Made by a program: the position numbers and the translations under genes
The notes under the pieces: generated by a model
Database searches by the model: none
Told to the model about the DNA's origin: nothing
What the model saw: the letters and a program-made list of their open reading frames with translations, nothing else
Origin: Phascolarctobacterium sp.
GTDB taxonomy: Bacteria; Bacillota; Negativicutes; Acidaminococcales; Acidaminococcaceae
Assembly (NCBI RefSeq): GCF_030531065.1
Contig: NZ_JAUNOQ010000014.1
Coordinates: 1 to 58,534, forward strand
Direction of reading: 5' to 3'
Length of the DNA: 58,534 nucleotides
In this document: positions 1-58,534 of the stretch, in pieces
Layout: each line of letters opens with the position of its first letter
Numbering within the stretch: the first letter of the stretch is position 1

Positions 1-50
1 AAAATCTTTCATCTTTTTACTAATTTTTAGCTTGACATATTACCGCTGGA

Positions 51-1043
51 CTACTTACTAAAGCGTACTCTTTCCAGCCATTTCTTAGTCAAAGCTTCCT
101 GCGCGGCGGGCTGCAAATAGCTTTTGTTCAGCCACAGCTTGGACGCATCGACCGCGCCGCCCTCCAAACCCCGCGGGAATAAAAAGAGGAAGCCCGTATT
201 ATTGGTCTGCGAAACGGCCTGCACCCTTTCGTCAGCCAGCAGCCATTCCATAAAGGCCAGCGCCTGCACCTCTTCACCGCAACTTTTAAAAAGCCCCACG
301 CAGTAAAGATTGACCGGCGTGCCCTCCTTAGGCCGTACCACATAAGCCGGAAATTTATTTTCCAGATATTTAAAAACATAGCTCTGTCTGGTAATCGCTA
401 TATCCGCATCGCCAACCGCCGTCATGCGCACCGGCGTAAAGGGAAATTTAGCGTACTGCCCCACAAAGCGATTGATATTCCACAAATAATTCAGCGAGGT
501 CGTCTCGCCCATAACGTCGGCAAAAGCGCCCAAAAAGTTTTGGGTGCTACTGCTGTCCGACAGATTTTCCATCGCGATACGCAAGCGCTCGTTATTTTCC
601 AAATCCACCCAGCCGGTCAGGCTGCGCTGTCCTATGACGCGGGCGAACTGCTGATTGACCAAAAAAACCGTCGGGTCGTAAAATACGCCGTACCAGCACA
701 AATCGCCGTCCCGCAGCTTTTGCGGCAGCCTGTCGCCTGCGGCAAAGGCCACGGGCTTCAAGATGCCCTTCAGCTTCAGCCTGTTCAAGGTGCGCTGCTC
801 GGCCAGTACGATATCCGGCTGCGGCTCGTCCTGCTTCAGCTCGTACACACCCTTAACCACAATTTTTTTCTCATTGCTTTCGTTAAAGCTGCGCAGCAAA
901 TCCTCTGTAAATTTTTGGTCCAGCTCCGAATATACTGTTAAGATATGCTGTTCCTCTGCCTGCGCAGCCTCCCGCTCATCGCCGCAGCCGGCGAGCAAGC
1001 TCATGGCGGCCAGCAGCAGCGCCAGCGTCAGCCAACGTAACAT
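51..1043 (-). CDS. Extracellular solute-binding lipoprotein
   Basis: A 330-residue predicted lipoprotein with a short basic N-terminus, a hydrophobic stretch at residues 5-18 and a lipobox (LLAGC) placing the lipidated cysteine at residue 20. The mature part has the look of type 2 periplasmic-binding proteins of the Fe(III)/spermidine/putrescine class: an early beta strand (ILTVYSE), a mid-protein FYDPTVFLVN segment, and a late segment LYCVGLFKSCG near residue 250. It would bind a small ligand outside the inner membrane and hand it to an ABC permease, but no permease or ATPase gene lies in the window, so the ligand is unknown. It is the last gene seen in the minus-strand rnj-ftsK-rodZ-ygiQ run, 17 bases after ygiQ. 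The start at 1043 has an AAAGG ribosome site 7 bases upstream. Confidence 0.75.
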   Translation of the reverse strand: MLRWLTLALLLAAMSLLAGCGDEREAAQAEEQHILTVYSELDQKFTEDLLRSFNESNEKKIVVKGVYELKQDEPQPDIVLAEQRTLNRLKLKGILKPVAFAAGDRLPQKLRDGDLCWYGVFYDPTVFLVNQQFARVIGQRSLTGWVDLENNERLRIAMENLSDSSSTQNFLGAFADVMGETTSLNYLWNINRFVGQYAKFPFTPVRMTAVGDADIAITRQSYVFKYLENKFPAYVVRPKEGTPVNLYCVGLFKSCGEEVQALAFMEWLLADERVQAVSQTNNTGFLFLFPRGLEGGAVDASKLWLNKSYLQPAAQEALTKKWLERVRFSK

Positions 1044-1060
1044 AATATAACCTTTCCGCT

Positions 1061-2911
1061 CTAAAAGCGCCTTTTGGGCCTGCGCGCCGCTTCCGCAGGC
1101 TTACCGCTGCGGCGTCCGCTTTCCTGCTTTTCCGCCAGCAGGCATTTAGGCCCGCTGCCGATTAAATCTAAACGCCCGGCCTTTTGCAGCGCCTCCAGCA
1201 CCAGCTGCCGGTTGCGCGGCGCTTTATACTGCATCAACGCCCGCTGCATGGCCTTATCGTGAGGATTGCGCGCTACAAAAACGCTTTGGCCGCTTTTGGG
1301 GTCCACACCGGAATAATACATGGCCGTGGCCTCGCTGCCCGGCGTGGGAATAAAATCCTGCACCTGCTCCGGCTGGTGCTTGATATCCCGCAGAAACTCC
1401 GCCAGCTCGATAGCGTTGTTCAGCGTGCAGCCCGGATGACTGCTGATAAAGTAAGGCACCAAATACTGCGGTAGCCCCAGCTCCTTATTTTTCTGCGCAA
1501 ACAAGCGCATAAACTTCACATAAACCTCTTTGCCCGGCTTGCCCATACGCTGCAGCACCGGCGGCGCAATATGCTCCGGAGCAATTTTCAACAGGCCGCT
1601 GATATGATAGCGGCACAGCTCGTCCAAAAACTCCTGCTTTTTATCCGCCAGCAAATAATCGTAGCGAATGCCGCTGCGGATAAAGACCTTTTTCACGCCC
1701 GGCAAAGCGCGCACCTTGCGCAGCAAAGCAATGTAATCGCTGTGATCAGCGTCGATGTTGGGACAGGGCGACGGAAACAGGCATTGCCGGTCGCGGCACA
1801 CGCCGTATTTCAACTGCTTGGCGCAGGAGGTATGCCGAAAGTTGGCCGTAGGGCCACCCACATCGTGAATATATCCCTTAAAGCACGGCAGCTTTGTTAA
1901 AATTTTTGCCTCGCGCAGAATGGATTCATGACTGCGCGCCTGAATAATGCGCCCCTGATGCGCGTGAATGGCGCAAAAGGCGCAGCTGCCAAAGCAGCCG
2001 CGGCAGCTGACGATGCTGAACTGCACCTCCTCCAAAGCCGCCACGCCGCCCTGCGCGTCGTAGCTGGGGTGCCAGCTGCGCATATAGTCCAAATCGTAAA
2101 TAGCGTCCATTTCCTCCTGGGTAAGAGGATAAACGGGAGGGTTCTGTACAATATATTTATTCTGCCCCCGCTGTACTACGGGCTTGCCGTAAAAGGGGTC
2201 CTGTTCCCTGCTCTGCAAATGGTAGGCCTGCGCGAAGAAGCGCTTATCATCCCTGATGGCCTTCCATCCCGGCAGCTTGACGTATTCCTCCTCCGGCAGG
2301 GTATCGGCAGCGTAGGCCGTGCCGCGGATATAACGCATATCCTCGATACTGGCGCCGCCGCTTAAATAATCGGCTATTTCCACCACCTGCTTTTCGCCCA
2401 TGCCGTAAACCAAGAGGTCGGCGCCGCTACTTTCCAGAATCGAAGGCAGCAGCCTGTTTTCCCAATAGTCATAATGCACAAAACGGCGCAGGCTGGCTTC
2501 GATGCCGCCGATAATCACCGGCAGATCGGGCCACAGTTTTTTGACCATTTGGGCGTAAACCGCCGTAGCATGGTCAGGACGTCGCCCTACAGCGCCGCCC
2601 GCCGTATATTTATCAACGCTGCGCTCATTCTTGGCCGCCGTATAGCGGCACAGCATGGAATCCAGATTACCGCCGGATATGAGTACGCCTAAACGCGGCT
2701 TGCCCAGCGCAGCAAAATATTCAGGTTTGTCCCAACGCGGCTGGCATAAAAGCGCCACCTTGTAGCCCTGCGCCTCCAGTACGCGGCAGATAACCGCCGG
2801 GCCAAAGGAGGGGTGATCCACATAGGCGTCGCCGCTGACGAACAAAAAGTCCAGCTGCTCCCAACCGCGCTCCACAATTTCCTCCTTGGAAATTGGTAAA
2901 AATTGCTTCAT
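1061..2911 (-). CDS. ygiQ: YgiQ family radical SAM protein
   Basis: A 616-residue member of the YgiQ (UPF0313) family. The N-terminal third resembles a B12-binding-like Rossmann fold (LGVLISGGNLDSM, PVIIGGIEASLRR). The radical-SAM cluster motif CxxxCxxC sits near residues 305-312 (CFGSCAFC), followed by a second cysteine-rich block typical of the family (CAKQLKYGVCRDRQCLFPSPC) that may bind another cluster. The C-terminal tail is basic and low-complexity. The reaction of YgiQ proteins is unknown; they are widespread in anaerobes. The reading frame opens with TTG at 2914, but ATG at 2911 has a GGAG ribosome site 6 bases upstream and is the better start. It lies between the RodZ-like gene (9 bases upstream) and the lipoprotein gene. 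Confidence 0.92.
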   Translation of the reverse strand: MKQFLPISKEEIVERGWEQLDFLFVSGDAYVDHPSFGPAVICRVLEAQGYKVALLCQPRWDKPEYFAALGKPRLGVLISGGNLDSMLCRYTAAKNERSVDKYTAGGAVGRRPDHATAVYAQMVKKLWPDLPVIIGGIEASLRRFVHYDYWENRLLPSILESSGADLLVYGMGEKQVVEIADYLSGGASIEDMRYIRGTAYAADTLPEEEYVKLPGWKAIRDDKRFFAQAYHLQSREQDPFYGKPVVQRGQNKYIVQNPPVYPLTQEEMDAIYDLDYMRSWHPSYDAQGGVAALEEVQFSIVSCRGCFGSCAFCAIHAHQGRIIQARSHESILREAKILTKLPCFKGYIHDVGGPTANFRHTSCAKQLKYGVCRDRQCLFPSPCPNIDADHSDYIALLRKVRALPGVKKVFIRSGIRYDYLLADKKQEFLDELCRYHISGLLKIAPEHIAPPVLQRMGKPGKEVYVKFMRLFAQKNKELGLPQYLVPYFISSHPGCTLNNAIELAEFLRDIKHQPEQVQDFIPTPGSEATAMYYSGVDPKSGQSVFVARNPHDKAMQRALMQYKAPRNRQLVLEALQKAGRLDLIGSGPKCLLAEKQESGRRSGKPAEAARRPKRRF

Positions 2912-2920
2912 CAAATTCTC

Positions 2921-3688
2921 CTACTTCAATCTGTTATAGGTTTTCACGGCCACGCCATGCTCGCCCTGCATATCCACGGGCTCGCCGTTGACCTTTACGC
3001 TCATGACGCCGATATTGCCGTATTTAATAATTAGCTTATCCTTGGCTTCATAGCTTTTTTTATCTTTAGGCTGCAGCATACCGGCAAAAATTTCCTTGCC
3101 GTCGGCGTTGACCTCCAGCCAGCAGGAGCCGTTGGCCTCCATCTCCACTACTACCTTATCCAATACGGCGGACGTCGTCGCTACGGGAGCAGGCTTCTGC
3201 TCCTCCGCAGCCGGAACGCTCTGCGGACGGTTTTTAAAATAATCTATCGCCTGGGGTACGGCAAAATAGCCGCCTGCCAAAACCACAACTACGGCTAAGC
3301 CTGCCAAACACTGCCGAACCGAAAAGCTTGGCAGCTCCACACGTCCGGTACCGCTGCCAATATCTCTTTTTTCCTTAAGCTGAATATTCAGGCGCACCTT
3401 ATCCACCTCGCGGATACCGGCGCTACGCACAGAATCCTTGGCCACACCGGCGGCCGCAGCCTTGTACATATCTACCAGCTCCGGCCCGTTCAGTCCCAGA
3501 TAATTACCGTAATTGCGAATAATGCCCTTCAGGAACACCTCGCCCGGAGTTTTATCATACTCCTCCTTTTCCACAGCCTCCAGATAACGGCTGCGGATGC
3601 TGGTACCCTTTTCTACCTCGGCCAGGGACAGGCCCTTGGCCAGACGTGCTTCCCGCAAAATCGCACCAACGGTTTTTTCAGTATCCAT
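2921..3688 (-). CDS. RodZ-like helix-turn-helix membrane protein (DUF4115)
   Basis: A 255-residue protein with a cytoplasmic Xre-type helix-turn-helix at residues 5-70 (GAILREARLAKGLSLAEVE; later VFLKGIIRNYGNYLGL), a basic linker, one transmembrane helix around residues 125-147 (LAGLAVVVVLAGGYFAV), and an extracytoplasmic DUF4115 beta domain at the end (SCWLEVNADGKEIFAGML). This is the RodZ architecture; RodZ links the MreB elongasome to the envelope and affects cell shape. Two open-frame codons before the chosen ATG are less likely starts, because GGAGGT sits 7 bases before ATG 3688. It follows ftsK in the same operon. No catalytic function is expected. Confidence 0.85.
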   Translation of the reverse strand: MDTEKTVGAILREARLAKGLSLAEVEKGTSIRSRYLEAVEKEEYDKTPGEVFLKGIIRNYGNYLGLNGPELVDMYKAAAAGVAKDSVRSAGIREVDKVRLNIQLKEKRDIGSGTGRVELPSFSVRQCLAGLAVVVVLAGGYFAVPQAIDYFKNRPQSVPAAEEQKPAPVATTSAVLDKVVVEMEANGSCWLEVNADGKEIFAGMLQPKDKKSYEAKDKLIIKYGNIGVMSVKVNGEPVDMQGEHGVAVKTYNRLK

Positions 3689-3705
3689 TGCCAGTACCTC
3701 CACCT

Positions 3706-6303
3706 TTATTCACGCTTCAGGAAGCGCTCCTCCGCCTCCTGCCTTGACATAATAACCTCGCGTGGCTTGCTGCCCACGGATTGGCCAACAATGCCCAGCT
3801 CCTCCATAGTATCCACCAAACGGGCGGCGCGGGTATAGCCGATGCGGAAGCGCCGCTGCAGCATCGAGCTGGACGCCTGTCCCATATCCAGCACCAAATT
3901 TAAAGCGTCCTCAAAAAGCTCGTCCTCCATAGGCGAGGAGGGCATATTTTCCTCCGCTCCGCCATTGCGGCCGTCGCATTCCAGCTCCTGCTGGGTCACT
4001 TCCTCGCTGTAATTAACGGGTATGGACTGCTGAACGATAAAGTCCACTATATTATTGATTTCGGCGTCCGTCACAAAAGCGCCCTGCACACGCACTGGCT
4101 TGTTGAAGCCGATGGGATAAAACAGCATATCGCCCTTGCCCAACAGCTTTTCCGCACCGCCCATATCGATAATGGTGCGGGAATCGGTCTGCGAGGAAAC
4201 AGCGAACGCTATGCGCGAAGGAATATTAGCCTTTACGATACCCGTAATAACATCCACAGAAGGACGCTGCGTAGCCAGAATCAAATGGATACCGGCGGCG
4301 CGCGCCTTCTGCGCCAAACGCAGGATAGCGTCCTCCACGTCGACCTTCGCCACCATCATCAAATCGGACAGCTCGTCGATAATAATAACGATAAAGGGCA
4401 TTTTTTCCTGTGCCTGCGCGTTATAACTGTTAATTTCGCGCACATGATTATCCGCGAACAGCTTATAGCGCCGCTCCATTTCCGCTACGGCCCAATGCAG
4501 GGCGGAGGCAGCCTTTTTCGGCTCCGTTACAACAGGCGTCAGCAAATGGGGAATGCCGTTATAATTAGACAGCTCCACCACCTTGGGATCCACTAAAATC
4601 AGCTTGACCTCATCCGGGCGGGCCTTATATAAAATGCCTGTAATAATCGTATTGATGCACACGGATTTGCCGGAACCGGTAGAACCGGCCACCAGTAAAT
4701 GGGGCATCTTGGACAAATCCGCCGAAATAATATTGCCGCTGATATCCTTGCCCAAGCCGATGCACAGCCGCGAAGACATATTGCGCACCTTCGCGTCGTC
4801 CACCACCTCGCGGAAGCATACCGTATCGTTTTTCGTATTGGGCGCTTCGATACCGATGGCTGATTTGCCGGGAATGGGCGCTTCAATACGCACGCCGGGA
4901 GCGGCCAGACGCAGGGCAATATCGTCCGCCAGATTAACGACGGAGCTTACCTTAACGCCGGGAGCCGGCTCCAATTCAAAGCGCGTAACGGACGGCCCGC
5001 GCGTAACGGCGATAACCTTCGCGCGGACGCGGAAGTCAGCCAGCGTCTGCTCCAAAACGGCGCATTGCTCCATAATATCCTTCTGATAGGAAGCCGGATC
5101 GCTGGCCTTGGGCATATCCAAAAGCTCCAGCGGCGGCAGCATATAATCCGAACCCTGCAGCGAAGCCTCCTCCTGCCTTGCTGCAGCGTCCGGCGCTACG
5201 GGCGCAGGCTTAGCCTGCTCCGTGTGAATTTTTTCCGCGCTGTCAAAAATTTCTATGCGGCGCGGTTCCTCCTGTAAAGCAGGCCGTTCCGCAGGACGTA
5301 AGGGCTGCGGCTTCTGCGCCAGCTGCTCGCGGTATTCGTTATGAATAACGGAACGCGGCTCCGGCTGGGGGTCCGCAAAACGCGACGGCTCCGCCTCCGG
5401 CGCGCTATCCTCCAAAAAGCGGCGGGACGGCATGGGCACGGGCACGTCGTCATAGTTAATTATAGGGCGCAGCACTACGGCAGGCTTCTTCTCCGTCTGC
5501 CATTCCGGCACCTGGATCGGGTCCTGCTCCACCTCCTGCTTCACAGGCTCCTGCTCGTATACGCTGCTGTTAAAGCTCAATATCTGCTTAAACGAGGATT
5601 TTTTTTCAATACCGTCTGTGAAAGTGCCAAACTCGCCGCTGCGGTAGACGTTTTGAATCGGGCTGCCATTGATCGCTCCGGCCTCCGCCTTAGCTGCGGG
5701 CCGTTTAAAGATGTTCCGACTTTTGCGCTCCACAGGCTTTTGTTCAGGCTCCGGTGCAGGCACGGCGTCGGAAGCGTCAGCCTGCTTGTCGGACAAGCTC
5801 TTTACAACCTGCCAGATGCTGCCGACAGGAAGCAACAGGCACAAAGCCAACAACCACGCGGCTCCCAACGCCAGCCAGCTGCCGCCCTCCCCCACGCTGC
5901 GGTGCAGCGCCAGGGCCAGCAACCCGCCCAGCAGTCCGCCGCCCTCCGGCAGCGTATGGGGCGTCAGCTCTTCGTTTACAGGTATAAAAACATGATGAGC
6001 TGTGCCTAAAAGGCACAGCATCACCAAAAATATTCCCAGTGTTTTTTTGTGAAAAACGGGGATCTTACCGTCCCAAAATAATTTCCAGGACAGCAAAAAG
6101 CAGCCGACAGGCAATAAAAGGACGCATCTGCCTAAAAGATAGGACTGAAATTTGGCGGCGAAGCCCACTATGCCGTTTTCTGTTCCGGCAAGAAAAGCTG
6201 CTGCCGAAGCAGCGCCCGCTGCCAGCAAGAAGCCTGCCGCCCACAGGGCGGAGCCAGAACCCGTATTCTGTTTTTGCTTCTGTTTGCTTTTATCCCTAAC
6301 CAA
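3706..6303 (-). CDS. ftsK: FtsK/SpoIIIE family DNA translocase
   Basis: An 865-residue DNA pump that moves chromosome termini through the division septum. The first 170 residues carry about four membrane helices. A Pro/Glu-rich linker follows to about residue 390, then the alpha and beta motor domains with Walker A at about residues 538-546 (GSTGSGKS) and Walker B (FIVIIIDELSDLMM), then a C-terminal winged-helix gamma domain (LQRRFRIGYTRAARLVDTMEE) that recognises chromosome orientation sequences. Length is normal for the family. The start is TTG at 6303 with GGAG 7 bases upstream; no better start is visible. It lies 30 bases downstream of rnj and directly before the RodZ-like gene, which fits a cell-envelope and division role. 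Confidence 0.96.
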   Translation of the reverse strand: MVRDKSKQKQKQNTGSGSALWAAGFLLAAGAASAAAFLAGTENGIVGFAAKFQSYLLGRCVLLLPVGCFLLSWKLFWDGKIPVFHKKTLGIFLVMLCLLGTAHHVFIPVNEELTPHTLPEGGGLLGGLLALALHRSVGEGGSWLALGAAWLLALCLLLPVGSIWQVVKSLSDKQADASDAVPAPEPEQKPVERKSRNIFKRPAAKAEAGAINGSPIQNVYRSGEFGTFTDGIEKKSSFKQILSFNSSVYEQEPVKQEVEQDPIQVPEWQTEKKPAVVLRPIINYDDVPVPMPSRRFLEDSAPEAEPSRFADPQPEPRSVIHNEYREQLAQKPQPLRPAERPALQEEPRRIEIFDSAEKIHTEQAKPAPVAPDAAARQEEASLQGSDYMLPPLELLDMPKASDPASYQKDIMEQCAVLEQTLADFRVRAKVIAVTRGPSVTRFELEPAPGVKVSSVVNLADDIALRLAAPGVRIEAPIPGKSAIGIEAPNTKNDTVCFREVVDDAKVRNMSSRLCIGLGKDISGNIISADLSKMPHLLVAGSTGSGKSVCINTIITGILYKARPDEVKLILVDPKVVELSNYNGIPHLLTPVVTEPKKAASALHWAVAEMERRYKLFADNHVREINSYNAQAQEKMPFIVIIIDELSDLMMVAKVDVEDAILRLAQKARAAGIHLILATQRPSVDVITGIVKANIPSRIAFAVSSQTDSRTIIDMGGAEKLLGKGDMLFYPIGFNKPVRVQGAFVTDAEINNIVDFIVQQSIPVNYSEEVTQQELECDGRNGGAEENMPSSPMEDELFEDALNLVLDMGQASSSMLQRRFRIGYTRAARLVDTMEELGIVGQSVGSKPREVIMSRQEAEERFLKRE

Positions 6304-6333
6304 TTTTTATCTCCTCAAGCTTGCCGGCGGCGC

Positions 6334-7998
6334 TTAAATTTCCATGATAATAGGTAAAATCATAGGACGGCGGCGCGTTCTTTCGTACAAAAAACGCCCC
6401 AGGCTGTCACGCACGGTGGATTTAATAGTCGACCATTCGGAAACGCCGTTTTCCTCGCAGCGCTCCAAAGCCAGCTGCACCTTATCGCGGGCCTCGTCCA
6501 TCAGTCCTTCGGCCTCGCGCACATACACAAAACCGCGGGAAACGATATCCGGGCCGGAAACTACGCGGCAAGTTTCCTTCTCGATGGTCACTACCACAAT
6601 CATAATACCGTCCTGGGACAGCTGACGGCGGTCGCGCAGGACGATATTGCCTACGTCGCCCACGCCTAAGCCGTCCACCAGCACCTTGCCGGACGGCACC
6701 TTGCCAGTGATAGCGATACTGTTTTTCGTCAGCTCGATAACGCTGCCGTTTTCGCCGATGACGATATTTTCCTTGGGCATACCCAGGCTCTTAGCTAAAT
6801 TAGCATGCTTAATCAAATGGCGGTACTCGCCGTGCACCGGCATAAAGAATTTCGGGCGCACCAAATTATGCATCAGCTTAATTTCTTCCTGACTGGCGTG
6901 ACCGGAAACGTGCACGCCGTTGCTCTTTTCGTAGATTACATCCGCGCCCAGCTTATACAAATGGTCGATAGTGCGGGAAACCAGCTTTTCGTTACCGGGA
7001 ATCGGCGTAGCGGAAATAATTACCGTATCGCCGGGCATGATGTCCACCTTTTTATGGTCGCTCATAGCCATGCGGGTCAACGCGCTCATAGGCTCGCCCT
7101 GACTGCCGGTAGTAATGATAACAATCTTGTCCGGAGTATAGTTATGAGTTTCGTCAATATCGATAATCTCGCCGTCGGGAGCTTTCAAATAGCCCAGTTC
7201 CTTGGCGATGCTCACAACGTTGACCATGCTGCGGCCGATAACGGCTACCTTGCGGTCGTATTTCATCGCCGCGTCGATAACCTGCTGGATGCGATGTACG
7301 TTGGACGAGAACGTCGCCACGATAATGCGGTTTTTAGCGTAACGGAATTCGTCGTCAAAGGTTTTGCCCACCATCTTTTCGCTGGGAGTAAAGCCGGGGC
7401 GCTCGGCGTTAGTGCTGTCGGCCAGCAAAGCCAGCACGCCGCGGTCGCCGTATTCAGCAAATTTATTAAATTCAGTTACCTGCCCATCAACAGGCGTATG
7501 GTCGATTTTAAAGTCGCCGGTATGAATAATCGTACCGATAGGAGTATTGATAGCGATAGCTACCGCGTCGGGAATGCTGTGGTTGACGCGGATAAAATCC
7601 ATTTTAAAAGCCCCGGCCGTAATCTTATCGCCGGGTTTAATTGTGTGCAAATTTTCCGAGCCGACGCCGTTTTCCTTCAAACGGCCCTGTAAAATGCCAA
7701 GAGTAAGTGCGGTACCATAAACGGGAACGTCAATTTGCTTCATGACATAAGGCAACGCGCCAATGTGGTCCTCATGCCCGTGAGTCAAAAAGATGCCCTT
7801 TAATTTATCTTTATTCTCCAATAAATATGTAATATCTGGAATGACCAAATCAATGCCCAGCATATCGTCCTCAGGGAACATTAAACCTGCATCGATTAAA
7901 ATCATATCGTCGCCATAACGAAAGACGGTCATGTTTTTACCAATTTCCCCCAAACCGCCCAGAGGAATTATCTGAACCTTGTGTTGAAATTTTCCCAA
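6334..7998 (-). CDS. rnj: Ribonuclease J
   Basis: A 554-residue beta-CASP metallo-beta-lactamase RNase, the 5'-3' exo- and endonuclease central to mRNA decay and rRNA processing in Firmicutes. The metal site HGHEDH is at about residues 74-79 (FLTHGHEDHIGALPY). Further family landmarks are HTGDFKIDHTP, LLADSTNAERPGFTPSE, and the beta-CASP motifs TTGSQGEPMSAL and VHVSGHASQEE, followed by FMPVHGEYRHL. Length matches RNase J1/J2. The start is TTG at 7998 with GGAGGTG about 10 bases upstream; the nearby ATG is out of frame. A strong promoter lies about 100 bases upstream (8094-8122). First gene of the minus-strand operon. Confidence 0.97.
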   Translation of the reverse strand: MGKFQHKVQIIPLGGLGEIGKNMTVFRYGDDMILIDAGLMFPEDDMLGIDLVIPDITYLLENKDKLKGIFLTHGHEDHIGALPYVMKQIDVPVYGTALTLGILQGRLKENGVGSENLHTIKPGDKITAGAFKMDFIRVNHSIPDAVAIAINTPIGTIIHTGDFKIDHTPVDGQVTEFNKFAEYGDRGVLALLADSTNAERPGFTPSEKMVGKTFDDEFRYAKNRIIVATFSSNVHRIQQVIDAAMKYDRKVAVIGRSMVNVVSIAKELGYLKAPDGEIIDIDETHNYTPDKIVIITTGSQGEPMSALTRMAMSDHKKVDIMPGDTVIISATPIPGNEKLVSRTIDHLYKLGADVIYEKSNGVHVSGHASQEEIKLMHNLVRPKFFMPVHGEYRHLIKHANLAKSLGMPKENIVIGENGSVIELTKNSIAITGKVPSGKVLVDGLGVGDVGNIVLRDRRQLSQDGIMIVVVTIEKETCRVVSGPDIVSRGFVYVREAEGLMDEARDKVQLALERCEENGVSEWSTIKSTVRDSLGRFLYERTRRRPMILPIIMEI

Positions 7999-8311
7999 AA
8001 AAAATACACCTCCATGTTTTGTTTTGCATTATATCCGTACAAATGTAGAACTTTTATTATTGATACTGTGTCCGCACACATACTCTCTTTTATATTATAC
8101 ACTAAAGACAGGCTTATGACAAATAGTCAGCATCTAATTTTGTAAAAAATCAGTGACGGAGCAGCGGCTAACGTCAACGCCTGTTTATTTATTCTTGCGT
8201 CGCCGCTGTTTTCCTAACGCGGCGCTTTTCTTGCAAACGATATCATGGTAGAATGTACACAAACGTACTTGCTTTATCAACGCTTAACGTAATATATCGG
8301 AGGATTGGACC
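7999..8311. other. Divergent intergenic region, rnj / autotransporter
   Basis: Besides the rnj promoter it holds an imperfect inverted repeat (CAGCGGC at 8162-8168, GCCGCTG at 8202-8208, with inner ACG/CGT). A possible extended -10 box for the plus strand (TGGTAGAAT, 8246-8254) lies 58 bases before the autotransporter start. No small gene was recognised. Confidence 0.5.
8094..8122 (-). promoter_or_regulatory. Sigma-A promoter of the rnj operon
   Basis: Reading the minus strand, TTGTCA (8117-8122), a 17-base spacer and a perfect TATAAT (8094-8099). The predicted start lies about 90 bases before the TTG start codon of rnj. Confidence 0.85.
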
Positions 8312-11300
8312 ATGCCCAACATAAAACCTTCTTTAACGGCAGCCGTACTGCTGAGCTGCCTGTACCTGCTGCCGCCCTACCGCGCTTACGCTGACGAGCT
8401 TCCCGAATACGGCACACCTGTCGGCCCGCATCAAACGAACATTATCAATATCGACGTCGACGGCACGCCCTTCGCTAAATTTGACGTTTATACGAACGCC
8501 AACGACCCAGGCGGTTATTACACAGGCGAAACAAATACTGACGGCTCATATAAAACCTCCTCCTTCCGCGATTTCCTATGGAAAGGGACCGAACCGCAGT
8601 ACATTGCCGCAGGCATGAAATATCTTACCGATATGTTGGAACAGCCGAAGAACGAGCTGTATATGGAGCTGGCGCTCTACCCGCAAAAGGACGCCAACGC
8701 CAGCGCTAACAGCGGCGCCTGGCTTATCTACGACGCCAATGGCAAACCTTTGCAAACAAGCGACACCTTACTGGCAGCAGTTTACCAAGGAAAATATACC
8801 CTCGAAAAGGATGAATTTGCCGCTTACATAACTCTCAACGATGCGAACGAATGGTACGTGGATAAATTCCCCGTGCTTCCCGGTAACGGCACCGACTCCG
8901 ATTACTACGGCACTATTACCCACGAGATGTTCCACGCCTTAGGCCTTATTGCCGTGGTAAACGAAGACGATGACGGCAAGCTGACCTTCGGCAGTATTTT
9001 AAAAAACGACGAAAGCGACGCTTCCACAACTATTTTTACCAAATACGAGCTGGGCTTAAAGGACGTTTTCGGTAATTCCTCCTGCTATTACGACGCTAAC
9101 AGCGTTTTGCAGAGCAAAACGATTAAACCCATTACTTCTGATGAATTAAAAACGCTTACAGCTGATAAGTTAGAACCAAACACATTCTATGTAGTGCGCG
9201 ACACGGTATATGACGCCACGAACAATAAAGATTATTTCATAACCAACAGCGGCGTTTATTTCAGCGGCGAGCATGTGCTGGACGCGCTTACTACTGACGA
9301 GCAGATTGCAAAAATCGCCTGGCCCGACGATTCGCAAGTTCCGGCGGTAGAAGGGCTGCCCATCAACGGCTTTGAAGGATATGAAGGATATGCTGGTTTC
9401 ACCAACGGTTATCCCGAATTCTCCCATATCGAATTGCAGAACAGCCTCATGAGCCACCAAGCCTACCGCAACTGGTGCACCTTTATGGAGGCGGAAATCG
9501 CTCTTTTACAGGATTTAGGCTTTGAGATCGACCGCAAAAAATATTTCGGTAAATCCATTTATAATAGCGGCACTGCCGACAAGTATTTCACCTTTAATAA
9601 TACCAACGGCTTTGACAGCGCACAAACGCACGGCATCGGCCTGCATGTCTACGGCAGCTATGTAGACGTAACCCAAAGCGCCGATTTAAACGCTGCGGGC
9701 GCTTACGGTATCGGTATCCGCATGGACGGAGCAAACAATAAGCTGACTATTACCAGCGACATCAGCGCCAATGGCGAAGGCGGCAACGGACTTTTAGTAG
9801 CCTATGGCAAAGAGCATAATATCACTTTAGCTTCTGGGCATACCATCCAGGCCATGGGCAAGGACGGCGTCGCCGCGCGCTTCGACTTTGGCAACAACGA
9901 GCTGGGCGATATCTACGAATATCGCGGCTCTTATATCGACGTAGCCTACGACGAAGATAATAACGAGTGGTACAACATCTCAAATCGCCCCAAAGCCATC
10001 AACGGCGAACTTGTTACCAGCTTCAACGTCAACGGCACGCTGGCGGGCGAGCAGGCCGCCATTTACATCTCGCCCAACGCCTATGTCAAGAATATCAATA
10101 TCATGAACGGCGCTTATTTATTGGGAGATATTATTTCCGAATGGAACCCGAACCAAATTATTTACCAAAACGAAAACAGTGGCGAGGTTCTTAAACCCCA
10201 TATTCCTGTCGACGATCCCTACCACGGCATAACAGCCTTAACCTTTGGCGCGCAAAGTAACGCGGACGGTTCGGCAAAATTTTCTCTCAAGGAAGACGGA
10301 AGTACAGCTTATACCTCCGACGCTGACTTTAACCTGCGCTACGACGGCGATATAACCGGCGCCAGCGGCATCGATATGCACGTTGTCGGTGGTGCGCTGG
10401 AATATAACGGCGCGGCTAACGTCAATGCCGTTACCATCTACAAGGACGCAACGCTTAGTGGCGCAGGCGCTTATACGCTGGGCGATGAAACTTCCGCCAA
10501 TAAAGGAGAGTTCATCAACAACGGCAATTTTATTTTAGGCCATGGCGACGGCGTAACGGACGTCAGCATCAACGGCAATTATACGCAAAGCTCCAGCGGC
10601 ACGCTTGGCGTACACTTTTTAGCCGACAGTACTGCGGATAAGCTCATTATCAGCGACAATGCTAAAATTGAAGGCAAAGTAAACCTGCTGCCCGCCGAAG
10701 ACTATTTTGCCAATAACGCCACAATGACGATTAACGACTCGGACATTGTGCAAAACAAAGGCGGCGATAAAAGTAAGGTTAATAATAGCGCCAGCTATAC
10801 TTTAACCAATATCTCCCCCACGCTTTCCTTTAGCATGGAACACAATGGGCAAAGCAGTACTATCACCGCCGGGCGCGACGCCGACGCTTACAGCCAATAT
10901 GCAGTCGGCAGCGTCAATCGCAGCATCGGGCAGGCCTTCGATGCGAACGCAGGTAACGTAAAGAGCAAGGACGCGCAAAAATTAGTCGCCGCCGTCGATT
11001 TCAGCGGCAGCGGGCAAAACGTCAACGCCGCTTTAGGCAAACTAAACCCTTCTATTTACAACAGCAGCGCACAGGCTACGCTCAATATCCATCATCTGCT
11101 GAACGACTTAGTAATTAGCGGCAGCATAAAGCCGCAGGTTCCTGACCACGACGAAAGCGCTGCTAAGGAACCCGTAGCATACGGCCGTTGGCGCAGCAGC
11201 GTAACGCCGTTTTACAGTTACACCGACCAACACAACGACGCTCGCGGCTATGCAAGCCATGACAGCGGCGTTGTCGGCACGATGGAACACACCTTGGCCA

Positions 11301-12025
11301 ACGGTCTGACGCACGGCTACCACGCTGCCATAAACCATCAAAACGTCAACAAAGCTGGCAACCGCGTTAAAGGCGAAGGGCTGTACCTAGGCGCACAGGC
11401 GCAGTACGCCCCCGCCGCGTGGAACGGCTGGCAGCTATTCGGCGGCGCCCGCCTAGGCGTAGAGCAAATGCGCAGCCACAGGCGCGTCGGTATCGGCAGC
11501 TATTCCGGTACTGCGGACGCTGACTGGACCGGCTACAGCGGCAGCCTGAAAATCGGCGCGGCAGTAGAAAAAGAGCATGGCGTAATGCAGAGCGGCCCCT
11601 TTGCCGCCCTTGATTACAGCTTTGCGCACCGGCCCAGCGTGCATGAGAACGGCGGCGCTATCCGCGCCCATCTAGCCGGCGAAACTTATGATTCCCTGCG
11701 CACCCAGTTAGGCTACCGTCTTGCCACCAGGCCCAAGGCTTTGGACAGTTACGACAGTGCCCAATGGCAGGCGCACGCGGCGGTTGCGTGGAATCACGAG
11801 CTTTTAGATAATCAGGGACGCACCAGCTACCAGCTGGCAGACTTTGCGGGTGTCACCATCTCCGATACGGCGGTTGATTACGGACGCGACAGCATGAGCC
11901 TCGCGGCAGGGATAACCTTTAAAACGCCCAAAAACCTGGACGTTACCTTGAGCCTCGGCAGCGAAATGTATCGCAAGGGCGGCTCCAGCATTTACGGCAA
12001 CGTAGGCTTGGAATGGAAATTCTAA
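8312..12025 (+). CDS. Autotransporter with HExxH-bearing passenger and outer-membrane beta-barrel
   Basis: A 1237-residue secreted protein. A signal peptide spans about residues 1-27, with likely cleavage after RAYA. The passenger has a zinc-protease-like HEMFHALG at about residues 204-211 within a region rich in DANE/DDDG turns. A conserved-looking block (MSHQAYRNWCTFMEAEIALLQDLG region) follows at about 385-410, then Gly/Asn-rich beta-helix-type repeats (GIGIRMDG, GNGLLVAYGKEHN) to about 900. The last 280 or so residues form an autotransporter barrel ending in WKF, the terminal aromatic residue expected of outer-membrane barrels. GGAGG lies 8 bases before the ATG. The canonical third metzincin ligand (HExxHxxGxxH/D) is absent, as the eleventh position is Ala, so protease activity is inference. 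It stands alone between two minus-strand operons. Confidence 0.9.
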   Translation: MPNIKPSLTAAVLLSCLYLLPPYRAYADELPEYGTPVGPHQTNIINIDVDGTPFAKFDVYTNANDPGGYYTGETNTDGSYKTSSFRDFLWKGTEPQYIAAGMKYLTDMLEQPKNELYMELALYPQKDANASANSGAWLIYDANGKPLQTSDTLLAAVYQGKYTLEKDEFAAYITLNDANEWYVDKFPVLPGNGTDSDYYGTITHEMFHALGLIAVVNEDDDGKLTFGSILKNDESDASTTIFTKYELGLKDVFGNSSCYYDANSVLQSKTIKPITSDELKTLTADKLEPNTFYVVRDTVYDATNNKDYFITNSGVYFSGEHVLDALTTDEQIAKIAWPDDSQVPAVEGLPINGFEGYEGYAGFTNGYPEFSHIELQNSLMSHQAYRNWCTFMEAEIALLQDLGFEIDRKKYFGKSIYNSGTADKYFTFNNTNGFDSAQTHGIGLHVYGSYVDVTQSADLNAAGAYGIGIRMDGANNKLTITSDISANGEGGNGLLVAYGKEHNITLASGHTIQAMGKDGVAARFDFGNNELGDIYEYRGSYIDVAYDEDNNEWYNISNRPKAINGELVTSFNVNGTLAGEQAAIYISPNAYVKNINIMNGAYLLGDIISEWNPNQIIYQNENSGEVLKPHIPVDDPYHGITALTFGAQSNADGSAKFSLKEDGSTAYTSDADFNLRYDGDITGASGIDMHVVGGALEYNGAANVNAVTIYKDATLSGAGAYTLGDETSANKGEFINNGNFILGHGDGVTDVSINGNYTQSSSGTLGVHFLADSTADKLIISDNAKIEGKVNLLPAEDYFANNATMTINDSDIVQNKGGDKSKVNNSASYTLTNISPTLSFSMEHNGQSSTITAGRDADAYSQYAVGSVNRSIGQAFDANAGNVKSKDAQKLVAAVDFSGSGQNVNAALGKLNPSIYNSSAQATLNIHHLLNDLVISGSIKPQVPDHDESAAKEPVAYGRWRSSVTPFYSYTDQHNDARGYASHDSGVVGTMEHTLANGLTHGYHAAINHQNVNKAGNRVKGEGLYLGAQAQYAPAAWNGWQLFGGARLGVEQMRSHRRVGIGSYSGTADADWTGYSGSLKIGAAVEKEHGVMQSGPFAALDYSFAHRPSVHENGGAIRAHLAGETYDSLRTQLGYRLATRPKALDSYDSAQWQAHAAVAWNHELLDNQGRTSYQLADFAGVTISDTAVDYGRDSMSLAAGITFKTPKNLDVTLSLGSEMYRKGGSSIYGNVGLEWKF

Positions 12026-12041
12026 TGTAATATGCCCGACA

Positions 12042-12072
12042 GAAAAACTCCCCCGGCAATCGCCGAGGGAGT
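12042..12072 (-). terminator. Rho-independent terminator of the TRAP operon
   Basis: An 11-base stem with one mismatch (ACTCCCCCGGC at 12047-12057, GCCGAGGGAGT at 12062-12072) and loop AATC. The T-run lies on the minus-strand side (12042-12047), so it best ends the minus-strand TRAP transcript, though it may also act on the autotransporter mRNA. Confidence 0.8.
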
Positions 12073-12090
12073 TCTGCTAGGCAAAGCATT

Positions 12091-14043
12091 TTAAAAATCT
12101 TCTTCCTGAGTAATAGCGCCTTTGCGTTTATTAGTCTTTTGCCACAAATAAGCTGCAACGATGCACGCGATACCGATGCCGTCGGTAATCGTACCGGGGA
12201 TAATCATGCAAACGCCGCCTACCAGGAACAGCAAACGCTGCGGCAGGCTCAGCACATTCTGGCAGAAACCAATCATCGCCATGGAAGCGCCCCACATACC
12301 GATGATAGCTGTGCAAGCGCTCAAGGTAATAGTCAACGGCGTAGCGTCAATCATCAAAAGCTCCGGAGCCAGCACAAAAATGTACGGCACGATAAAGGCT
12401 GCAATAGCCAGCTTAGCGGCGATAACGCCGGTACGCATGGGGTTAGCCCCGGCAATACCAGCGCCTGCGTAAGCAGCCAAAGCAACGGGCGGCGTTACGT
12501 CGGCCACAATGCCGAAGTAGAACGCGAACATGTGAGCTGCCAGTACCGGTACATCCATCTGCACCAAAGCGGGAGCCGCAATGGTAGAAGTAATTACATA
12601 GTTAGCGGTGGTCGGTACGCCCATGCCCAGAATCAGGGAAGTAATCATGGTAAAGAACATAGCGGGCAACAACTGTCCGCCTGCCAAATCCAGCAGCGCG
12701 GTGGCTACCTTCAGGCCGACGCCTGTCTTGGTAACAACGCCGATGATAATACCGGCGGTAGCGCAGGCGATAAGTACGCCCAAAACGCCTTTAGAACCGT
12801 CGATTAAGCCTTGCACGATTTGACCGAAGCTGATACGGGTGGATTTACGCAGGCAAGCGCAGATAATGCTCAAAGCGATGGCCGCCAAAGCAGCGCGCAT
12901 GGGAGTATAGCCGCTCACCAACAGGTAGATAATAACGATCAAGGGAATAGCCAAATGGCCTTTTTCCAGGAACAAATCTTTAAACTTGGGCAGTTCTTCA
13001 CGCGGAGTACCCTTCAAGCCGAATTTTTTTGCTTCGTAATGTACGCCCAGCCATACGCCGATATAATACAGCATAGCCGGAATAACGGCTGCCTTAACAA
13101 CGTCAAAATACGGTACGCCGACAAATTCTGCCATCAGGAACGCAGCCGCGCCCATAACAGGGGGCATCAGCTGGCCGCCGGTAGAAGCTGCAGCTTCTAC
13201 TGCGCCGGCAAAAGCAGGACGATAGCCCAATTTTTTCATCATAGGAATGGTGAACGCGCCCGTACCGGCAACATTGCCTACGGAAGAACCGGACACGGTA
13301 CCCATTAAACCGGAGGACAGAACGGCAACCTTCGCCGGGCCGCCTGCCGCCCAACCGGCAATAGCGTTAGCCAAATCGATGAAGAATTTGCCCAAGCCGG
13401 TAGCCTCCAAATAGGAGCCGAACAAAATGAACAGATAAATAAAGGTCGAGGATACGCCCATCGGCGTACCGAAAATACCTTCCGTAGTGAAATACAGATG
13501 GTCGAACATTTCCTGGAAGCCCACGCCGCGGTGCGCCATAATACCGGGAACATACGGCCCTAAGAAAGCGTACAGCAGGAAAACGAAAGCCACGATAATC
13601 ATTGGCCAGCCTACGACGCGGCGCGCCGCTTCAAAAACCATAATCGTACCGATTAAGCCGATGATAAAATCAGTTTCCGTATTCATACCTGCGCGCAGCA
13701 CCAGCTCGCTGTAATTGATAACTATGTACATAGCGGAAAAAGCGCTGACTACGGCAAAGGCCACGTCCACAGGATGCATGGAACTCTTGGACCAGGACTG
13801 CCGCGCCGGATATAACAGGAAAATAAGCAAAAAGCCGAACGCTAAATGCACAGCGCGCTGCAGATGCGCGTCCAAAATGCCGAATGTGGCCGTATATAAT
13901 TGGAAAATAGCGAATAAAATACAAATAGCGTTCACAACATAGCCCCAGAAGCCTGTCATTTCGCGTTTATTTGATTCTTTATCAAATTTTTGCAGCACCT
14001 CTTCTGCAGAAAGCTCTCTGACCTCTTTTTCTTTTGCAGACAT
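12091..14043 (-). CDS. TRAP transporter permease, fused small and large subunits (DctQM type)
   Basis: A 650-residue inner-membrane protein with the 4TM/12TM TRAP fusion architecture. The N-terminal part (residues 25-165) holds four or five helices corresponding to DctQ. The rest is the DctM-like large permease with the repeated glycine-rich blocks VAVLSSGLMGTVSGSSVGNVA and STGGQLMPPVMGAAAFLMAE near 240-300 and LILGMGVPTTANYV near 480. It imports an organic acid or similar solute using a sodium or proton gradient and the TAXI-type receptor encoded two genes upstream. Order receptor - DUF1850 - permease, with 9- and 29-base gaps, marks one operon. The substrate is not readable from sequence; TAXI systems have been linked to dicarboxylates and amino acids. 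Confidence 0.93.
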   Translation of the reverse strand: MSAKEKEVRELSAEEVLQKFDKESNKREMTGFWGYVVNAICILFAIFQLYTATFGILDAHLQRAVHLAFGFLLIFLLYPARQSWSKSSMHPVDVAFAVVSAFSAMYIVINYSELVLRAGMNTETDFIIGLIGTIMVFEAARRVVGWPMIIVAFVFLLYAFLGPYVPGIMAHRGVGFQEMFDHLYFTTEGIFGTPMGVSSTFIYLFILFGSYLEATGLGKFFIDLANAIAGWAAGGPAKVAVLSSGLMGTVSGSSVGNVAGTGAFTIPMMKKLGYRPAFAGAVEAAASTGGQLMPPVMGAAAFLMAEFVGVPYFDVVKAAVIPAMLYYIGVWLGVHYEAKKFGLKGTPREELPKFKDLFLEKGHLAIPLIVIIYLLVSGYTPMRAALAAIALSIICACLRKSTRISFGQIVQGLIDGSKGVLGVLIACATAGIIIGVVTKTGVGLKVATALLDLAGGQLLPAMFFTMITSLILGMGVPTTANYVITSTIAAPALVQMDVPVLAAHMFAFYFGIVADVTPPVALAAYAGAGIAGANPMRTGVIAAKLAIAAFIVPYIFVLAPELLMIDATPLTITLSACTAIIGMWGASMAMIGFCQNVLSLPQRLLFLVGGVCMIIPGTITDGIGIACIVAAYLWQKTNKRKGAITQEEDF

Positions 14044-14072
14044 CGGGTATCAGCTCCTCTCATTAAATAAAC

Positions 14073-14612
14073 CTAAAAATAATTTTCCAGCCAATACTGG
14101 TAGCGATACTGAACTTTTATTGTAACCGCAGTTCCCTGCCCGTACAGCTCAATTAAATCGTAATCGTCCTCTCCGTGCGCCAAATGCTGCATGGCCTGCT
14201 CGGAAATACGTAAATTCACCTGTCGGTATGGTCTGTTCATTTCTACAATAAATTTACCGTCAGGCGTACTAGATAATTTACCGTCGGCAGGCGAATAGGG
14301 ATAACCCCAACCCAAAGATTCAAAGCGGGTATGCGTCATAGTCATATCGTTAACGGCGTTCACTCTGAAATATTCGTCCCACTCCGTTTTTTCCACAGAA
14401 TGCGTCAAACGTATATTCCAGGTATCGCCCGGATAGGTGACAAAACAAAATGGTTCCCTTACTCCCTCTGGCACCACGGCTACCACTAGCCGCAGGCCGT
14501 ACCAAATACAGAATATCGCAAAAGCACTTACTAAAATTAAAAAAAGCGTTATTGGGAAAAAAGACCGGGAGCCGGCAATAGCCGGTTTCCGGTCTTTGAA
14601 GTTCGGCATCAT
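14073..14612 (-). CDS. DUF1850 domain protein of a TRAP-TAXI locus
   Basis: A 179-residue protein with one N-terminal membrane helix (residues 18-40, FPITLFLILVSAFAIFCIWYG) and an extracytoplasmic beta domain containing the DUF1850 signature FCFVTYPGDTWNIRLTHSVEKTEWDE split over two strands and ending in a short aromatic tail. DUF1850 genes commonly sit between the receptor and permease genes of TAXI-type TRAP transporters, as here, and probably assist the transporter; no biochemical role is established. ATG ATG at the start overlaps a weak ribosome site close after the receptor stop codon, so translation may be coupled. Confidence 0.85.
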   Translation of the reverse strand: MMPNFKDRKPAIAGSRSFFPITLFLILVSAFAIFCIWYGLRLVVAVVPEGVREPFCFVTYPGDTWNIRLTHSVEKTEWDEYFRVNAVNDMTMTHTRFESLGWGYPYSPADGKLSSTPDGKFIVEMNRPYRQVNLRISEQAMQHLAHGEDDYDLIELYGQGTAVTIKVQYRYQYWLENYF

Positions 14613-14621
14613 CGAAGGATC

Positions 14622-15590
14622 TTATTTTTCACTGAAGAATTTCTCTGCACCCGGGTTAACGGTAATGGACATACCGTCTTTAGCAGTTTCTTTAGTAATA
14701 GAAGCGGCTACTGCATGGGCGGTCTTCATACGGTCAAGATTGGTGTACAGAGCTTTGGTTACGCTGTAAGCGGTGTCGGCGTCCATCTTATCGGTAACTG
14801 CCAGCATGCATTTTACAGCAACTGCCGGAACATCGGCTTCTTGTTTAGCATAGGTGCCTTTGTTGATAACCAGTTTAGTATAGAACGGATATTTCTTGAT
14901 CAAGGAATCAGCCTTATCGGCGTCAACAGGAACAAGAACAACTTCGTTCTGAGTAGAAATATCCTGAATAGCTGCGGTCGGATGGCCTGCGGTTACGAAA
15001 GCAGCGTCAACATTGCCGTCTTTCAAAGCGCTGGCAGCTTCACCGAAGGACAGGTATTGAACCTTAATATCATCGTAAGAAATACCATATTCCGCCATAA
15101 TCTGACGAGCGTTGGCTTCAGTACCGGATCCGGCTGCGCCTACGGCGATGCGTTTGCCTTTAAAGTCGGCTACGGTCTGGATGCCGGATTTCTTTAAAGT
15201 AACGATTTGCACGGTTTCAGGATACAAAGTTGCCAAGCCCTGCAGGCCGGGAACTTTCTTATCTTTGAACATTTCGGTGCCGTTAGCGGCATAATAAGCG
15301 ATATCGTTTTGAATAAAAGCAATTTCTACTTTACCTTGGTTCAGCAGGTTTACGTTTGCAACAGATGCGCCGGTGGATTGAGCGGATGCGTTAGCGCCAG
15401 GAATATTCTTGTTGAGAATATCGGCAAGAGCGCCGCCCAGCGGGAAGTAAGTACCGGAAGTACCACCGGTAGCAATATTAATGAATTTTTGGGCAGCCGG
15501 TTTCTTTTCCTCTTTCTTATCGCCGCCGCAGCCTGCGATCATAGTTGCCATTACCATGATACCAAGTAAAAAAGCTAAGATTTTTTTCAT
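14622..15590 (-). CDS. TAXI family TRAP transporter solute receptor (lipoprotein)
   Basis: A 322-residue substrate-binding lipoprotein. Signal peptide 1-20 with lipobox MIAGC (Cys21), then a Lys/Glu-rich linker and the TAXI core: INIATGGTSGTYFPLGGALAD, the AQSTGASVANVNLLNQG strand-helix, FIQNDIAYYAANG, and KRIAVGAAGSGTEANARQI in the middle lobe. Length matches the family. The receptor captures ligand outside the inner membrane for the fused DctQM permease. A good ribosome site (AAGGAGGGG) precedes the ATG, and as first gene of the operon it is expected to be the most highly expressed. Ligand unknown. Confidence 0.94.
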   Translation of the reverse strand: MKKILAFLLGIMVMATMIAGCGGDKKEEKKPAAQKFINIATGGTSGTYFPLGGALADILNKNIPGANASAQSTGASVANVNLLNQGKVEIAFIQNDIAYYAANGTEMFKDKKVPGLQGLATLYPETVQIVTLKKSGIQTVADFKGKRIAVGAAGSGTEANARQIMAEYGISYDDIKVQYLSFGEAASALKDGNVDAAFVTAGHPTAAIQDISTQNEVVLVPVDADKADSLIKKYPFYTKLVINKGTYAKQEADVPAVAVKCMLAVTDKMDADTAYSVTKALYTNLDRMKTAHAVAASITKETAKDGMSITVNPGAEKFFSEK

Positions 15591-15959
15591 TTAAGATTCC
15601 CCTCCTTGTCTTTGAATATGCGCTAGGACAGAAGCAACATATCTTTGCTATTCTAATTCGTGGTCTTTTAGTAAAATCCTGCTAAAATCAACAAAAAAAA
15701 CATTGTATACATAATACTTAAGGGAATAAAAATTCATCTTTGCCCGCTTGCTTTCAGTTTTTCAGCAAGCATATACATCAAAAATGTATATTTTTACTTC
15801 TGCAAAAGCTTCTCACGATAGTTTTTGCCTATTTACGTAATTTATGTTACAATATTAATGCTATAATTATTGTTTATCGAACAGCCCTTATGCAAAGCGC
15901 ATACAACGCTGCCTGCAAAAGGGGCTGAGACTGAAATTTTGAAGGAGTGAATTTTATCC
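15591..15959. other. Divergent intergenic region, TAXI receptor / small hypothetical gene
   Basis: AT-rich. It contains a small inverted repeat (GCTTGCT/AGCAAGC, 15746-15770) without a T-run, and the plus-strand promoter listed separately. A promoter for the TRAP operon must also lie here, but no convincing -35/-10 pair was seen on the minus strand. No small gene recognised. Confidence 0.5.
15825..15853 (+). promoter_or_regulatory. Sigma-A promoter for the 119-residue hypothetical gene
   Basis: TTGCCT (15825-15830), a 17-base spacer and TACAAT (15848-15853), about 105 bases before the start codon. Confidence 0.7.
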
Positions 15960-16319
15960 ATGAGTTCCGGAGCTTATCAATTAAGACTGGTACGTACCCT
16001 GTACCAAAATGTTTACGGCTGCATGCTGTACAATGAAAACCAACAGCCCATCGGCCAGCTGGAAATAGTCCCCAATATTCCCCTGGATCGCAGCCAGGTG
16101 CCGGAGGACGCTCCCGACGTGCCCGCATACCTGCTGGTTATCGTTAAGGACGCCGATATCAATAAGGACAACCTCATTGATTTTGAAGAACGCGCCTCTT
16201 ACGCTCTGCTGAAACGCTTCTCCACCGAAGCCATTAACTTCCAGCACTGCCAGTTCTACTATCCGTCCCCTGCCTTCATTTTTGAACAGCCCGACGCCGT
16301 CAGCCAGCCGCTGCAATAA
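15960..16319 (+). CDS. Hypothetical protein with an EF-hand-like loop
   Basis: A 119-residue soluble protein that I do not recognise. It has no signal peptide or membrane helix. Residues 66-77 (DADINKDNLIDF, followed by EE) resemble a calcium-binding EF-hand loop (D-x-N-x-D-x-x-I-D-x-E), but only one loop is present and the flanking helices are not obvious, so calcium binding is speculative. The coding case is good: a promoter at 15825-15853, an AAGGAG ribosome site about 12 bases before ATG, codon use like the neighbours, and a terminator directly after the stop. It is transcribed alone, divergent from the TRAP operon and convergent with the P-loop/Asp23 gene. Confidence 0.75.
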   Translation: MSSGAYQLRLVRTLYQNVYGCMLYNENQQPIGQLEIVPNIPLDRSQVPEDAPDVPAYLLVIVKDADINKDNLIDFEERASYALLKRFSTEAINFQHCQFYYPSPAFIFEQPDAVSQPLQ

Positions 16320-16329
16320 GCAAAAAATT

Positions 16330-16353
16330 GCCTCCCCTGCGGGAGGCTTTTTT
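16330..16353 (+). terminator. Rho-independent terminator
   Basis: Stem GCCTCCC/GGGAGGC with loop CTGC followed by TTTTTTG, 10 bases after the preceding stop codon. A run of A's on the other side may let it also act on the minus strand. Confidence 0.88.
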
Positions 16354-16403
16354 GTTGCCTAAATCACCTGCACTAATGTGAACAAAACCGGCGCTGCCGC
16401 CGT

Positions 16404-17231
16404 TCATTTATGCTTAATCGCCAGACTGCGGATAGAAACGTCCACATTTTTCACCTGCATGGCTGTCATGTATTCGATCTTTTCTTTAATCTTAGCCTGC
16501 ATCTGCCGCGTAACGGCAAAAAGCTTGACGCCGTAATACAGCACGACTTCTACTCTGATGACGATGCCCTTGCTGCTGTCACTGCGGCGACGCACTTTAA
16601 TGTTCGTCACCCGCTCCACGCCTTCCAGCTTGCCGCCAATAATATGAATGATGTCCTCGATAGCGTTATCGGCGATCAGCAGCTTGCCGTAAAAGCTAAA
16701 GGAAGGACGCACAATACTGCGGTCGGCGTCCTTTTCCTGCCGACGCTGGCTGGAAAAAATATTATAGGGCAAATCGGCAAAATAGCCGGTAAAATGAGGC
16801 TTTAATTCCACAGTGGGCACGGGCACGATATGCTTGCCTTCCTGCAAGCGGGAATAACGCGCCTTTTTGATTTCCGCCTTGCTGGCAATCTGGTTGATGT
16901 ACACCGTTTTCACCGGCGGGGCCAAATGCAGTCGTCCCACAATCTTCTTAATCATATTATCCGAGGTGGCGATAATCAGCAAACGGTTAATATTGCTGCT
17001 CTCCAAGGCGTCCCGTACTGCGCGGGCATGCTCGTCCTCGGTAAAAATAGCCCTTTTTACGGCCTGTATTCTGTTTTGCTCATTTTTCGCAGAGGTACCT
17101 GCCAAAATCTTCGTGCCCTTAATCAGCAGGCCGTCGTCAATAATAGCGTCGCATTTATTATCGAAGGCCACGCCTATGGCATGATGGCTTTTGCCCGTAC
17201 CGCTGGGACCCACAAAAGCTACTACTTCCAT
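16404..17231 (-). CDS. P-loop NTPase fused to an Asp23/Gls24-like domain
   Basis: A 275-residue protein with two parts. The N-terminus has a Walker A loop GPSGTGKS at residues 8-15 and a nucleotide-binding fold with an RLLIIATSDN strand near residue 84. Residues from about 185 resemble the Asp23/Gls24 (DUF322) fold: LIADNAIEDIIHIIGG, a V-rich strand, VEVVLYYGVKLFAV, then an amphipathic helix and VKNVDVSIRSL. Asp23-type proteins are small alkaline-shock or envelope-linked scaffolds in Firmicutes; fusion to a P-loop is unusual. It overlaps the end of the PHP gene by 10 bases, so both are translated from one message. Function unknown; a role in envelope stress or nucleotide-controlled assembly is inference. 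Confidence 0.8.
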   Translation of the reverse strand: MEVVAFVGPSGTGKSHHAIGVAFDNKCDAIIDDGLLIKGTKILAGTSAKNEQNRIQAVKRAIFTEDEHARAVRDALESSNINRLLIIATSDNMIKKIVGRLHLAPPVKTVYINQIASKAEIKKARYSRLQEGKHIVPVPTVELKPHFTGYFADLPYNIFSSQRRQEKDADRSIVRPSFSFYGKLLIADNAIEDIIHIIGGKLEGVERVTNIKVRRRSDSSKGIVIRVEVVLYYGVKLFAVTRQMQAKIKEKIEYMTAMQVKNVDVSIRSLAIKHK

Positions 17232-18037
17232 TCTATAACACCCTTAACATCATTATATTCAACCTGCCACACGCCTAAATGCGGCGGAAAACGGTCGGGA
17301 ATAGCGTGAAAATCGCTGCCGCCGCTCACCAGCAGGCCGCGGCTATGCGCCAGCTCCAGCCAATGCCTGCGCGCCGTCTCATCGGCGCTGGGGTGATAAA
17401 CCTCCAGCCCGTCGAAGGGCACGCTGCTTAACAAGCGCTCCGGCAGCGTGCTATCTGCCAGCTCCGAAGGATGCGCCAGCACGGCAATGCCGCCAGCCGC
17501 ATGAATAAGCGCCACAGCTTCGTCCGGCAGTAGCTTGGGCTGTGGCACATAGGCCGGGCCGCCGCGCCGCAGCAAAGCGTCGAACACCTGCTGTACGGTA
17601 GCAAAATAACCCTTAGCCACCAACGCCTTAGCCACATGGGGCCGCCCCACCGCCCTGTTGCGCGGGTCGCAGGCCTCAACCGCCACATGGTAGCCCAAAG
17701 CGTCCAGCTTCGCCAGCATTTCGTACAGCCTGCGCTCGCGGGCATGACGCATCTCATCCATTTTATTCTGCAACGCCAGGCAATCGGTACGCACATGGTA
17801 GCCTAAAATATGCACCGAATCGTTCTCGTACTGTGTGCCCAGCTCCACTCCCGTCAGCACGCGCACCCTGCCGCCTAAACGCGCTGCAGCAACCTGCGCT
17901 TCGTCCGCGCCGTTCCAGGAATCATGGTCGGTAACAGCCAGCACGCTTATGCCCTGTTCCGCCGCCTCCTCCACCAGCATGGTCGGCGTATAGCGTCCGT
18001 CGGAAAAGGTGCTGTGAGTGTGCAAATCCACCAACAT
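17222..18037 (-). CDS. PHP domain phosphoesterase (RNase AM/YciV-like)
   Basis: A 271-residue metal-dependent phosphoesterase of the PHP family, related to YciV/Rnm, which trims RNA 5' ends or acts on 3',5'-bisphosphonucleotides. Metal motifs are all present: DLHTHSTFSDG near residue 4, VTDHDSWNG near 36, a GVEL strand near 62, AHPSEL near 188, and GSDFHAIP near 246. A GTG one codon earlier (18040) is possible, but the ATG overlapping the pepA stop as TGATG suggests coupled translation. The exact substrate is not determined by sequence. Confidence 0.9.
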   Translation of the reverse strand: MLVDLHTHSTFSDGRYTPTMLVEEAAEQGISVLAVTDHDSWNGADEAQVAAARLGGRVRVLTGVELGTQYENDSVHILGYHVRTDCLALQNKMDEMRHARERRLYEMLAKLDALGYHVAVEACDPRNRAVGRPHVAKALVAKGYFATVQQVFDALLRRGGPAYVPQPKLLPDEAVALIHAAGGIAVLAHPSELADSTLPERLLSSVPFDGLEVYHPSADETARRHWLELAHSRGLLVSGGSDFHAIPDRFPPHLGVWQVEYNDVKGVIEWK

Positions 18038-19521
18038 CACAGCATACCCGCCAGCTTAATCAGTGTCAGCGTACCAAAGCCGCTGCCGCCCTTAACCTTA
18101 TGCCCCGCAGTCTTTTCCGCGGTAGAGGTGCCGCCGATATCGATGTGAGCCCAGGAAATATCCTTATCTACAAATTCACCGATGAACAAGCCGCCGGTAA
18201 TACAGCCTCCGGCACGGCCTGCGCTGTTAAGCAAATCGGCCACGTCGCTTTTCAGCGCTTCCTTGCAGTCCGGCAGGCTGGGCAGCTGCCAATAGCCCTC
18301 GCCGGCATATTTACCGGCCAGCTTAATCTGCTCCGCCAAGGCGTCGTCGTTAGCGATAATACCGCCGGTTTCCTTGCCCAAGGCAATAATAACCGCTCCT
18401 GTCAGCGACGCTATGTCGATAACCCTCTTAGCCCCCAGCCGGCAGGCGTACCACACTGCGTCCGCCAAAACCATACGCCCCTCGGCGTCGGTGGAAACGA
18501 CCTCGATGGTCTTGCCATTGGCGGCGCGCACAATATCGCCGGGCCGCTGAGCGCTGCCGCTGGGCATATTTTCCGCGCAGGCCATAATACCAAGCACATT
18601 GCAGGGCAGCTTCAGCGCGGCAATAGCCTTCATAGCGCCTAAAACAGCGCCTGCGCCGCTCATATCGTCCTTCATTTCGCCCATATTATCGTCTGGCTTA
18701 ATGGAAATACCGCCGCTGTCAAAGGTGATGCCCTTGCCAACAAAGGCAGTAAAAGGAGCGTTCCCCGCTCCCTGATATTTTATAGCCACCAAATAAGGCG
18801 GATGTATGCTGCCCTGTCCTACCGCCAAAATAGCGTTCATGTTTTTGACTGCCAGCATCGTAGCGTCTAAAACCTCAACCTCCAAAGGCAGCTCCTCCGC
18901 CAGCTGCAAGGCTTCCTCCGCCAAACTCTGCGGCACCAGTAAATTACCGGGATTATTAACTAAATCGCGGGTATAGCAAACCGCTTCGGCAGCAATGCAG
19001 GCCTTAGACAATAACGCATCGGCCTCGTCCACTGCCGACACAATCTGCACAGCGCAGGGAACCGCAGGTTTAGACTCGCTTTTGAAAATATCGAAGGTGT
19101 AAGCGCCTAAATACAAGCCCTCGGCGACTGCCTCCAAATAAGGCCCGCGCTTTGGATTAAGCAAAATCGGCGCAGCCAGCACAGCCTTGCCGGCCTTGGC
19201 CTTGTGCAGCGCCCGTGCCACAGCTCCGGCAGCACGCCGGAACACGGCGGGCTTACACTCCTTGCCTGCGCCGCAGCCTGCCAACAGCACCGTCACCAAG
19301 CTATTTTCTACCGGCAGCACCAAGGTGTGCAGCGCTTCTGCCTCGCACACATCGTCATAAGCCTGCAAATAAGCATTCACAGCCTGCTCCACAGCCGCTG
19401 GCAGCTGCAAGCGCCCCAAAGCAGGCACGCACTCCTTACATAAAAAGATAACGATACTATCCGCACCTTCATAAACCGCATTGCTCACATCTGCGGCCCG
19501 GCATTGAAATCCATTAAGCAT
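18037..19521 (-). CDS. pepA: Leucyl aminopeptidase (M17)
   Basis: A 494-residue cytosolic aminopeptidase that removes N-terminal residues from peptides. The C-terminal M17 catalytic domain shows VGKGITFDSGGISIKP (active-site lysine and Asp ligand), MKDDMSGAGAVLG, and STDAEGRMVLADAV (the NTDAEGR signature with S for N). The N-terminal domain is the usual less conserved part. The open frame extends to ATG 19536, but AGGAG inside that extension lies 7 bases before ATG 19521, so I chose the latter. Followed by the PHP gene with TGATG overlap. Confidence 0.94.
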   Translation of the reverse strand: MLNGFQCRAADVSNAVYEGADSIVIFLCKECVPALGRLQLPAAVEQAVNAYLQAYDDVCEAEALHTLVLPVENSLVTVLLAGCGAGKECKPAVFRRAAGAVARALHKAKAGKAVLAAPILLNPKRGPYLEAVAEGLYLGAYTFDIFKSESKPAVPCAVQIVSAVDEADALLSKACIAAEAVCYTRDLVNNPGNLLVPQSLAEEALQLAEELPLEVEVLDATMLAVKNMNAILAVGQGSIHPPYLVAIKYQGAGNAPFTAFVGKGITFDSGGISIKPDDNMGEMKDDMSGAGAVLGAMKAIAALKLPCNVLGIMACAENMPSGSAQRPGDIVRAANGKTIEVVSTDAEGRMVLADAVWYACRLGAKRVIDIASLTGAVIIALGKETGGIIANDDALAEQIKLAGKYAGEGYWQLPSLPDCKEALKSDVADLLNSAGRAGGCITGGLFIGEFVDKDISWAHIDIGGTSTAEKTAGHKVKGGSGFGTLTLIKLAGML

Positions 19522-19548
19522 TATTGTTCTCCTCATTAAATATATAAA

Positions 19549-20841
19549 TTATCTGAACTCCACAGCAGTACGCAAATCCATCAGGAAGCTGTCGCCCGTA
19601 CTACGCTGCAAACTCAAATCGCTGACAACAACCTTCATAGCCACATGGCGCTGTCCGCCGCTGAAATAAGAGCCTAACGAATGAATAACGTAGGGTACGC
19701 CGTTAATCTGCCCCAAATATAGAACAACATGCCCGTCCATGTACAGCGCCGCGCCCGGCCGCAGACCGTTAATAGCCACAGTCTTCTGCTTATCGTCCAA
19801 AGCCTCCAGCAGCTTCTTCGTACCTGCGCCTTCCTCCTGCTCATCCGCATTGCGCGGCAGGTAAATACCTACGGTGCGGTATGCGTTGAACACCAGCGAG
19901 GAACAATCCACACTGTTTTTCAGCCCACCCCAGCCATAGGGCATATCATAAAACGCAAAGGCGGCGCGCAGAATATTATTAGAAGTATACGGCAAATAGC
20001 CCTTATGCACACCGACGGACTTGGGCAGCAGCAGACGCTGCTTCTGCAGCAGGCCGGTTTTGCTGCGCACAGGCGCTTCCACCGTATAAGTATCGCTTTG
20101 CTCGCTGACCAGCGGCAGCCTTGCGCCCTGCTGGTAAATCACCTGCTCGCCCGAAGTTTTCAGTGAAACATTAGCGGCCGTCACTACCAAAAAATCCTCC
20201 GGCTCGGCATATTGCTGCCACGTTTTTTTATCGGTAAAGGCAATATTAAAGGTGCTTATCCAGCCGCTGTAATTAACGCTCTGCACATAGTAAAAATACT
20301 TGTTGGCGCTTTGGTGCAGCACCAAAAGCGGTTCGCCCGGGTCCAGAGAGGTTTCCTGCAGCGCGTCAAAATTACGCTCCGCCGCATAATAGAAAAGCCC
20401 CTCGCCCGTCGGCAGATTACGCAGCGAGCTGCGGCGTACCGTCACAGCATAACGCGGCGTAACAGTCGCCGGAACAGCGCCTACGTTAGTCTGCTTGCGC
20501 AGAATATTTTTATAGTTTTCGCTGACCTTATTGCCATGCAGATACAGGTCGTCCTCCAGCACCAAATAGTCCATAATTCTGGTTTTGAGGGAATCGCCGC
20601 TGACTGTCGCCGGATAGTGTAAAAGGTCAGGCACGCTGCGGGAAGCAGCGCGAACCTTGGCGTTGAAGGACTGTACGCCCTTAGCGTCCAGAATCAGCTT
20701 ATCTCCTTCTTTATTCTGCGCCGTCCAATAATCGGCCTCCACCAGCTTAGGGTATTGCGTGATACCTGCGGCGTCGCCTGCCAGCGGCATGCTCACTGCA
20801 CAGAAAGCCAGCAGCAGGGTACAAAGTAATTTATAAAGCAA
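19549..20841 (-). CDS. Secreted SH3 / NlpC-P60 (C40) peptidase
   Basis: A 430-residue exported cell-wall hydrolase. A signal peptide lies at residues 1-25 (LLCTLLLAFCAVSMPLAGDAAG). SH3-like modules occupy roughly residues 120-280 (YAVTVRRSSLRNLPTGEG; SVNYSGWISTFNI; LKTSGEQVIYQQGARLPL). The C-terminal NlpC/P60 domain has the catalytic cysteine near 311 (NSVDCSSLVFNAYR) and histidine near 370 (DGHVVLYLG). Such enzymes cut gamma-D-Glu-diamino-acid bonds in peptidoglycan stem peptides. The layout resembles SH3b1-SH3b2-NlpC/P60 proteins. The start is TTG at 20841 with GGAGG 7 bases upstream; the ATG seen there is out of frame. Confidence 0.9.
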   Translation of the reverse strand: MLYKLLCTLLLAFCAVSMPLAGDAAGITQYPKLVEADYWTAQNKEGDKLILDAKGVQSFNAKVRAASRSVPDLLHYPATVSGDSLKTRIMDYLVLEDDLYLHGNKVSENYKNILRKQTNVGAVPATVTPRYAVTVRRSSLRNLPTGEGLFYYAAERNFDALQETSLDPGEPLLVLHQSANKYFYYVQSVNYSGWISTFNIAFTDKKTWQQYAEPEDFLVVTAANVSLKTSGEQVIYQQGARLPLVSEQSDTYTVEAPVRSKTGLLQKQRLLLPKSVGVHKGYLPYTSNNILRAAFAFYDMPYGWGGLKNSVDCSSLVFNAYRTVGIYLPRNADEQEEGAGTKKLLEALDDKQKTVAINGLRPGAALYMDGHVVLYLGQINGVPYVIHSLGSYFSGGQRHVAMKVVVSDLSLQRSTGDSFLMDLRTAVEFR

Positions 20842-20977
20842 AACGCATCCTCCTTTGCGAGAACTGTAATATTATATAATTCTTGTTCACCAGAAAAAAT
20901 CCTGCTGCCCTTTAATAAAAAAGCTTTCTTAAATAATTTAAAAACTGCTAAACATATTTTCCGGCAAGAGCTTATAC

Positions 20978-21004
20978 AAAAAGGCTGCCACGTCTGCGAC
21001 AGCC
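20978..21004 (-). terminator. Terminator downstream of the GNAT (Eis-like) gene
   Basis: On the minus strand a short stem GGCTG/CAGCC (21000-21004 and 20983-20987) followed by TTTTT, 10 bases after the acetyltransferase stop codon. Confidence 0.65.
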
Positions 21005-21013
21005 CTGAAGCGT

Positions 21014-22198
21014 TTAAAAATATTCGTTATTGTAAGTGCGGCATTTCGGAAGCAGCTTATCCAACAGCGTCAGCTTTTCCGAAACAGCCGCTTTCAGCCG
21101 CCCCGCTTCCCACAGCTCGGCAGCGCTGAAGGCCCCCATATACAGCTGGGTAAAAGCTCCCATATCCATGGTAACTTCCTCTGCGTCCAGCGTGCTGACC
21201 GCTTCCAACGAACCGGGAGCCGTTTTCAGCTTCAGCAAATGATTATTGCGGTCGATCAGCTTATCCGTCAGCAGCAGCACTACGCTATCCTCCGGCAAAT
21301 CCTGCGGCGCAACCAGCTTAGCCAAAGCGGTACGCGCGTCAATGCAGCGAGCCATCATAAAGGGCTGTACGCTGCCGGTCAATGCCTGATCCTTAAAGCC
21401 CAGATAGGTTTTATCCCAGGCTTCCGCCAACCAGTACAGCTCCTTCGCCGAGCTTTGGTGCATAGCCGCATAGCCCAGCAAGCGCTTCCGCACGGCAAAA
21501 TCCTCTGCCAGAAGCTCGATGATAGTAAAGCGTTCCTCCGCCACCTTGTACAGCATATAGCCCACGGCCTGCTGCTGGCGATAAACTACAGCGCACTGCA
21601 CCTGTTCCAGGCCATGCACCGTCAGCAGCTTATGCCACTGAAAGTCCGTGCGCACGGGCACGCCGTTCCAGCCAGCCGTTAAGCGGGCGTATAACGGCGC
21701 TAAAATATCCTGCCGCAGCGTCTCCCGTTCTACCTGCAGTCCGTCGTCGCCCATAGCGGCGCTCAGAGCATTTAGCGGCATTTGGTAAGCGTGACGGTAA
21801 TAGCAGTAGCTGAACTCGTAGGGCAGATAAATACCGGCGAAAATCGGCATCAGGGTAACAAAGGAAAAATTTTGCGAGCGTAGCACCTCAAAGGCCGTTT
21901 GCAGCAAAGGCCCGAAAGCATGCTGCCCCCTGGCCTCCGGAGCAGTAGCCACGCCCACCAAATAAGGCGTCAGCTCCTCCCTGCCGCGCAGGCGCAGCAT
22001 ATATGGATTGATATGCACCATGGAGCGCAGCCGTTCACCATCGCCGACCTTATCAAAGGCGCCGATAACCATATTATTTTTGCCGCAGTATTCTGCAAAA
22101 TAATATTGAAAAAAAGGGTCGTCCTTTTTCTCAAAGCAATAATCCCACAGATCGCGCACCTGCTGCATGCGGTCTTCGTTGACAACACGATAGATCAT
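21014..22198 (-). CDS. Eis-like GNAT N-acetyltransferase
   Basis: A 394-residue protein of the Eis / enhanced-intracellular-survival type. The first GNAT domain contains the acetyl-CoA pyrophosphate loop GVATAPEARGQHAFGPLL near residues 82-99, a second degenerate GNAT region follows, and the C-terminal 100 residues resemble the SCP2-like fold of this family (MDMGAFTQLYMGAFSAAELWEAG). Members acetylate amines on aminoglycosides, polyamines or proteins; the substrate here is unknown. GAGGTG lies 4 bases before the ATG and the gene follows the DUF2156 gene by 8 bases, so the two form an operon from the promoter at 23246-23274. Confidence 0.88.
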   Translation of the reverse strand: MIYRVVNEDRMQQVRDLWDYCFEKKDDPFFQYYFAEYCGKNNMVIGAFDKVGDGERLRSMVHINPYMLRLRGREELTPYLVGVATAPEARGQHAFGPLLQTAFEVLRSQNFSFVTLMPIFAGIYLPYEFSYCYYRHAYQMPLNALSAAMGDDGLQVERETLRQDILAPLYARLTAGWNGVPVRTDFQWHKLLTVHGLEQVQCAVVYRQQQAVGYMLYKVAEERFTIIELLAEDFAVRKRLLGYAAMHQSSAKELYWLAEAWDKTYLGFKDQALTGSVQPFMMARCIDARTALAKLVAPQDLPEDSVVLLLTDKLIDRNNHLLKLKTAPGSLEAVSTLDAEEVTMDMGAFTQLYMGAFSAAELWEAGRLKAAVSEKLTLLDKLLPKCRTYNNEYF

Positions 22199-22206
22199 GA
22201 TCCACC

Positions 22207-23091
22207 TCAGTCGAAAATGACGTTATACTTCTTAACCATAAATTCAGGATGCAGCGCTTCCTTCGCGGTACGCAGCCCCGGATGCCCCATATCCTCTTCC
22301 CTGTTCAGATAGGTGACGTCGCCCCAGGCATGAGCGGCAAATTCCTTAGCTATGGCGGTGTACAGGCCGCGCACCTCATGGCTGGCCTTTTCTACATGCA
22401 GCACCGCCGTATCGTCGTTAATTTTTTTGCCGAAGCTAAAGGCCTGAATTTTGCCGTCAAAGCGAATAGCCCCACCCCGCAGCTCCAGCTGCTCAAAGCT
22501 CAAAAACGCCTCCTGAATAGCGTACTTTTCGCATTGCAGCGAGGGGTCCTCGGCCATATGTTCATCGCACCAGCGCTCGCCAAAATTAAGGCATTCCATC
22601 ATATTTTCAAAGGTAATGGGCTCGTAGGTAAAATCGGGATGCGCTTTCACAAAGGCGTTATAATGGTTTTTCTGCCCGTGCAGCTTGCGGCCCGACAGCG
22701 TCGCCAGCTTTTCGCGCAGATACACATAATCCCAATTATCGCGATCCTCGATAAATTCCAAGCCGGGCATTACCCTTTCAAAGCGTTCCTTCGTAAATTC
22801 ATAAATGCCGTGCATCTCAAAGGGCTTGCCCTGATGCTCATCCTTGAGCTCATCCATGAGCTTGGGCAAATCCTCATCGCGCCCGCCAAAGGGTTGAATA
22901 TAAAAATCTACATTATTGCGTTTAACCTTCAACAGTAAAAAATCATGAGCCACGCACCAATAAATATGATAGCAGTCGCGCCAAACAAATAAATTGGAAA
23001 AGGCGCATTCGCTGCCGCGCTGATGCGTCTTGGATATATAGCTTTCAAACAAAGGCTTCTGCGCCAATGTTACTTCCTTAAATTCTAAAAT
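22207..23091 (-). CDS. DUF2156 protein (phosphatidylglycerol lysyltransferase C-terminal-like)
   Basis: A protein of about 294 residues of the DUF2156 family, whose fold is a double GNAT as in the soluble half of MprF. Visible family features are SECAFSNLFVWRDCY, the central GRKLHGQKNHYNAF motif and the C-terminal MGHPGLRTAKEALHPEFMVKKYN. No membrane helices. The start is uncertain. A conventional TTG lies at 23067 (AAGGA 7 bases upstream), but in frame 24 bases earlier an ATT codon (23091) lies 8 bases after GGGAGG and adds LEFKEVT, which resembles the usual family N-terminus, so I extend the gene to it. Operon with the Eis-like gene. Probably acyl or aminoacyl transfer; substrate unknown. 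Confidence 0.82.
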   Translation of the reverse strand: MLEFKEVTLAQKPLFESYISKTHQRGSECAFSNLFVWRDCYHIYWCVAHDFLLLKVKRNNVDFYIQPFGGRDEDLPKLMDELKDEHQGKPFEMHGIYEFTKERFERVMPGLEFIEDRDNWDYVYLREKLATLSGRKLHGQKNHYNAFVKAHPDFTYEPITFENMMECLNFGERWCDEHMAEDPSLQCEKYAIQEAFLSFEQLELRGGAIRFDGKIQAFSFGKKINDDTAVLHVEKASHEVRGLYTAIAKEFAAHAWGDVTYLNREEDMGHPGLRTAKEALHPEFMVKKYNVIFD

Positions 23092-23245
23092 TTTCTAAAC
23101 CTCCCTGTTGCTAATAACGGATATCATTGATGCCACGTCTACCGCGGCTCTGCCATCGCCTACGGCTTGTCAATCGCCGGGCGTCAGGCATATGTTCTGC
23201 TAAGCGCTGCGTTCGCCTTCAATTCTGCAATCACTAAGCATTCAC

Positions 23246-23274
23246 ATTATATCATACTTTAAAGCCCAAAACAA
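23246..23274 (-). promoter_or_regulatory. Sigma-A promoter for the DUF2156-GNAT operon, with a long leader
   Basis: On the minus strand TTGTTT (23269-23274), a 17-base spacer and TATAAT (23246-23251), with TGA giving an extended -10. The implied leader to the start at 23091 is about 145 bases, GC-rich and self-complementary (GCCT...AGGC and GGC...GCC pairs). Confidence 0.72.
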
Positions 23275-23303
23275 AAGCCGTTACAATTTTAACAATCTCG
23301 TCA

Positions 23304-23338
23304 CAAAAGAAGTGCGCCTACTTCCATAGACGCACTTC
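23304..23338 (-). terminator. Rho-independent terminator after the class IV aminotransferase operon
   Basis: On the minus strand stem GAAGTGCG (23331-23338) and CGCACTTC (23310-23317), then TTTTG. It ends the transcript carrying the aminotransferase homologue and the membrane protein. Confidence 0.8.
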
Positions 23339-23356
23339 AACCGCTCTTTTGTTAAA

Positions 23357-23863
23357 CTATATTTTGCTGCGAAGCAGCGGCAGCAGCCGTTCTGCCAGCA
23401 GCACGCCGCCTATACCGGTAAGCAGCTGGGGCACGCTCATAGCGAACAAAACGGCTTTGCGCACGGCGGGATTCTCCAGCTGTAAAAAGTTCAAAACTAT
23501 CCAGGCAAGGCACAGCATAACCGCCGCTTTGCAGCCGGAGGCAAGAAAAGGCGCCAGCCAGCGCCGCCGCCCCAGGCAAGACAGAGCCAGCACAAAAACG
23601 CTGTTGCCCAGCCAAACCACAGGAATCAAAAGCGGCAGCGCCAACTGTCCCTGCGCATAAGCCGTAAGCGGCAGCAGTAGTCCCAGCAGCAGCGCCGCAG
23701 TTTTGCCGTTCAGCCGCAGCGTTACCGTAAGCATCATATGCACCAGGGCGCCGATAATAAATGTCGATAGCAGTAAAGGCAAAGGCAGCACAAGCCGCAG
23801 GGATTGCAGCACCAAAGCCAGGGCCAGCAGCAGCGCGCCCCTTACCATCGCAGAGCCGCGCAT
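23357..23863 (-). CDS. Small multi-spanning membrane protein
   Basis: A 168-residue very hydrophobic protein that I do not recognise. About five membrane helices are visible (LLLALALVLQSLRLVLPLP; FIIGALVHMMLTV; TAALLLGLLLPLTAYA; LLIPVVWLGNSVFVLAL; ending LLTGIGGVLLAERLLPLL). Size and layout resemble small membrane subunits such as ECF-transporter S components, but no ligand motif is visible, so this is only a suggestion. Its start overlaps the stop of the upstream class IV aminotransferase homologue as TAATG, so the two are translationally coupled. An overlapping longer frame here lacks a ribosome site and membrane pattern and was not preferred. Confidence 0.7.
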   Translation of the reverse strand: MRGSAMVRGALLLALALVLQSLRLVLPLPLLLSTFIIGALVHMMLTVTLRLNGKTAALLLGLLLPLTAYAQGQLALPLLIPVVWLGNSVFVLALSCLGRRRWLAPFLASGCKAAVMLCLAWIVLNFLQLENPAVRKAVLFAMSVPQLLTGIGGVLLAERLLPLLRSKI

Positions 23864-24738
23864 TATTCAGCAGGGCATTCCTTGCCCACAAATTCCTCAT
23901 AGGCAACCTGTAATTTTTGCGCCAGCTCGCCCGGCTTGCCGTCGGCTACAAAGCCGCGGTCAATCTTAGTCACAGGCATAAATTCGCAGCGCGGGCCGCA
24001 CAGGAACGCCTCGTCCGCCTTCAAAGCGAACTCCTTATCAAAGGCGCGCTCGATGATCTGCACGTCCATATCCAGAGCCAGACGCTCTTTAAGCAGGCGG
24101 CGGGTAATATTTTTATGAATGAAATTATTTTCCGGATGCGTCCACAGAATGCCGTCCTTATAAATAAAGAAGCTGGCCTCCGTGCCCTCGGTAATTTTGC
24201 CGTCGCGCACAAAAAGAGCTTCAAAAGCGTTGCTGATAACTGCCTTCTGCTTAGCCAGAACCTCCGGCAGACGGTTCAGAGTATTTACGTCGCAGCGGGC
24301 CCAGCGCTCGTCCTTTTCCGTAATAACATTAACGCCCTTGGCGCGTTTAGCGGCCAGCAATTGTCTGTCCACCGGCACGGCGAACATGGTCAGATGCGGA
24401 ATGCTCTGCTCCGGATAGGCCAGGCCGTAAGGCGCGCTGCCGCGAGTAATCTGCGTATAAACCTCACACTCCTTAAGCCCGGTGGCCTGCAGCAGGCTTT
24501 CGTGGAATTCCACAAGCTCCTCGATCATATACACGCCGGGAATCTTCATAGCGATAACCGAATCAAAAAGATTATTCATGTGGGGCAGCAAAGCAAAACA
24601 GCGCCCGTTATAAACCGGCACCAGCTCGAAAACGCCGTCGCCAAAATTATGGCCGCGGTCCGTAACGTCGATATAGGCTTCTGCCTCCGGCATAATCTCA
24701 CCGTCCACCAATACTAATTTTTCCTGATTTTCACTCAT
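23863..24738 (-). CDS. Class IV aminotransferase homologue lacking the PLP lysine
   Basis: A 291-residue protein with the fold-type IV aminotransferase layout, closest to D-amino-acid aminotransferase. It shows IDVTDRGHNFGDGVFELVPVYNG at the N-terminus, TQITRGSAP in the middle, RDGKITEGTEASFF near residue 175, and the C-terminal EFMPVTKIDR. The catalytic PLP-binding lysine of the family lies in a motif D-I-K-S-L-N; here the motif reads CDVNTLNRLP, with Asn at residue 152 (codon AAT at 24283-24285). Without that lysine a normal Schiff-base enzyme is not expected. The neighbouring VLAKQKA block, a family landmark, confirms the alignment. The gene is otherwise intact, has its own promoter and is coupled to a membrane protein gene. 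A binding role or altered chemistry is possible. Confidence 0.88.
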   Translation of the reverse strand: MSENQEKLVLVDGEIMPEAEAYIDVTDRGHNFGDGVFELVPVYNGRCFALLPHMNNLFDSVIAMKIPGVYMIEELVEFHESLLQATGLKECEVYTQITRGSAPYGLAYPEQSIPHLTMFAVPVDRQLLAAKRAKGVNVITEKDERWARCDVNTLNRLPEVLAKQKAVISNAFEALFVRDGKITEGTEASFFIYKDGILWTHPENNFIHKNITRRLLKERLALDMDVQIIERAFDKEFALKADEAFLCGPRCEFMPVTKIDRGFVADGKPGELAQKLQVAYEEFVGKECPAE

Positions 24739-24814
24739 CTTAATTCCTCCATTTGCCGTATCTTGTATTGTTCATTATTTTTTTACTTTTTTATGCGTGC
24801 CAACCCTACAAAAT

Positions 24815-24842
24815 ATTGTATAATAATAAAGTAAGGTGACAA
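24815..24842 (-). promoter_or_regulatory. Sigma-A promoter for the class IV aminotransferase homologue, inside an inverted repeat
   Basis: On the minus strand TTGTCA (24837-24842), a 16-base spacer and TACAAT (24815-24820). The inverted repeat GTATAATAA (24818-24826) / TTATTATAC (24848-24856) overlaps the -10 and flanks the -35, so a repressor site is possible. Confidence 0.65.
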
Positions 24843-24959
24843 TATTGTTATTATACACCATATCAATGCCTTTTGGCAAAATTTGTCGCAAAGAAGCCAC
24901 AGCAAATTACTGCGGCTGTTTTTATTTGCTCACGAAAAAAACACGTAAAGGAGAATGCT

Positions 24960-27269
24960 ATGAGCCATCTGCCAACCATCATCAGTGACCTGGCCATGAT
25001 CCTGTTAGTTGCCGGCGTTACTACCATTCTGTTCAAAAAAATCAACCAACCCCTGGTGCTGGGCTACATCATCGCCGGCTTTATCACCGGCCCTAATTTT
25101 TCCTTCTTCCCTACCATTGCCGACAACGCCAATGTGCAGGCCTGGTCGGAAATAGGCGTAATCTTCCTGCTGTTCGCGCTGGGTCTGGAATTCAGCTTTT
25201 ACAAGCTGAAAAGCGTAGGCAGCACCGCCTTTATTGCTACGGCCGTGGAAATACTCGGTATGCTGGCCGTGGGCTACGCAGCGGGCACCATGCTGGGCTG
25301 GAGCCATATGGACAGCCTGTTTTTAGGCGGTATGCTTTCCATGTCCTCCACCACTATCATTATTAAAGCCTTCGACGACCTCAAGCTGCGCAGTCACAGT
25401 TTTACCGAAGTTGTGTTCGGCATCCTCATCGTTGAGGATATTGCGGGCATCGTTATGATGGTGATGCTGTCCACCATGGCTGTGGCTGCCTCCGGCATTT
25501 CTTCGGCTGAGCTGCTTTTAAGCATCGCCCGCTTGGTATTTTTCCTAGTGCTGTGGTTCGTACTGGGTATGTACCTGGTGCCCAGCTTTTTCAAATGGGC
25601 GCAAAAGCTAATGAACGACGAAACCCTCGTCGTATCCTCCATCGGCCTGTGCCTAGGCATGGTGGTGCTGGCTACTAAGCTTGGCTTTTCCGCCGCTTTA
25701 GGCGCGTTTATCATGGGTTCTTTGATCGCCGAAGCGCCTAACGCCGAAAGAATCGAGCATTTAGTTGCGCCTGTCAAGGATTTGTTTGGCGCTATCTTCT
25801 TCGTATCCGTAGGCATGATGGTGAACCCCGCCCTGCTGCTGGAGCATTGGCTGCCCATTTTAGTTTTAGTCATTGCCACCATTACCGGCAAGCTGATCTT
25901 TTCCACCGGCGGTGTGCTGGCCTCCGGTCAAAGCCTGAACACCTCCGTACACTGCGGCTTCAGTCTGGCGCAGATTGGCGAATTTTCCTTCATCATCGCT
26001 TCCTTGGGCATGAGCCTGGGCGTTATCAGCGGCTTCCTTTATCCCATTATCGTAGCCGTTTCCGTAATCACTACCTTTTCCACGCCCTTCTGCATTATGT
26101 CCGCCGAGCCCTTCTACCAGCAGCTGCTCAAGCTGCTGCCGCCGCGCCTGCTGAACTGGCTGACACGCTATACCGACAGCAGCACCGAAAGCGGCAAGGA
26201 TCAGGATTGGAAAAACCTGCTTTCCGCTTATATCATGCGCATGCTGATTTTCAGCACGCTGCTGCTGGCTGTGGCCATGAGCGCCGAGCATTACCTGCTG
26301 CCCTATATGCGCGATACCTTGCAGGTTCCCTACGGCAACTGGCTGACAGGCGCGTTGACCCTTATCGTTATGGCTCCCGTGCTGCGAGCCGTTTTGGTTA
26401 ACCGGGCCGGTAATTCCGACCTTTTCTCCATTCTATGGTTTAAACGCCGCGCTAACCATCTGCCGCTGATGATTCTGGTGCTGGGCAAAATACTCGTTGC
26501 CGCCAGCGCACTGTACTTCATCTTTAACAAGCTTATCGGCCTGCACGGTATGGTGGCCTGCCTGGCTATCGTCGGCGCAGCCTACCTCATTTCCTCCTCC
26601 GACTGGCTGATGAGCGAATACCTGCGCATCGAATCCCGCTTCTTAGTCAACCTTAACGAAAAGCACATGCGTAAGCACCGCGAAGCCCTGGCCGAAAAGG
26701 ACGAGCAGCATAATTGGTTCGACGAGGATTTGCAGCTGGCCTTTTACGAGGTTAAGGACGATTCTCCCATCATCGGTAAAACCATGGCCCAGCTGGCCTT
26801 CCGCGAAAGCTACGGCTGCAATGTGCTGCAAATCACCACGCCTGCGGAAACGGTGGATATGCCCGGCGGCGAGCAAACCGTAGTCAAGGGCTCCACCCTG
26901 CTGCTTATTGGTACGGCAGCGCAGCTCAAGGTTTTTGACGGCGCTATCGCTCAGCGTCATTTAGCTCTGCGCCGCCAAAAAGCGCCGCAAACGCTGCGGC
27001 AATTTATGCTGGCGAATGATAATTCTCATCCGGAGCAGCAATTTCTTTCGCTGGCAATTACCATCGACAAGCATTCGCCTGTTCTGGGAACCTCGCTGAA
27101 AGCAGCCAACCTGCGCCATAAATGGAGCTGCCTCGTTATCGGTCTGGAGCGCGGCGCCTTTACCATCACCAATCCTCACGTATCTCTGGTCTTTGAAGAA
27201 AACGACCTGCTCTGGGTACTGGGCAAGCAGAAAATGATCAATACCTTAATCAGAGAAGAAATACTGTAA
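24960..27269 (+). CDS. CPA2 family cation:proton antiporter with C-terminal TrkA-C domains
   Basis: A 769-residue inner-membrane antiporter of the Kef/YbaL type that exchanges Na+ or K+ for protons. The membrane part (to about residue 400) starts LPTIISDLAMILLVAG and includes FALGLEFSFYKLKSVGS and ALGAFIMGSLIAEAPNAERIEHLVAPVKDLFGAIFFVSVGMM in two runs typical of CPA2. Three to four extra helices follow (about 430-580). The cytosolic end carries two TrkA-C/RCK-C modules (near 610-690 and 690-765: DDSPIIGKTMAQL and HSPVLGTSLKAANL); no NAD-binding RCK-N domain is seen. An open frame runs 29 codons further upstream, but the AAAGGAG site points to ATG 24960. Monocistronic. Confidence 0.92.
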   Translation: MSHLPTIISDLAMILLVAGVTTILFKKINQPLVLGYIIAGFITGPNFSFFPTIADNANVQAWSEIGVIFLLFALGLEFSFYKLKSVGSTAFIATAVEILGMLAVGYAAGTMLGWSHMDSLFLGGMLSMSSTTIIIKAFDDLKLRSHSFTEVVFGILIVEDIAGIVMMVMLSTMAVAASGISSAELLLSIARLVFFLVLWFVLGMYLVPSFFKWAQKLMNDETLVVSSIGLCLGMVVLATKLGFSAALGAFIMGSLIAEAPNAERIEHLVAPVKDLFGAIFFVSVGMMVNPALLLEHWLPILVLVIATITGKLIFSTGGVLASGQSLNTSVHCGFSLAQIGEFSFIIASLGMSLGVISGFLYPIIVAVSVITTFSTPFCIMSAEPFYQQLLKLLPPRLLNWLTRYTDSSTESGKDQDWKNLLSAYIMRMLIFSTLLLAVAMSAEHYLLPYMRDTLQVPYGNWLTGALTLIVMAPVLRAVLVNRAGNSDLFSILWFKRRANHLPLMILVLGKILVAASALYFIFNKLIGLHGMVACLAIVGAAYLISSSDWLMSEYLRIESRFLVNLNEKHMRKHREALAEKDEQHNWFDEDLQLAFYEVKDDSPIIGKTMAQLAFRESYGCNVLQITTPAETVDMPGGEQTVVKGSTLLLIGTAAQLKVFDGAIAQRHLALRRQKAPQTLRQFMLANDNSHPEQQFLSLAITIDKHSPVLGTSLKAANLRHKWSCLVIGLERGAFTITNPHVSLVFEENDLLWVLGKQKMINTLIREEIL

Positions 27270-27310
27270 TAAAAAATCGCCTGTTATGCAAATGCTTTTT
27301 ACTTATAAAA

Positions 27311-27348
27311 ACAGCCTGCCGGTTCACACAAACCGACAGGCTGTTTTG
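27311..27348. terminator. Bidirectional terminator between antiporter and EF-G-like gene
   Basis: A near-perfect 14-base stem (ACAGCCTGCCGGTT with AACCGACAGGCTGT, one mismatch, loop CACACA) with T-runs on both strands, between convergent genes. Confidence 0.88.
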
Positions 27349-27368
27349 CCATATGAAGTTTTTAGAGA

Positions 27369-29429
27369 TTAACCCTGCTTGCTTTCAGCGATAATCTTTT
27401 CTGCCATCTTAGCAGGAACATCTTCGTAATGATCGAATTTCATTTCAAAGGTGCCCTGACCTTGGGTAATGGCGCGCAGGTCAACAGCATATTCTGTAAT
27501 TTCTGCATAGGGAACCTGGGCAGTTACAACGCTCATGCCCTCTTCCACGCTCTGCATGCCAAGGATACGACCGCGCTTTTGGTTCAAATCGCCGATAACG
27601 TCGCCCATCATAGAATCAGCGCAGGTTACATTCAAGCTGTAAATAGGCTCAAGCAACACGGGCTTGCACAATTCCATCGCTTTCTTGAAGGCGATATTAG
27701 AAGCAGTTTTAAATGCCATTTCAGAGGAATCGACAGTATGGTAAGAGCCGTCCAGTAAAGTAATGCGCATATCGACTACCGGATAACCGGCCAGAATGCC
27801 TTTTTCCATAGCTTCGCGCATACCCTTTTCAACGGCTGGGATGTATTGACGCGGAACAGCGCCGCCGAAGATCTTATCGACGAATTCAAAGCCGCCTCCC
27901 GGAGGCAGGGGCTCCATCTTAATCACAACATGACCGTATTGGCCGTGACCGCCGGACTGCTTCTTATGCTTGCCCTCCACCTCGGCAGTGCCGCGAATGG
28001 TTTCGCGGTATTCGATGATAGGAGCTTTAAGAACAGCTTCCACGCCGAATTTACGCTGCATGCGCTCCATAATAATCTCGATATGCTGGTCGCCCATACC
28101 GCTGATAAGCGTTTCTTTGGTTACCGGGTTCTTGGTCACGATAATCGTCGGGTCTTCGTCCATCAGACGGGTCAATGCGGACATAATCTTGTCCTCGTCG
28201 CCCTTCTTCTTCGGATAAATCGCCCTGGTGTACATAGGCAGCGGGAAATTGATGGGCGGGAACTCCACCTCAGAATTCTTATCGCACAAGGTATCGCCGG
28301 TGCAGGTGTATTGCAGCTTGGCTACTACGCCGATATCGCCTGCAGTAACCTGCTTCATAGGAATTTGCGTCTTGCCGCGCATCGTAAAGATGTTGGCGAT
28401 GCGTTCTTCTTCCTCGCGGCGAGAATTATATACCATGCTGTCTGCCTTGATGCAGCCGGAGAATACACGGAAATAGCTCAAACGGCCTACAAAGGGGTCG
28501 GAAGTAGTCTTGAATACCAAAGCCGCCATCGGCGCGTTAGCGTCGCGCAGCTCTTCTTCGCCGGTTTCTTTATCGGTAACGATATAGTCGTTCAAAATTG
28601 CCGGATAGGTAAAGTCAATGATGGCGTTCATCAAGCGGCCCAAGCCGATATTCTTGTAAGCGCTGCCGCACAGCATCGGGTAAATGATAGCCTGACGGAT
28701 GCCCTTAATCAGGCATTTCATAATTTCCTCGTCGCTGATGGCTTCACCTTCCAGATAACGCATCATGCAGTCGTCGTCCGCTTCTACCGCAGCCTCGATC
28801 ATCTTTTCGCGGGCGGCTTCGGCAGCTTCTTTATACTCTTCCGGAATTTCTATTTCATCGGAGCCGTTGCCGTTGGCACGATAGGCTTTCATCTTATACA
28901 AGTCTATAATGCCCTCGAATTTATCTTCCTTGCCCAAGGGCAGCTGCAAGGGCAATACGTGCTTACCGAATTTGCCGCGCAGATTATCCAGAATGCTGTC
29001 GAAATCAGCGTTTTCACGATCCATCTTGTTGACGAAAATAATACGCGGCAGGCCGGCCTCCTCAGCCAGCTTCCAGCATTGCTCCGTACCAACCTGTACG
29101 CCGCTGGTTGCGCAGACAACGATCAACGCGCTGTCAACCGCTCTGAATGCACCCTTAACCTCTGCCACGAAATCGGCGAAGCCGGGAGTGTCGATAAAGT
29201 TGATCTTGCTGTCGCGCCATTCTACAGGAGCCAGCGTAGCATTGACGGAAACCTTACGTTTAATTTCTTCGGGCTCATAGTCAGTGGTGGTAGCACCGTC
29301 CTCAACCTTGCACATTCTGCTGATAGCTCCGCTGCGGTACAGCAGGGCTTCGGTTACGGACGTGGTTCCTGCTCCACCATGACCCACAATGGCCACGTTT
29401 CTGATCTTATCACCAGTGTATTCTTTCAT
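27369..29429 (-). CDS. Elongation factor G paralogue with altered GTPase site
   Basis: A 686-residue EF-G-like protein with all five EF-G domains: G domain (to about 270), domain II, IV (VIKMEPLPPGGGFEFVDKIFGG near 485) and V (FEMKFDHYEDVP near the end). It belongs to the EF-G2-like group, not the canonical fusA. Two residues needed for normal GTP hydrolysis differ: the P-loop lysine is Thr22 (GHGGAGTTS instead of GxxxxGKT/S) and the catalytic His of the DTPGH motif is Phe84 (DTPGFADF). The NKMD base-recognition motif is kept. ATG 29429, 8 bases after AAGGGGG, is preferred to the 23-codon longer frame. Not linked to rps/tuf genes, as expected of a paralogue. Confidence 0.93.
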   Translation of the reverse strand: MKEYTGDKIRNVAIVGHGGAGTTSVTEALLYRSGAISRMCKVEDGATTTDYEPEEIKRKVSVNATLAPVEWRDSKINFIDTPGFADFVAEVKGAFRAVDSALIVVCATSGVQVGTEQCWKLAEEAGLPRIIFVNKMDRENADFDSILDNLRGKFGKHVLPLQLPLGKEDKFEGIIDLYKMKAYRANGNGSDEIEIPEEYKEAAEAAREKMIEAAVEADDDCMMRYLEGEAISDEEIMKCLIKGIRQAIIYPMLCGSAYKNIGLGRLMNAIIDFTYPAILNDYIVTDKETGEEELRDANAPMAALVFKTTSDPFVGRLSYFRVFSGCIKADSMVYNSRREEEERIANIFTMRGKTQIPMKQVTAGDIGVVAKLQYTCTGDTLCDKNSEVEFPPINFPLPMYTRAIYPKKKGDEDKIMSALTRLMDEDPTIIVTKNPVTKETLISGMGDQHIEIIMERMQRKFGVEAVLKAPIIEYRETIRGTAEVEGKHKKQSGGHGQYGHVVIKMEPLPPGGGFEFVDKIFGGAVPRQYIPAVEKGMREAMEKGILAGYPVVDMRITLLDGSYHTVDSSEMAFKTASNIAFKKAMELCKPVLLEPIYSLNVTCADSMMGDVIGDLNQKRGRILGMQSVEEGMSVVTAQVPYAEITEYAVDLRAITQGQGTFEMKFDHYEDVPAKMAEKIIAESKQG

Positions 29430-29589
29430 AAATAAATCCCCCTTAGGCATTTTTTTGATGCATAATATTTCGCTGAATTTACTGATTATTCCTGCCAAAG
29501 TCGGTAAAATTAACTTATATTTTTCCTGCTACTATTAAAGTGTAACGCAAGTAACACTAAACAATATTTTCACGGCCTACAAAAAATAT

Positions 29590-29618
29590 TTGTCTGCCGA
29601 CGTTTTTCGTATTATAAT
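29590..29618 (+). promoter_or_regulatory. Sigma-A promoter for the glycosylase-methyltransferase-helicase genes
   Basis: TTGTCT (29590-29595), a 17-base spacer and a perfect TATAAT (29613-29618), about 30 bases before the start codon. Confidence 0.85.
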
Positions 29619-29651
29619 GATGTCAGAATAAAATACAAGAGGAGGATGCTT

Positions 29652-30269
29652 ATGTGCCAAACCCCAGATTGGTCCGCTGGTGACCTTTATCTGCGCGAAA
29701 ACGTACCAGAGCTTGCCCCATTAGTCGAAAAATATTCGCCCTGCCCTCTGCGGGCCAAGCCCCAAAGCGACTACTTTACGATTCTGCTGACGGGCATCGT
29801 TTCCCAACAGCTGCCGCCCGACGTCAGCCAAAGCCTGATGCAGAAGCTGGAGCAATTAGCCGGCAAACCTATTATGCCCCAGGCTATTTTGGACATTCCG
29901 GAGGAAAAGCTCTTAGCTATCGGCCTGGTTAAGCAAAAAATCGATTATCTGACAGCCTTTGCCAACGCCATTACGAGCGGCCGAATCGTCATGGAAAACT
30001 TCGTCAATATGACCGACAGTCAGATTACCAAGCAGCTTTTGCAGGTGCGCGGCCTAGGTCAATGGACTATCGAAATGTTCCTGCTGCTGGCCTTGTGCCG
30101 CACGGACGTAGTCCCCACCGCGGACTTCATCTTTAAAAAGGAATTGCAGCAGCTTCTGGGACTTGCCGCCGTGCCCAAGCGCGGACAAATCAACCAAATC
30201 ACCGAGCCCTGGCGCCCCTGGCGTTCCCTGGCAGTGTGGTATCTCTGGCAGCACGCCAATAATAAATAA
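29652..30269 (+). CDS. AlkA-type DNA-3-methyladenine glycosylase (HhH-GPD)
   Basis: A 205-residue base-excision glycosylase of the HhH-GPD superfamily, acting on alkylated bases. The helix-hairpin-helix LLQVRGLGQWTIEMFLLL is at about residues 120-137, and the catalytic aspartate follows in VVPTADFIFKKEL, matching the Asp of E. coli AlkA. It lacks the extra N-terminal AlkA domain and has no iron-sulfur cysteines. Two in-frame ATGs exist; the second (29652) sits 6 bases after GGAGG and is preferred. The methyltransferase gene starts 45 bases after its stop, so it may head a three-gene unit. Confidence 0.9.
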   Translation: MCQTPDWSAGDLYLRENVPELAPLVEKYSPCPLRAKPQSDYFTILLTGIVSQQLPPDVSQSLMQKLEQLAGKPIMPQAILDIPEEKLLAIGLVKQKIDYLTAFANAITSGRIVMENFVNMTDSQITKQLLQVRGLGQWTIEMFLLLALCRTDVVPTADFIFKKELQQLLGLAAVPKRGQINQITEPWRPWRSLAVWYLWQHANNK

Positions 30270-30314
30270 TCGCTTAATACAAAATACTTCTGTAGCACAA
30301 TAAAGGTCAACCAC

Positions 30315-30920
30315 ATGACTTATACATCAACTTTAGACTATTACAACGCCAACGCCCAAGACTTCGTCGAAGGCACAGTGCGCGTAGATTTTCATATAAC
30401 GCAAGATAAGTTTTTAGCTCTGCTGCCAAAAGGTGCAGCCATTTTGGATTTTGGCTGCGGCAGCGGCAGAGATACCAAATATTTTTTAGAACACGGATTT
30501 ACTGTTGAAGCTACCGACGGCTCGATAGAGCTGTGCCGGTTGGCTAGCGAATACAGCGGCATCAAAGCCAGTCAGATGCTCTTTCAAGAGCTGAATGCAG
30601 TGGAAAAATATGACGGTATTTGGGCCTGCGCTTCTATCCTGCATTTGGGTTGGAAAGATTTAATTATTGTACTGAAAAAAATGGTACGGGCACTAAAAAG
30701 CGACGGCGTAATTTATGCGTCTTTTAAATATGGACGATTAGCTGGCGAACGCAACGGCAGGTTTTTCACCGACTTAGATGAGGAAGGTTTGCAAAACTTG
30801 CTCCAAACAGTAGATGAATTGCAAATAAAAGAACTTTGGATTACAAGTGATGTGCGTCCCGGCAGGAGTGAAGAAAAATGGTTGAATGTGTTGCTAAAGA
30901 AGCGCTACAACAGGAAATAG
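30315..30920 (+). CDS. Class I SAM-dependent methyltransferase (TehB-like)
   Basis: A 201-residue Rossmann-fold methyltransferase. Motif I ILDFGCGSGRDTKYFLEHG lies at about residues 42-60, the acidic post-motif II at VEATDGS, and a family-typical IWACASILHLGW near 97. The short C-terminus has GRFFTDLDEEGLQNLL. Relatives include TehB-like and small-molecule methyltransferases; no DNA-methylase NPPY motif is visible, so DNA methylation is not supported. Its last 43 bases overlap the start of the PLD-helicase gene in another frame, indicating tight co-expression. Confidence 0.85.
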   Translation: MTYTSTLDYYNANAQDFVEGTVRVDFHITQDKFLALLPKGAAILDFGCGSGRDTKYFLEHGFTVEATDGSIELCRLASEYSGIKASQMLFQELNAVEKYDGIWACASILHLGWKDLIIVLKKMVRALKSDGVIYASFKYGRLAGERNGRFFTDLDEEGLQNLLQTVDELQIKELWITSDVRPGRSEEKWLNVLLKKRYNRK

Positions 30921-33349
30921 AAGTTGAGCCCATTAGCGTTATCACCGGCGACAACAACTACAAAAAGTTTCTCTATTACCAACTGAAAATGAGTATTCAG
31001 CAAGCGGACGACATTGATATAGTTGTTTCTTTTTTGATGGAAAGCGGCGTGCGCATGTTGCTGAAAGACTTGCAGGCAGCTTTGAAGAGAGGCGTACGCA
31101 TCAGACTGCTCACTGGCAACTATTTAGGTATTACCCAGCCTGCGGCGCTGTATCTGATCAAAAAAGAACTAGGCAACAGCGTCGATTTGCGTTTTTATAA
31201 CGATACTACACGCGCCTTTCATTCCAAAGCTTATATTTTTCATTACGGCGACGACGGCGAAATTTTCATCGGTTCCTCTAATATTTCTCGTAGCGCCCTG
31301 ACTGAAGGTATCGAGTGGAATTATCGACTGATTAAACGCATTGATAAGGAAAGCTTTGCTTCCTTTTACGAAACATTTAATCGTTTGTTTAATAATCATT
31401 CCATTGTTATTGACGACAAGGTACTGCAAAGCTATTCCAAAAGCTGGCACAAGCCTTCTGTAGCCAAAGATTTGGAGCGCTATGAAATAACCAATGATGA
31501 AAATACCCATGTAAGCAGCTTATTCCAGCCTCGCGGCGCGCAAATAGAAGCTTTGTATTCCCTGAACAGTTCCCGTGAAGAAGGCGCAACCAAGGGTGTT
31601 GTCCAAGCTGCTACAGGCCTGGGTAAAACTTATTTGGCTGCATTCGATTCAGTTAATTTCAAGCGTGTACTATTTGTTGCTCATCGCGAGGAAATTTTGC
31701 GTCAAGCGGCAGAATCTTTTAAAAATGTGCGTCCTGACGACAGCTGCGGCTTTTTCACAGGTCAGCAAAAAGACACAGATAAGCAACTGATTTTTGCTTC
31801 TGTGGCTACTCTTGGCAAAGAGCAGTATTTAAACGAAAAATATTTTTCTAAAGATTATTTTGATTACATAGTAGTGGACGAGTTCCATCATGCGGTTACT
31901 AAGCTGTATCGCAATATCGTAGAATATTTTACGCCCAAGTTTCTGCTGGGACTGACGGCTACGCCGGATCGCATGGACGGCCGCAATATTTTTGAGCTCT
32001 GCGATTATAATGTGCCCTATGTGATTACCCTGCAGGAAGCTATAAACAAAGGCTTGCTGACCCCTTTCCATTATTATGGAATTTATGACGAAACCGATTA
32101 TTCCAGCATGCGTTTTACAGGAGGACGTTATAACGAGCAGGACTTAAATGCGGCCTATTTAGGTAATCAGCGCCGTAACGAATTGATTTATAAGCATTAT
32201 TTAAAGTATCGTTCTAAGAAAGCTTTAGGCTTTTGCTGTTCCCGCCTGCATGCGGAAATGATGGCCAAAGATTTTTGCGAGCGCGGTATACCGGCAGTAG
32301 CTGTGTACAGCGACGCTCAAGGGAAGTTTTCTGAAGACAGGCAACGCGCTATTTACAAGCTGGTTAAAGGCGAAATTAAAGTGATTTTTTCTGTGGACAT
32401 GTTCAATGAAGGCGTGGATATTCCTGCAGTGGACATGGTAATGTTTTTACGTCCGACAGAAAGTCCCATCGTCTTTTTGCAACAACTAGGCAGGGGGCTA
32501 AGGTTGTACAAGGGTAAACATTTTTTGAATGTTTTGGACTTTATTGGCAATTATGCTAAGGCCGAGTGCGCTCCCTTTTTGCTAGCGGACAAGACGACTA
32601 ACGGACGCAGAGAGTTAACTCGCGGAGAATTGGAATACCCAGACGACTGCATTGTGGATTTTGATATACCGCTTTTGGATTTATTCCAGCATTTAGAACA
32701 GCGCCGTCGGCATATAAAAGAACGTATTCAACAGGACTTTATGCGAGTACAGGAATTTTTAGGCAAAGTCCCCACTCGCCTGGAAATGTTTACCTATATG
32801 GATGACGAGATTTATTATCTGTGCCTAAAAAACGCCAAAGATAATATCTTCAAGAATTATCTTTCTTATAAGGAACAGTTGGGACTGTTGACTAAGGCAG
32901 AGGCGGAACTTTGCACCTGCGTGGGCAAGGAGTTTGTGCATCTTTTAGAGACCACAGATATGACCAAAGTGTATAAAATGCCGGTATTGCGCGCTTTTTA
33001 TAATGATGGAAAAATACGCATGGCTGTAACGAAGGCTGAACTTTTATCCAGTTGGAAGAGCTTTTTCAATGACGGAACAAATTGGAAAGATTTGAAGAAA
33101 GGAATTACCTTAGAAGAATACAAGAGTATAAGCGACAAGGCTCATTTGAGCAATATTTTGCGTAACCCAGTAAAGTTTTTAAAAGCTTCCGGCAGAGGCT
33201 TTTTCGTAGAACGCGACGGCTATCCTATTGCTTTAGCAGATTCTTTGGCCAACGTAGTGCAGAACAGCGCTTTTGCGGCGCAGCTAAAGGATATCATTGA
33301 GTACAGAACTATGGAATACTATCGAAGCAGGTACGAAGCGAAGAAATAG
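30878..33349 (+). CDS. PLD nuclease-like / SF2 helicase / DUF3427 protein
   Basis: An 823-residue three-part protein. Residues 1-170 form a phospholipase-D-like domain with one HKD motif (AFHSKAYIFHYGDD... and GSSNISRSAL). An SF2 helicase core follows with Walker A ATGLGKTYLAA near residue 243, DEFHH near 333, LLGLTATPDRMDG, and motif VI QQLGRGLRLYKGKH. The C-terminal 250 residues match DUF3427. Similar proteins are common in Firmicute genomes and are thought to act in DNA repair or phage defence; the PLD part may be a nuclease. The ATG overlaps the methyltransferase gene, with GGAG about 9 bases upstream inside it. A terminator follows the stop. Confidence 0.92.
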   Translation: MVECVAKEALQQEIEVEPISVITGDNNYKKFLYYQLKMSIQQADDIDIVVSFLMESGVRMLLKDLQAALKRGVRIRLLTGNYLGITQPAALYLIKKELGNSVDLRFYNDTTRAFHSKAYIFHYGDDGEIFIGSSNISRSALTEGIEWNYRLIKRIDKESFASFYETFNRLFNNHSIVIDDKVLQSYSKSWHKPSVAKDLERYEITNDENTHVSSLFQPRGAQIEALYSLNSSREEGATKGVVQAATGLGKTYLAAFDSVNFKRVLFVAHREEILRQAAESFKNVRPDDSCGFFTGQQKDTDKQLIFASVATLGKEQYLNEKYFSKDYFDYIVVDEFHHAVTKLYRNIVEYFTPKFLLGLTATPDRMDGRNIFELCDYNVPYVITLQEAINKGLLTPFHYYGIYDETDYSSMRFTGGRYNEQDLNAAYLGNQRRNELIYKHYLKYRSKKALGFCCSRLHAEMMAKDFCERGIPAVAVYSDAQGKFSEDRQRAIYKLVKGEIKVIFSVDMFNEGVDIPAVDMVMFLRPTESPIVFLQQLGRGLRLYKGKHFLNVLDFIGNYAKAECAPFLLADKTTNGRRELTRGELEYPDDCIVDFDIPLLDLFQHLEQRRRHIKERIQQDFMRVQEFLGKVPTRLEMFTYMDDEIYYLCLKNAKDNIFKNYLSYKEQLGLLTKAEAELCTCVGKEFVHLLETTDMTKVYKMPVLRAFYNDGKIRMAVTKAELLSSWKSFFNDGTNWKDLKKGITLEEYKSISDKAHLSNILRNPVKFLKASGRGFFVERDGYPIALADSLANVVQNSAFAAQLKDIIEYRTMEYYRSRYEAKK

Positions 33350-33358
33350 CACGCACAA

Positions 33359-33411
33359 AAAACTCGACTACGGCTTTCCTAATTATAAGGAAAATCGTAG
33401 TCGAGTTTTCT
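33359..33411. terminator. Bidirectional terminator, helicase / GNAT
   Basis: Long hairpin: outer stem AACTCGACTACG (33361-33372) with CGTAGTCGAGTT (33396-33407), inner stem TTTCCT/AAGGAAA, and A/T runs on both sides, between convergent genes. Confidence 0.88.
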
Positions 33412-33420
33412 TGTCTTAAT

Positions 33421-33906
33421 CTAAAATTTTACTTCGCTGGGCTCGTAATCCACCGTCGTTTTGACAAAAGCGATTTCATTACAGTAGGGATATTGCGGGC
33501 AGTACACGCATTCCTTCCACACCTTCTGCGGCAGCTTATCCTTAGCCGTTTCAATATAATCGCATTTAGCAAAAAATCCCGGCTGATAAGTCAGGGTAAA
33601 GAACATGGTCACGCCGCGTTCGATGCCCTCTTGCTCCAGCCTGGCCACCAGCTGACGGCCGATGCCGGTACATTTCAGGCTGGGTTCCACCGCCAGACTG
33701 CGGATCTCAGCCAAACGGTCCCACACGAAGTGCAGCGCGCCGCAGCCCAGCAGCCGATTGTTTTCCACGGCGATGATATAATCGCGCAGATTTTCATAAA
33801 TAGCGTTACGGGAACGCGGCAGCATCAGGCCTTCGCGAGCGTAATCGTTCAACAGCTTATGTATATGCTCCACATCGCTGAATTTAGCGGGACGAAAAGT
33901 AATCAT
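33421..33906 (-). CDS. GNAT N-acetyltransferase, ArgA-like (COG1246)
   Basis: A 161-residue GNAT protein of the short ArgA-like type, a candidate N-acetylglutamate synthase acting at the first step of arginine synthesis. The acetyl-CoA site is at about residues 80-98 (SLAVEPSLKCTGIGRQLV) and the family's cysteine-bearing tail KVWKECVYCPQYPYCNEIA is near 130. The open frame reaches 34002, but GAGGTG 8 bases before ATG 33906 and the normal N-terminus (MITFRPAKFSDV) set the start. No arginine genes are nearby, so the pathway assignment rests on family resemblance. Confidence 0.85.
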   Translation of the reverse strand: MITFRPAKFSDVEHIHKLLNDYAREGLMLPRSRNAIYENLRDYIIAVENNRLLGCGALHFVWDRLAEIRSLAVEPSLKCTGIGRQLVARLEQEGIERGVTMFFTLTYQPGFFAKCDYIETAKDKLPQKVWKECVYCPQYPYCNEIAFVKTTVDYEPSEVKF

Positions 33907-34047
33907 GGTCAGGACACCTCGATAAACTAGTCTTGCAAGACGCCGCAAGCGGCGCCATCTTATTGCGTAGTATATATTACCACGATTCGCCTTATAGCAC
34001 AATAAAAAATAAGGCGGCAGTAATAAATTTATCTAAAGAGCGCCAGC

Positions 34048-34770
34048 TCACAGGCGTTCGTCCAGCATATCGGCGGCAGCGCACAAGGCCACAATCATCG
34101 CGCTGGGCCGCGGCGGACAGCCGGGCACGGCAATATCCACCGGAACTACATCGGCAGCCTTGCCCACGATGGCATAGGTAGAGCCGTAGGTGGCTCCGCC
34201 TGCTGCGCAGGCTCCGCAGGCCATCACGAGTCGTGGCTGCGGCATGGCCTCGTAGGTCATGCGCAGGGCCTGCTCCAAATTGCGCGTCACTACGCCCGTC
34301 ACCATCAGCATATCCGCATGGCGCGGCGAAGCCACAAAGGCGATGCCGTAGCGGTGTAAATCGTATATGGGGTTACTGGTCGCGCCCATTTCAAAATCGC
34401 AGGCGTTGCAGCTGCCCGCGTCCAAATGGCGCACATGCAGCGAACGTCCCAGCTTGGCCGTAACCGTTCGGCTAACTTCTACCTGACTGTCGCTCAAAAT
34501 ATCCGCTAAGCGCTCCTTATTGCTGTGGCTCAGCGCCTTCTCAGCGCAGGCCTCCACACAGCGGCCGCAGAACAGGCATTTATGGTAGTCTATCTGTGGT
34601 CTGCCCTGTTCCATAGCCACAGCCTGCACAGGGCACGCCGCCGCGCACCGTCCGCAGCCGCTGCAGCCGTCGGCGCAGCGCAGCTGGCCGCGCAGCCTCT
34701 TGGAGCCGGTCGTTTCTATATTTTCCGTAGCGATTTTACCTGCTAAAATCGCTTCCAGCATTTTTAACAT
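34048..34770 (-). CDS. hyfI: Hydrogenase-4 small subunit fused to a 2[4Fe-4S] ferredoxin (HyfH-HyfI)
   Basis: A 240-residue electron-transfer subunit of a group 4 [NiFe] hydrogenase. The first 80 residues form a polyferredoxin with Cys36-x2-Cys39-x2-Cys42-x3-Cys46-Pro and Cys65-x2-Cys68-x2-Cys71-x3-Cys75. Residues 100-235 are the NuoB/HyfI fold with the proximal-cluster cysteines 121 and 124 (SCNACDFE), 188 (ACGACAAGG) and 218 (VPGCPPRP). In the E. coli hyf and hyc operons these are two proteins; here they are one. ATG 34770 has AGGAGG 7 bases upstream. Last gene of the six-gene operon, after the large subunit. Confidence 0.9.
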   Translation of the reverse strand: MLKMLEAILAGKIATENIETTGSKRLRGQLRCADGCSGCGRCAAACPVQAVAMEQGRPQIDYHKCLFCGRCVEACAEKALSHSNKERLADILSDSQVEVSRTVTAKLGRSLHVRHLDAGSCNACDFEMGATSNPIYDLHRYGIAFVASPRHADMLMVTGVVTRNLEQALRMTYEAMPQPRLVMACGACAAGGATYGSTYAIVGKAADVVPVDIAVPGCPPRPSAMIVALCAAADMLDERL

Positions 34771-34781
34771 CTCGCCACCTC

Positions 34782-36284
34782 CTAGCGGTCTATGCAGGCA
34801 TAGCACAGCTCAAAGCTTTTATTGATCAAGGGGAAATCAGGGATAATATCGCCCTGAACGGCCACCGTCAGCGCCGGCCAGTTGGGATAGGAGGCGGAAC
34901 GGATAAAGCAGCGGTCAAGGCGGCCGTTTTCATCCAGCAGCAGCCAATGGATATTATCTCCCCGTGCCGATTCGCTGATGCCCCAGCTACCCTCCAAAGC
35001 GCGCAGCTGGCCTAAATCCGCCTGCAGCTCCGTATCGGCGTTGCGGCGCAGCTTGGCTATCAGCTGCCGCACTAGGCTAAGACTTTGAGCTACCTCGCCC
35101 ACGCGCACCTTAATGCGGGCTTCCACATCGCCGCTATGCTCGACCACCACGTCGAAATCCAATTCGTCGTAAATGCCAAAGCCCATATCCTTGCGGCTGT
35201 CGCGGGCAATACCGCTGGCGCGCGCGCCCACGCCCACCATAGCCAAATCGAAGGCCGTGTTTTCACGAACGATGCCCGTCGTGCGGATGCGGTTGACGAA
35301 ATTGGCCTGCTCCCACATGATATGCACCATATCGGCGTAAACCTTTTCCACCTCTTTGAGCACGTCATCTATCTCTTCTAAAATTTTATCGTCGGCGTCC
35401 ATAGTAACACCGCCGGGAACTATCAGCCCGCGCAGAAAGCGACTGCCGGTCAGCAGCTCGTTAAGCTGCATTAAATATTCCTTCAAACGCGCGCCCATGC
35501 TGATAACAGGCGAAAAGCCAACCCCGGCGCAGATATTACCCGTATCGCCCACATGGTTATACAAGCGCTCCAGCTCCAGCGCCAGCGTGCGCAGCAGCCA
35601 GGCACGGTACGGCACCTGCGCCTCCGACAGCTTTTCCACCGCCTGGCAGAAGCTCAAACTGTTGGCCACGCTGCAGGCGCCGCAAATGCGCTCGATAATG
35701 GGCATGGCCTCCCAAGGCGTTTTGCCCTCCAAAGCCTTTTCAATACCGCGATGGGTAAAGAATAGCTTGGCGTCCAGCTGCAGCATGGCCTCGCCCGCCT
35801 GGCTGAAACGGAAATGCCCCGGCTCGATGATGCCTGCGTGAATGGGTCCGACAGGAACCTCAAACAACCCCTCGCCTGTTGAAGTCATCATTTCGTATTC
35901 ACGCCGGCCATGGCATTGGCAGTCCACCGGCGTCTGCTTGAGCAGCGGATGGAAATCGGAAGGAAAGCTTTCGTGCAGCACCAAAGGCCGCAAATCCGGA
36001 TGCCCTTCCGGCACTAAGCCGAACATATCGTGCAACTCCCTCTCATACCAGGCGGCCGCAGGCAGCAGTGTGGTCAAGCAAGGATAGTTGAAAGGCCCCT
36101 CGGCGGGAAATTCCGTTTTCAATACGTCCAGACTGCGCTTTTCCGCATTATAGAACAGGCAGTAAATCGCCAGACCGCCGCCGCGCAGGGTTTCGTCCGC
36201 GCCGAACATAGCGGCCAGCGGATGTTTACCGCCGCCGCTGCAAATATTAGCGGCGCCGCGCAGATTTTCAGGTTTTACCAGCAT
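34782..36284 (-). CDS. hyfG: Hydrogenase-4 large subunit (HyfG/HycE-like)
   Basis: A 500-residue catalytic subunit. The N-terminal 150 residues match the NuoC-like 30-kDa domain (WYERELHDMFGLVPEGHPDLRPL), the rest the NuoD-like [NiFe] domain. All four nickel-iron cysteines are present: ERICGAC near 200-203 and LCYAC at 494/497. Two local changes are notable: the His after the first pair is Asn (CSVANSL), and the usual DPC before the last pair is ELC. The protein stops three residues after the last Cys, so there is no C-terminal peptide for a maturation protease to remove. SGIARDSRKDMGF and RGDNIHWLLLDENG are typical of HycE relatives. The active enzyme reduces protons or oxidises H2 at the inner membrane's cytosolic face. 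Confidence 0.92.
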   Translation of the reverse strand: MLVKPENLRGAANICSGGGKHPLAAMFGADETLRGGGLAIYCLFYNAEKRSLDVLKTEFPAEGPFNYPCLTTLLPAAAWYERELHDMFGLVPEGHPDLRPLVLHESFPSDFHPLLKQTPVDCQCHGRREYEMMTSTGEGLFEVPVGPIHAGIIEPGHFRFSQAGEAMLQLDAKLFFTHRGIEKALEGKTPWEAMPIIERICGACSVANSLSFCQAVEKLSEAQVPYRAWLLRTLALELERLYNHVGDTGNICAGVGFSPVISMGARLKEYLMQLNELLTGSRFLRGLIVPGGVTMDADDKILEEIDDVLKEVEKVYADMVHIMWEQANFVNRIRTTGIVRENTAFDLAMVGVGARASGIARDSRKDMGFGIYDELDFDVVVEHSGDVEARIKVRVGEVAQSLSLVRQLIAKLRRNADTELQADLGQLRALEGSWGISESARGDNIHWLLLDENGRLDRCFIRSASYPNWPALTVAVQGDIIPDFPLINKSFELCYACIDR

Positions 36285-36288
36285 AGCA

Positions 36289-37764
36289 TCAACCTCCTAT
36301 AACGCGCACAGCGCAATTAAGCACATTATCCAGCCAGGGAATGGCCTCAAAGCCTGCGCCCACTGCGCAGGTAGCCAGCAGCAGCAGCGCCAGCACGGCA
36401 ATATCCATGGAGCCCAGCAGCTCTCCTAAGGGCTTGCGTCTGGCGCTGTCGCCCAGCATACGCATCCCGTGGTACAAAATGCCGATCAGTACGCCTGCCA
36501 GCAGCACGATGAGCAGGCTTCCGGCCAGCCAATGGCCCTCGCGGAACAAAGCCGCCATAATATAAAATTTACTGAAAAACAAGCCCATGGGCGGCAGTCC
36601 CAAAATACCCAGCATACCGGTCAGCCAAAAGGTCGCCGTATAGGGCACGTCCTTAATCATACCGTGAATACGCATCATATTGCGCGTCTGATATTCCTGG
36701 ATAACAGTACCTGCAATATAGAACAGCACGAATTTAATCATAGCGTGGCTGTACATATGCAGCATGACAGCCTTTAAGGAAAAGGCAGAAAACGCGCCGA
36801 TGCCAGCTACCATAATGCCGATATTTTCCATAGAAGAATAAGCCAGCAGACGCTTAATATCGCGCTGCACCACCACGAAGGGCACGGCCACCGCCACCGT
36901 CAGCACGGCAAAGAACAACAGCATGCCGCTCATCATGGCGCTGCCCGCCGTGGGCAGCAGAATCACCAGATTACGCAGCAGCACATAAATGGCGCAACTG
37001 CACAGCGCGCCGCTGAGCATGCCGCTGGTCAGCGACGGCGCTTCGGCGTAGGCGTCGGGCAGCCAGGTGTGCATGGGAGCCATACCCGCCTTGGTCCCGT
37101 AGCCGATAACGATAAATAGCAGCGCCAGCCGCGTCATGGCCGGGTCCAGCGCGGAAGCGTTTTGATACAGGTACAGCCAGCTCAAAGCCTTTTCCGAGCC
37201 TAAGGCGTCCAGCTGCGCGTAGTACAGCACCAGCGTGCCCAGCAGCGCTAAGCAAATGCCTACGGTGCAGACCATAATATATTTCCAGGTAGCCTCCAAG
37301 GCGGCGCGGGTAAATTTAAAGGAAATCAAAAGCGCTGAAATCAGGGTAGTGGCTTCAATAGCGACCCACATAAGGCCCAGATTTTTCACCAGCAGCACGA
37401 TGAACATCGTCCAGCAAAAGAGCTGCATCAATGCAAAATAACGTCCCGTCTGCAACTGCTCGCCCTTCAATACGCCGCAACGCTCCTCCCGCGTCAGATA
37501 GGAACGTGCCATCCAGCTGGCGGCTACATACAGCGTCGTAATAATGAGCAGCACCCAGCAGCTCAGGGCGTCGATATAAAAATAATCGTCCGCATAAGGC
37601 TGGGAAGGATTAAAATTGGCTGCCAAAAGCAGCACCGTCACGCCCACGGCAGTAGCCGTCAGACGGTGCAGCCAATGCAGCGTTTGGTTGGCAAAGCGCC
37701 CGGCCAGGGCAAGCACAGCGCACAAAGGCGGCAGGCATAACAAAGGCAAAATATATTCCAGCAT
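36289..37764 (-). CDS. hyfF: Hydrogenase-4 membrane subunit, antiporter-like (HyfF)
   Basis: A 491-residue Mrp/NuoN-like proton-translocating subunit with about 13-14 membrane helices. The family landmarks are visible: ATTLISALLISF near residue 140, GTKAGMAPMHTWLPDAYAEAPS near 222 (with the lysine of the NuoL/M/N channel), VQRDIKRLLAYSSMENIGIM near 300 and a conserved HMYSHAMIKFVLF near 335. It lies between HyfE and HyfG with gaps of 4-7 bases. It should pump ions while the hydrogenase reaction runs. Confidence 0.92.
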   Translation of the reverse strand: MLEYILPLLCLPPLCAVLALAGRFANQTLHWLHRLTATAVGVTVLLLAANFNPSQPYADDYFYIDALSCWVLLIITTLYVAASWMARSYLTREERCGVLKGEQLQTGRYFALMQLFCWTMFIVLLVKNLGLMWVAIEATTLISALLISFKFTRAALEATWKYIMVCTVGICLALLGTLVLYYAQLDALGSEKALSWLYLYQNASALDPAMTRLALLFIVIGYGTKAGMAPMHTWLPDAYAEAPSLTSGMLSGALCSCAIYVLLRNLVILLPTAGSAMMSGMLLFFAVLTVAVAVPFVVVQRDIKRLLAYSSMENIGIMVAGIGAFSAFSLKAVMLHMYSHAMIKFVLFYIAGTVIQEYQTRNMMRIHGMIKDVPYTATFWLTGMLGILGLPPMGLFFSKFYIMAALFREGHWLAGSLLIVLLAGVLIGILYHGMRMLGDSARRKPLGELLGSMDIAVLALLLLATCAVGAGFEAIPWLDNVLNCAVRVIGG

Positions 37765-37771
37765 GCTCCAC

Positions 37772-38401
37772 CTAACCTTTCAGCTTGTCCAGCACGTTTG
37801 TATCCGTCGTTTTAAAAGACAGACGCAGGCGCGAGGTCAAAATAACCAAAATAACCACGGCGATTAAAACGTCCAGGAAAATACCCAGCTCGATAATCAA
37901 AGGCAGACCCTCCGTCATAATCAGGCCCAGCAGATAAATACCGTTTTCCATAGTAATCAGACCGATCATCTGCATAATAGCGCGGCTGCGCATAACAATC
38001 AGCGTCAGCCCCGTCATAATCATAAACATGGAGGCCGCCATAATATCGCGTCCCGCAGCCATGGGCAGCAGGCCGTCGATAACCATGTAGCCCAGCGCCA
38101 GGCTGCAGGCCGCCACCGCCGTAGAATAATTGACGTTGATATCGCTGACGATTTCCCGCTCGTCCCGCAGCTGGTGTACTACTTTAAGAATAGCATAGGG
38201 AATGAACACCACCTTGACGGCAATGGTCAAAAGTCCCGGCAGCCAGCCGTGCAGACCGCCGCCATGGCTCAACCCCACCGCCAGGCAGGCCGCCGCAATC
38301 AGCGCCGACTGTACGCTGAGGCACAGGGTAGCGCGGCGCAGCTCCATAAATCTCGTCTGCAAAAAGACGATAAATATTAAACTTACTACTAAATATTCCA
38401 T
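37772..38401 (-). CDS. hyfE: Hydrogenase-4 membrane subunit HyfE
   Basis: A 209-residue membrane protein with about six helices, matching HyfE in size and position. The C-terminal segment (ITMENGIYLLGLIMTEGLPLIIELGIFLDVL) resembles the NuoK fold, with Glu residues in the membrane as in proton-channel subunits. It has no soluble domain. The neighbours on both sides are antiporter-like subunits and the gaps are 7 and 11 bases. Confidence 0.88.
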   Translation of the reverse strand: MEYLVVSLIFIVFLQTRFMELRRATLCLSVQSALIAAACLAVGLSHGGGLHGWLPGLLTIAVKVVFIPYAILKVVHQLRDEREIVSDINVNYSTAVAACSLALGYMVIDGLLPMAAGRDIMAASMFMIMTGLTLIVMRSRAIMQMIGLITMENGIYLLGLIMTEGLPLIIELGIFLDVLIAVVILVILTSRLRLSFKTTDTNVLDKLKG

Positions 38402-38412
38402 CGTCCGCCTCC

Positions 38413-39306
38413 CTACTGCGCCACTACTGCCAGAAGCAGCATCAAACCGGCAGCCGCCAGATATACGCGCACCTTAAACAGGCGCATTTTATTATTCAAG
38501 GTTTCCACCACGCCCACCATAACGGCGCTGAACAGCACCTTGAGCGCCACGGGCAAATCCAGCGGCAGGTAAAGCATGGAAAAGATTACCAGAAAAATAA
38601 GTAATTTCAACTGGCTGGCCCAATGAATGAGCGCCAGCAAACGACCGGAATATTCCAGCGTCATACATTCGTGAATCATAGTCAGCTCCAGGTGCGTGTC
38701 CGGGTTATCCACGGGAATGCGGCTGTTTTCGGCCAACAGTACCAGGAAAAAGGCAATGCAGGTCAAAACCCCAGCCACCGTCAGATTAACCTGGTCAAAG
38801 CTCAGGCTCATGCCGCTTAACGAAGTACTGCCGGTGTGCAGCACATTGGACAGAATAGCCAGCATGATAACCGGCTCCACAAAGGCCGCCACGTAAACCT
38901 CACGACTGCCGCCCATGCCGCCGAAGGCCGTCGCCGCGTCCATGGAAGACACAGTCATAAAAAAACGCCCCAAAGCGAACAGATAAACAAAAACGAAAAC
39001 GTCGCCAAAGCCCGCCTGTCCGCCGAAGAAATTGGGCAGCATGCAGGCAGCCGCCAGCGTCGTAGCAAAATAAACGCAGGGAGCCAGACGGAAAACAACG
39101 CTGGTATAAGGAGTCAGGATAGTCTGCTTGCTCCACCATTTCCTGATATCGTAATATTCCTGCAAAACGCTGGAACCGATGCGGTTCTGCAGCAGCGCCT
39201 TGACCTTTTTGACAATACCGCTGACTAAAGGCGCAGCCAGCAAAAGCAACAGGGCCTGCGCCAGGCAGAGGGCTAAGCTTTCCAATTGCGAAGAAATGTC
39301 GATCAT
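38413..39306 (-). CDS. hyfC: Hydrogenase-4 membrane subunit, NuoH-like (HyfC/HycD)
   Basis: A 297-residue NuoH/HycD homologue with about eight helices, which connects the soluble catalytic arm to the membrane arm. Family motifs are LQNRIGSSVLQEYYDIRKW near residue 40, ENSRIPVDNPDTHLELTMIHE near 195 (the conserved acidic loop near the quinone-site equivalent) and MEYS-type ALEYSG-like MTLEYSGRLLALI. It overlaps the upstream hyfB gene by 4 bases (ATGA). Confidence 0.92.
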   Translation of the reverse strand: MIDISSQLESLALCLAQALLLLLAAPLVSGIVKKVKALLQNRIGSSVLQEYYDIRKWWSKQTILTPYTSVVFRLAPCVYFATTLAAACMLPNFFGGQAGFGDVFVFVYLFALGRFFMTVSSMDAATAFGGMGGSREVYVAAFVEPVIMLAILSNVLHTGSTSLSGMSLSFDQVNLTVAGVLTCIAFFLVLLAENSRIPVDNPDTHLELTMIHECMTLEYSGRLLALIHWASQLKLLIFLVIFSMLYLPLDLPVALKVLFSAVMVGVVETLNNKMRLFKVRVYLAAAGLMLLLAVVAQ

Positions 39307-41276
39307 TTATACAACGCCCCCCAAATCAAAACGATAACCATAGCCGCCATAACGTAGGAAACGTACAGGCGCACGCTGCCCTGCTGCAAACGGCGCAGGA
39401 AGGCCGACACGCGGACGAAATGCTTCTGCAAGGGCTGATATAATTTTTCCGTAATCATATCGGGAATTTCCAGCTTGTAGGACAGCTGACGGCCAAAATA
39501 AGCGTGGTCCTTGCGCATATAGGACACCTGACGCTTAGGCTTGAGCAGATAGTCAAAGGCCCGACGTACCGGCTTACTGAAACCTGTAGCCGAATACTGC
39601 TGCCGCTCCGTAGGATAAGTACCGCAGTTCCAGGTGACGCTTTGACGCTGGCACACGCCTGCCGTCGCTAAATACAGCGCGCCGCCGACAACAGTCAGCA
39701 AAAGCAGCAGCAGCGCAGGATTAAAGACCGCCTGAGCGCCGCTGCCGGCCCAGGCCAGCCCCCAGCCCTGCAGAGCGTAATCGGTCGGCAGCTGTAAAGC
39801 CGCGCACACAGCCTGCAGCACGGGCAAGGGATAAACGCCGCAGGCCAGCACCAGCAGGCTGGATAGGCCCATGGCAGTCAGCATAAAGCCGTCGGCCTCA
39901 TGGGCATGCTCCGTCAGCTGGCTGCGGGCACGTCCCAAAAAAGTAATGCCAAAGAAGCGCACAAAGCAGCCCAGAGCCAGCGCTCCCGTGAAGCCTAATA
40001 AAATAAAGCACAGAGCCGACCACAGGCGAATATTCTGAGCCGAATTGCTGCCGGCCAGCGTGATAAAGCTCTGCAGCACCAGCCATTCGCCCACAAAGCC
40101 GTTGGTCAGAGGCGCAGCCGCCAGAGCCAGGCAACCGATAAACGAAAACAGCGCAGTATAGGGCATGCTCCGCGCCAGCCCGCCAAACAGCTCCAGATTC
40201 TTACTGCCCGTGCCGTGCATGATACTGCCTGCGCTCATAAACATCAGCACCTTCATAACGCTGTGGTTAAAGGCATGCGCCAGCGCCGCCACAAAGCCCA
40301 GCATATACCAATGTCCGCCCGCTGTAACCTTGAGCAGCATACCGCAGCCGAAGGCCGCAAAAATAACGCCCATATTTTCCACAGAAGAATAAGCCAGCAC
40401 CCGCTTAATATCGGTTTCCATCTGCGCGTACAGCACGCCCAGAAACGCCGAAAGCACGCCGGTAACCATAACAATGACGCACCACCAGTAGTTCCACGTC
40501 GGCAAAAAGCTGAACACGAAGCGTCCGAAGCCGTATAAAGCAATTTTCAGCATGACGCCGCTCATAAGCGCCGATACATGGCTGGGCGCGGCAGGATGAG
40601 CCTTGGGCAGCCACACATGCAGCGGCACTAAACCGGCCTTCAGCGCAAAGCCAACGAAAGCGCAACCAAAAACTGCGTGCTGCCAGACGCCCTGCAAATT
40701 ATTGCGCGCCATATCCGCAAAGCTGAAGGAATTGCTGGCCGAGCCTGTCAGCAAAAAGGCGATCATAATAAAGGCCGTGCCGACCGAAGTCATTACCAGA
40801 TATTGGTAAGCCGCGTCGCGGGTGCTGCGCTGCTCCGACTCATGGTTGACCAGCATAAAGGACGCCACGGCCATAATTTCCCAAAAGAGTAAAAAGCTAA
40901 AGCCGTCGCCTGCCAGCAGCACCAAAACCATGGACAGCAGGAATAAATTCCACATGCCGCCTAAAACCCGCAGACGGTTCCCCTCATAGCTCCGGGCATA
41001 GCCCATGGCATATAAACTGGCAATAACTCCGGCAATACCCGTCAGCAGCAGAAAAATCGCGCTCCAGCCGTCGCAGGCCAGGGAATATGCCCCCCATACC
41101 AAGGGATGCAGCTTCTGCCCCATGAGCTGCGCCGCCGCGCCGTAAGCAGCCGCCGCACTGCCAGCCAGCGCCAGGCCGTTAGCCAGCCAGTGAGCCGCTT
41201 TCTGCCAGCCGTGGGGAAACAGCATGGTCAGCACACCGGCTGCCAAGCAGGCTGCAGCTATCAAAAACATTTCCAT
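39303..41276 (-). CDS. hyfB: Hydrogenase-4 component B, antiporter-like (HyfB)
   Basis: A 657-residue NuoL/NuoM-like subunit with about 14-16 helices and a C-terminal extension. Motifs are LLFWEIMAVASFMLVNHE near residue 130, GLVPLHVWLPKAHPAAPS near 215 (channel lysines), QMETDIKRVLAYSSVENMGVIFAAFG near 290 and HAFNHSVMKVLMFM near 335. The tail (RRAFDYLLKPKRQVSYMRKDHAYF) is typical of HyfB/HycC. First gene of the operon; the promoter at 41343-41364 precedes it by about 65 bases. Confidence 0.92.
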   Translation of the reverse strand: MEMFLIAAACLAAGVLTMLFPHGWQKAAHWLANGLALAGSAAAAYGAAAQLMGQKLHPLVWGAYSLACDGWSAIFLLLTGIAGVIASLYAMGYARSYEGNRLRVLGGMWNLFLLSMVLVLLAGDGFSFLLFWEIMAVASFMLVNHESEQRSTRDAAYQYLVMTSVGTAFIMIAFLLTGSASNSFSFADMARNNLQGVWQHAVFGCAFVGFALKAGLVPLHVWLPKAHPAAPSHVSALMSGVMLKIALYGFGRFVFSFLPTWNYWWCVIVMVTGVLSAFLGVLYAQMETDIKRVLAYSSVENMGVIFAAFGCGMLLKVTAGGHWYMLGFVAALAHAFNHSVMKVLMFMSAGSIMHGTGSKNLELFGGLARSMPYTALFSFIGCLALAAAPLTNGFVGEWLVLQSFITLAGSNSAQNIRLWSALCFILLGFTGALALGCFVRFFGITFLGRARSQLTEHAHEADGFMLTAMGLSSLLVLACGVYPLPVLQAVCAALQLPTDYALQGWGLAWAGSGAQAVFNPALLLLLLTVVGGALYLATAGVCQRQSVTWNCGTYPTERQQYSATGFSKPVRRAFDYLLKPKRQVSYMRKDHAYFGRQLSYKLEIPDMITEKLYQPLQKHFVRVSAFLRRLQQGSVRLYVSYVMAAMVIVLIWGALYK

Positions 41277-41342
41277 CTTCTCACCTACACTCTCATGAAT
41301 TTTTACATTTTATTCACAACTTCACATTTTTGCCATTTAAAA

Positions 41343-41364
41343 ATTATAGCATATTTACCGGTAA
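41343..41364 (-). promoter_or_regulatory. Promoter of the hydrogenase operon with a palindromic site
   Basis: On the minus strand TATAAT (41343-41348) with TGC upstream (extended -10). The perfect 10-base palindrome TTACCGGTAA (41355-41364) lies six bases upstream of the -10, in the spacer. No -35 close to TTGACA is seen, which would fit an activator- or repressor-controlled promoter. Confidence 0.6.
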
Positions 41365-41441
41365 GAAGAAATAGCTTTTACGCCGCCTGCCAAAAATTTA
41401 TTCCTAAGCAATGGCGATTTGCCCTGAAATGCGTTAGCGCT

Positions 41442-42008
41442 CTATACGCCGTCCGGAAGTTCCCCTGCGCCGTATACCTTGAGCATCAGTCCGGCACGCA
41501 CTCTGCCAGCGCTCCCCTCGCCCTGCAGCCGCAGCTCGTCCACAGCCGTCCCCTGCCGTTCCAGCTGCCGCAGCCAGCGCAGTACGGCGTAATAATCTCC
41601 CTCTGCCTGCACCTGCAAGCGGTGCAGCTTGTTTTGCCGCTGAACGCCGTCAGCAGCGTTTACCGCCGCAGAAGCGCTTATTTCCAGCAGCTGTACGCCG
41701 CTATCAACAGCCAATCGCTGTACGGCATTTTGCACGGCGTTGATATCGCCTGCAGCCTGCAGCCTGCTCTTTAATGCGGCCAGCTCTGCCGCCTGTCTGG
41801 CAATCCCTGCCTCGTAACCGTCCTGATCGGCAGCCAGGGACTTTAAGCGTTCCAGCTCCTGCCGCTGCTGCTCCGTCTCTCGCTGCAAAGCCGCATACTC
41901 TGCCAGACCCGGCTCGACGGCCTGCTGCCAAAGCCCCAGCAAAAGCCCCAGGGAAAGCAGGTAGGCTAACGGCCAGCGGATGCTCCATAATTGCTGCGCA
42001 TACTTCAT
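41442..42008 (-). CDS. GspM/PilO-like pilus or secretion assembly protein
   Basis: A 188-residue bitopic protein: one membrane helix at residues 13-29 (PLAYLLSLGLLLGLWQQ), a coiled coil to about 90 rich in Glu, Gln and Ala, and a periplasmic ferredoxin-like domain (VDSGVQLLEISASA, HRLQVQAEGDYYAVLRWLRQLERQ). This is the PilO/GspM plan. It overlaps the GspL/PilMN-like gene by 4 bases. In pilus or type II secretion machines PilO pairs with PilN under the outer-membrane secretin. No secretin, ATPase, inner-membrane platform or pilin gene is present here. Confidence 0.75.
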   Translation of the reverse strand: MKYAQQLWSIRWPLAYLLSLGLLLGLWQQAVEPGLAEYAALQRETEQQRQELERLKSLAADQDGYEAGIARQAAELAALKSRLQAAGDINAVQNAVQRLAVDSGVQLLEISASAAVNAADGVQRQNKLHRLQVQAEGDYYAVLRWLRQLERQGTAVDELRLQGEGSAGRVRAGLMLKVYGAGELPDGV

Positions 42009-43090
42009 AAGCCACTCTCCTTCAATTGCAAAGCAAAGCTGACGCCGCCCTCCTCCTGCCGGGAGCGCAGTAGCTCCACCTCCCCATAGGCCTGCTGCTG
42101 CCGCCAGCGCTGTATAAGCTGCTGCACCTCGGTTAATCCGGCAGCCCGGCCTTCCACCTGCCAGTGTCCCTGACCGGCGCTGCCCTGTACGCTTTGCAAC
42201 CAGCAGCCGGGCTCCAGCTGCCGCCCCAGCTGTTCCAGCCTGCCGCTGACCTGCAGCGTGGGGCGCTTTTCTGTCTGCTCCAGCCTGCGCAAGCGCTCCA
42301 GCTCCCTATTCAACTTTTCGCTGTAGGCATAGCGCTGCCGCCATTGACCGTATTCCTGAAGCTGCCTGCGCCCATCCTGTACGCTTCGCTGCGCCAGATA
42401 GCAACCGCCGCGCACCCCAGCATACAGCAGCAAGGTCAGCGCCGCGCAGCCTAAAGCCGCCGCGCGCCAATAAGGAGATTGCGCAAGCTGCTTGCCAAAA
42501 ACAAGGCCTTCTGCCCGCAGCAAATTTTCCTCCGGCCAGACCGCTCCCGCAAACCACTCCTGTTGCGCTGTTTCCACCTCCCTGCCTGCCAAAACAGCCC
42601 GCAAACGCAGCTGCAAGGATTCCGTCAGCTGCCGCCAGCCCTGCGCCGCCGCCAGCTCCATAGCCCACAGCTGCACCTGCATATCCGCCTCCCGTCTTTC
42701 CTCCACGGCAAAAGCCGCAGTATAAGCGCCCGCCGCCCAGGGAGCCAGCTGCCCTGCCTCCCAGCGCACCGCCTTACGCAAGGCTTTGGCTTCCAGGATG
42801 GGCAGCGTCAGCCTTTCTCCGTACACCTGCTCCGCGCCTAAAAGTAGCAACGCATCTAATCCCGCCCCCGCTTTGGCTTCCAGTAAAATTGTACGCAGCA
42901 GCTCGCCAGCTTCTTCAATAATATTCCGGCCTGCGCTCATCTCTAAAGTGCGTTCCTGCCGCCACAGGCAGCAATCCGGCTGCCAGCAGCTCGCCCGCAA
43001 AATATTTTCCCGCAGCTCGATAAGCAAAAGCTGCCGCTGCCGCCTCTGCCTGCGCCGCCAGCATCGTTGGTAATCCTGTAATGTTTTCAT
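42005..43090 (-). CDS. GspL-like (PilM-PilN-like fusion) assembly protein
   Basis: A 361-residue protein. Residues 15-180 form a reduced PilM/GspL-like cytosolic domain (LLLIELRENILRASCWQ; DALLLLGAEQVYGERLTLPILEAKALRKAVRWEAGQ in pieces), followed by a membrane helix at about 207-228 (YWRAAALGCAALTLLLYAGV) and a periplasmic PilN-like coiled coil and ferredoxin fold. It resembles GspL more than separate PilM and PilN. The frame opens with TTG, but ATG 43090 with GGAGG 9 bases upstream is better. Arg/Gln content is unusually high, and the usual ATPase motifs of PilM are hard to see. It overlaps the next gene by 4 bases. Confidence 0.72.
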   Translation of the reverse strand: MKTLQDYQRCWRRRQRRQRQLLLIELRENILRASCWQPDCCLWRQERTLEMSAGRNIIEEAGELLRTILLEAKAGAGLDALLLLGAEQVYGERLTLPILEAKALRKAVRWEAGQLAPWAAGAYTAAFAVEERREADMQVQLWAMELAAAQGWRQLTESLQLRLRAVLAGREVETAQQEWFAGAVWPEENLLRAEGLVFGKQLAQSPYWRAAALGCAALTLLLYAGVRGGCYLAQRSVQDGRRQLQEYGQWRQRYAYSEKLNRELERLRRLEQTEKRPTLQVSGRLEQLGRQLEPGCWLQSVQGSAGQGHWQVEGRAAGLTEVQQLIQRWRQQQAYGEVELLRSRQEEGGVSFALQLKESGL

Positions 43091-43110
43091 CAACTACATC
43101 CTCCTGCAAA

Positions 43111-43566
43111 TCAAAATAACGACCAGTACCAGGCGACAAGCTGCGCACCTTGAAGATGGCACACCAAGCCTGCCGCGCATAAAAAGGGGCCAAAGGGCAG
43201 CGCCTGCTTCCCCTGCGCCAGTCCGCAGGCTAAAAGCACGAGTCCAACCACAGCCCCGCCTGCAAAAGCCAGCAGCAGGCAGGCCAAGCCCCGCTCCCAC
43301 CCCAGCCAGCAGCCTAAAACTGCCGCTAGCTTAACGTCACCTTCGCCCATGCCGCCCCGGCTGAGCAAATACAGCAGCAACATAACAGCGCCCAGCGCCA
43401 GTAGCCCGCAGCCCGCCTCCCGCCACGAACCTATGACACAGGTTCGCAGCAAACCTAACGCTAACAGATACGCGTTCACGCTGTCGTACAGCAACAGCTC
43501 CCGCATATCCGTCCAGCAATGACGCGCCAGCCCCACCGCCAACGCCAACGTAAAAAACAACTCCAT
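43111..43566 (-). CDS. Prepilin peptidase, A24 type (short form)
   Basis: A 151-residue membrane aspartic peptidase that cuts prepilin leaders. The two catalytic aspartates are visible in CWTDMRELL (residue about 20) and in GMGEGDVKLAAVLG near 73 (GxGDxKL motif). Five or six membrane helices. It lacks the N-terminal methylase domain of the long PilD/GspO form, as many Firmicute enzymes do. It precedes the GspL-like and GspM-like genes, so the three make one pilus/secretion remnant or subcluster. Confidence 0.85.
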   Translation of the reverse strand: MELFFTLALAVGLARHCWTDMRELLLYDSVNAYLLALGLLRTCVIGSWREAGCGLLALGAVMLLLYLLSRGGMGEGDVKLAAVLGCWLGWERGLACLLLAFAGGAVVGLVLLACGLAQGKQALPFGPFLCAAGLVCHLQGAQLVAWYWSLF

Positions 43567-43591
43567 AAGCAGCCTCCTTTCCGCGTTAAAA

Positions 43592-43635
43592 CAAAAGGCT
43601 CCTGTATTACAAAGTCACTGCAATACAGGAGCCTT
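43592..43635 (-). terminator. Rho-independent terminator of ppsA
   Basis: A perfect 14-base stem AAGGCTCCTGTATT (43595-43608) and AATACAGGAGCCTT (43622-43635), followed on the minus strand by TTTTGTTTT. Confidence 0.92.
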
Positions 43636-43703
43636 AAAGCTCTTTACTACTTATTCAGTTGTTGGCAATAGTATACACTGTCAGGCGCAGCCTGTCAAGC
43701 GTC

Positions 43704-46085
43704 TTACCAGTTCAGGTCTTCTGCTTCCTGACGGCCTTTGCCGGTCAATGCGTCCAGCATAATGCGCTGTTCGATTTGAGCAGCCAGCTTCTTGGTAAAT
43801 TTAACGGTATCAGGATTTACAGACATACTGTCAATGCCGCTCTTAATGAGGAACTCGCAGAATTCAGGATATACGCTGGGAGCCTGACCGCAGATGGAAA
43901 CGGTCTTGCCATCCTTGTGAGCCACTTCGATAAGGTGACGGATAGCGCGGCGTACAGCCAGATTACGTTCGTCATAAATATGGGATACGGTATCGTTATC
44001 ACGGTCGCAGCCCAGAACCAGCATGGTCAAATCGTTGGAGCCGATGGAATAGCCGTCGACAAATTTATTGAACTGGTCGGCCAGAATGATGTTGGAGGGA
44101 ATCTCAGCCATCAGCCAAACCTTGAAGTCCTTGCCGCGGGACAGGCCGCAATCAGCCATAATCTTAACAACCTTTTCGCATTCCTCTACATTGCGGCAGA
44201 ACGGAATCATCACGTTCAGGTTCTTCAGGCCGAACTCCTCGCGCACCTTGCGTACAGCCAGGCATTCCAGCTTAAAGGCTTCGATATATTTAGGATCATA
44301 ATAGCGGGAAGCGCCGCGCCACCCCAACAAAGCAGAAGGCTCGTAAGGCTCAAATTCGTCGCCGCCCTTCAAATCGCGGTATTCGCTGGATTTGAAATCG
44401 GAGAAACGCAAAGTAACCGGTCTGGGAGCCATAGCCTGGCAAACCTGACGGATGCCTTCAGCCAGCTGGTCCACAACCTTTTCCGGATGACCAATTTTAA
44501 TGAGATACAGAGGATGCTCGTGGATATAGGTGGTCCAGATAAATTCCTCGCGCATCAGGCCGATGCCGTCACAGGGCAGAGCGCTGTATTTTTCAGCCAG
44601 CTCAGGGTCGCCCAGATTCATGTAAATCTTCGTGCCTGTCGGCGGGAAATATTCTGCAGCGGCAACTATCTGCTGAGCGGCGGGATGTTCAGCCTTGGGC
44701 TCCTCGATAATGCCTTCATAAACAACACCGTGAGTAGCGTCGATGGTTACGTCGATGCCGTCGGGAATAGTAGTCGTAGCAGCCTCGCCACGGCTCTTGG
44801 TGCCAACGATGCAGGGAATGCCCAGCTCGCGGCTGACGATGGAAGCGTGGCAGGTCATACCGCCGCTGTCGGTTACGATGGCCTTCGCCTTCTTCATAGC
44901 CGGAACCCAGTCGGGAGCGGTCATTTCCGTTACCAGAATTTCGCCCTCTTTAAATTCGTCGATGCGGGACGGGTCAAGAATAACGTGTACGCGGCCTGCA
45001 ACATTACCGGGGCTGGCAGGCAAGCCCTTAACAATAACCTTACGATCGGTAGTCACTTTCTTCTCCTCTTTCGGTGCGCCATTTTCTTTATTGCGACGGC
45101 TCCATACGGTTTCCGGGCGGGCCTGCAGAATGTAAACCTTGTTGTCGCGTTCGTCAACGCCCCATTCCATATCCATATAGCAGCCGTAGTGCGCTTCGAT
45201 TTTCTTAGCGCAGGCGGCCAGCTCTTCGATTTGAGCGTCGGTCAGCTTCTGCTCGTTCTGCTCGTCCAAAGGCACGCTGACCTCCTCGCAGTCGCCGTCA
45301 GCCTTGCGCACCAGCTTAATATCCTGGGCGTTGACATTCTTTTCGATAATCTTGCCGGTAGCCTTTTCAATAGTATAGTTATCAGGAGTTACCGTGCCCT
45401 GCACTACATATTCGCCCAAGCCCCAGGCGCCTTCGATAAGAATATTCTTGTCGTCGCCGGTAGCTACGTTCACGGTAAACATAACGCCGGCAGCTTTGGA
45501 GAACACCATCATCTGCACTGCGGCGGACAGGGCCACGTCCAGATGGTCAAAGCCCTGCTTTTCACGGTAGTAAACAGCGCGGTCGGTAAAGCAGGAAGCG
45601 TAGCATTCCTTAACCTTGGCTACGATAGTAGCCGCGCCCTTAACATTCAAATAGGTATCCTGCTGGCCGGCAAAGCTGGCGTCCGGCAGATCCTCAGCGG
45701 TAGCGCTGCTGCGCACGGCAACGAAGGGATCGGCTTGACCAACCTTTCTGCCCAGCTCCTCGTAAGCTTCGGCAATCAAATCCTGCAAATCCTGAGGCAT
45801 TTCCTTGTCTAGAATAGCCTGGCGAATTTTAGCGCAGACCTCGCGCAGCTGCGCGCTGTTGTCCACGTCCAAACCGGCAATCAGATTTTTGATTTCCTCA
45901 TACAAGCCGGTTTTTTCAAAGAAATATCTGTAAGCGCAGGCAGTCGTTGCAAAGCCATAGGGTACAGGTACGTCGACATGGGACGTCAATTCGCCTAAAG
46001 ATGAGGACTTGCCGCCGGCAATCGCTACGTCTTTTCTTTCCAACTGGTCAAACCACAGCAGAAACGCTTTTTCTTTCTCCATCAT
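43704..46085 (-). CDS. ppsA: Phosphoenolpyruvate synthase
   Basis: A 793-residue enzyme converting pyruvate, ATP and water to PEP, AMP and phosphate, for gluconeogenesis. The N-terminal ATP-grasp (PPDK_N) domain shows GGKSSSLGEL at residue 25 and AVRSSATAEDLPDASFAGQQDTYLN near 125. The phospho-histidine is near 410 (GGMTCHASIVSRELGIPCIVG). The C-terminal PEP-utilising barrel ends with SIGSNDLTMLVLGCDRDN and SICGQAPSVYP with the catalytic cysteine. Length and order are standard. A palindromic site overlaps its -10 box. Monocistronic, with a clear terminator. Confidence 0.96.
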   Translation of the reverse strand: MMEKEKAFLLWFDQLERKDVAIAGGKSSSLGELTSHVDVPVPYGFATTACAYRYFFEKTGLYEEIKNLIAGLDVDNSAQLREVCAKIRQAILDKEMPQDLQDLIAEAYEELGRKVGQADPFVAVRSSATAEDLPDASFAGQQDTYLNVKGAATIVAKVKECYASCFTDRAVYYREKQGFDHLDVALSAAVQMMVFSKAAGVMFTVNVATGDDKNILIEGAWGLGEYVVQGTVTPDNYTIEKATGKIIEKNVNAQDIKLVRKADGDCEEVSVPLDEQNEQKLTDAQIEELAACAKKIEAHYGCYMDMEWGVDERDNKVYILQARPETVWSRRNKENGAPKEEKKVTTDRKVIVKGLPASPGNVAGRVHVILDPSRIDEFKEGEILVTEMTAPDWVPAMKKAKAIVTDSGGMTCHASIVSRELGIPCIVGTKSRGEAATTTIPDGIDVTIDATHGVVYEGIIEEPKAEHPAAQQIVAAAEYFPPTGTKIYMNLGDPELAEKYSALPCDGIGLMREEFIWTTYIHEHPLYLIKIGHPEKVVDQLAEGIRQVCQAMAPRPVTLRFSDFKSSEYRDLKGGDEFEPYEPSALLGWRGASRYYDPKYIEAFKLECLAVRKVREEFGLKNLNVMIPFCRNVEECEKVVKIMADCGLSRGKDFKVWLMAEIPSNIILADQFNKFVDGYSIGSNDLTMLVLGCDRDNDTVSHIYDERNLAVRRAIRHLIEVAHKDGKTVSICGQAPSVYPEFCEFLIKSGIDSMSVNPDTVKFTKKLAAQIEQRIMLDALTGKGRQEAEDLNW

Positions 46086-46101
46086 TTTTACTCCTTTGCG
46101 A

Positions 46102-46173
46102 TATACTATACTGTTTATTGGAATATCACCTTAATATAGTGTATACTATATCACATTCACACAGCATATTCAA
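46102..46173 (-). promoter_or_regulatory. ppsA promoter with palindromic operator-like site
   Basis: On the minus strand TTGAAT (46168-46173), a 17-base spacer and TATAGT (46145-46150). The -10 lies inside the inverted repeat ATATAGT-GTAT-ACTATAT (46134-46151), and the core TATACTATA recurs at 46102-46110, 40 bases away, near the ribosome site. Such a pair suggests a repressor. Confidence 0.65.
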
Positions 46174-46274
46174 GTATGTTCGCAGAAATTTTTCATATTT
46201 TTTAAAGCGCTCCGCCATTGGTACTGATAGACAGCAAGAACGGTAAAAAACGCAGCCGGCACCGCCTTTCCCCT

Positions 46275-46302
46275 TTGCAGGCGCGTCAAAGCGTGCTAAA
46301 AT
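46275..46302 (+). promoter_or_regulatory. Promoter for the small acidic protein gene
   Basis: TTGCAG (46275-46280), a 16-base spacer and TAAAAT (46297-46302), 35 bases before the start codon. Confidence 0.6.
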
Positions 46303-46337
46303 AACAATAAACTAATACCACGTCAGGAGGATTACCC

Positions 46338-46553
46338 ATGCTTACATATTACAGACAGCCCGCATCCCTGCCCTTGTGGCGGCTGGACGACGGCCACGGC
46401 GATTATAACCGCAGCTATGAACGCAGCGACGACGATTTCGATTACGCCGACTATTCCACCGACCATAGGGATAACAACTTCCGCAATTATGAAAAGAAGC
46501 GCCGCAAGACCAATAAGGAAATTATCGAGGATCTGTTGAAGCGCTGGGATTGA
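46338..46553 (+). CDS. Small acidic hypothetical protein
   Basis: A 71-residue protein that I do not recognise. The centre is rich in Asp, Tyr, Arg and Ser (SYERSDDDFDYADYS), probably disordered, and the C-terminus KTNKEIIEDLLKRWD is an amphipathic helix, perhaps a protein-docking motif. No membrane helix or signal. The strong AGGAGG ribosome site, a promoter upstream and a terminator downstream support a real gene. Divergent from ppsA. Confidence 0.65.
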   Translation: MLTYYRQPASLPLWRLDDGHGDYNRSYERSDDDFDYADYSTDHRDNNFRNYEKKRRKTNKEIIEDLLKRWD

Positions 46554-46637
46554 TAAGGGGATAGCAATGCTAAGGCAAATCGGACCCATTAAAAGGCGAA
46601 TTATCAGGATTTAACTTTTAAACAAACAGACAAAAGG

Positions 46638-46663
46638 AGGACGGCGCAAGCCGTCCTGTTTTG
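46638..46663. terminator. Terminator between small gene and rfbB
   Basis: Stem AGGACGGC/GCCGTCCT with a GCAA tetraloop (46638-46657), followed by GTTTTGC on the plus strand and CCTTTTG on the minus strand. Probably acts on both convergent genes. Confidence 0.82.
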
Positions 46664-46679
46664 CTTTCATTTTCATTTT

Positions 46680-47699
46680 TTACCGGTTTCCATACATCTT
46701 TTCATAATACTTTTGATATTCGCCGCTGATAATATCCTGCCACCACTTCTTATTATCCAAATACCACTGGATTGTTTTCTTAATGCCGTCGGCAAATTTC
46801 GTTTCCGGCAGCCATCCCAATTCGTTGTGTATTTTCGTCGGGTCGATGGCGTAGCGCATATCGTGTCCCTTGCGGTCGGTTACGTGAGTAATCAAGCTTT
46901 CCGGCTTGCCCAGCTCTTTGCAGATGAGCTTCACGATATCGATATTGCGCATCTCGTTATGCCCGCCGATATTGTACACCTCGCCTACTCTGCCCTTATG
47001 GATAATCAAATCTATAGCCTTGCAGTGATCCTCCACATACAGCCAATCGCGCACGTTCAAGCCTTCGCCGTACACAGGCAGCGGTTTGTCTGCCAATGCG
47101 TTGGCAATCATCAAAGGAATCAGCTTTTCCGGAAAATGATACGGCCCGTAGTTGTTGGAACAACGGGAAATAGTTACAGGTAGGCCATACGTACGGTGAT
47201 AAGCCATAACCAGCAGATCAGATCCGGCTTTAGAAGAAGAATAAGGGCTGCTGGTGTGAATAGGCGTTTCTTCCGTAAAGAATAAATCAGGCCTATCCAA
47301 CGGCAAATCGCCGTACACTTCATCCGTCGATACCTGATGATAACGGGTAATGCCGTATTTACGGCAAGCGTCCATCAGCGTCGCCGTACCCATGATATTA
47401 GTCTGCAAAAATACGCTAGGGTCTTCAATAGAACGATCCACATGGCTTTCTGCAGCAAAGTTTACGACAATATCAGGATGCTCCTCCTCAAATAACTGGT
47501 ATACAGCCTCGCGGTCGCAAATATCAGCTTTCACAAAGCGAAAATTAGGCTTATCCATTACGCTGGCCAACGTAGATAAATTACCTGCGTAGGTCAGCTT
47601 GTCCAAGCAAACAAAGCGGTAATCAGGATACTTAGCCAGCATATGAAAAATAAAATTAGAACCAATAAATCCGGCACCGCCGGTAATGATGATAGTCAT
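46680..47699 (-). CDS. rfbB: dTDP-glucose 4,6-dehydratase
   Basis: A 339-residue extended SDR enzyme, second step of dTDP-L-rhamnose synthesis (dTDP-glucose to dTDP-4-keto-6-deoxyglucose). NAD-binding GGAGFIGSNF at residues 7-16, the catalytic TDE in VSTDEVYGDLP near 125, and the YxxxK pair in SPYSSSKAGSD near 155. GHNEMRNIDIVKLIC is typical of RfbB. Base composition is near the genome norm, unlike the AT-rich genes upstream of it in transcription. The partner rfbD is 4.7 kb away, separated by the insert. rfbA and rfbC are not in the window. Confidence 0.95.
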   Translation of the reverse strand: MTIIITGGAGFIGSNFIFHMLAKYPDYRFVCLDKLTYAGNLSTLASVMDKPNFRFVKADICDREAVYQLFEEEHPDIVVNFAAESHVDRSIEDPSVFLQTNIMGTATLMDACRKYGITRYHQVSTDEVYGDLPLDRPDLFFTEETPIHTSSPYSSSKAGSDLLVMAYHRTYGLPVTISRCSNNYGPYHFPEKLIPLMIANALADKPLPVYGEGLNVRDWLYVEDHCKAIDLIIHKGRVGEVYNIGGHNEMRNIDIVKLICKELGKPESLITHVTDRKGHDMRYAIDPTKIHNELGWLPETKFADGIKKTIQWYLDNKKWWQDIISGEYQKYYEKMYGNR

Positions 47700-47725
47700 T
47701 ATATAAACCTCTTTTCATAGAAATA

Positions 47726-48241
47726 TTATTTACTTTTACCGAAAATATAACCTAATGCTACCGAAACTATAGGTATTAATATTTTCCATATCTCCGCATT
47801 TATATTTCCACGTCTACAAACATACCCAAATATTAAATCTATACCACAAATTACTAACGCAAATAAACATATAAGAAAAGCTGTATTAAAAGCTGCATTT
47901 TTTATATTAGCACCTATTACTTTGCCAATCCAGCCACTATCTTTTTCTTTTTGTTGAATCGAATTATGACTTGATAAAACCTCACCTTTTTGATCCTCAT
48001 TTAAATGATCGAATGTTGATGTTGATAACCCTCCAACCTTATCCTTCGCATTATTAGAACTATCACAATCCGTTAAAACATGTTTAGTATCTATGTTAGC
48101 AGTATTTTCTTTAATACCTTCGCATTTATTACTACTACTATCGTTCACTACAACTTCAATAGCTCTTTCTCCAACATTTCCTAACTTAGCATTATCAACT
48201 ATTTTATATGCTTCATGAGATGTATCTTGTTTCATAATCAT
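47726..48241 (-). CDS. Two-TM protein paired with the cyclase-like gene (Pycsar TM-effector-like)
   Basis: A 171-residue protein of no family I can name with certainty. The first 100 residues are hydrophilic and Ser/Asn/Lys/Asp-rich. Two membrane helices lie at the C-terminus (about 117-140, AFLICLFALVICGIDLIFGY, and 151-169, IWKILIPIVSVALGYIFG). Its start overlaps the stop of the cyclase-like gene by 4 bases (ATGA). Gene pairing, size and a membrane pore-like tail fit the effector slot of Pycsar defence, where a membrane effector responds to cyclic UMP/CMP. No cyclic-nucleotide-binding domain is obvious, so the role is inference. AT-rich composition suggests transfer. Confidence 0.6.
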   Translation of the reverse strand: MIMKQDTSHEAYKIVDNAKLGNVGERAIEVVVNDSSSNKCEGIKENTANIDTKHVLTDCDSSNNAKDKVGGLSTSTFDHLNEDQKGEVLSSHNSIQQKEKDSGWIGKVIGANIKNAAFNTAFLICLFALVICGIDLIFGYVCRRGNINAEIWKILIPIVSVALGYIFGKSK

Positions 48242-49005
48242 TCACCATCACAGTACATACATCTTGATTCTTCTAGATTTTTAATCCATTGATCGAATTT
48301 AGTTTTAACTATATCTGCTGTATAATATTCTTCATCTTCATTTACATGCTTTTGAAACCAATCTCTAGGACTTTCTTGAGAATTAATATTTTCTAAAGAC
48401 TTAATAAAATTATCATAACTAAGCCTACTAAATGCTAGAGTTTTATTTTTATCTTTTATGGCGTAATCAGATAATCTAACAGCAATGTTTTTTGTCCCTT
48501 TAATCCAAACATTCACTTTCAATCGCTTATCTATATCTGTTACTCTAAATACGCAATCTTGCAGCGTCGCCATCCCAATACCAATTTTAATTTTAAGCAA
48601 GCCATGATCATTTAATATTTTATTAAACAGTTTTACAAACGTATTTATTATAAATGTTTTATTTGCTACATAATATGTATCTTCCTGATAAGGGGTAAAA
48701 TATATTGCATAAAAATACGATCCCTGCAAACCATATTCTATAAGCAACTTAGATGAAGCAAATATCCTTAAAATCTCCGAAGAAAAACTTCGCATTACTT
48801 TATAATATTCTTGTAACTCTCTGTTTTTATAAAAATTTATTATATTGCTAATATTCACTGAGATACAACTAACCCAACCACTATATAAACAATCTTCACT
48901 AAATTCATCTTCACTTCCTATATTATGTTTTTCTTTATAACCACTTTGATGTTCAATTATTTCATTAATCCGTTCAAATGCTCTTTCATAGTCATATTCA
49001 GCCAT
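48238..49005 (-). CDS. Class III nucleotidyl-cyclase-fold protein with substituted metal sites (Pycsar cyclase-like)
   Basis: A 255-residue protein whose middle follows the class III cyclase pattern of Pycsar-type uridylate/cytidylate cyclases: a first strand SCISVNISNI (residues 46-55), helix YYKVMRSFSSEILRIF, hairpin YGLQGSYFYAIYFTPYQED (91-109), and IKIGIGMATLQ (139-149). In active enzymes the first strand has Asp (VDI) and the hairpin has GD, both holding metal. Here they are Asn51 and Ser96, 45 residues apart as expected. It is thus either inactive or uses other chemistry. TAAGGAG precedes the ATG. Operon with the two-TM gene. Confidence 0.65.
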   Translation of the reverse strand: MAEYDYERAFERINEIIEHQSGYKEKHNIGSEDEFSEDCLYSGWVSCISVNISNIINFYKNRELQEYYKVMRSFSSEILRIFASSKLLIEYGLQGSYFYAIYFTPYQEDTYYVANKTFIINTFVKLFNKILNDHGLLKIKIGIGMATLQDCVFRVTDIDKRLKVNVWIKGTKNIAVRLSDYAIKDKNKTLAFSRLSYDNFIKSLENINSQESPRDWFQKHVNEDEEYYTADIVKTKFDQWIKNLEESRCMYCDGE

Positions 49006-49353
49006 ATAATCATCTCCTTATAAATTTATCTTGTACAGTATAATTTAATTATATTATTTAACAGCAAGATATTATATCTTCATTTTCCCTTCCAAAAAAG
49101 CTTGATAATCATCACAAATTCGCTTTACATTATCACCAAAAACAATCTGCTTCCCCTATACAGACATAATATCTTACTATATATGCTACACACTTGCGCC
49201 AAAAATATAAAACAAAAATTTAGGTCAACGAAGATCTAGCAGATTTATTCTTGTTTGGGTGCAGAATGAGCTTAAGTTTCTCATTAAAGGATATTACTAA
49301 AATTGCTACAACTGTCGCTTACAGAATAAAGTCTGGAATCAATATCCTTATTC
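49006..49353 (-). pseudogene. Intergenic stretch with possible gene fragments
   Basis: About 350 bases without an intact gene. On the minus strand, 49072-49155 reads as 27 open codons ending in a stop (GKQIVFGDNVKRICDDYQ..., then FLEGKMKI) directly after a TAG, which looks like the decayed C-terminus of a protein. Nearer 49354 a second 32-codon open piece reads SFNEKLKLILHPNKNK, vaguely like the end of a reverse-transcriptase-type domain. Both are too short to identify. They mark this as a scar between the cyclase pair and the FAD/deaminase trio. Confidence 0.3.
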
Positions 49354-51006
49354 TTATTCTTTTTTTATATACGATAATCCTCTCTTTATAAATTCTTGTA
49401 TATCTGTTTTTCTTATATGTTTAGCATGTACTTCTGGTTCAAACTTTAAATCATCAATCTTTATTTCTCTTATGTCATTAATATGAGTTCCTATAGTAAA
49501 AAATCTTATAGGCTTATTAAACTTCAATGCATTAACTATTTCAAATAGAACCCCATCTGATATACGACCATACACCCATAATTCATCACATTTGATAACC
49601 ATTTGATTATTTGCTTGACGAACAAGATTTCTTTCTACCCTATCATCCAAAAAATATCCAAAACTTCTATATGGATTTATAGGTATTGCATTATTTTTGA
49701 AAACATGCTCACAAATAATGTTCTTTGCATAAAAACTTGTCTTAGAATGAGCCGTAAAAACTATTATCATTGATTCAATTGGACTTGTTTTCACACCCAA
49801 ATCTTCAATTATTTGTTTGAAATCCTCATCCTTTTTTATTTTTAGAGCTACATAAGCACCACTTACAAAAGCAGCTACAAGACCTCTAAAAAGTGCCGTT
49901 CCGTCACCTACAACATATACTCCTGGAGCTATTTGTAAATTAGTATCAGGAATCGGATATTTACCATATTTTTCAATTTCTGGTCCATATACTAAACCTA
50001 CTGCATCACTAGTTAAAAGTACATTTAAATATTTACGAATTTCATTATCCAATGGAAGCCCTAAAAATTTTTTACCACTACGATATTCAGTTAAATCAAT
50101 TTTATTAGGGTTTAAAGTTTTATATACATCTACACCGTTACGATATAAAATTGATTTTACATTAGAACTCTTAACCACAATACCTATATTAGTTTTCGAA
50201 TAACCAACGACAGTTTCTCCATTATAAGTAATATGTTTATCATCATAAAAAGATTCTACTACTCTACCCTGCCAACAAGTGCAGAATGTGCGAACATCAG
50301 TATTATCATCTATATTAGTTATATTTTTCAAATCTTCCTTTTTGTCTTTATAAGTAAAATACCTGTTCTCACACTCTACGCGTACACCAACCTCACAATA
50401 TTTTCGATATCTTATATTTTCTATATCTCTTAACATGTTACTAGAAGATCGTTTTCCCGAAGCAATTATTACATTAAGTCCTTGATATTCAATGCTGTCC
50501 TCGCATTCTACCTTAAAGCCACTTTCAACTCTTCTTATATTTAATACTTTCGAACCTAAACGCACTTTATTGGAATCCAGGATTACTTTATGAAAATAAT
50601 CCAATATTTTATAACGTTCATCGTCACCTATACGAATATGCTTGTAATGCTTTTCACCATCCATTCTTTCACGATTAGAACACTGAACTATCCAATCACA
50701 GTTCCAAGGCAAAACATCTATGTTCAAAGAACTTAATAACTCGTAAAAATTATTATACGCATTCTCTAAAAGACGGCTATCCCTAACAGTCCAAAGTTTT
50801 GAAGCTGCTGGCGGATAAGAAAACTTACCATCAGAAAATAGCCCTGCGCCACCAAATCCATAACTTACGTCGTAAGGACGAGATGATTTCCTTTCTAGAT
50901 AATCACTTCCTTGCTCTATAACTATATAGCTTAGGTTATTTTTACCTAATATGTATCCTGCCATTAAACCAGCAGGACCAGCACCTATTATTATTGCATC
51001 ATACAT
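49354..51006 (-). CDS. FAD-dependent oxidoreductase fused to a nucleoside-deoxyribosyltransferase-like domain
   Basis: A 550-residue two-domain protein. Residues 1-400 form a GR2-type flavoprotein: dinucleotide motif IIIGAGPAGLMAGYIL at 6-21, VIASGKRSSSNML near 185, and a late FAD motif VYVVGDGTALFRGLVAAFVSGAYVAL near 370, like the FAD-dependent dehydrogenases of COG2509. Residues about 408-510 match the DUF4406/DUF7768 or nucleoside 2-deoxyribosyltransferase-like fold: IIVFTAHSKT, AIPINPYRSFGYFLDD, CDELWVYGRISDGVLFEIVNAL and KPIRFFTIG. I know no characterised protein with this fusion. It lies 18 bases after the dCTP-deaminase-like gene, so they are co-transcribed. Substrate unknown. Confidence 0.75.
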   Translation of the reverse strand: MYDAIIIGAGPAGLMAGYILGKNNLSYIVIEQGSDYLERKSSRPYDVSYGFGGAGLFSDGKFSYPPAASKLWTVRDSRLLENAYNNFYELLSSLNIDVLPWNCDWIVQCSNRERMDGEKHYKHIRIGDDERYKILDYFHKVILDSNKVRLGSKVLNIRRVESGFKVECEDSIEYQGLNVIIASGKRSSSNMLRDIENIRYRKYCEVGVRVECENRYFTYKDKKEDLKNITNIDDNTDVRTFCTCWQGRVVESFYDDKHITYNGETVVGYSKTNIGIVVKSSNVKSILYRNGVDVYKTLNPNKIDLTEYRSGKKFLGLPLDNEIRKYLNVLLTSDAVGLVYGPEIEKYGKYPIPDTNLQIAPGVYVVGDGTALFRGLVAAFVSGAYVALKIKKDEDFKQIIEDLGVKTSPIESMIIVFTAHSKTSFYAKNIICEHVFKNNAIPINPYRSFGYFLDDRVERNLVRQANNQMVIKCDELWVYGRISDGVLFEIVNALKFNKPIRFFTIGTHINDIREIKIDDLKFEPEVHAKHIRKTDIQEFIKRGLSYIKKE

Positions 51007-51024
51007 AATAAATATACCACCTAT

Positions 51025-52143
51025 CTACCTATTTCCTATGGTAAACAATAAAGCTAAAACTGCAACCATAATTGCTAGTGATGTAAGATAAAGTTGTTGC
51101 ATTTTGTTATTTTCCTTACGTAACCCTTCGACATCCTTTTTTAGTTCATTAATTGCACCATTCATAATATTTCGTGGCAAGTACGACACCATTGAGTATT
51201 CATACGCGTGGCTTCCTCTATAACCGTCAGTAGGCTCGATCAATTTATTGAACTCTAACGTGGAGAAAGGCATCCCGCGCTTTAGATAAACCGTTTTGTT
51301 GGAAGTGTTAAACAACAAACAAAATAACTTACCATTAAATCCAGGATCTACTTGTGTACTATTGGATAAAATAATTCCTTCAAAGAATAAATTTACCACT
51401 AAATCAAATCTGCCTATTACGTCTCTAGGAAAAGAAATTATTTCTTTGCTTGAAGCAATTATATAATCATATGGCTCTATAGGAATAAATGGTTGACTAT
51501 TATCAAGCGTTTGTACCTTCCCCTCATAATAATACTCGTCTCCTAAAGTTAAGTCATAAGATGCGTAGCTAATATTCCTATAGTTACAATTTCTAACAAG
51601 CATTCCGCATTTTATCATTTTTTCAATCATATCACGAGATAGAACCCCGCCAGTATTTCTATAATGCCAAAGCTTTTGTATTAATTCACATGTATCTTCA
51701 AGATTATTGTATATAAGTCTATAGGTACACTTATTATATGAACGACAATCAATAGCTGTAATGGTTTTTTCATTATCAATTCTAATAACCATAAATTTAT
51801 AAAGTTCATTGATATAAAGGAGGCTATCAAAAAATGAATCCGGCATAATTATTATAGCTACATTACCTGATAAATGCTGTCTTCTTACATCCGCCATGTC
51901 AAAAATAAATCTACAGCTATCTTTTTGTAATTTTATTTCAGAAGAAAAAGAATAATATATCAAAGATGATGAAGGTATACTTTCAATATAATCTATTAAC
52001 ATACTATTAAGTATAAAATCAGTCCTAGCCTTAATACGAACAAAAGTATAATCATCTGTACTTCTTGAAATTAGTTTATCAGCAATATTCTTACAAGTTT
52101 CAAGATCATAACCTATTAAAATAATACCATAGTAATTCATCAT
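51025..52143 (-). CDS. Membrane-anchored dCTP-deaminase/dUTPase-fold protein
   Basis: A 372-residue protein. The N-terminal 155 residues have no family I recognise. Residues about 163-315 follow dCTP deaminase: GVLSRDMIEKMIKCGML, ISYASYDLTLGDEYYY, IASSKEIISFPRDVIGRF, TQVDPGFNGKL near 268, and LKRGMPFSTLEF. The catalytic positions look lost: the Ser-Ser-x-Gly-Arg region reads RFDLVVN and the GxIxLE glutamate position reads LFCLLFN. A coiled coil (about 328-350) and a C-terminal membrane helix (352-368) follow, so the fold probably faces the cytosol as a tail-anchored sensor. Dcd enzymes with normal residues act in phage defence by depleting dCTP. Confidence 0.7.
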   Translation of the reverse strand: MMNYYGIILIGYDLETCKNIADKLISRSTDDYTFVRIKARTDFILNSMLIDYIESIPSSSLIYYSFSSEIKLQKDSCRFIFDMADVRRQHLSGNVAIIIMPDSFFDSLLYINELYKFMVIRIDNEKTITAIDCRSYNKCTYRLIYNNLEDTCELIQKLWHYRNTGGVLSRDMIEKMIKCGMLVRNCNYRNISYASYDLTLGDEYYYEGKVQTLDNSQPFIPIEPYDYIIASSKEIISFPRDVIGRFDLVVNLFFEGIILSNSTQVDPGFNGKLFCLLFNTSNKTVYLKRGMPFSTLEFNKLIEPTDGYRGSHAYEYSMVSYLPRNIMNGAINELKKDVEGLRKENNKMQQLYLTSLAIMVAVLALLFTIGNR

Positions 52144-52341
52144 TTAAACCTCAAACAGCTGATACCATACTACCAAAATCATCTTTCTTACTTCATTTAT
52201 AAGTATAATAAGACTAAAGCATAATAAAAGATATAACAGAAGCTTCAAAATAAAATCAATTATGCTAATTAAAAAAGTCTTAATATTTTTCTTGATTTCA
52301 TACCATTTTATCTTAAATTTATATTTAAAATCCCTACCCAT
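52144..52341 (-). CDS. Small one- or two-helix membrane protein
   Basis: A 65-residue basic protein that I do not recognise: a Lys-rich N-terminus (KYKFKIKWYEIKKNIK) followed by a long hydrophobic segment LISIIDFILKLLLYLLLCFSLIILI at about 17-42, enough for one long or two short helices, then a short tail. GTG 52353 opens the frame, but AAGGTG lies 9 bases before ATG 52341. Its stop is immediately followed by the start of the deaminase-like gene. Could be a holin-like or sensor partner. Confidence 0.5.
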   Translation of the reverse strand: MGRDFKYKFKIKWYEIKKNIKTFLISIIDFILKLLLYLLLCFSLIILINEVRKMILVVWYQLFEV

Positions 52342-52412
52342 AGAACACTTCACCTTAACGCATACGAAATAGCATTTCTATCATCATTTAGAATAAATAT
52401 CACTTATGCATT

Positions 52413-53330
52413 TTAAATTATTCGTTCGGTTCTAATATAATATTGTTCTAAAATGTATCTCCTTACAGCATCTCGCCAATCTGGCAACGGCTTAAAGCCA
52501 CTTTCTGTCAATTTACTCTTATCCAGTCTACTGTTAAAAGGCCTCTTAGCTTTACTTAATACATACTCTTCTGTCGTTACTGGAATAAGTTCCGTATTAT
52601 ATCCCGCTTGTTTAAAAATCTCACAAGCAAAATCATACCAAGAAATATATCCGCCCTCATTCGTAGCATGGTAGTAACCGTACTTTTCTGTTTCTATCAT
52701 ATCTACTAACAGCCTTGCTAAATCAAAGGTATAAGTAGGCGTACCTACCTGATCATTTACCACACGCAAAGTATCATATTTCTTCCCTATATTAAGCATA
52801 GTCTTGATAAAGTTATTGCCATTCAAGCCAAATACCCAAGCTATACGAACAATAAAATATTTAGATAAAATACCTGCTACAGCCAATTCACCTTGCAGCT
52901 TACTCTTACCATAAATATTTAACGGCGCATAATCCTTGCAATCCGACTGCCAGGGTTCAGTACCTTCTCCATCAAAAACATAATCCGTACTAATATACAT
53001 CATTTTACAGTCAAGCTTTTTGCAAGCTTCTGCAATATATTTAGTACCGTCAACATTGATAGCAAATACTTTAGCTTGATTTGCCCTATCCTCTGCTGCA
53101 TCTACAGCAGTCCATGCGGCACAATGAATTACCGTATCTGGAGCGAGTTTAGTAAGCGCCATTTCAACTGCACTCTTATCCGTAATATCCAACTGCACAT
53201 ATTCATAAGGCAACCCAATTTTTTTCTGTGGCAATATATCGCTACCAATGCATTTATGCCTTCTTTGAGCCAGCTCGTTCATCACGTCATATCCCAGTTG
53301 GCCGCCCACGCCTGTTACTAAAACTTTCAT
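52413..53330 (-). CDS. rfbD: dTDP-4-dehydrorhamnose reductase
   Basis: A 305-residue SDR enzyme making dTDP-L-rhamnose, the last step of the pathway. NADPH motif GVGGQLGYDVM at residues 7-17, DYVFDGEG near 118, and the catalytic YGKSKLQGE (Tyr-x3-Lys) near 137; NDQVGTPTYTFDLARL is a family hallmark. AGGAG precedes the ATG. Transcribed after the GNAT-like gene and before the insert. Confidence 0.95.
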   Translation of the reverse strand: MKVLVTGVGGQLGYDVMNELAQRRHKCIGSDILPQKKIGLPYEYVQLDITDKSAVEMALTKLAPDTVIHCAAWTAVDAAEDRANQAKVFAINVDGTKYIAEACKKLDCKMMYISTDYVFDGEGTEPWQSDCKDYAPLNIYGKSKLQGELAVAGILSKYFIVRIAWVFGLNGNNFIKTMLNIGKKYDTLRVVNDQVGTPTYTFDLARLLVDMIETEKYGYYHATNEGGYISWYDFACEIFKQAGYNTELIPVTTEEYVLSKAKRPFNSRLDKSKLTESGFKPLPDWRDAVRRYILEQYYIRTERII

Positions 53331-53357
53331 TATATCTCCTAAGACAAATCAATAACC

Positions 53358-54203
53358 CTACTTAGAATAATTATATACATATCTGTACTTTATCTTTCCT
53401 GTATATATAGCTAATAACTTCTCAAATGTTCTTTTTGAAGAAATATTATCAGCTTCTGCCCAATCATATTGATTCGTTGTAGAAAATTCCCATCTTTTTT
53501 GAGAGGCAAAATACATACGTAAAATAACGCTTAAATTCCTTCCACGATAATCACTATCTACTATTATACGCCCAGCTTTAGTTGTAAAATAATAAACACC
53601 TATCAATTTTTCATAAATGTATAAACCAACAACATTACCTTTTTTTACTTGTTCATCCCAATCATCATCTTCTATAGAAAATCCGTTATACTTCCCCATA
53701 TTATCAGCTATCAATTCTTCAACATACTTTTTATCATCAATAGCTACACTTCTCATTACCATACCAACATTTGATAATTTTTTACTATATTTTTCTAAAT
53801 ATCTAACAGATAATTTATGTAAATACCCATAAAACAATCTTACTTGCTCATATTTTTGCTGACAAACAAAGCCACTAGCCAATAACAAATTATGAAAAAA
53901 AATAATATGAGTATCATTTTTTTGTTGTTCATAAATATCACAACAAACATCCTTATCCATTATTGGCAATCTCTGTACAAGATTTGTAAGCCCGCAAAAA
54001 TACAGTCTATAAAAATCCCCTTGGTCTATAAGAATAAACAAAGCACCATCAACGACTTCACACTTTACTTTTCCTTCATATATATATTTAGAAATAATAT
54101 TTTTATTAACAAAAAAGTTTGTAGAGCCCCTTGTCTTCTTGTTAACAACATAGTCAGTATAAAGTTTTTCATATTCACTCAAAATATTTATTGTTCTCAA
54201 CAC
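53358..54203 (-). CDS. GNAT-like protein of the glycan locus (paralogue of 56419-57369)
   Basis: A 281-residue protein with a C-terminal GNAT-like region (NVVGLYIYEKLIGVYYFTT and VDSDYRGRNLSVILRMYFA with helix) after a less conserved N-terminal half. The middle block RLPIMDKDVCCDIYEQQ and HNLLLASGFVCQQKYEQ aligns with LPVLDKDILVENVY and ESLLENMGFTFCNTY of the protein at 56419-57369, showing common ancestry. Start is GTG 54203 with AAGGA 7 bases upstream, 4 bases after the MBL gene stop. Likely an acyl or aminoacyl transferase that takes its donor from the carrier proteins; the substrate is unknown. Confidence 0.65.
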   Translation of the reverse strand: MLRTINILSEYEKLYTDYVVNKKTRGSTNFFVNKNIISKYIYEGKVKCEVVDGALFILIDQGDFYRLYFCGLTNLVQRLPIMDKDVCCDIYEQQKNDTHIIFFHNLLLASGFVCQQKYEQVRLFYGYLHKLSVRYLEKYSKKLSNVGMVMRSVAIDDKKYVEELIADNMGKYNGFSIEDDDWDEQVKKGNVVGLYIYEKLIGVYYFTTKAGRIIVDSDYRGRNLSVILRMYFASQKRWEFSTTNQYDWAEADNISSKRTFEKLLAIYTGKIKYRYVYNYSK

Positions 54204-54206
54204 TTG

Positions 54207-54863
54207 TTATTCCTTCTTCTTATTATATCCGTAATACCTATTTAAAATAAATGATTCTCCATGACCTGGATATACCAACAAATCAGAAGACAAAGAATTT
54301 ATATAAGGAAGTGTAATTTCTTTAAATGCTTTAGGATCACCACCTGGAAATTTAGCAGCTGGTACATTTTCATCTAAAAGTATATCTCCGGAAAACAAAA
54401 TTTCCATATTCAAAAATATAAAATTTCCACCCTCACTATGCCCCGGAATTTGCTTCAAGTACAATTCATTCCCTTGCCATTGAAAGCAAATACTTTCATC
54501 AAATATTTCATCAGCACAACATACATAGTCATTTTCAAAAAAGAAATTCGGCTTTTTTAAACCTCCCTGAAATTCATAATATGCTTCAAAATATTTCGAG
54601 AAATTTTTAGTTGGCTTTTGACAATTACAATTACATTTACTATTTGCTAAAAGCTTACATCCAAAATATCTTTTAAATTGATTCACTCCACTTATATGAT
54701 CATAATGTTCGTGCGTAACAAGCATTAAATCAATGATTTTATTTTGCATCAATCGTTCTACTTCTTCATCATAATAAGGGTCAATTACTAGACAATGCCC
54801 TCCTTTCTCTAAAATATACATATTTTGATTAAGAAGAGGGGTAGTATATGTCCATATTTTCAT
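54207..54863 (-). CDS. MBL-fold metallo-hydrolase
   Basis: A 218-residue metallo-beta-lactamase-fold hydrolase of the glyoxalase II type. Metal-binding THEHYDHISG is at about residues 51-60, PGHSEGGNF near 138, FSGDILLDENVP near 155 and YPGHGES near 198. A cysteine cluster CNCNC lies at about 77-84. In a carrier-protein operon such enzymes can act as thioesterases that clear or release acyl groups; this is inference. It overlaps the ligase gene by 4 bases (ATGA). Confidence 0.8.
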   Translation of the reverse strand: MKIWTYTTPLLNQNMYILEKGGHCLVIDPYYDEEVERLMQNKIIDLMLVTHEHYDHISGVNQFKRYFGCKLLANSKCNCNCQKPTKNFSKYFEAYYEFQGGLKKPNFFFENDYVCCADEIFDESICFQWQGNELYLKQIPGHSEGGNFIFLNMEILFSGDILLDENVPAAKFPGGDPKAFKEITLPYINSLSSDLLVYPGHGESFILNRYYGYNKKKE

Positions 54864-56383
54864 ATTTCACTATTTCCTTGATAAATATTTTGCAATAATT
54901 TTTTATCTATTTTCCCATTAGCATTATGAGGCATTATCTCTAACACAAAAATCTTATTAGGCATCATATACTTAGGTAACTTATCCCTAACTCTTAATAG
55001 AATTACTTTTGAATTTAAATTTTCTCCAGTGCAATAAAGTACTATTAATTGCTTTATTTGATCATAAATACAGGCACATTCATAAACGCCTTCTACAGAA
55101 CTTACTGCAATTTCTATCTCGCCCAATTCTATCCTATATCCTTGATGCTTAATCTGAAAATCCTTTCTAGTAATGTAAACTAACTCACCTCTATCATTAT
55201 ATTTAACTAAATCACCAGTTTTATATATAATTTCAGGATAATGAGTATTTAAAGGATTTTGCACAAAGACTTCCTTGGTTTTTTCAGGATTATCATAATA
55301 ACCATAAGCAAGGAATGAACCTCGTACACATAACTCTCCTTCCTCATTTTCACCAGCCAAAGTGCCATCATCTTTTAAAACAAATACGTCACAATTACTG
55401 CACGCAGAACCAATAGGAATAGGTTCATCATCGTTAAAATCTCTATCCACAACATAATAGGTTGCTATATCCGTAGTTTCAGTTGGTCCAAATAAGTTAG
55501 CATACAATACATTTTTAGATAAATGCTTTCGCCAATAGTTTAACTGTTTTGTAGGCATAGCTTCGCCAGCAAAAAGGACTGTAATTAAATATGAAAGTTC
55601 ATGATTATCCAATGCTTTGAAGTTAGCTATCATATTCATAGCAGAAGGAACCCAATATATGGTATTTATCCTTTCGCTATTCATAAATTCTATTAGTTTA
55701 ACAGGAAAAGAAAAAAGTTGTTTAGGAATTACTACTAATTTAGCACCAGTATAGATAGTAGAAAACATAGTTGATACAGACATACTAAAATAAAATGGAG
55801 TCTGGCTACCGAAAATTGTTTTATCTGTTATGTTAAAAGTCTTTGCGTACCATTGTGCATATTTGATGACGCTTAAATGACTTAGAACTGTTCCTTTTGG
55901 CGTACCAGTAGAACCAGAAGTAAACAATGCATATATCGGATCAGTATCAATCATTTTTTTACGTATAGACGTCAGCTTAACTTCATTCACACTTGTTTTG
56001 ACAACTTCTTGATACATATGTACATCAATATCCATACCCAGCCTAGCTGCCTGATTCGCACATTTTTCATCTACTATGACAGCTAAGGGATTTAATGTAA
56101 AAAAAATATTTTTTATGCGTTCTATAGGCATCAATGCGTCAATAACAACATAAAAATTTCCACTATAAACAACGCCTATCATTGCTTCCCAAGCCTCTGC
56201 TGTATTATCCATGAAAACGGCGATAGGATTACGCATAGCATTGTATTGGCATAAAAAACTACCAATAGCCTGAGCGTTTTTTTGAAAGTCAGAAAAAGTA
56301 ATTTCTTTAAACGCATCCTTGCAGATTATATTATCAGCATATTTTAAAGTAGTATTCTCTAAACAATCCAAAATGGTAATCAT
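54860..56383 (-). CDS. DltA-like AMP-forming acyl/amino-acid ligase
   Basis: A 507-residue adenylating enzyme, about the size of DltA (D-alanine-carrier ligase) and NRPS adenylation domains. Motifs: TSGSTGTPKG near residue 150 (P-loop), LFGPTETTDIATYY near 300, YKTGDLVKYNDRGELVYITRKDFQIKHQGYRIELGEIE near 390-425 in two runs, and the catalytic lysine in ANGKIDKKLL near 495. No carrier domain is fused; the separate carrier genes upstream supply it. Substrate residues are not decoded here. Confidence 0.88.
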   Translation of the reverse strand: MITILDCLENTTLKYADNIICKDAFKEITFSDFQKNAQAIGSFLCQYNAMRNPIAVFMDNTAEAWEAMIGVVYSGNFYVVIDALMPIERIKNIFFTLNPLAVIVDEKCANQAARLGMDIDVHMYQEVVKTSVNEVKLTSIRKKMIDTDPIYALFTSGSTGTPKGTVLSHLSVIKYAQWYAKTFNITDKTIFGSQTPFYFSMSVSTMFSTIYTGAKLVVIPKQLFSFPVKLIEFMNSERINTIYWVPSAMNMIANFKALDNHELSYLITVLFAGEAMPTKQLNYWRKHLSKNVLYANLFGPTETTDIATYYVVDRDFNDDEPIPIGSACSNCDVFVLKDDGTLAGENEEGELCVRGSFLAYGYYDNPEKTKEVFVQNPLNTHYPEIIYKTGDLVKYNDRGELVYITRKDFQIKHQGYRIELGEIEIAVSSVEGVYECACIYDQIKQLIVLYCTGENLNSKVILLRVRDKLPKYMMPNKIFVLEIMPHNANGKIDKKLLQNIYQGNSEI

Positions 56384-56418
56384 TTTTATCTCCCATCAAC
56401 TAAATTCTTATGTAGTAA

Positions 56419-57369
56419 TCACATTGTAGACTTAATTACAAACTGATTCATAGACTTCTCAGTAGCCTCAATACCAACCATTCGATATACTTTCCATGAA
56501 GAAATATTATTTACTGCAATCCATCCTCCAATACCTTTGCTGCGCATATATTCAATTTTAGCAGTCTCATCTTTAGGAATATTATCATAAAATTCCTTAA
56601 ACAAATACAATACTAAAATAGGAGCATATATATTACCTTGGCTATCTCGTCTAGAACCATAAGCTCCTCCACTTATGCGCGATTTGATAGCAATAGCATA
56701 TATTTTTTCTGTTTCATCTGTTATACAGTATAAATTTCCTGCATCAGCCTGAGCTTTACGTTCTTTTAATGTGAATTTTTTTTGTACAAATTTATCAATA
56801 ATACTACGATAAACTTTTTCAAACTCATACAGTTGACTATATTTAGGAATACTAATTTTTTTACCTTCCATAGCTAAAGCTTTTTCCATAACAGCTAATT
56901 TTTTATAAAATTTTTCTGGAGGAAGCGAAGGTCTATCCATAATTGATCTGTAGGTATTGCAAAAAGTAAATCCCATATTCTCTAAAAGACTCTCAAAATT
57001 TATCTGTTCAGACGTTTTCCTACCTTCATAATACACATTTTCAACCAATATGTCTTTATCTAAAACTGGTAAAGAACAATTTTCGGATAAATCTACAAAG
57101 AAAACCGTATGATAATATCCTCCTTCATCATCCGCCAATACAAGCCCCTGAGCTGTTCTGATTTTATAAAAACTCTTTAAAGCAATCAATCTCTTGATTT
57201 CAGAAGGCAGCATATAACAGTTAGAAAATATCTTATGTGGATAATTTTTCTTTATATTTTTTATAAGCATTGTATATTGTTCATAGGATTCAATTGGTAT
57301 TAATACACCCTTTTTAACTAGCTGTCTATGCTTATACCATCGCTTAATTTTATTAAAAACTTCTAGCAT
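56419..57369 (-). CDS. GNAT-like protein of the glycan locus (paralogue of 53358-54203)
   Basis: A 316-residue protein with a basic N-terminus (FNKIKRWYKHRQLVKKG), a conserved middle block with its paralogue, and a C-terminal GNAT-like half (YAIAIKSRISGGAYGSRRDSQG, YMRSKGIGGWIAVNNISSWKVYRMVGIEATEKSM). The open frame starts at 57390, but AAAGGAG 6 bases before ATG 57369 fits, just after the carrier-protein stop. Two such genes flank the ligase and MBL genes, so they may act in sequence or on different acceptors. Function by context only. Confidence 0.6.
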   Translation of the reverse strand: MLEVFNKIKRWYKHRQLVKKGVLIPIESYEQYTMLIKNIKKNYPHKIFSNCYMLPSEIKRLIALKSFYKIRTAQGLVLADDEGGYYHTVFFVDLSENCSLPVLDKDILVENVYYEGRKTSEQINFESLLENMGFTFCNTYRSIMDRPSLPPEKFYKKLAVMEKALAMEGKKISIPKYSQLYEFEKVYRSIIDKFVQKKFTLKERKAQADAGNLYCITDETEKIYAIAIKSRISGGAYGSRRDSQGNIYAPILVLYLFKEFYDNIPKDETAKIEYMRSKGIGGWIAVNNISSWKVYRMVGIEATEKSMNQFVIKSTM

Positions 57370-57370
57370 C

Positions 57371-57598
57371 TCATACTCCTTTAGAAGCATTAATAAGTCT
57401 CATCATACTCTCAACACTATCAAAATTTTCCGGAAGCATACTGTCAACAGGAATCTCTACAGAAAATTCATCCTCAATACTAGCTATAATAGTAACAATA
57501 TCAAAGGAATCAATATATCCATCGGTAACTAACGTATTAACATTACGAAAATCGACATCTGGTCTAATATCTTCTAATAATGCATATAATTTTTCCAT
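57371..57598 (-). CDS. Acyl carrier protein (fourth, divergent copy)
   Basis: A 75-residue acyl or peptidyl carrier protein: four-helix pattern with the phosphopantetheine serine at residue 31 in IDSFDIV. It is clearly different from the three tandem carriers (for example DGYIDSFD versus EEWDSIAA), so it probably serves another step. AGGAG lies 10 bases before the ATG. Confidence 0.85.
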   Translation of the reverse strand: MEKLYALLEDIRPDVDFRNVNTLVTDGYIDSFDIVTIIASIEDEFSVEIPVDSMLPENFDSVESMMRLINASKGV

Positions 57599-57618
57599 AA
57601 TTATCTTTCTCCTTTTAC

Positions 57619-57843
57619 TTATTCCATGTAAGCCAAAATATCCTTTACGCTTTTCATCGCTTTAATTTGAGCTCCGCTTACCGTCTTCTCAAAATTTTCA
57701 TCTAACATAACTATCAACGATAAGGCAGCTATAGAATCCCATTCTTCTACATCGCTGAGCAACGTTTCCGGGGTTAAGCTCCCTTCCTCTACGTCCAATA
57801 CTTCTTCAATCAGCGCCATTTTTTCTTTTAATTCCATTTTCAT
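57619..57843 (-). CDS. Acyl carrier protein, tandem copy 3 (in transcription order)
   Basis: A 74-residue carrier protein, same protein sequence as the two upstream copies. Phosphopantetheine serine is Ser37 in EEWDSIAALSLI, with recognition helix following. The DNA differs from the other copies at a few positions near the 3' end, so this copy is the oldest or has drifted. ATG at the third codon has better spacing from AGGAG than the first ATG, so the true protein may be 72 residues. Confidence 0.88.
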   Translation of the reverse strand: MKMELKEKMALIEEVLDVEEGSLTPETLLSDVEEWDSIAALSLIVMLDENFEKTVSGAQIKAMKSVKDILAYME

Positions 57844-57856
57844 ACTCTCCTTTTAC

Positions 57857-58081
57857 CTATTCCATATAAGCCAAAATATCTTTCACGCTTTTCATCGCTT
57901 TAATTTGAGCTCCGCTTACCGTCTTCTCAAAATTTTCATCTAACATAACTATCAACGATAAGGCAGCTATAGAATCCCATTCTTCTACATCGCTGAGCAA
58001 CGTTTCCGGGGTTAAGCTCCCTTCCTCTACGTCCAATACTTCTTCAATCAGCGCCATTTTTTCTTTTAATTCCATTTTCAT
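57857..58081 (-). CDS. Acyl carrier protein, tandem copy 2
   Basis: Same 74-residue protein as its neighbours, with Ser37 attachment site. By eye its DNA and that of copy 1 are identical through the coding region. Same ribosome-site remark as copy 3: two close ATGs, the second better spaced. Confidence 0.88.
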   Translation of the reverse strand: MKMELKEKMALIEEVLDVEEGSLTPETLLSDVEEWDSIAALSLIVMLDENFEKTVSGAQIKAMKSVKDILAYME

Positions 58082-58094
58082 ACTCTCCTTTTAC

Positions 58095-58319
58095 CTATTC
58101 CATATAAGCCAAAATATCTTTCACGCTTTTCATCGCTTTAATTTGAGCTCCGCTTACCGTCTTCTCAAAATTTTCATCTAACATAACTATCAACGATAAG
58201 GCAGCTATAGAATCCCATTCTTCTACATCGCTGAGCAACGTTTCCGGGGTTAAGCTCCCTTCCTCTACGTCCAATACTTCTTCAATCAGCGCCATTTTTT
58301 CTTTTAATTCCATTTTCAT
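58095..58319 (-). CDS. Acyl carrier protein, tandem copy 1 (first gene of the operon)
   Basis: Same 74-residue protein with Ser37. First in transcription order of the carrier/ligase/GNAT/rfbD operon. The upstream sequence departs from the repeat within a few bases of its ribosome site. Confidence 0.88.
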   Translation of the reverse strand: MKMELKEKMALIEEVLDVEEGSLTPETLLSDVEEWDSIAALSLIVMLDENFEKTVSGAQIKAMKSVKDILAYME

Positions 58320-58534
58320 ACTCTCCTCGTATAATATATTCAGAAGCCAAAAGCAGCTTCCGTTAAATTAACATATTTGTGTAATCGGCTTAGTCAAGCC
58401 CATGATATAATTGACTCAGTGTCAATCAGGCATTAGTTCTTTCACTCCTTGTTGAACCGCTTAGGTTACTTCAATGTAAAGTCTGTTCCCCTGACATGGA
58501 AGTTAACTTCAAACCAGCTGGCTGTTTGCTTGAT
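58320..58534. other. Leader and promoter region upstream of the carrier-protein operon
   Basis: AT-rich, no gene seen. On the minus strand it holds a possible promoter TTGACT-16-TATGTT and the palindrome TTGACACTGAGTCAA (about 58418-58432). The window ends here, so the true start of the locus is not visible. Confidence 0.4.

What the first reader, a model, noticed from the sequence alone, without database searches (positions are those of the whole stretch)
57608..58327. Three tandem copies of one acyl carrier protein gene
Three consecutive genes encode the same 74-residue protein on a 238-bp repeat that includes each ribosome site; two copies look DNA-identical, the third has a few changes. 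Multi-copy carriers raise output in some PUFA/PKS synthases as fused domains, but free tandem identical genes are unusual. They may raise carrier dose or be unstable by recombination, giving copy-number phase variation of a surface modification.
Basis: partly seen in the sequence, partly recalled or inferred. Interest (0 to 1): 0.65.

Follow-up and report, generated by a model that had tools for sequence, protein, structure and literature searches.

The report
Tandem acyl carrier genes beside IS110
A gut bacterium carries three back-to-back copies of the same small carrier-protein gene in a set of genes for decorating its surface sugars; the copies probably arose when two identical ribosome-binding sites recombined, and most likely just add carrier dose, with no sign of an on/off switch.

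Summary
Three 238-bp head-to-tail units (57608-58327, minus strand), each with its own ribosome site, encode an identical 74-aa acyl carrier protein (72 aa if the second ATG is the start). Units 1 and 2 are DNA-identical; unit 3 differs at four silent sites within 28 nt. The genes belong to a surface-polysaccharide locus of an Acidaminococcaceae bacterium (two KASIII, two SDR ketoreductases, ACP(s), a DltC-like carrier, a DltA-like ligase), resembling the Flavobacterium psychrophilum wfpC-G pathway for 3,5-dihydroxyhexanoyl groups. Head-to-tail copies recur in Phascolarctobacterium faecium (two, 91.5% identical, dN/dS about 0.2); apart from a second Phascolarctobacterium assembly that breaks inside the gene, no other case appeared among 380 Negativicutes genomes. 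The junctions fit duplication between 9-bp Shine-Dalgarno repeats (AAAAGGAGA) flanking the gene. The likeliest effect is additive carrier dose; phase variation has no support, and the exact copy number is unverified without reads. All nine such ends in this genome sit in a Shine-Dalgarno sequence, and the putative bridge-RNA target loop contains CTCCT.

The parts
57608..58327 (-). Tandem array: three 238-bp units, each RBS + ACP1 gene
58095..58319 (-). ACP1 copy 1 (first in transcription order)
   Evidence: PP-binding E 5e-7; DSW-type motif EEWDSIAALS with Ser in all copies
57857..58081 (-). ACP1 copy 2, DNA-identical to copy 1
57619..57843 (-). ACP1 copy 3, four silent differences at the 3' end
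57371..57598 (-). ACP2, second carrier, DltC/aminoacyl-carrier-like
   Evidence: PP-binding E 4e-5; best solved relatives include aminoacyl and peptidyl carriers
56419..57390 (-). 323-aa protein of unknown fold, perhaps an acyl/aminoacyl transferase
   Evidence: No Pfam/NCBIfam hit; weakly similar to the 53358 protein; model poor
54860..56383 (-). DltA-like adenylation ligase, likely loads ACP2
   Evidence: AMP-binding E 5e-56; AA-adenyl-dom and DltA models below their cut-offs
54207..54863 (-). Metallo-beta-lactamase-fold hydrolase, possible thioesterase
   Evidence: role inferred
53358..54203 (-). GNAT-like protein (by eye), conserved last gene of the cassette
   Evidence: 56-57% identical in two relatives at the same place; no Pfam hit
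58326..58534 (+). Non-coding end of an IS110-family element inserted in the Shine-Dalgarno of copy 1 (core CT/AG at 58326-58327); contains a GTTC-loop-GAAC hairpin with CTCCT (possible bridge-RNA target guide)

Best explanation
The three genes are equivalent copies of one dedicated acyl carrier protein. It probably carries the growing chain of a small type II fatty-acid-like pathway (two KASIII condensing enzymes and two SDR ketoreductases, no dehydratase or enoyl reductase seen) that makes a short 3-hydroxy- or 3,5-dihydroxyacyl group for an amino sugar of a surface polysaccharide. A DltA-like ligase and the second carrier ACP2 probably add an aminoacyl branch. The array most likely arose by recombination or slippage between two 9-bp AAAAGGAGA Shine-Dalgarno repeats that flank this 225-bp gene. 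That duplicates exactly one gene with its own RBS; the next round could then use the long homology. The copies most likely act additively, raising carrier protein without changing the chemistry. Shown: the array, its identity, the junction sequence, the gene neighbourhood, recurrence in P. faecium. Inferred: the acyl product, the sugar, the duplication route and the dose benefit.
For: Array and identity. Locus with KASIII x2, SDR x2, PglD-like protein, ABC exporter, rhamnose genes and sugar transferase in the own genome and relatives. Same enzyme set proposed for 3,5-dihydroxyhexanoyl in F. psychrophilum (PMC6519341). Junction GTAAAAGGAGAGTATG equals the exchange product between the Shine-Dalgarno regions of ACP2 and ACP1, which share AAAAGGAGA. 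Two constrained tandem copies in P. faecium: dN 0.055, dS 0.25. More ACP domains give more product in PUFA synthases (PMC5067506, PMC3585217), by analogy.
Against: No expression, protein-level or glycan data. Most relatives with similar loci manage with one ACP1. The KASIII/SDR genes are on another contig, and the IS110 element between them may uncouple transcription. Copies 1 and 2 are so recent that selection cannot be shown.
Confidence: 0.55

Rival explanations
1. Recent neutral or transient tandem duplication with no selected function; it will collapse again by recombination.
For: Copies 1 and 2 have no differences and copy 3 only four silent ones; tandem duplications arise often and are usually lost (established knowledge).
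Against: Two diverged copies have been kept under constraint in P. faecium with different junctions, so this carrier gene is duplicated repeatedly.
Confidence: 0.3
2. Assembly error: the true copy number is one or two, or more than three.
For: Array near a contig end; the assembly failed to resolve IS110 copies; units identical over 205 nt.
Against: Unit 3 carries four distinguishing bases; assemblers tend to collapse, not invent, repeats; P. faecium has clearly diverged tandem copies.
Confidence: 0.08
3. Copy-number phase variation of a surface modification.
For: Long identical direct repeats can recombine (established knowledge).
Against: Every recombinant keeps at least one complete gene with RBS, so there is no off state; no strain variation could be seen in the data held.
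Confidence: 0.04
4. The copies are specialised carriers for different steps of the pathway.
For: P. faecium copies differ at 7 residue-changing codons; two KASIII and two SDRs could use separate carriers.
Confidence: 0.03

Closest known systems
Flavobacterium psychrophilum O-PS R1-group genes wfpC-wfpG (PMC6519341)
   Same: Two ketoacyl-ACP synthases, ketoreductase, dedicated ACP and PglD-type acyltransferase in a polysaccharide locus
   Different: Only one ACP gene and one reductase are described there; here two SDRs, three ACP1 copies, plus a DltA-like ligase, second carrier, MBL and GNAT-like proteins; acyl product here unknown
Tandem ACP domains of PUFA synthases and some PKS (PMC3585217, PMC5067506)
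   Same: Several near-equivalent carriers in a row in one pathway; there the number raises yield
   Different: Those are domains fused in one polypeptide; here separate genes, each with its own RBS
P. faecium DSM 14760 orthologous locus (L058)
   Same: Same gene order, two head-to-tail ACP1 genes
   Different: Copies diverged (91.5% identity), different spacer, no IS110 between SDR_B and ACP1
DltA/DltC pair
   Same: Ligase and ACP2 are adjacent in Clostridia and the ligase matches DltA models
   Different: Scores are below the DltA/DltC cut-offs; here inside a polysaccharide locus; amino acid unknown
IS110 family, e.g. IS621 (PMC11208160)
   Same: DEDD/Transposase_20 recombinase in relatives, long non-coding end, two-base core, conserved target
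   Different: Here every right-end junction lies in a Shine-Dalgarno sequence; I found no paper describing such a target in the library searched

Membership tests
Acyl carrier protein (PF00550) | Profile match above the curated cut-off | tested here: met
   30.3 bits against 20.8
Acyl carrier protein (PF00550) | DS motif serine for phosphopantetheine | tested here: met
   D36 and S37 invariant in 7 sequences
Housekeeping AcpP | NCBIfam equivalog score above cut-off | tested here: not met
   Best 29.8 bits against 65; TIGR00517 19.3 against 70.45
F. psychrophilum-type R-group pathway | Two KASIII + ketoreductase + dedicated ACP + PglD-type protein in a polysaccharide locus | tested here: met
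   in the own genome KASIII/SDR lie on another contig (C18)
F. psychrophilum-type R-group pathway | 3,5-dihydroxyhexanoyl group on Qui2NAc4N | not testable with these tools
   Needs polysaccharide chemistry
Tandem-ACP megasynthase (PUFA/PKS) | ACP domains fused in one polypeptide | tested here: not met
   Separate ORFs with stop codons and RBS
Copy-number phase-variable locus | Variation in copy number between cells or strains with a phenotype switch | not testable with these tools
   No reads or sister strains held; no off state expected
IS110 insertion sequence (neighbouring element) | DEDD + Transposase_20 domains | tested here: inconclusive
   Met in full-length relatives; the own genome shows only the last 36 residues, 76% identical to one of them
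IS110 insertion sequence (neighbouring element) | Two-base core kept on both sides and a conserved target site | tested here: met
   AG at 6 of 6 left ends and 9 of 9 right ends; right side always an SD, start codon 8-14 nt from the AG
IS110 insertion sequence (neighbouring element) | Bridge RNA from the non-coding end pairing with target | tested here: inconclusive
   Hairpin loop with CTCCT in the window and in L089; fold z -0.94; no RNA data

The most novel reading that the evidence does not exclude
Shine-Dalgarno sequences act as recombination hot spots in this locus in two ways: as short direct repeats that copy one small gene with its RBS into a dose-raising array, and as the programmed target of an IS110 element whose bridge RNA carries the SD sequence and which sits exactly in front of genes.
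Probability: 0.3. Interest if true: 0.6.

Novelty: new variant of a known kind. Interest (0 to 1): 0.4.

Why it matters
Free, identical, tandem carrier genes would be a natural test of whether carrier supply limits a surface-glycan acylation pathway, and the junctions show a simple route to duplicate exactly one small operon gene with its ribosome site. The neighbouring IS110 suggests that a bridge RNA can be programmed to Shine-Dalgarno sequences, a kind of target found before very many genes.

Tried and rejected
(1) The 207-bp contig end was first read as a dispersed promoter or 5' leader because it precedes several genes. Rejected: left and right ends pair six to six with an AG core, and the same sequence flanks a full IS110 transposase in L089. 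(2) An outward promoter in that end: the best -35/-10 match (9 of 12) is within chance for the region (7 found, 4.0 +/- 2.1 expected); undecided. (3) Rfam over the array and element end: only sub-threshold chance hits. (4) Fold of the 209-nt end as RNA: z -0.94, not informative. (5) Structure of the 323-aa protein: mean pLDDT 50, not used. (6) Plasmid search with the array and with the transposase tail, and viral-contig search with ACP1: nothing. (7) Library search for standalone tandem bacterial ACP genes: only plant papers.

Full report
Observation. The array is real and at the stated place. Tandem Repeats Finder reports 57608-58327, period 238, three copies, 99% matches, score 1412, and the only other row in the window is a 31-bp repeat. 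The copies are 244 nt long at 238-nt spacing because each unit begins and ends with AGGAGA. On the minus strand the three ORFs are 58095-58319, 57857-58081 and 57619-57843, with identical 74-residue products that match Pfam PP-binding above its cut-off. Copies 1 and 2 are identical over the unit. Copy 3 differs at four positions (206, 209, 224 and 233 of the unit), all silent, inside 28 nt; random placement gives such clustering with P = 0.005, which fits an older split of copy 3 followed by a later duplication or by conversion of the rest. Orthologues start at the second ATG, so the protein is probably 72 residues. The window is the whole contig C7, which ends 207 bp beyond the array.

What the gene is. 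No housekeeping ACP model reaches its cut-off, and the closest solved structure is 2lml, annotated only as a putative acyl carrier protein. From memory I take 2lml to be GmACP3 of Geobacter metallireducens, which was not checked here; [quoted passage not shown] The own genome has ACP1 only here.

Neighbourhood. In Phascolarctobacterium faecium DSM 14760 (G008, same family as the window's genome; identified through contig NZ_QLTS01000001.1 of equal length) the locus is continuous: sugar transferase, acetyltransferase, ABC-2 permease, ABC ATPase, PglD-like protein, KASIII_A, KASIII_B, SDR_A, SDR_B, ACP1, ACP1, ACP2, the 323-aa protein, AMP-binding ligase, MBL hydrolase, GNAT-like protein. A Phascolarctobacterium MAG has the same order over two contigs. 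In the window's genome the KASIII and SDR genes lie on contig C18 together with sugar-nucleotide genes and the ABC exporter, and the window's contig carries ACP1 x3 and everything downstream, then rmlD and rmlB. KASIII and ketoreductase assignments rest on Pfam and NCBIfam. More distant relatives in the family have single ACP1 genes with similar partners. In several Clostridia the ligase and ACP2 pair stands beside large membrane-protein genes that look MBOAT/DltB-like by eye, which suggests a DltA/DltC-type aminoacyl pair.

Likely pathway. Two condensing enzymes, two ketoreductases and no dehydratase or enoyl reductase point to a short hydroxyacyl product. The best-documented parallel is F. 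psychrophilum, where wfpC and wfpE (ketoacyl-ACP synthases), wfpD (ACP), wfpF (reductase) and wfpG (PglD homologue) were proposed to make and attach the 3,5-dihydroxyhexanoyl group that was found chemically on Qui2NAc4N (PMC6519341). I infer the same logic here; the actual acyl group and sugar are not known.

How the array arose. The junction between copies reads GTAAAAGGAGAGTATG: its left part is the sequence before ACP2 (GTAAAAGGAGAAAG) and its right part the sequence before copy 1 (AGGAGAGTATG). With the IS110 element left out, the sequence before copy 1 is AAGAAAAGGAGAGTATG, and the two Shine-Dalgarno regions share the 9-mer AAAAGGAGA. A single exchange between these two short repeats duplicates exactly one gene with its RBS. 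In P. faecium the spacer between the two copies is different and AT-rich, and its copies are closer to each other (91.5%) than to ours (80-82%), so that duplication is independent or has been homogenised. Its dN 0.055 and dS 0.25 suggest both copies are constrained. In 380 Negativicutes genomes no other head-to-tail ACP1 pair appeared. The MAG's two contigs end and begin inside the ACP1 gene with a 28-bp overlap; this suggests, but does not show, a tandem there.

What it does. Extra equivalent carriers most simply raise carrier concentration. In PUFA synthases, yield rises with the number of ACP domains without a change of profile (PMC5067506), contributions are described as additive (PMC3585217), and linked E. 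coli ACPs raised fatty acid output up to 1.6-fold (PMC6831569). These are fused domains, so this is analogy. Neutral recent duplication is the main rival. Phase variation is unlikely because every recombinant keeps a working gene.

The neighbour. The 207 bp beyond the array are the end of a repeated element. Left ends (TCCAGCGGTAATATG...) occur at six contig positions, all preceded by AG; right ends (...GAATATATTATACG) occur at six contig ends plus three short 87-bp derivatives, all followed by AG. All nine right ends run into a Shine-Dalgarno sequence (AGGAG, once AGAGG) with the start codon 8-14 nt from the AG. By comparison, 0.66% of AG dinucleotides in the window have AGGAG or AGAGG with an ATG in the next 13 nt. 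The C18 end encodes the last 36 residues of a transposase that is 76% identical there to a full-length protein in a relative, and such relatives carry the IS110 Pfam domains. A viral contig (L089) has a complete element whose non-coding end reads like the window's end and which also abuts AGGAG before an ATG. Both ends contain a GTTC...GAAC hairpin whose loop holds CTCCT. [quoted passage not shown] Joining the C18 and C7 flanks at AG gives ...TAATAAAGAAAAGGAGAGTATG, an intact RBS between SDR_B and ACP1, as in P. faecium. That the two contigs flank one IS copy is inferred from synteny, from the shared divergent variant and from this restored site. The effect on transcription of the array is unknown.

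Limits. The copy number, the operon continuity across the IS110, the acyl product and any dose effect need wet-lab or read data.

Noticed in passing
window 58326-58534 and 1-42; own contigs C18, C19, C9, C24, C25 (left ends), C3, C4, C8, C11, C14 (right ends): An IS110-family element whose right ends all (9 of 9, including three short derivatives) lie in Shine-Dalgarno sequences, core AG/CT; its non-coding end has a hairpin loop with CTCCT that may be the bridge-RNA target guide. A related element in viral contig L089 (4953-6680) does the same.
   Followed up: partly
own contigs C21:126172-126260, C4:156175-156262, C26:9817-9905: Solo 87-bp derivatives of the IS110 end, bounded by AG on both sides and seated in the Shine-Dalgarno of the next gene: possible miniature, non-autonomous IS110 elements.
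   Followed up: partly
window 47726-49005: A PycC-like (Pycsar cyclase) gene (48238-49005, PADLOC E 6e-42) followed by a 171-aa protein with an apparent transmembrane end: a likely Pycsar anti-phage pair between rmlD and rmlB.
   Followed up: partly
window 49354-52143: A dCTP-deaminase-like protein with an apparent C-terminal transmembrane helix (51025-52143) next to an FAD-binding protein with a C-terminal DUF7768 (49354-51006), inserted in the polysaccharide locus; no PADLOC hit.
   Followed up: no
L060 10001-14323, L061 9732-14072, L064 9989-14443: In Clostridia the orthologues of the ligase and ACP2 stand as a DltA/DltC-like pair beside a large protein that looks MBOAT/DltB-like by eye, a possible divergent Dlt-type aminoacylation set.
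   Followed up: no
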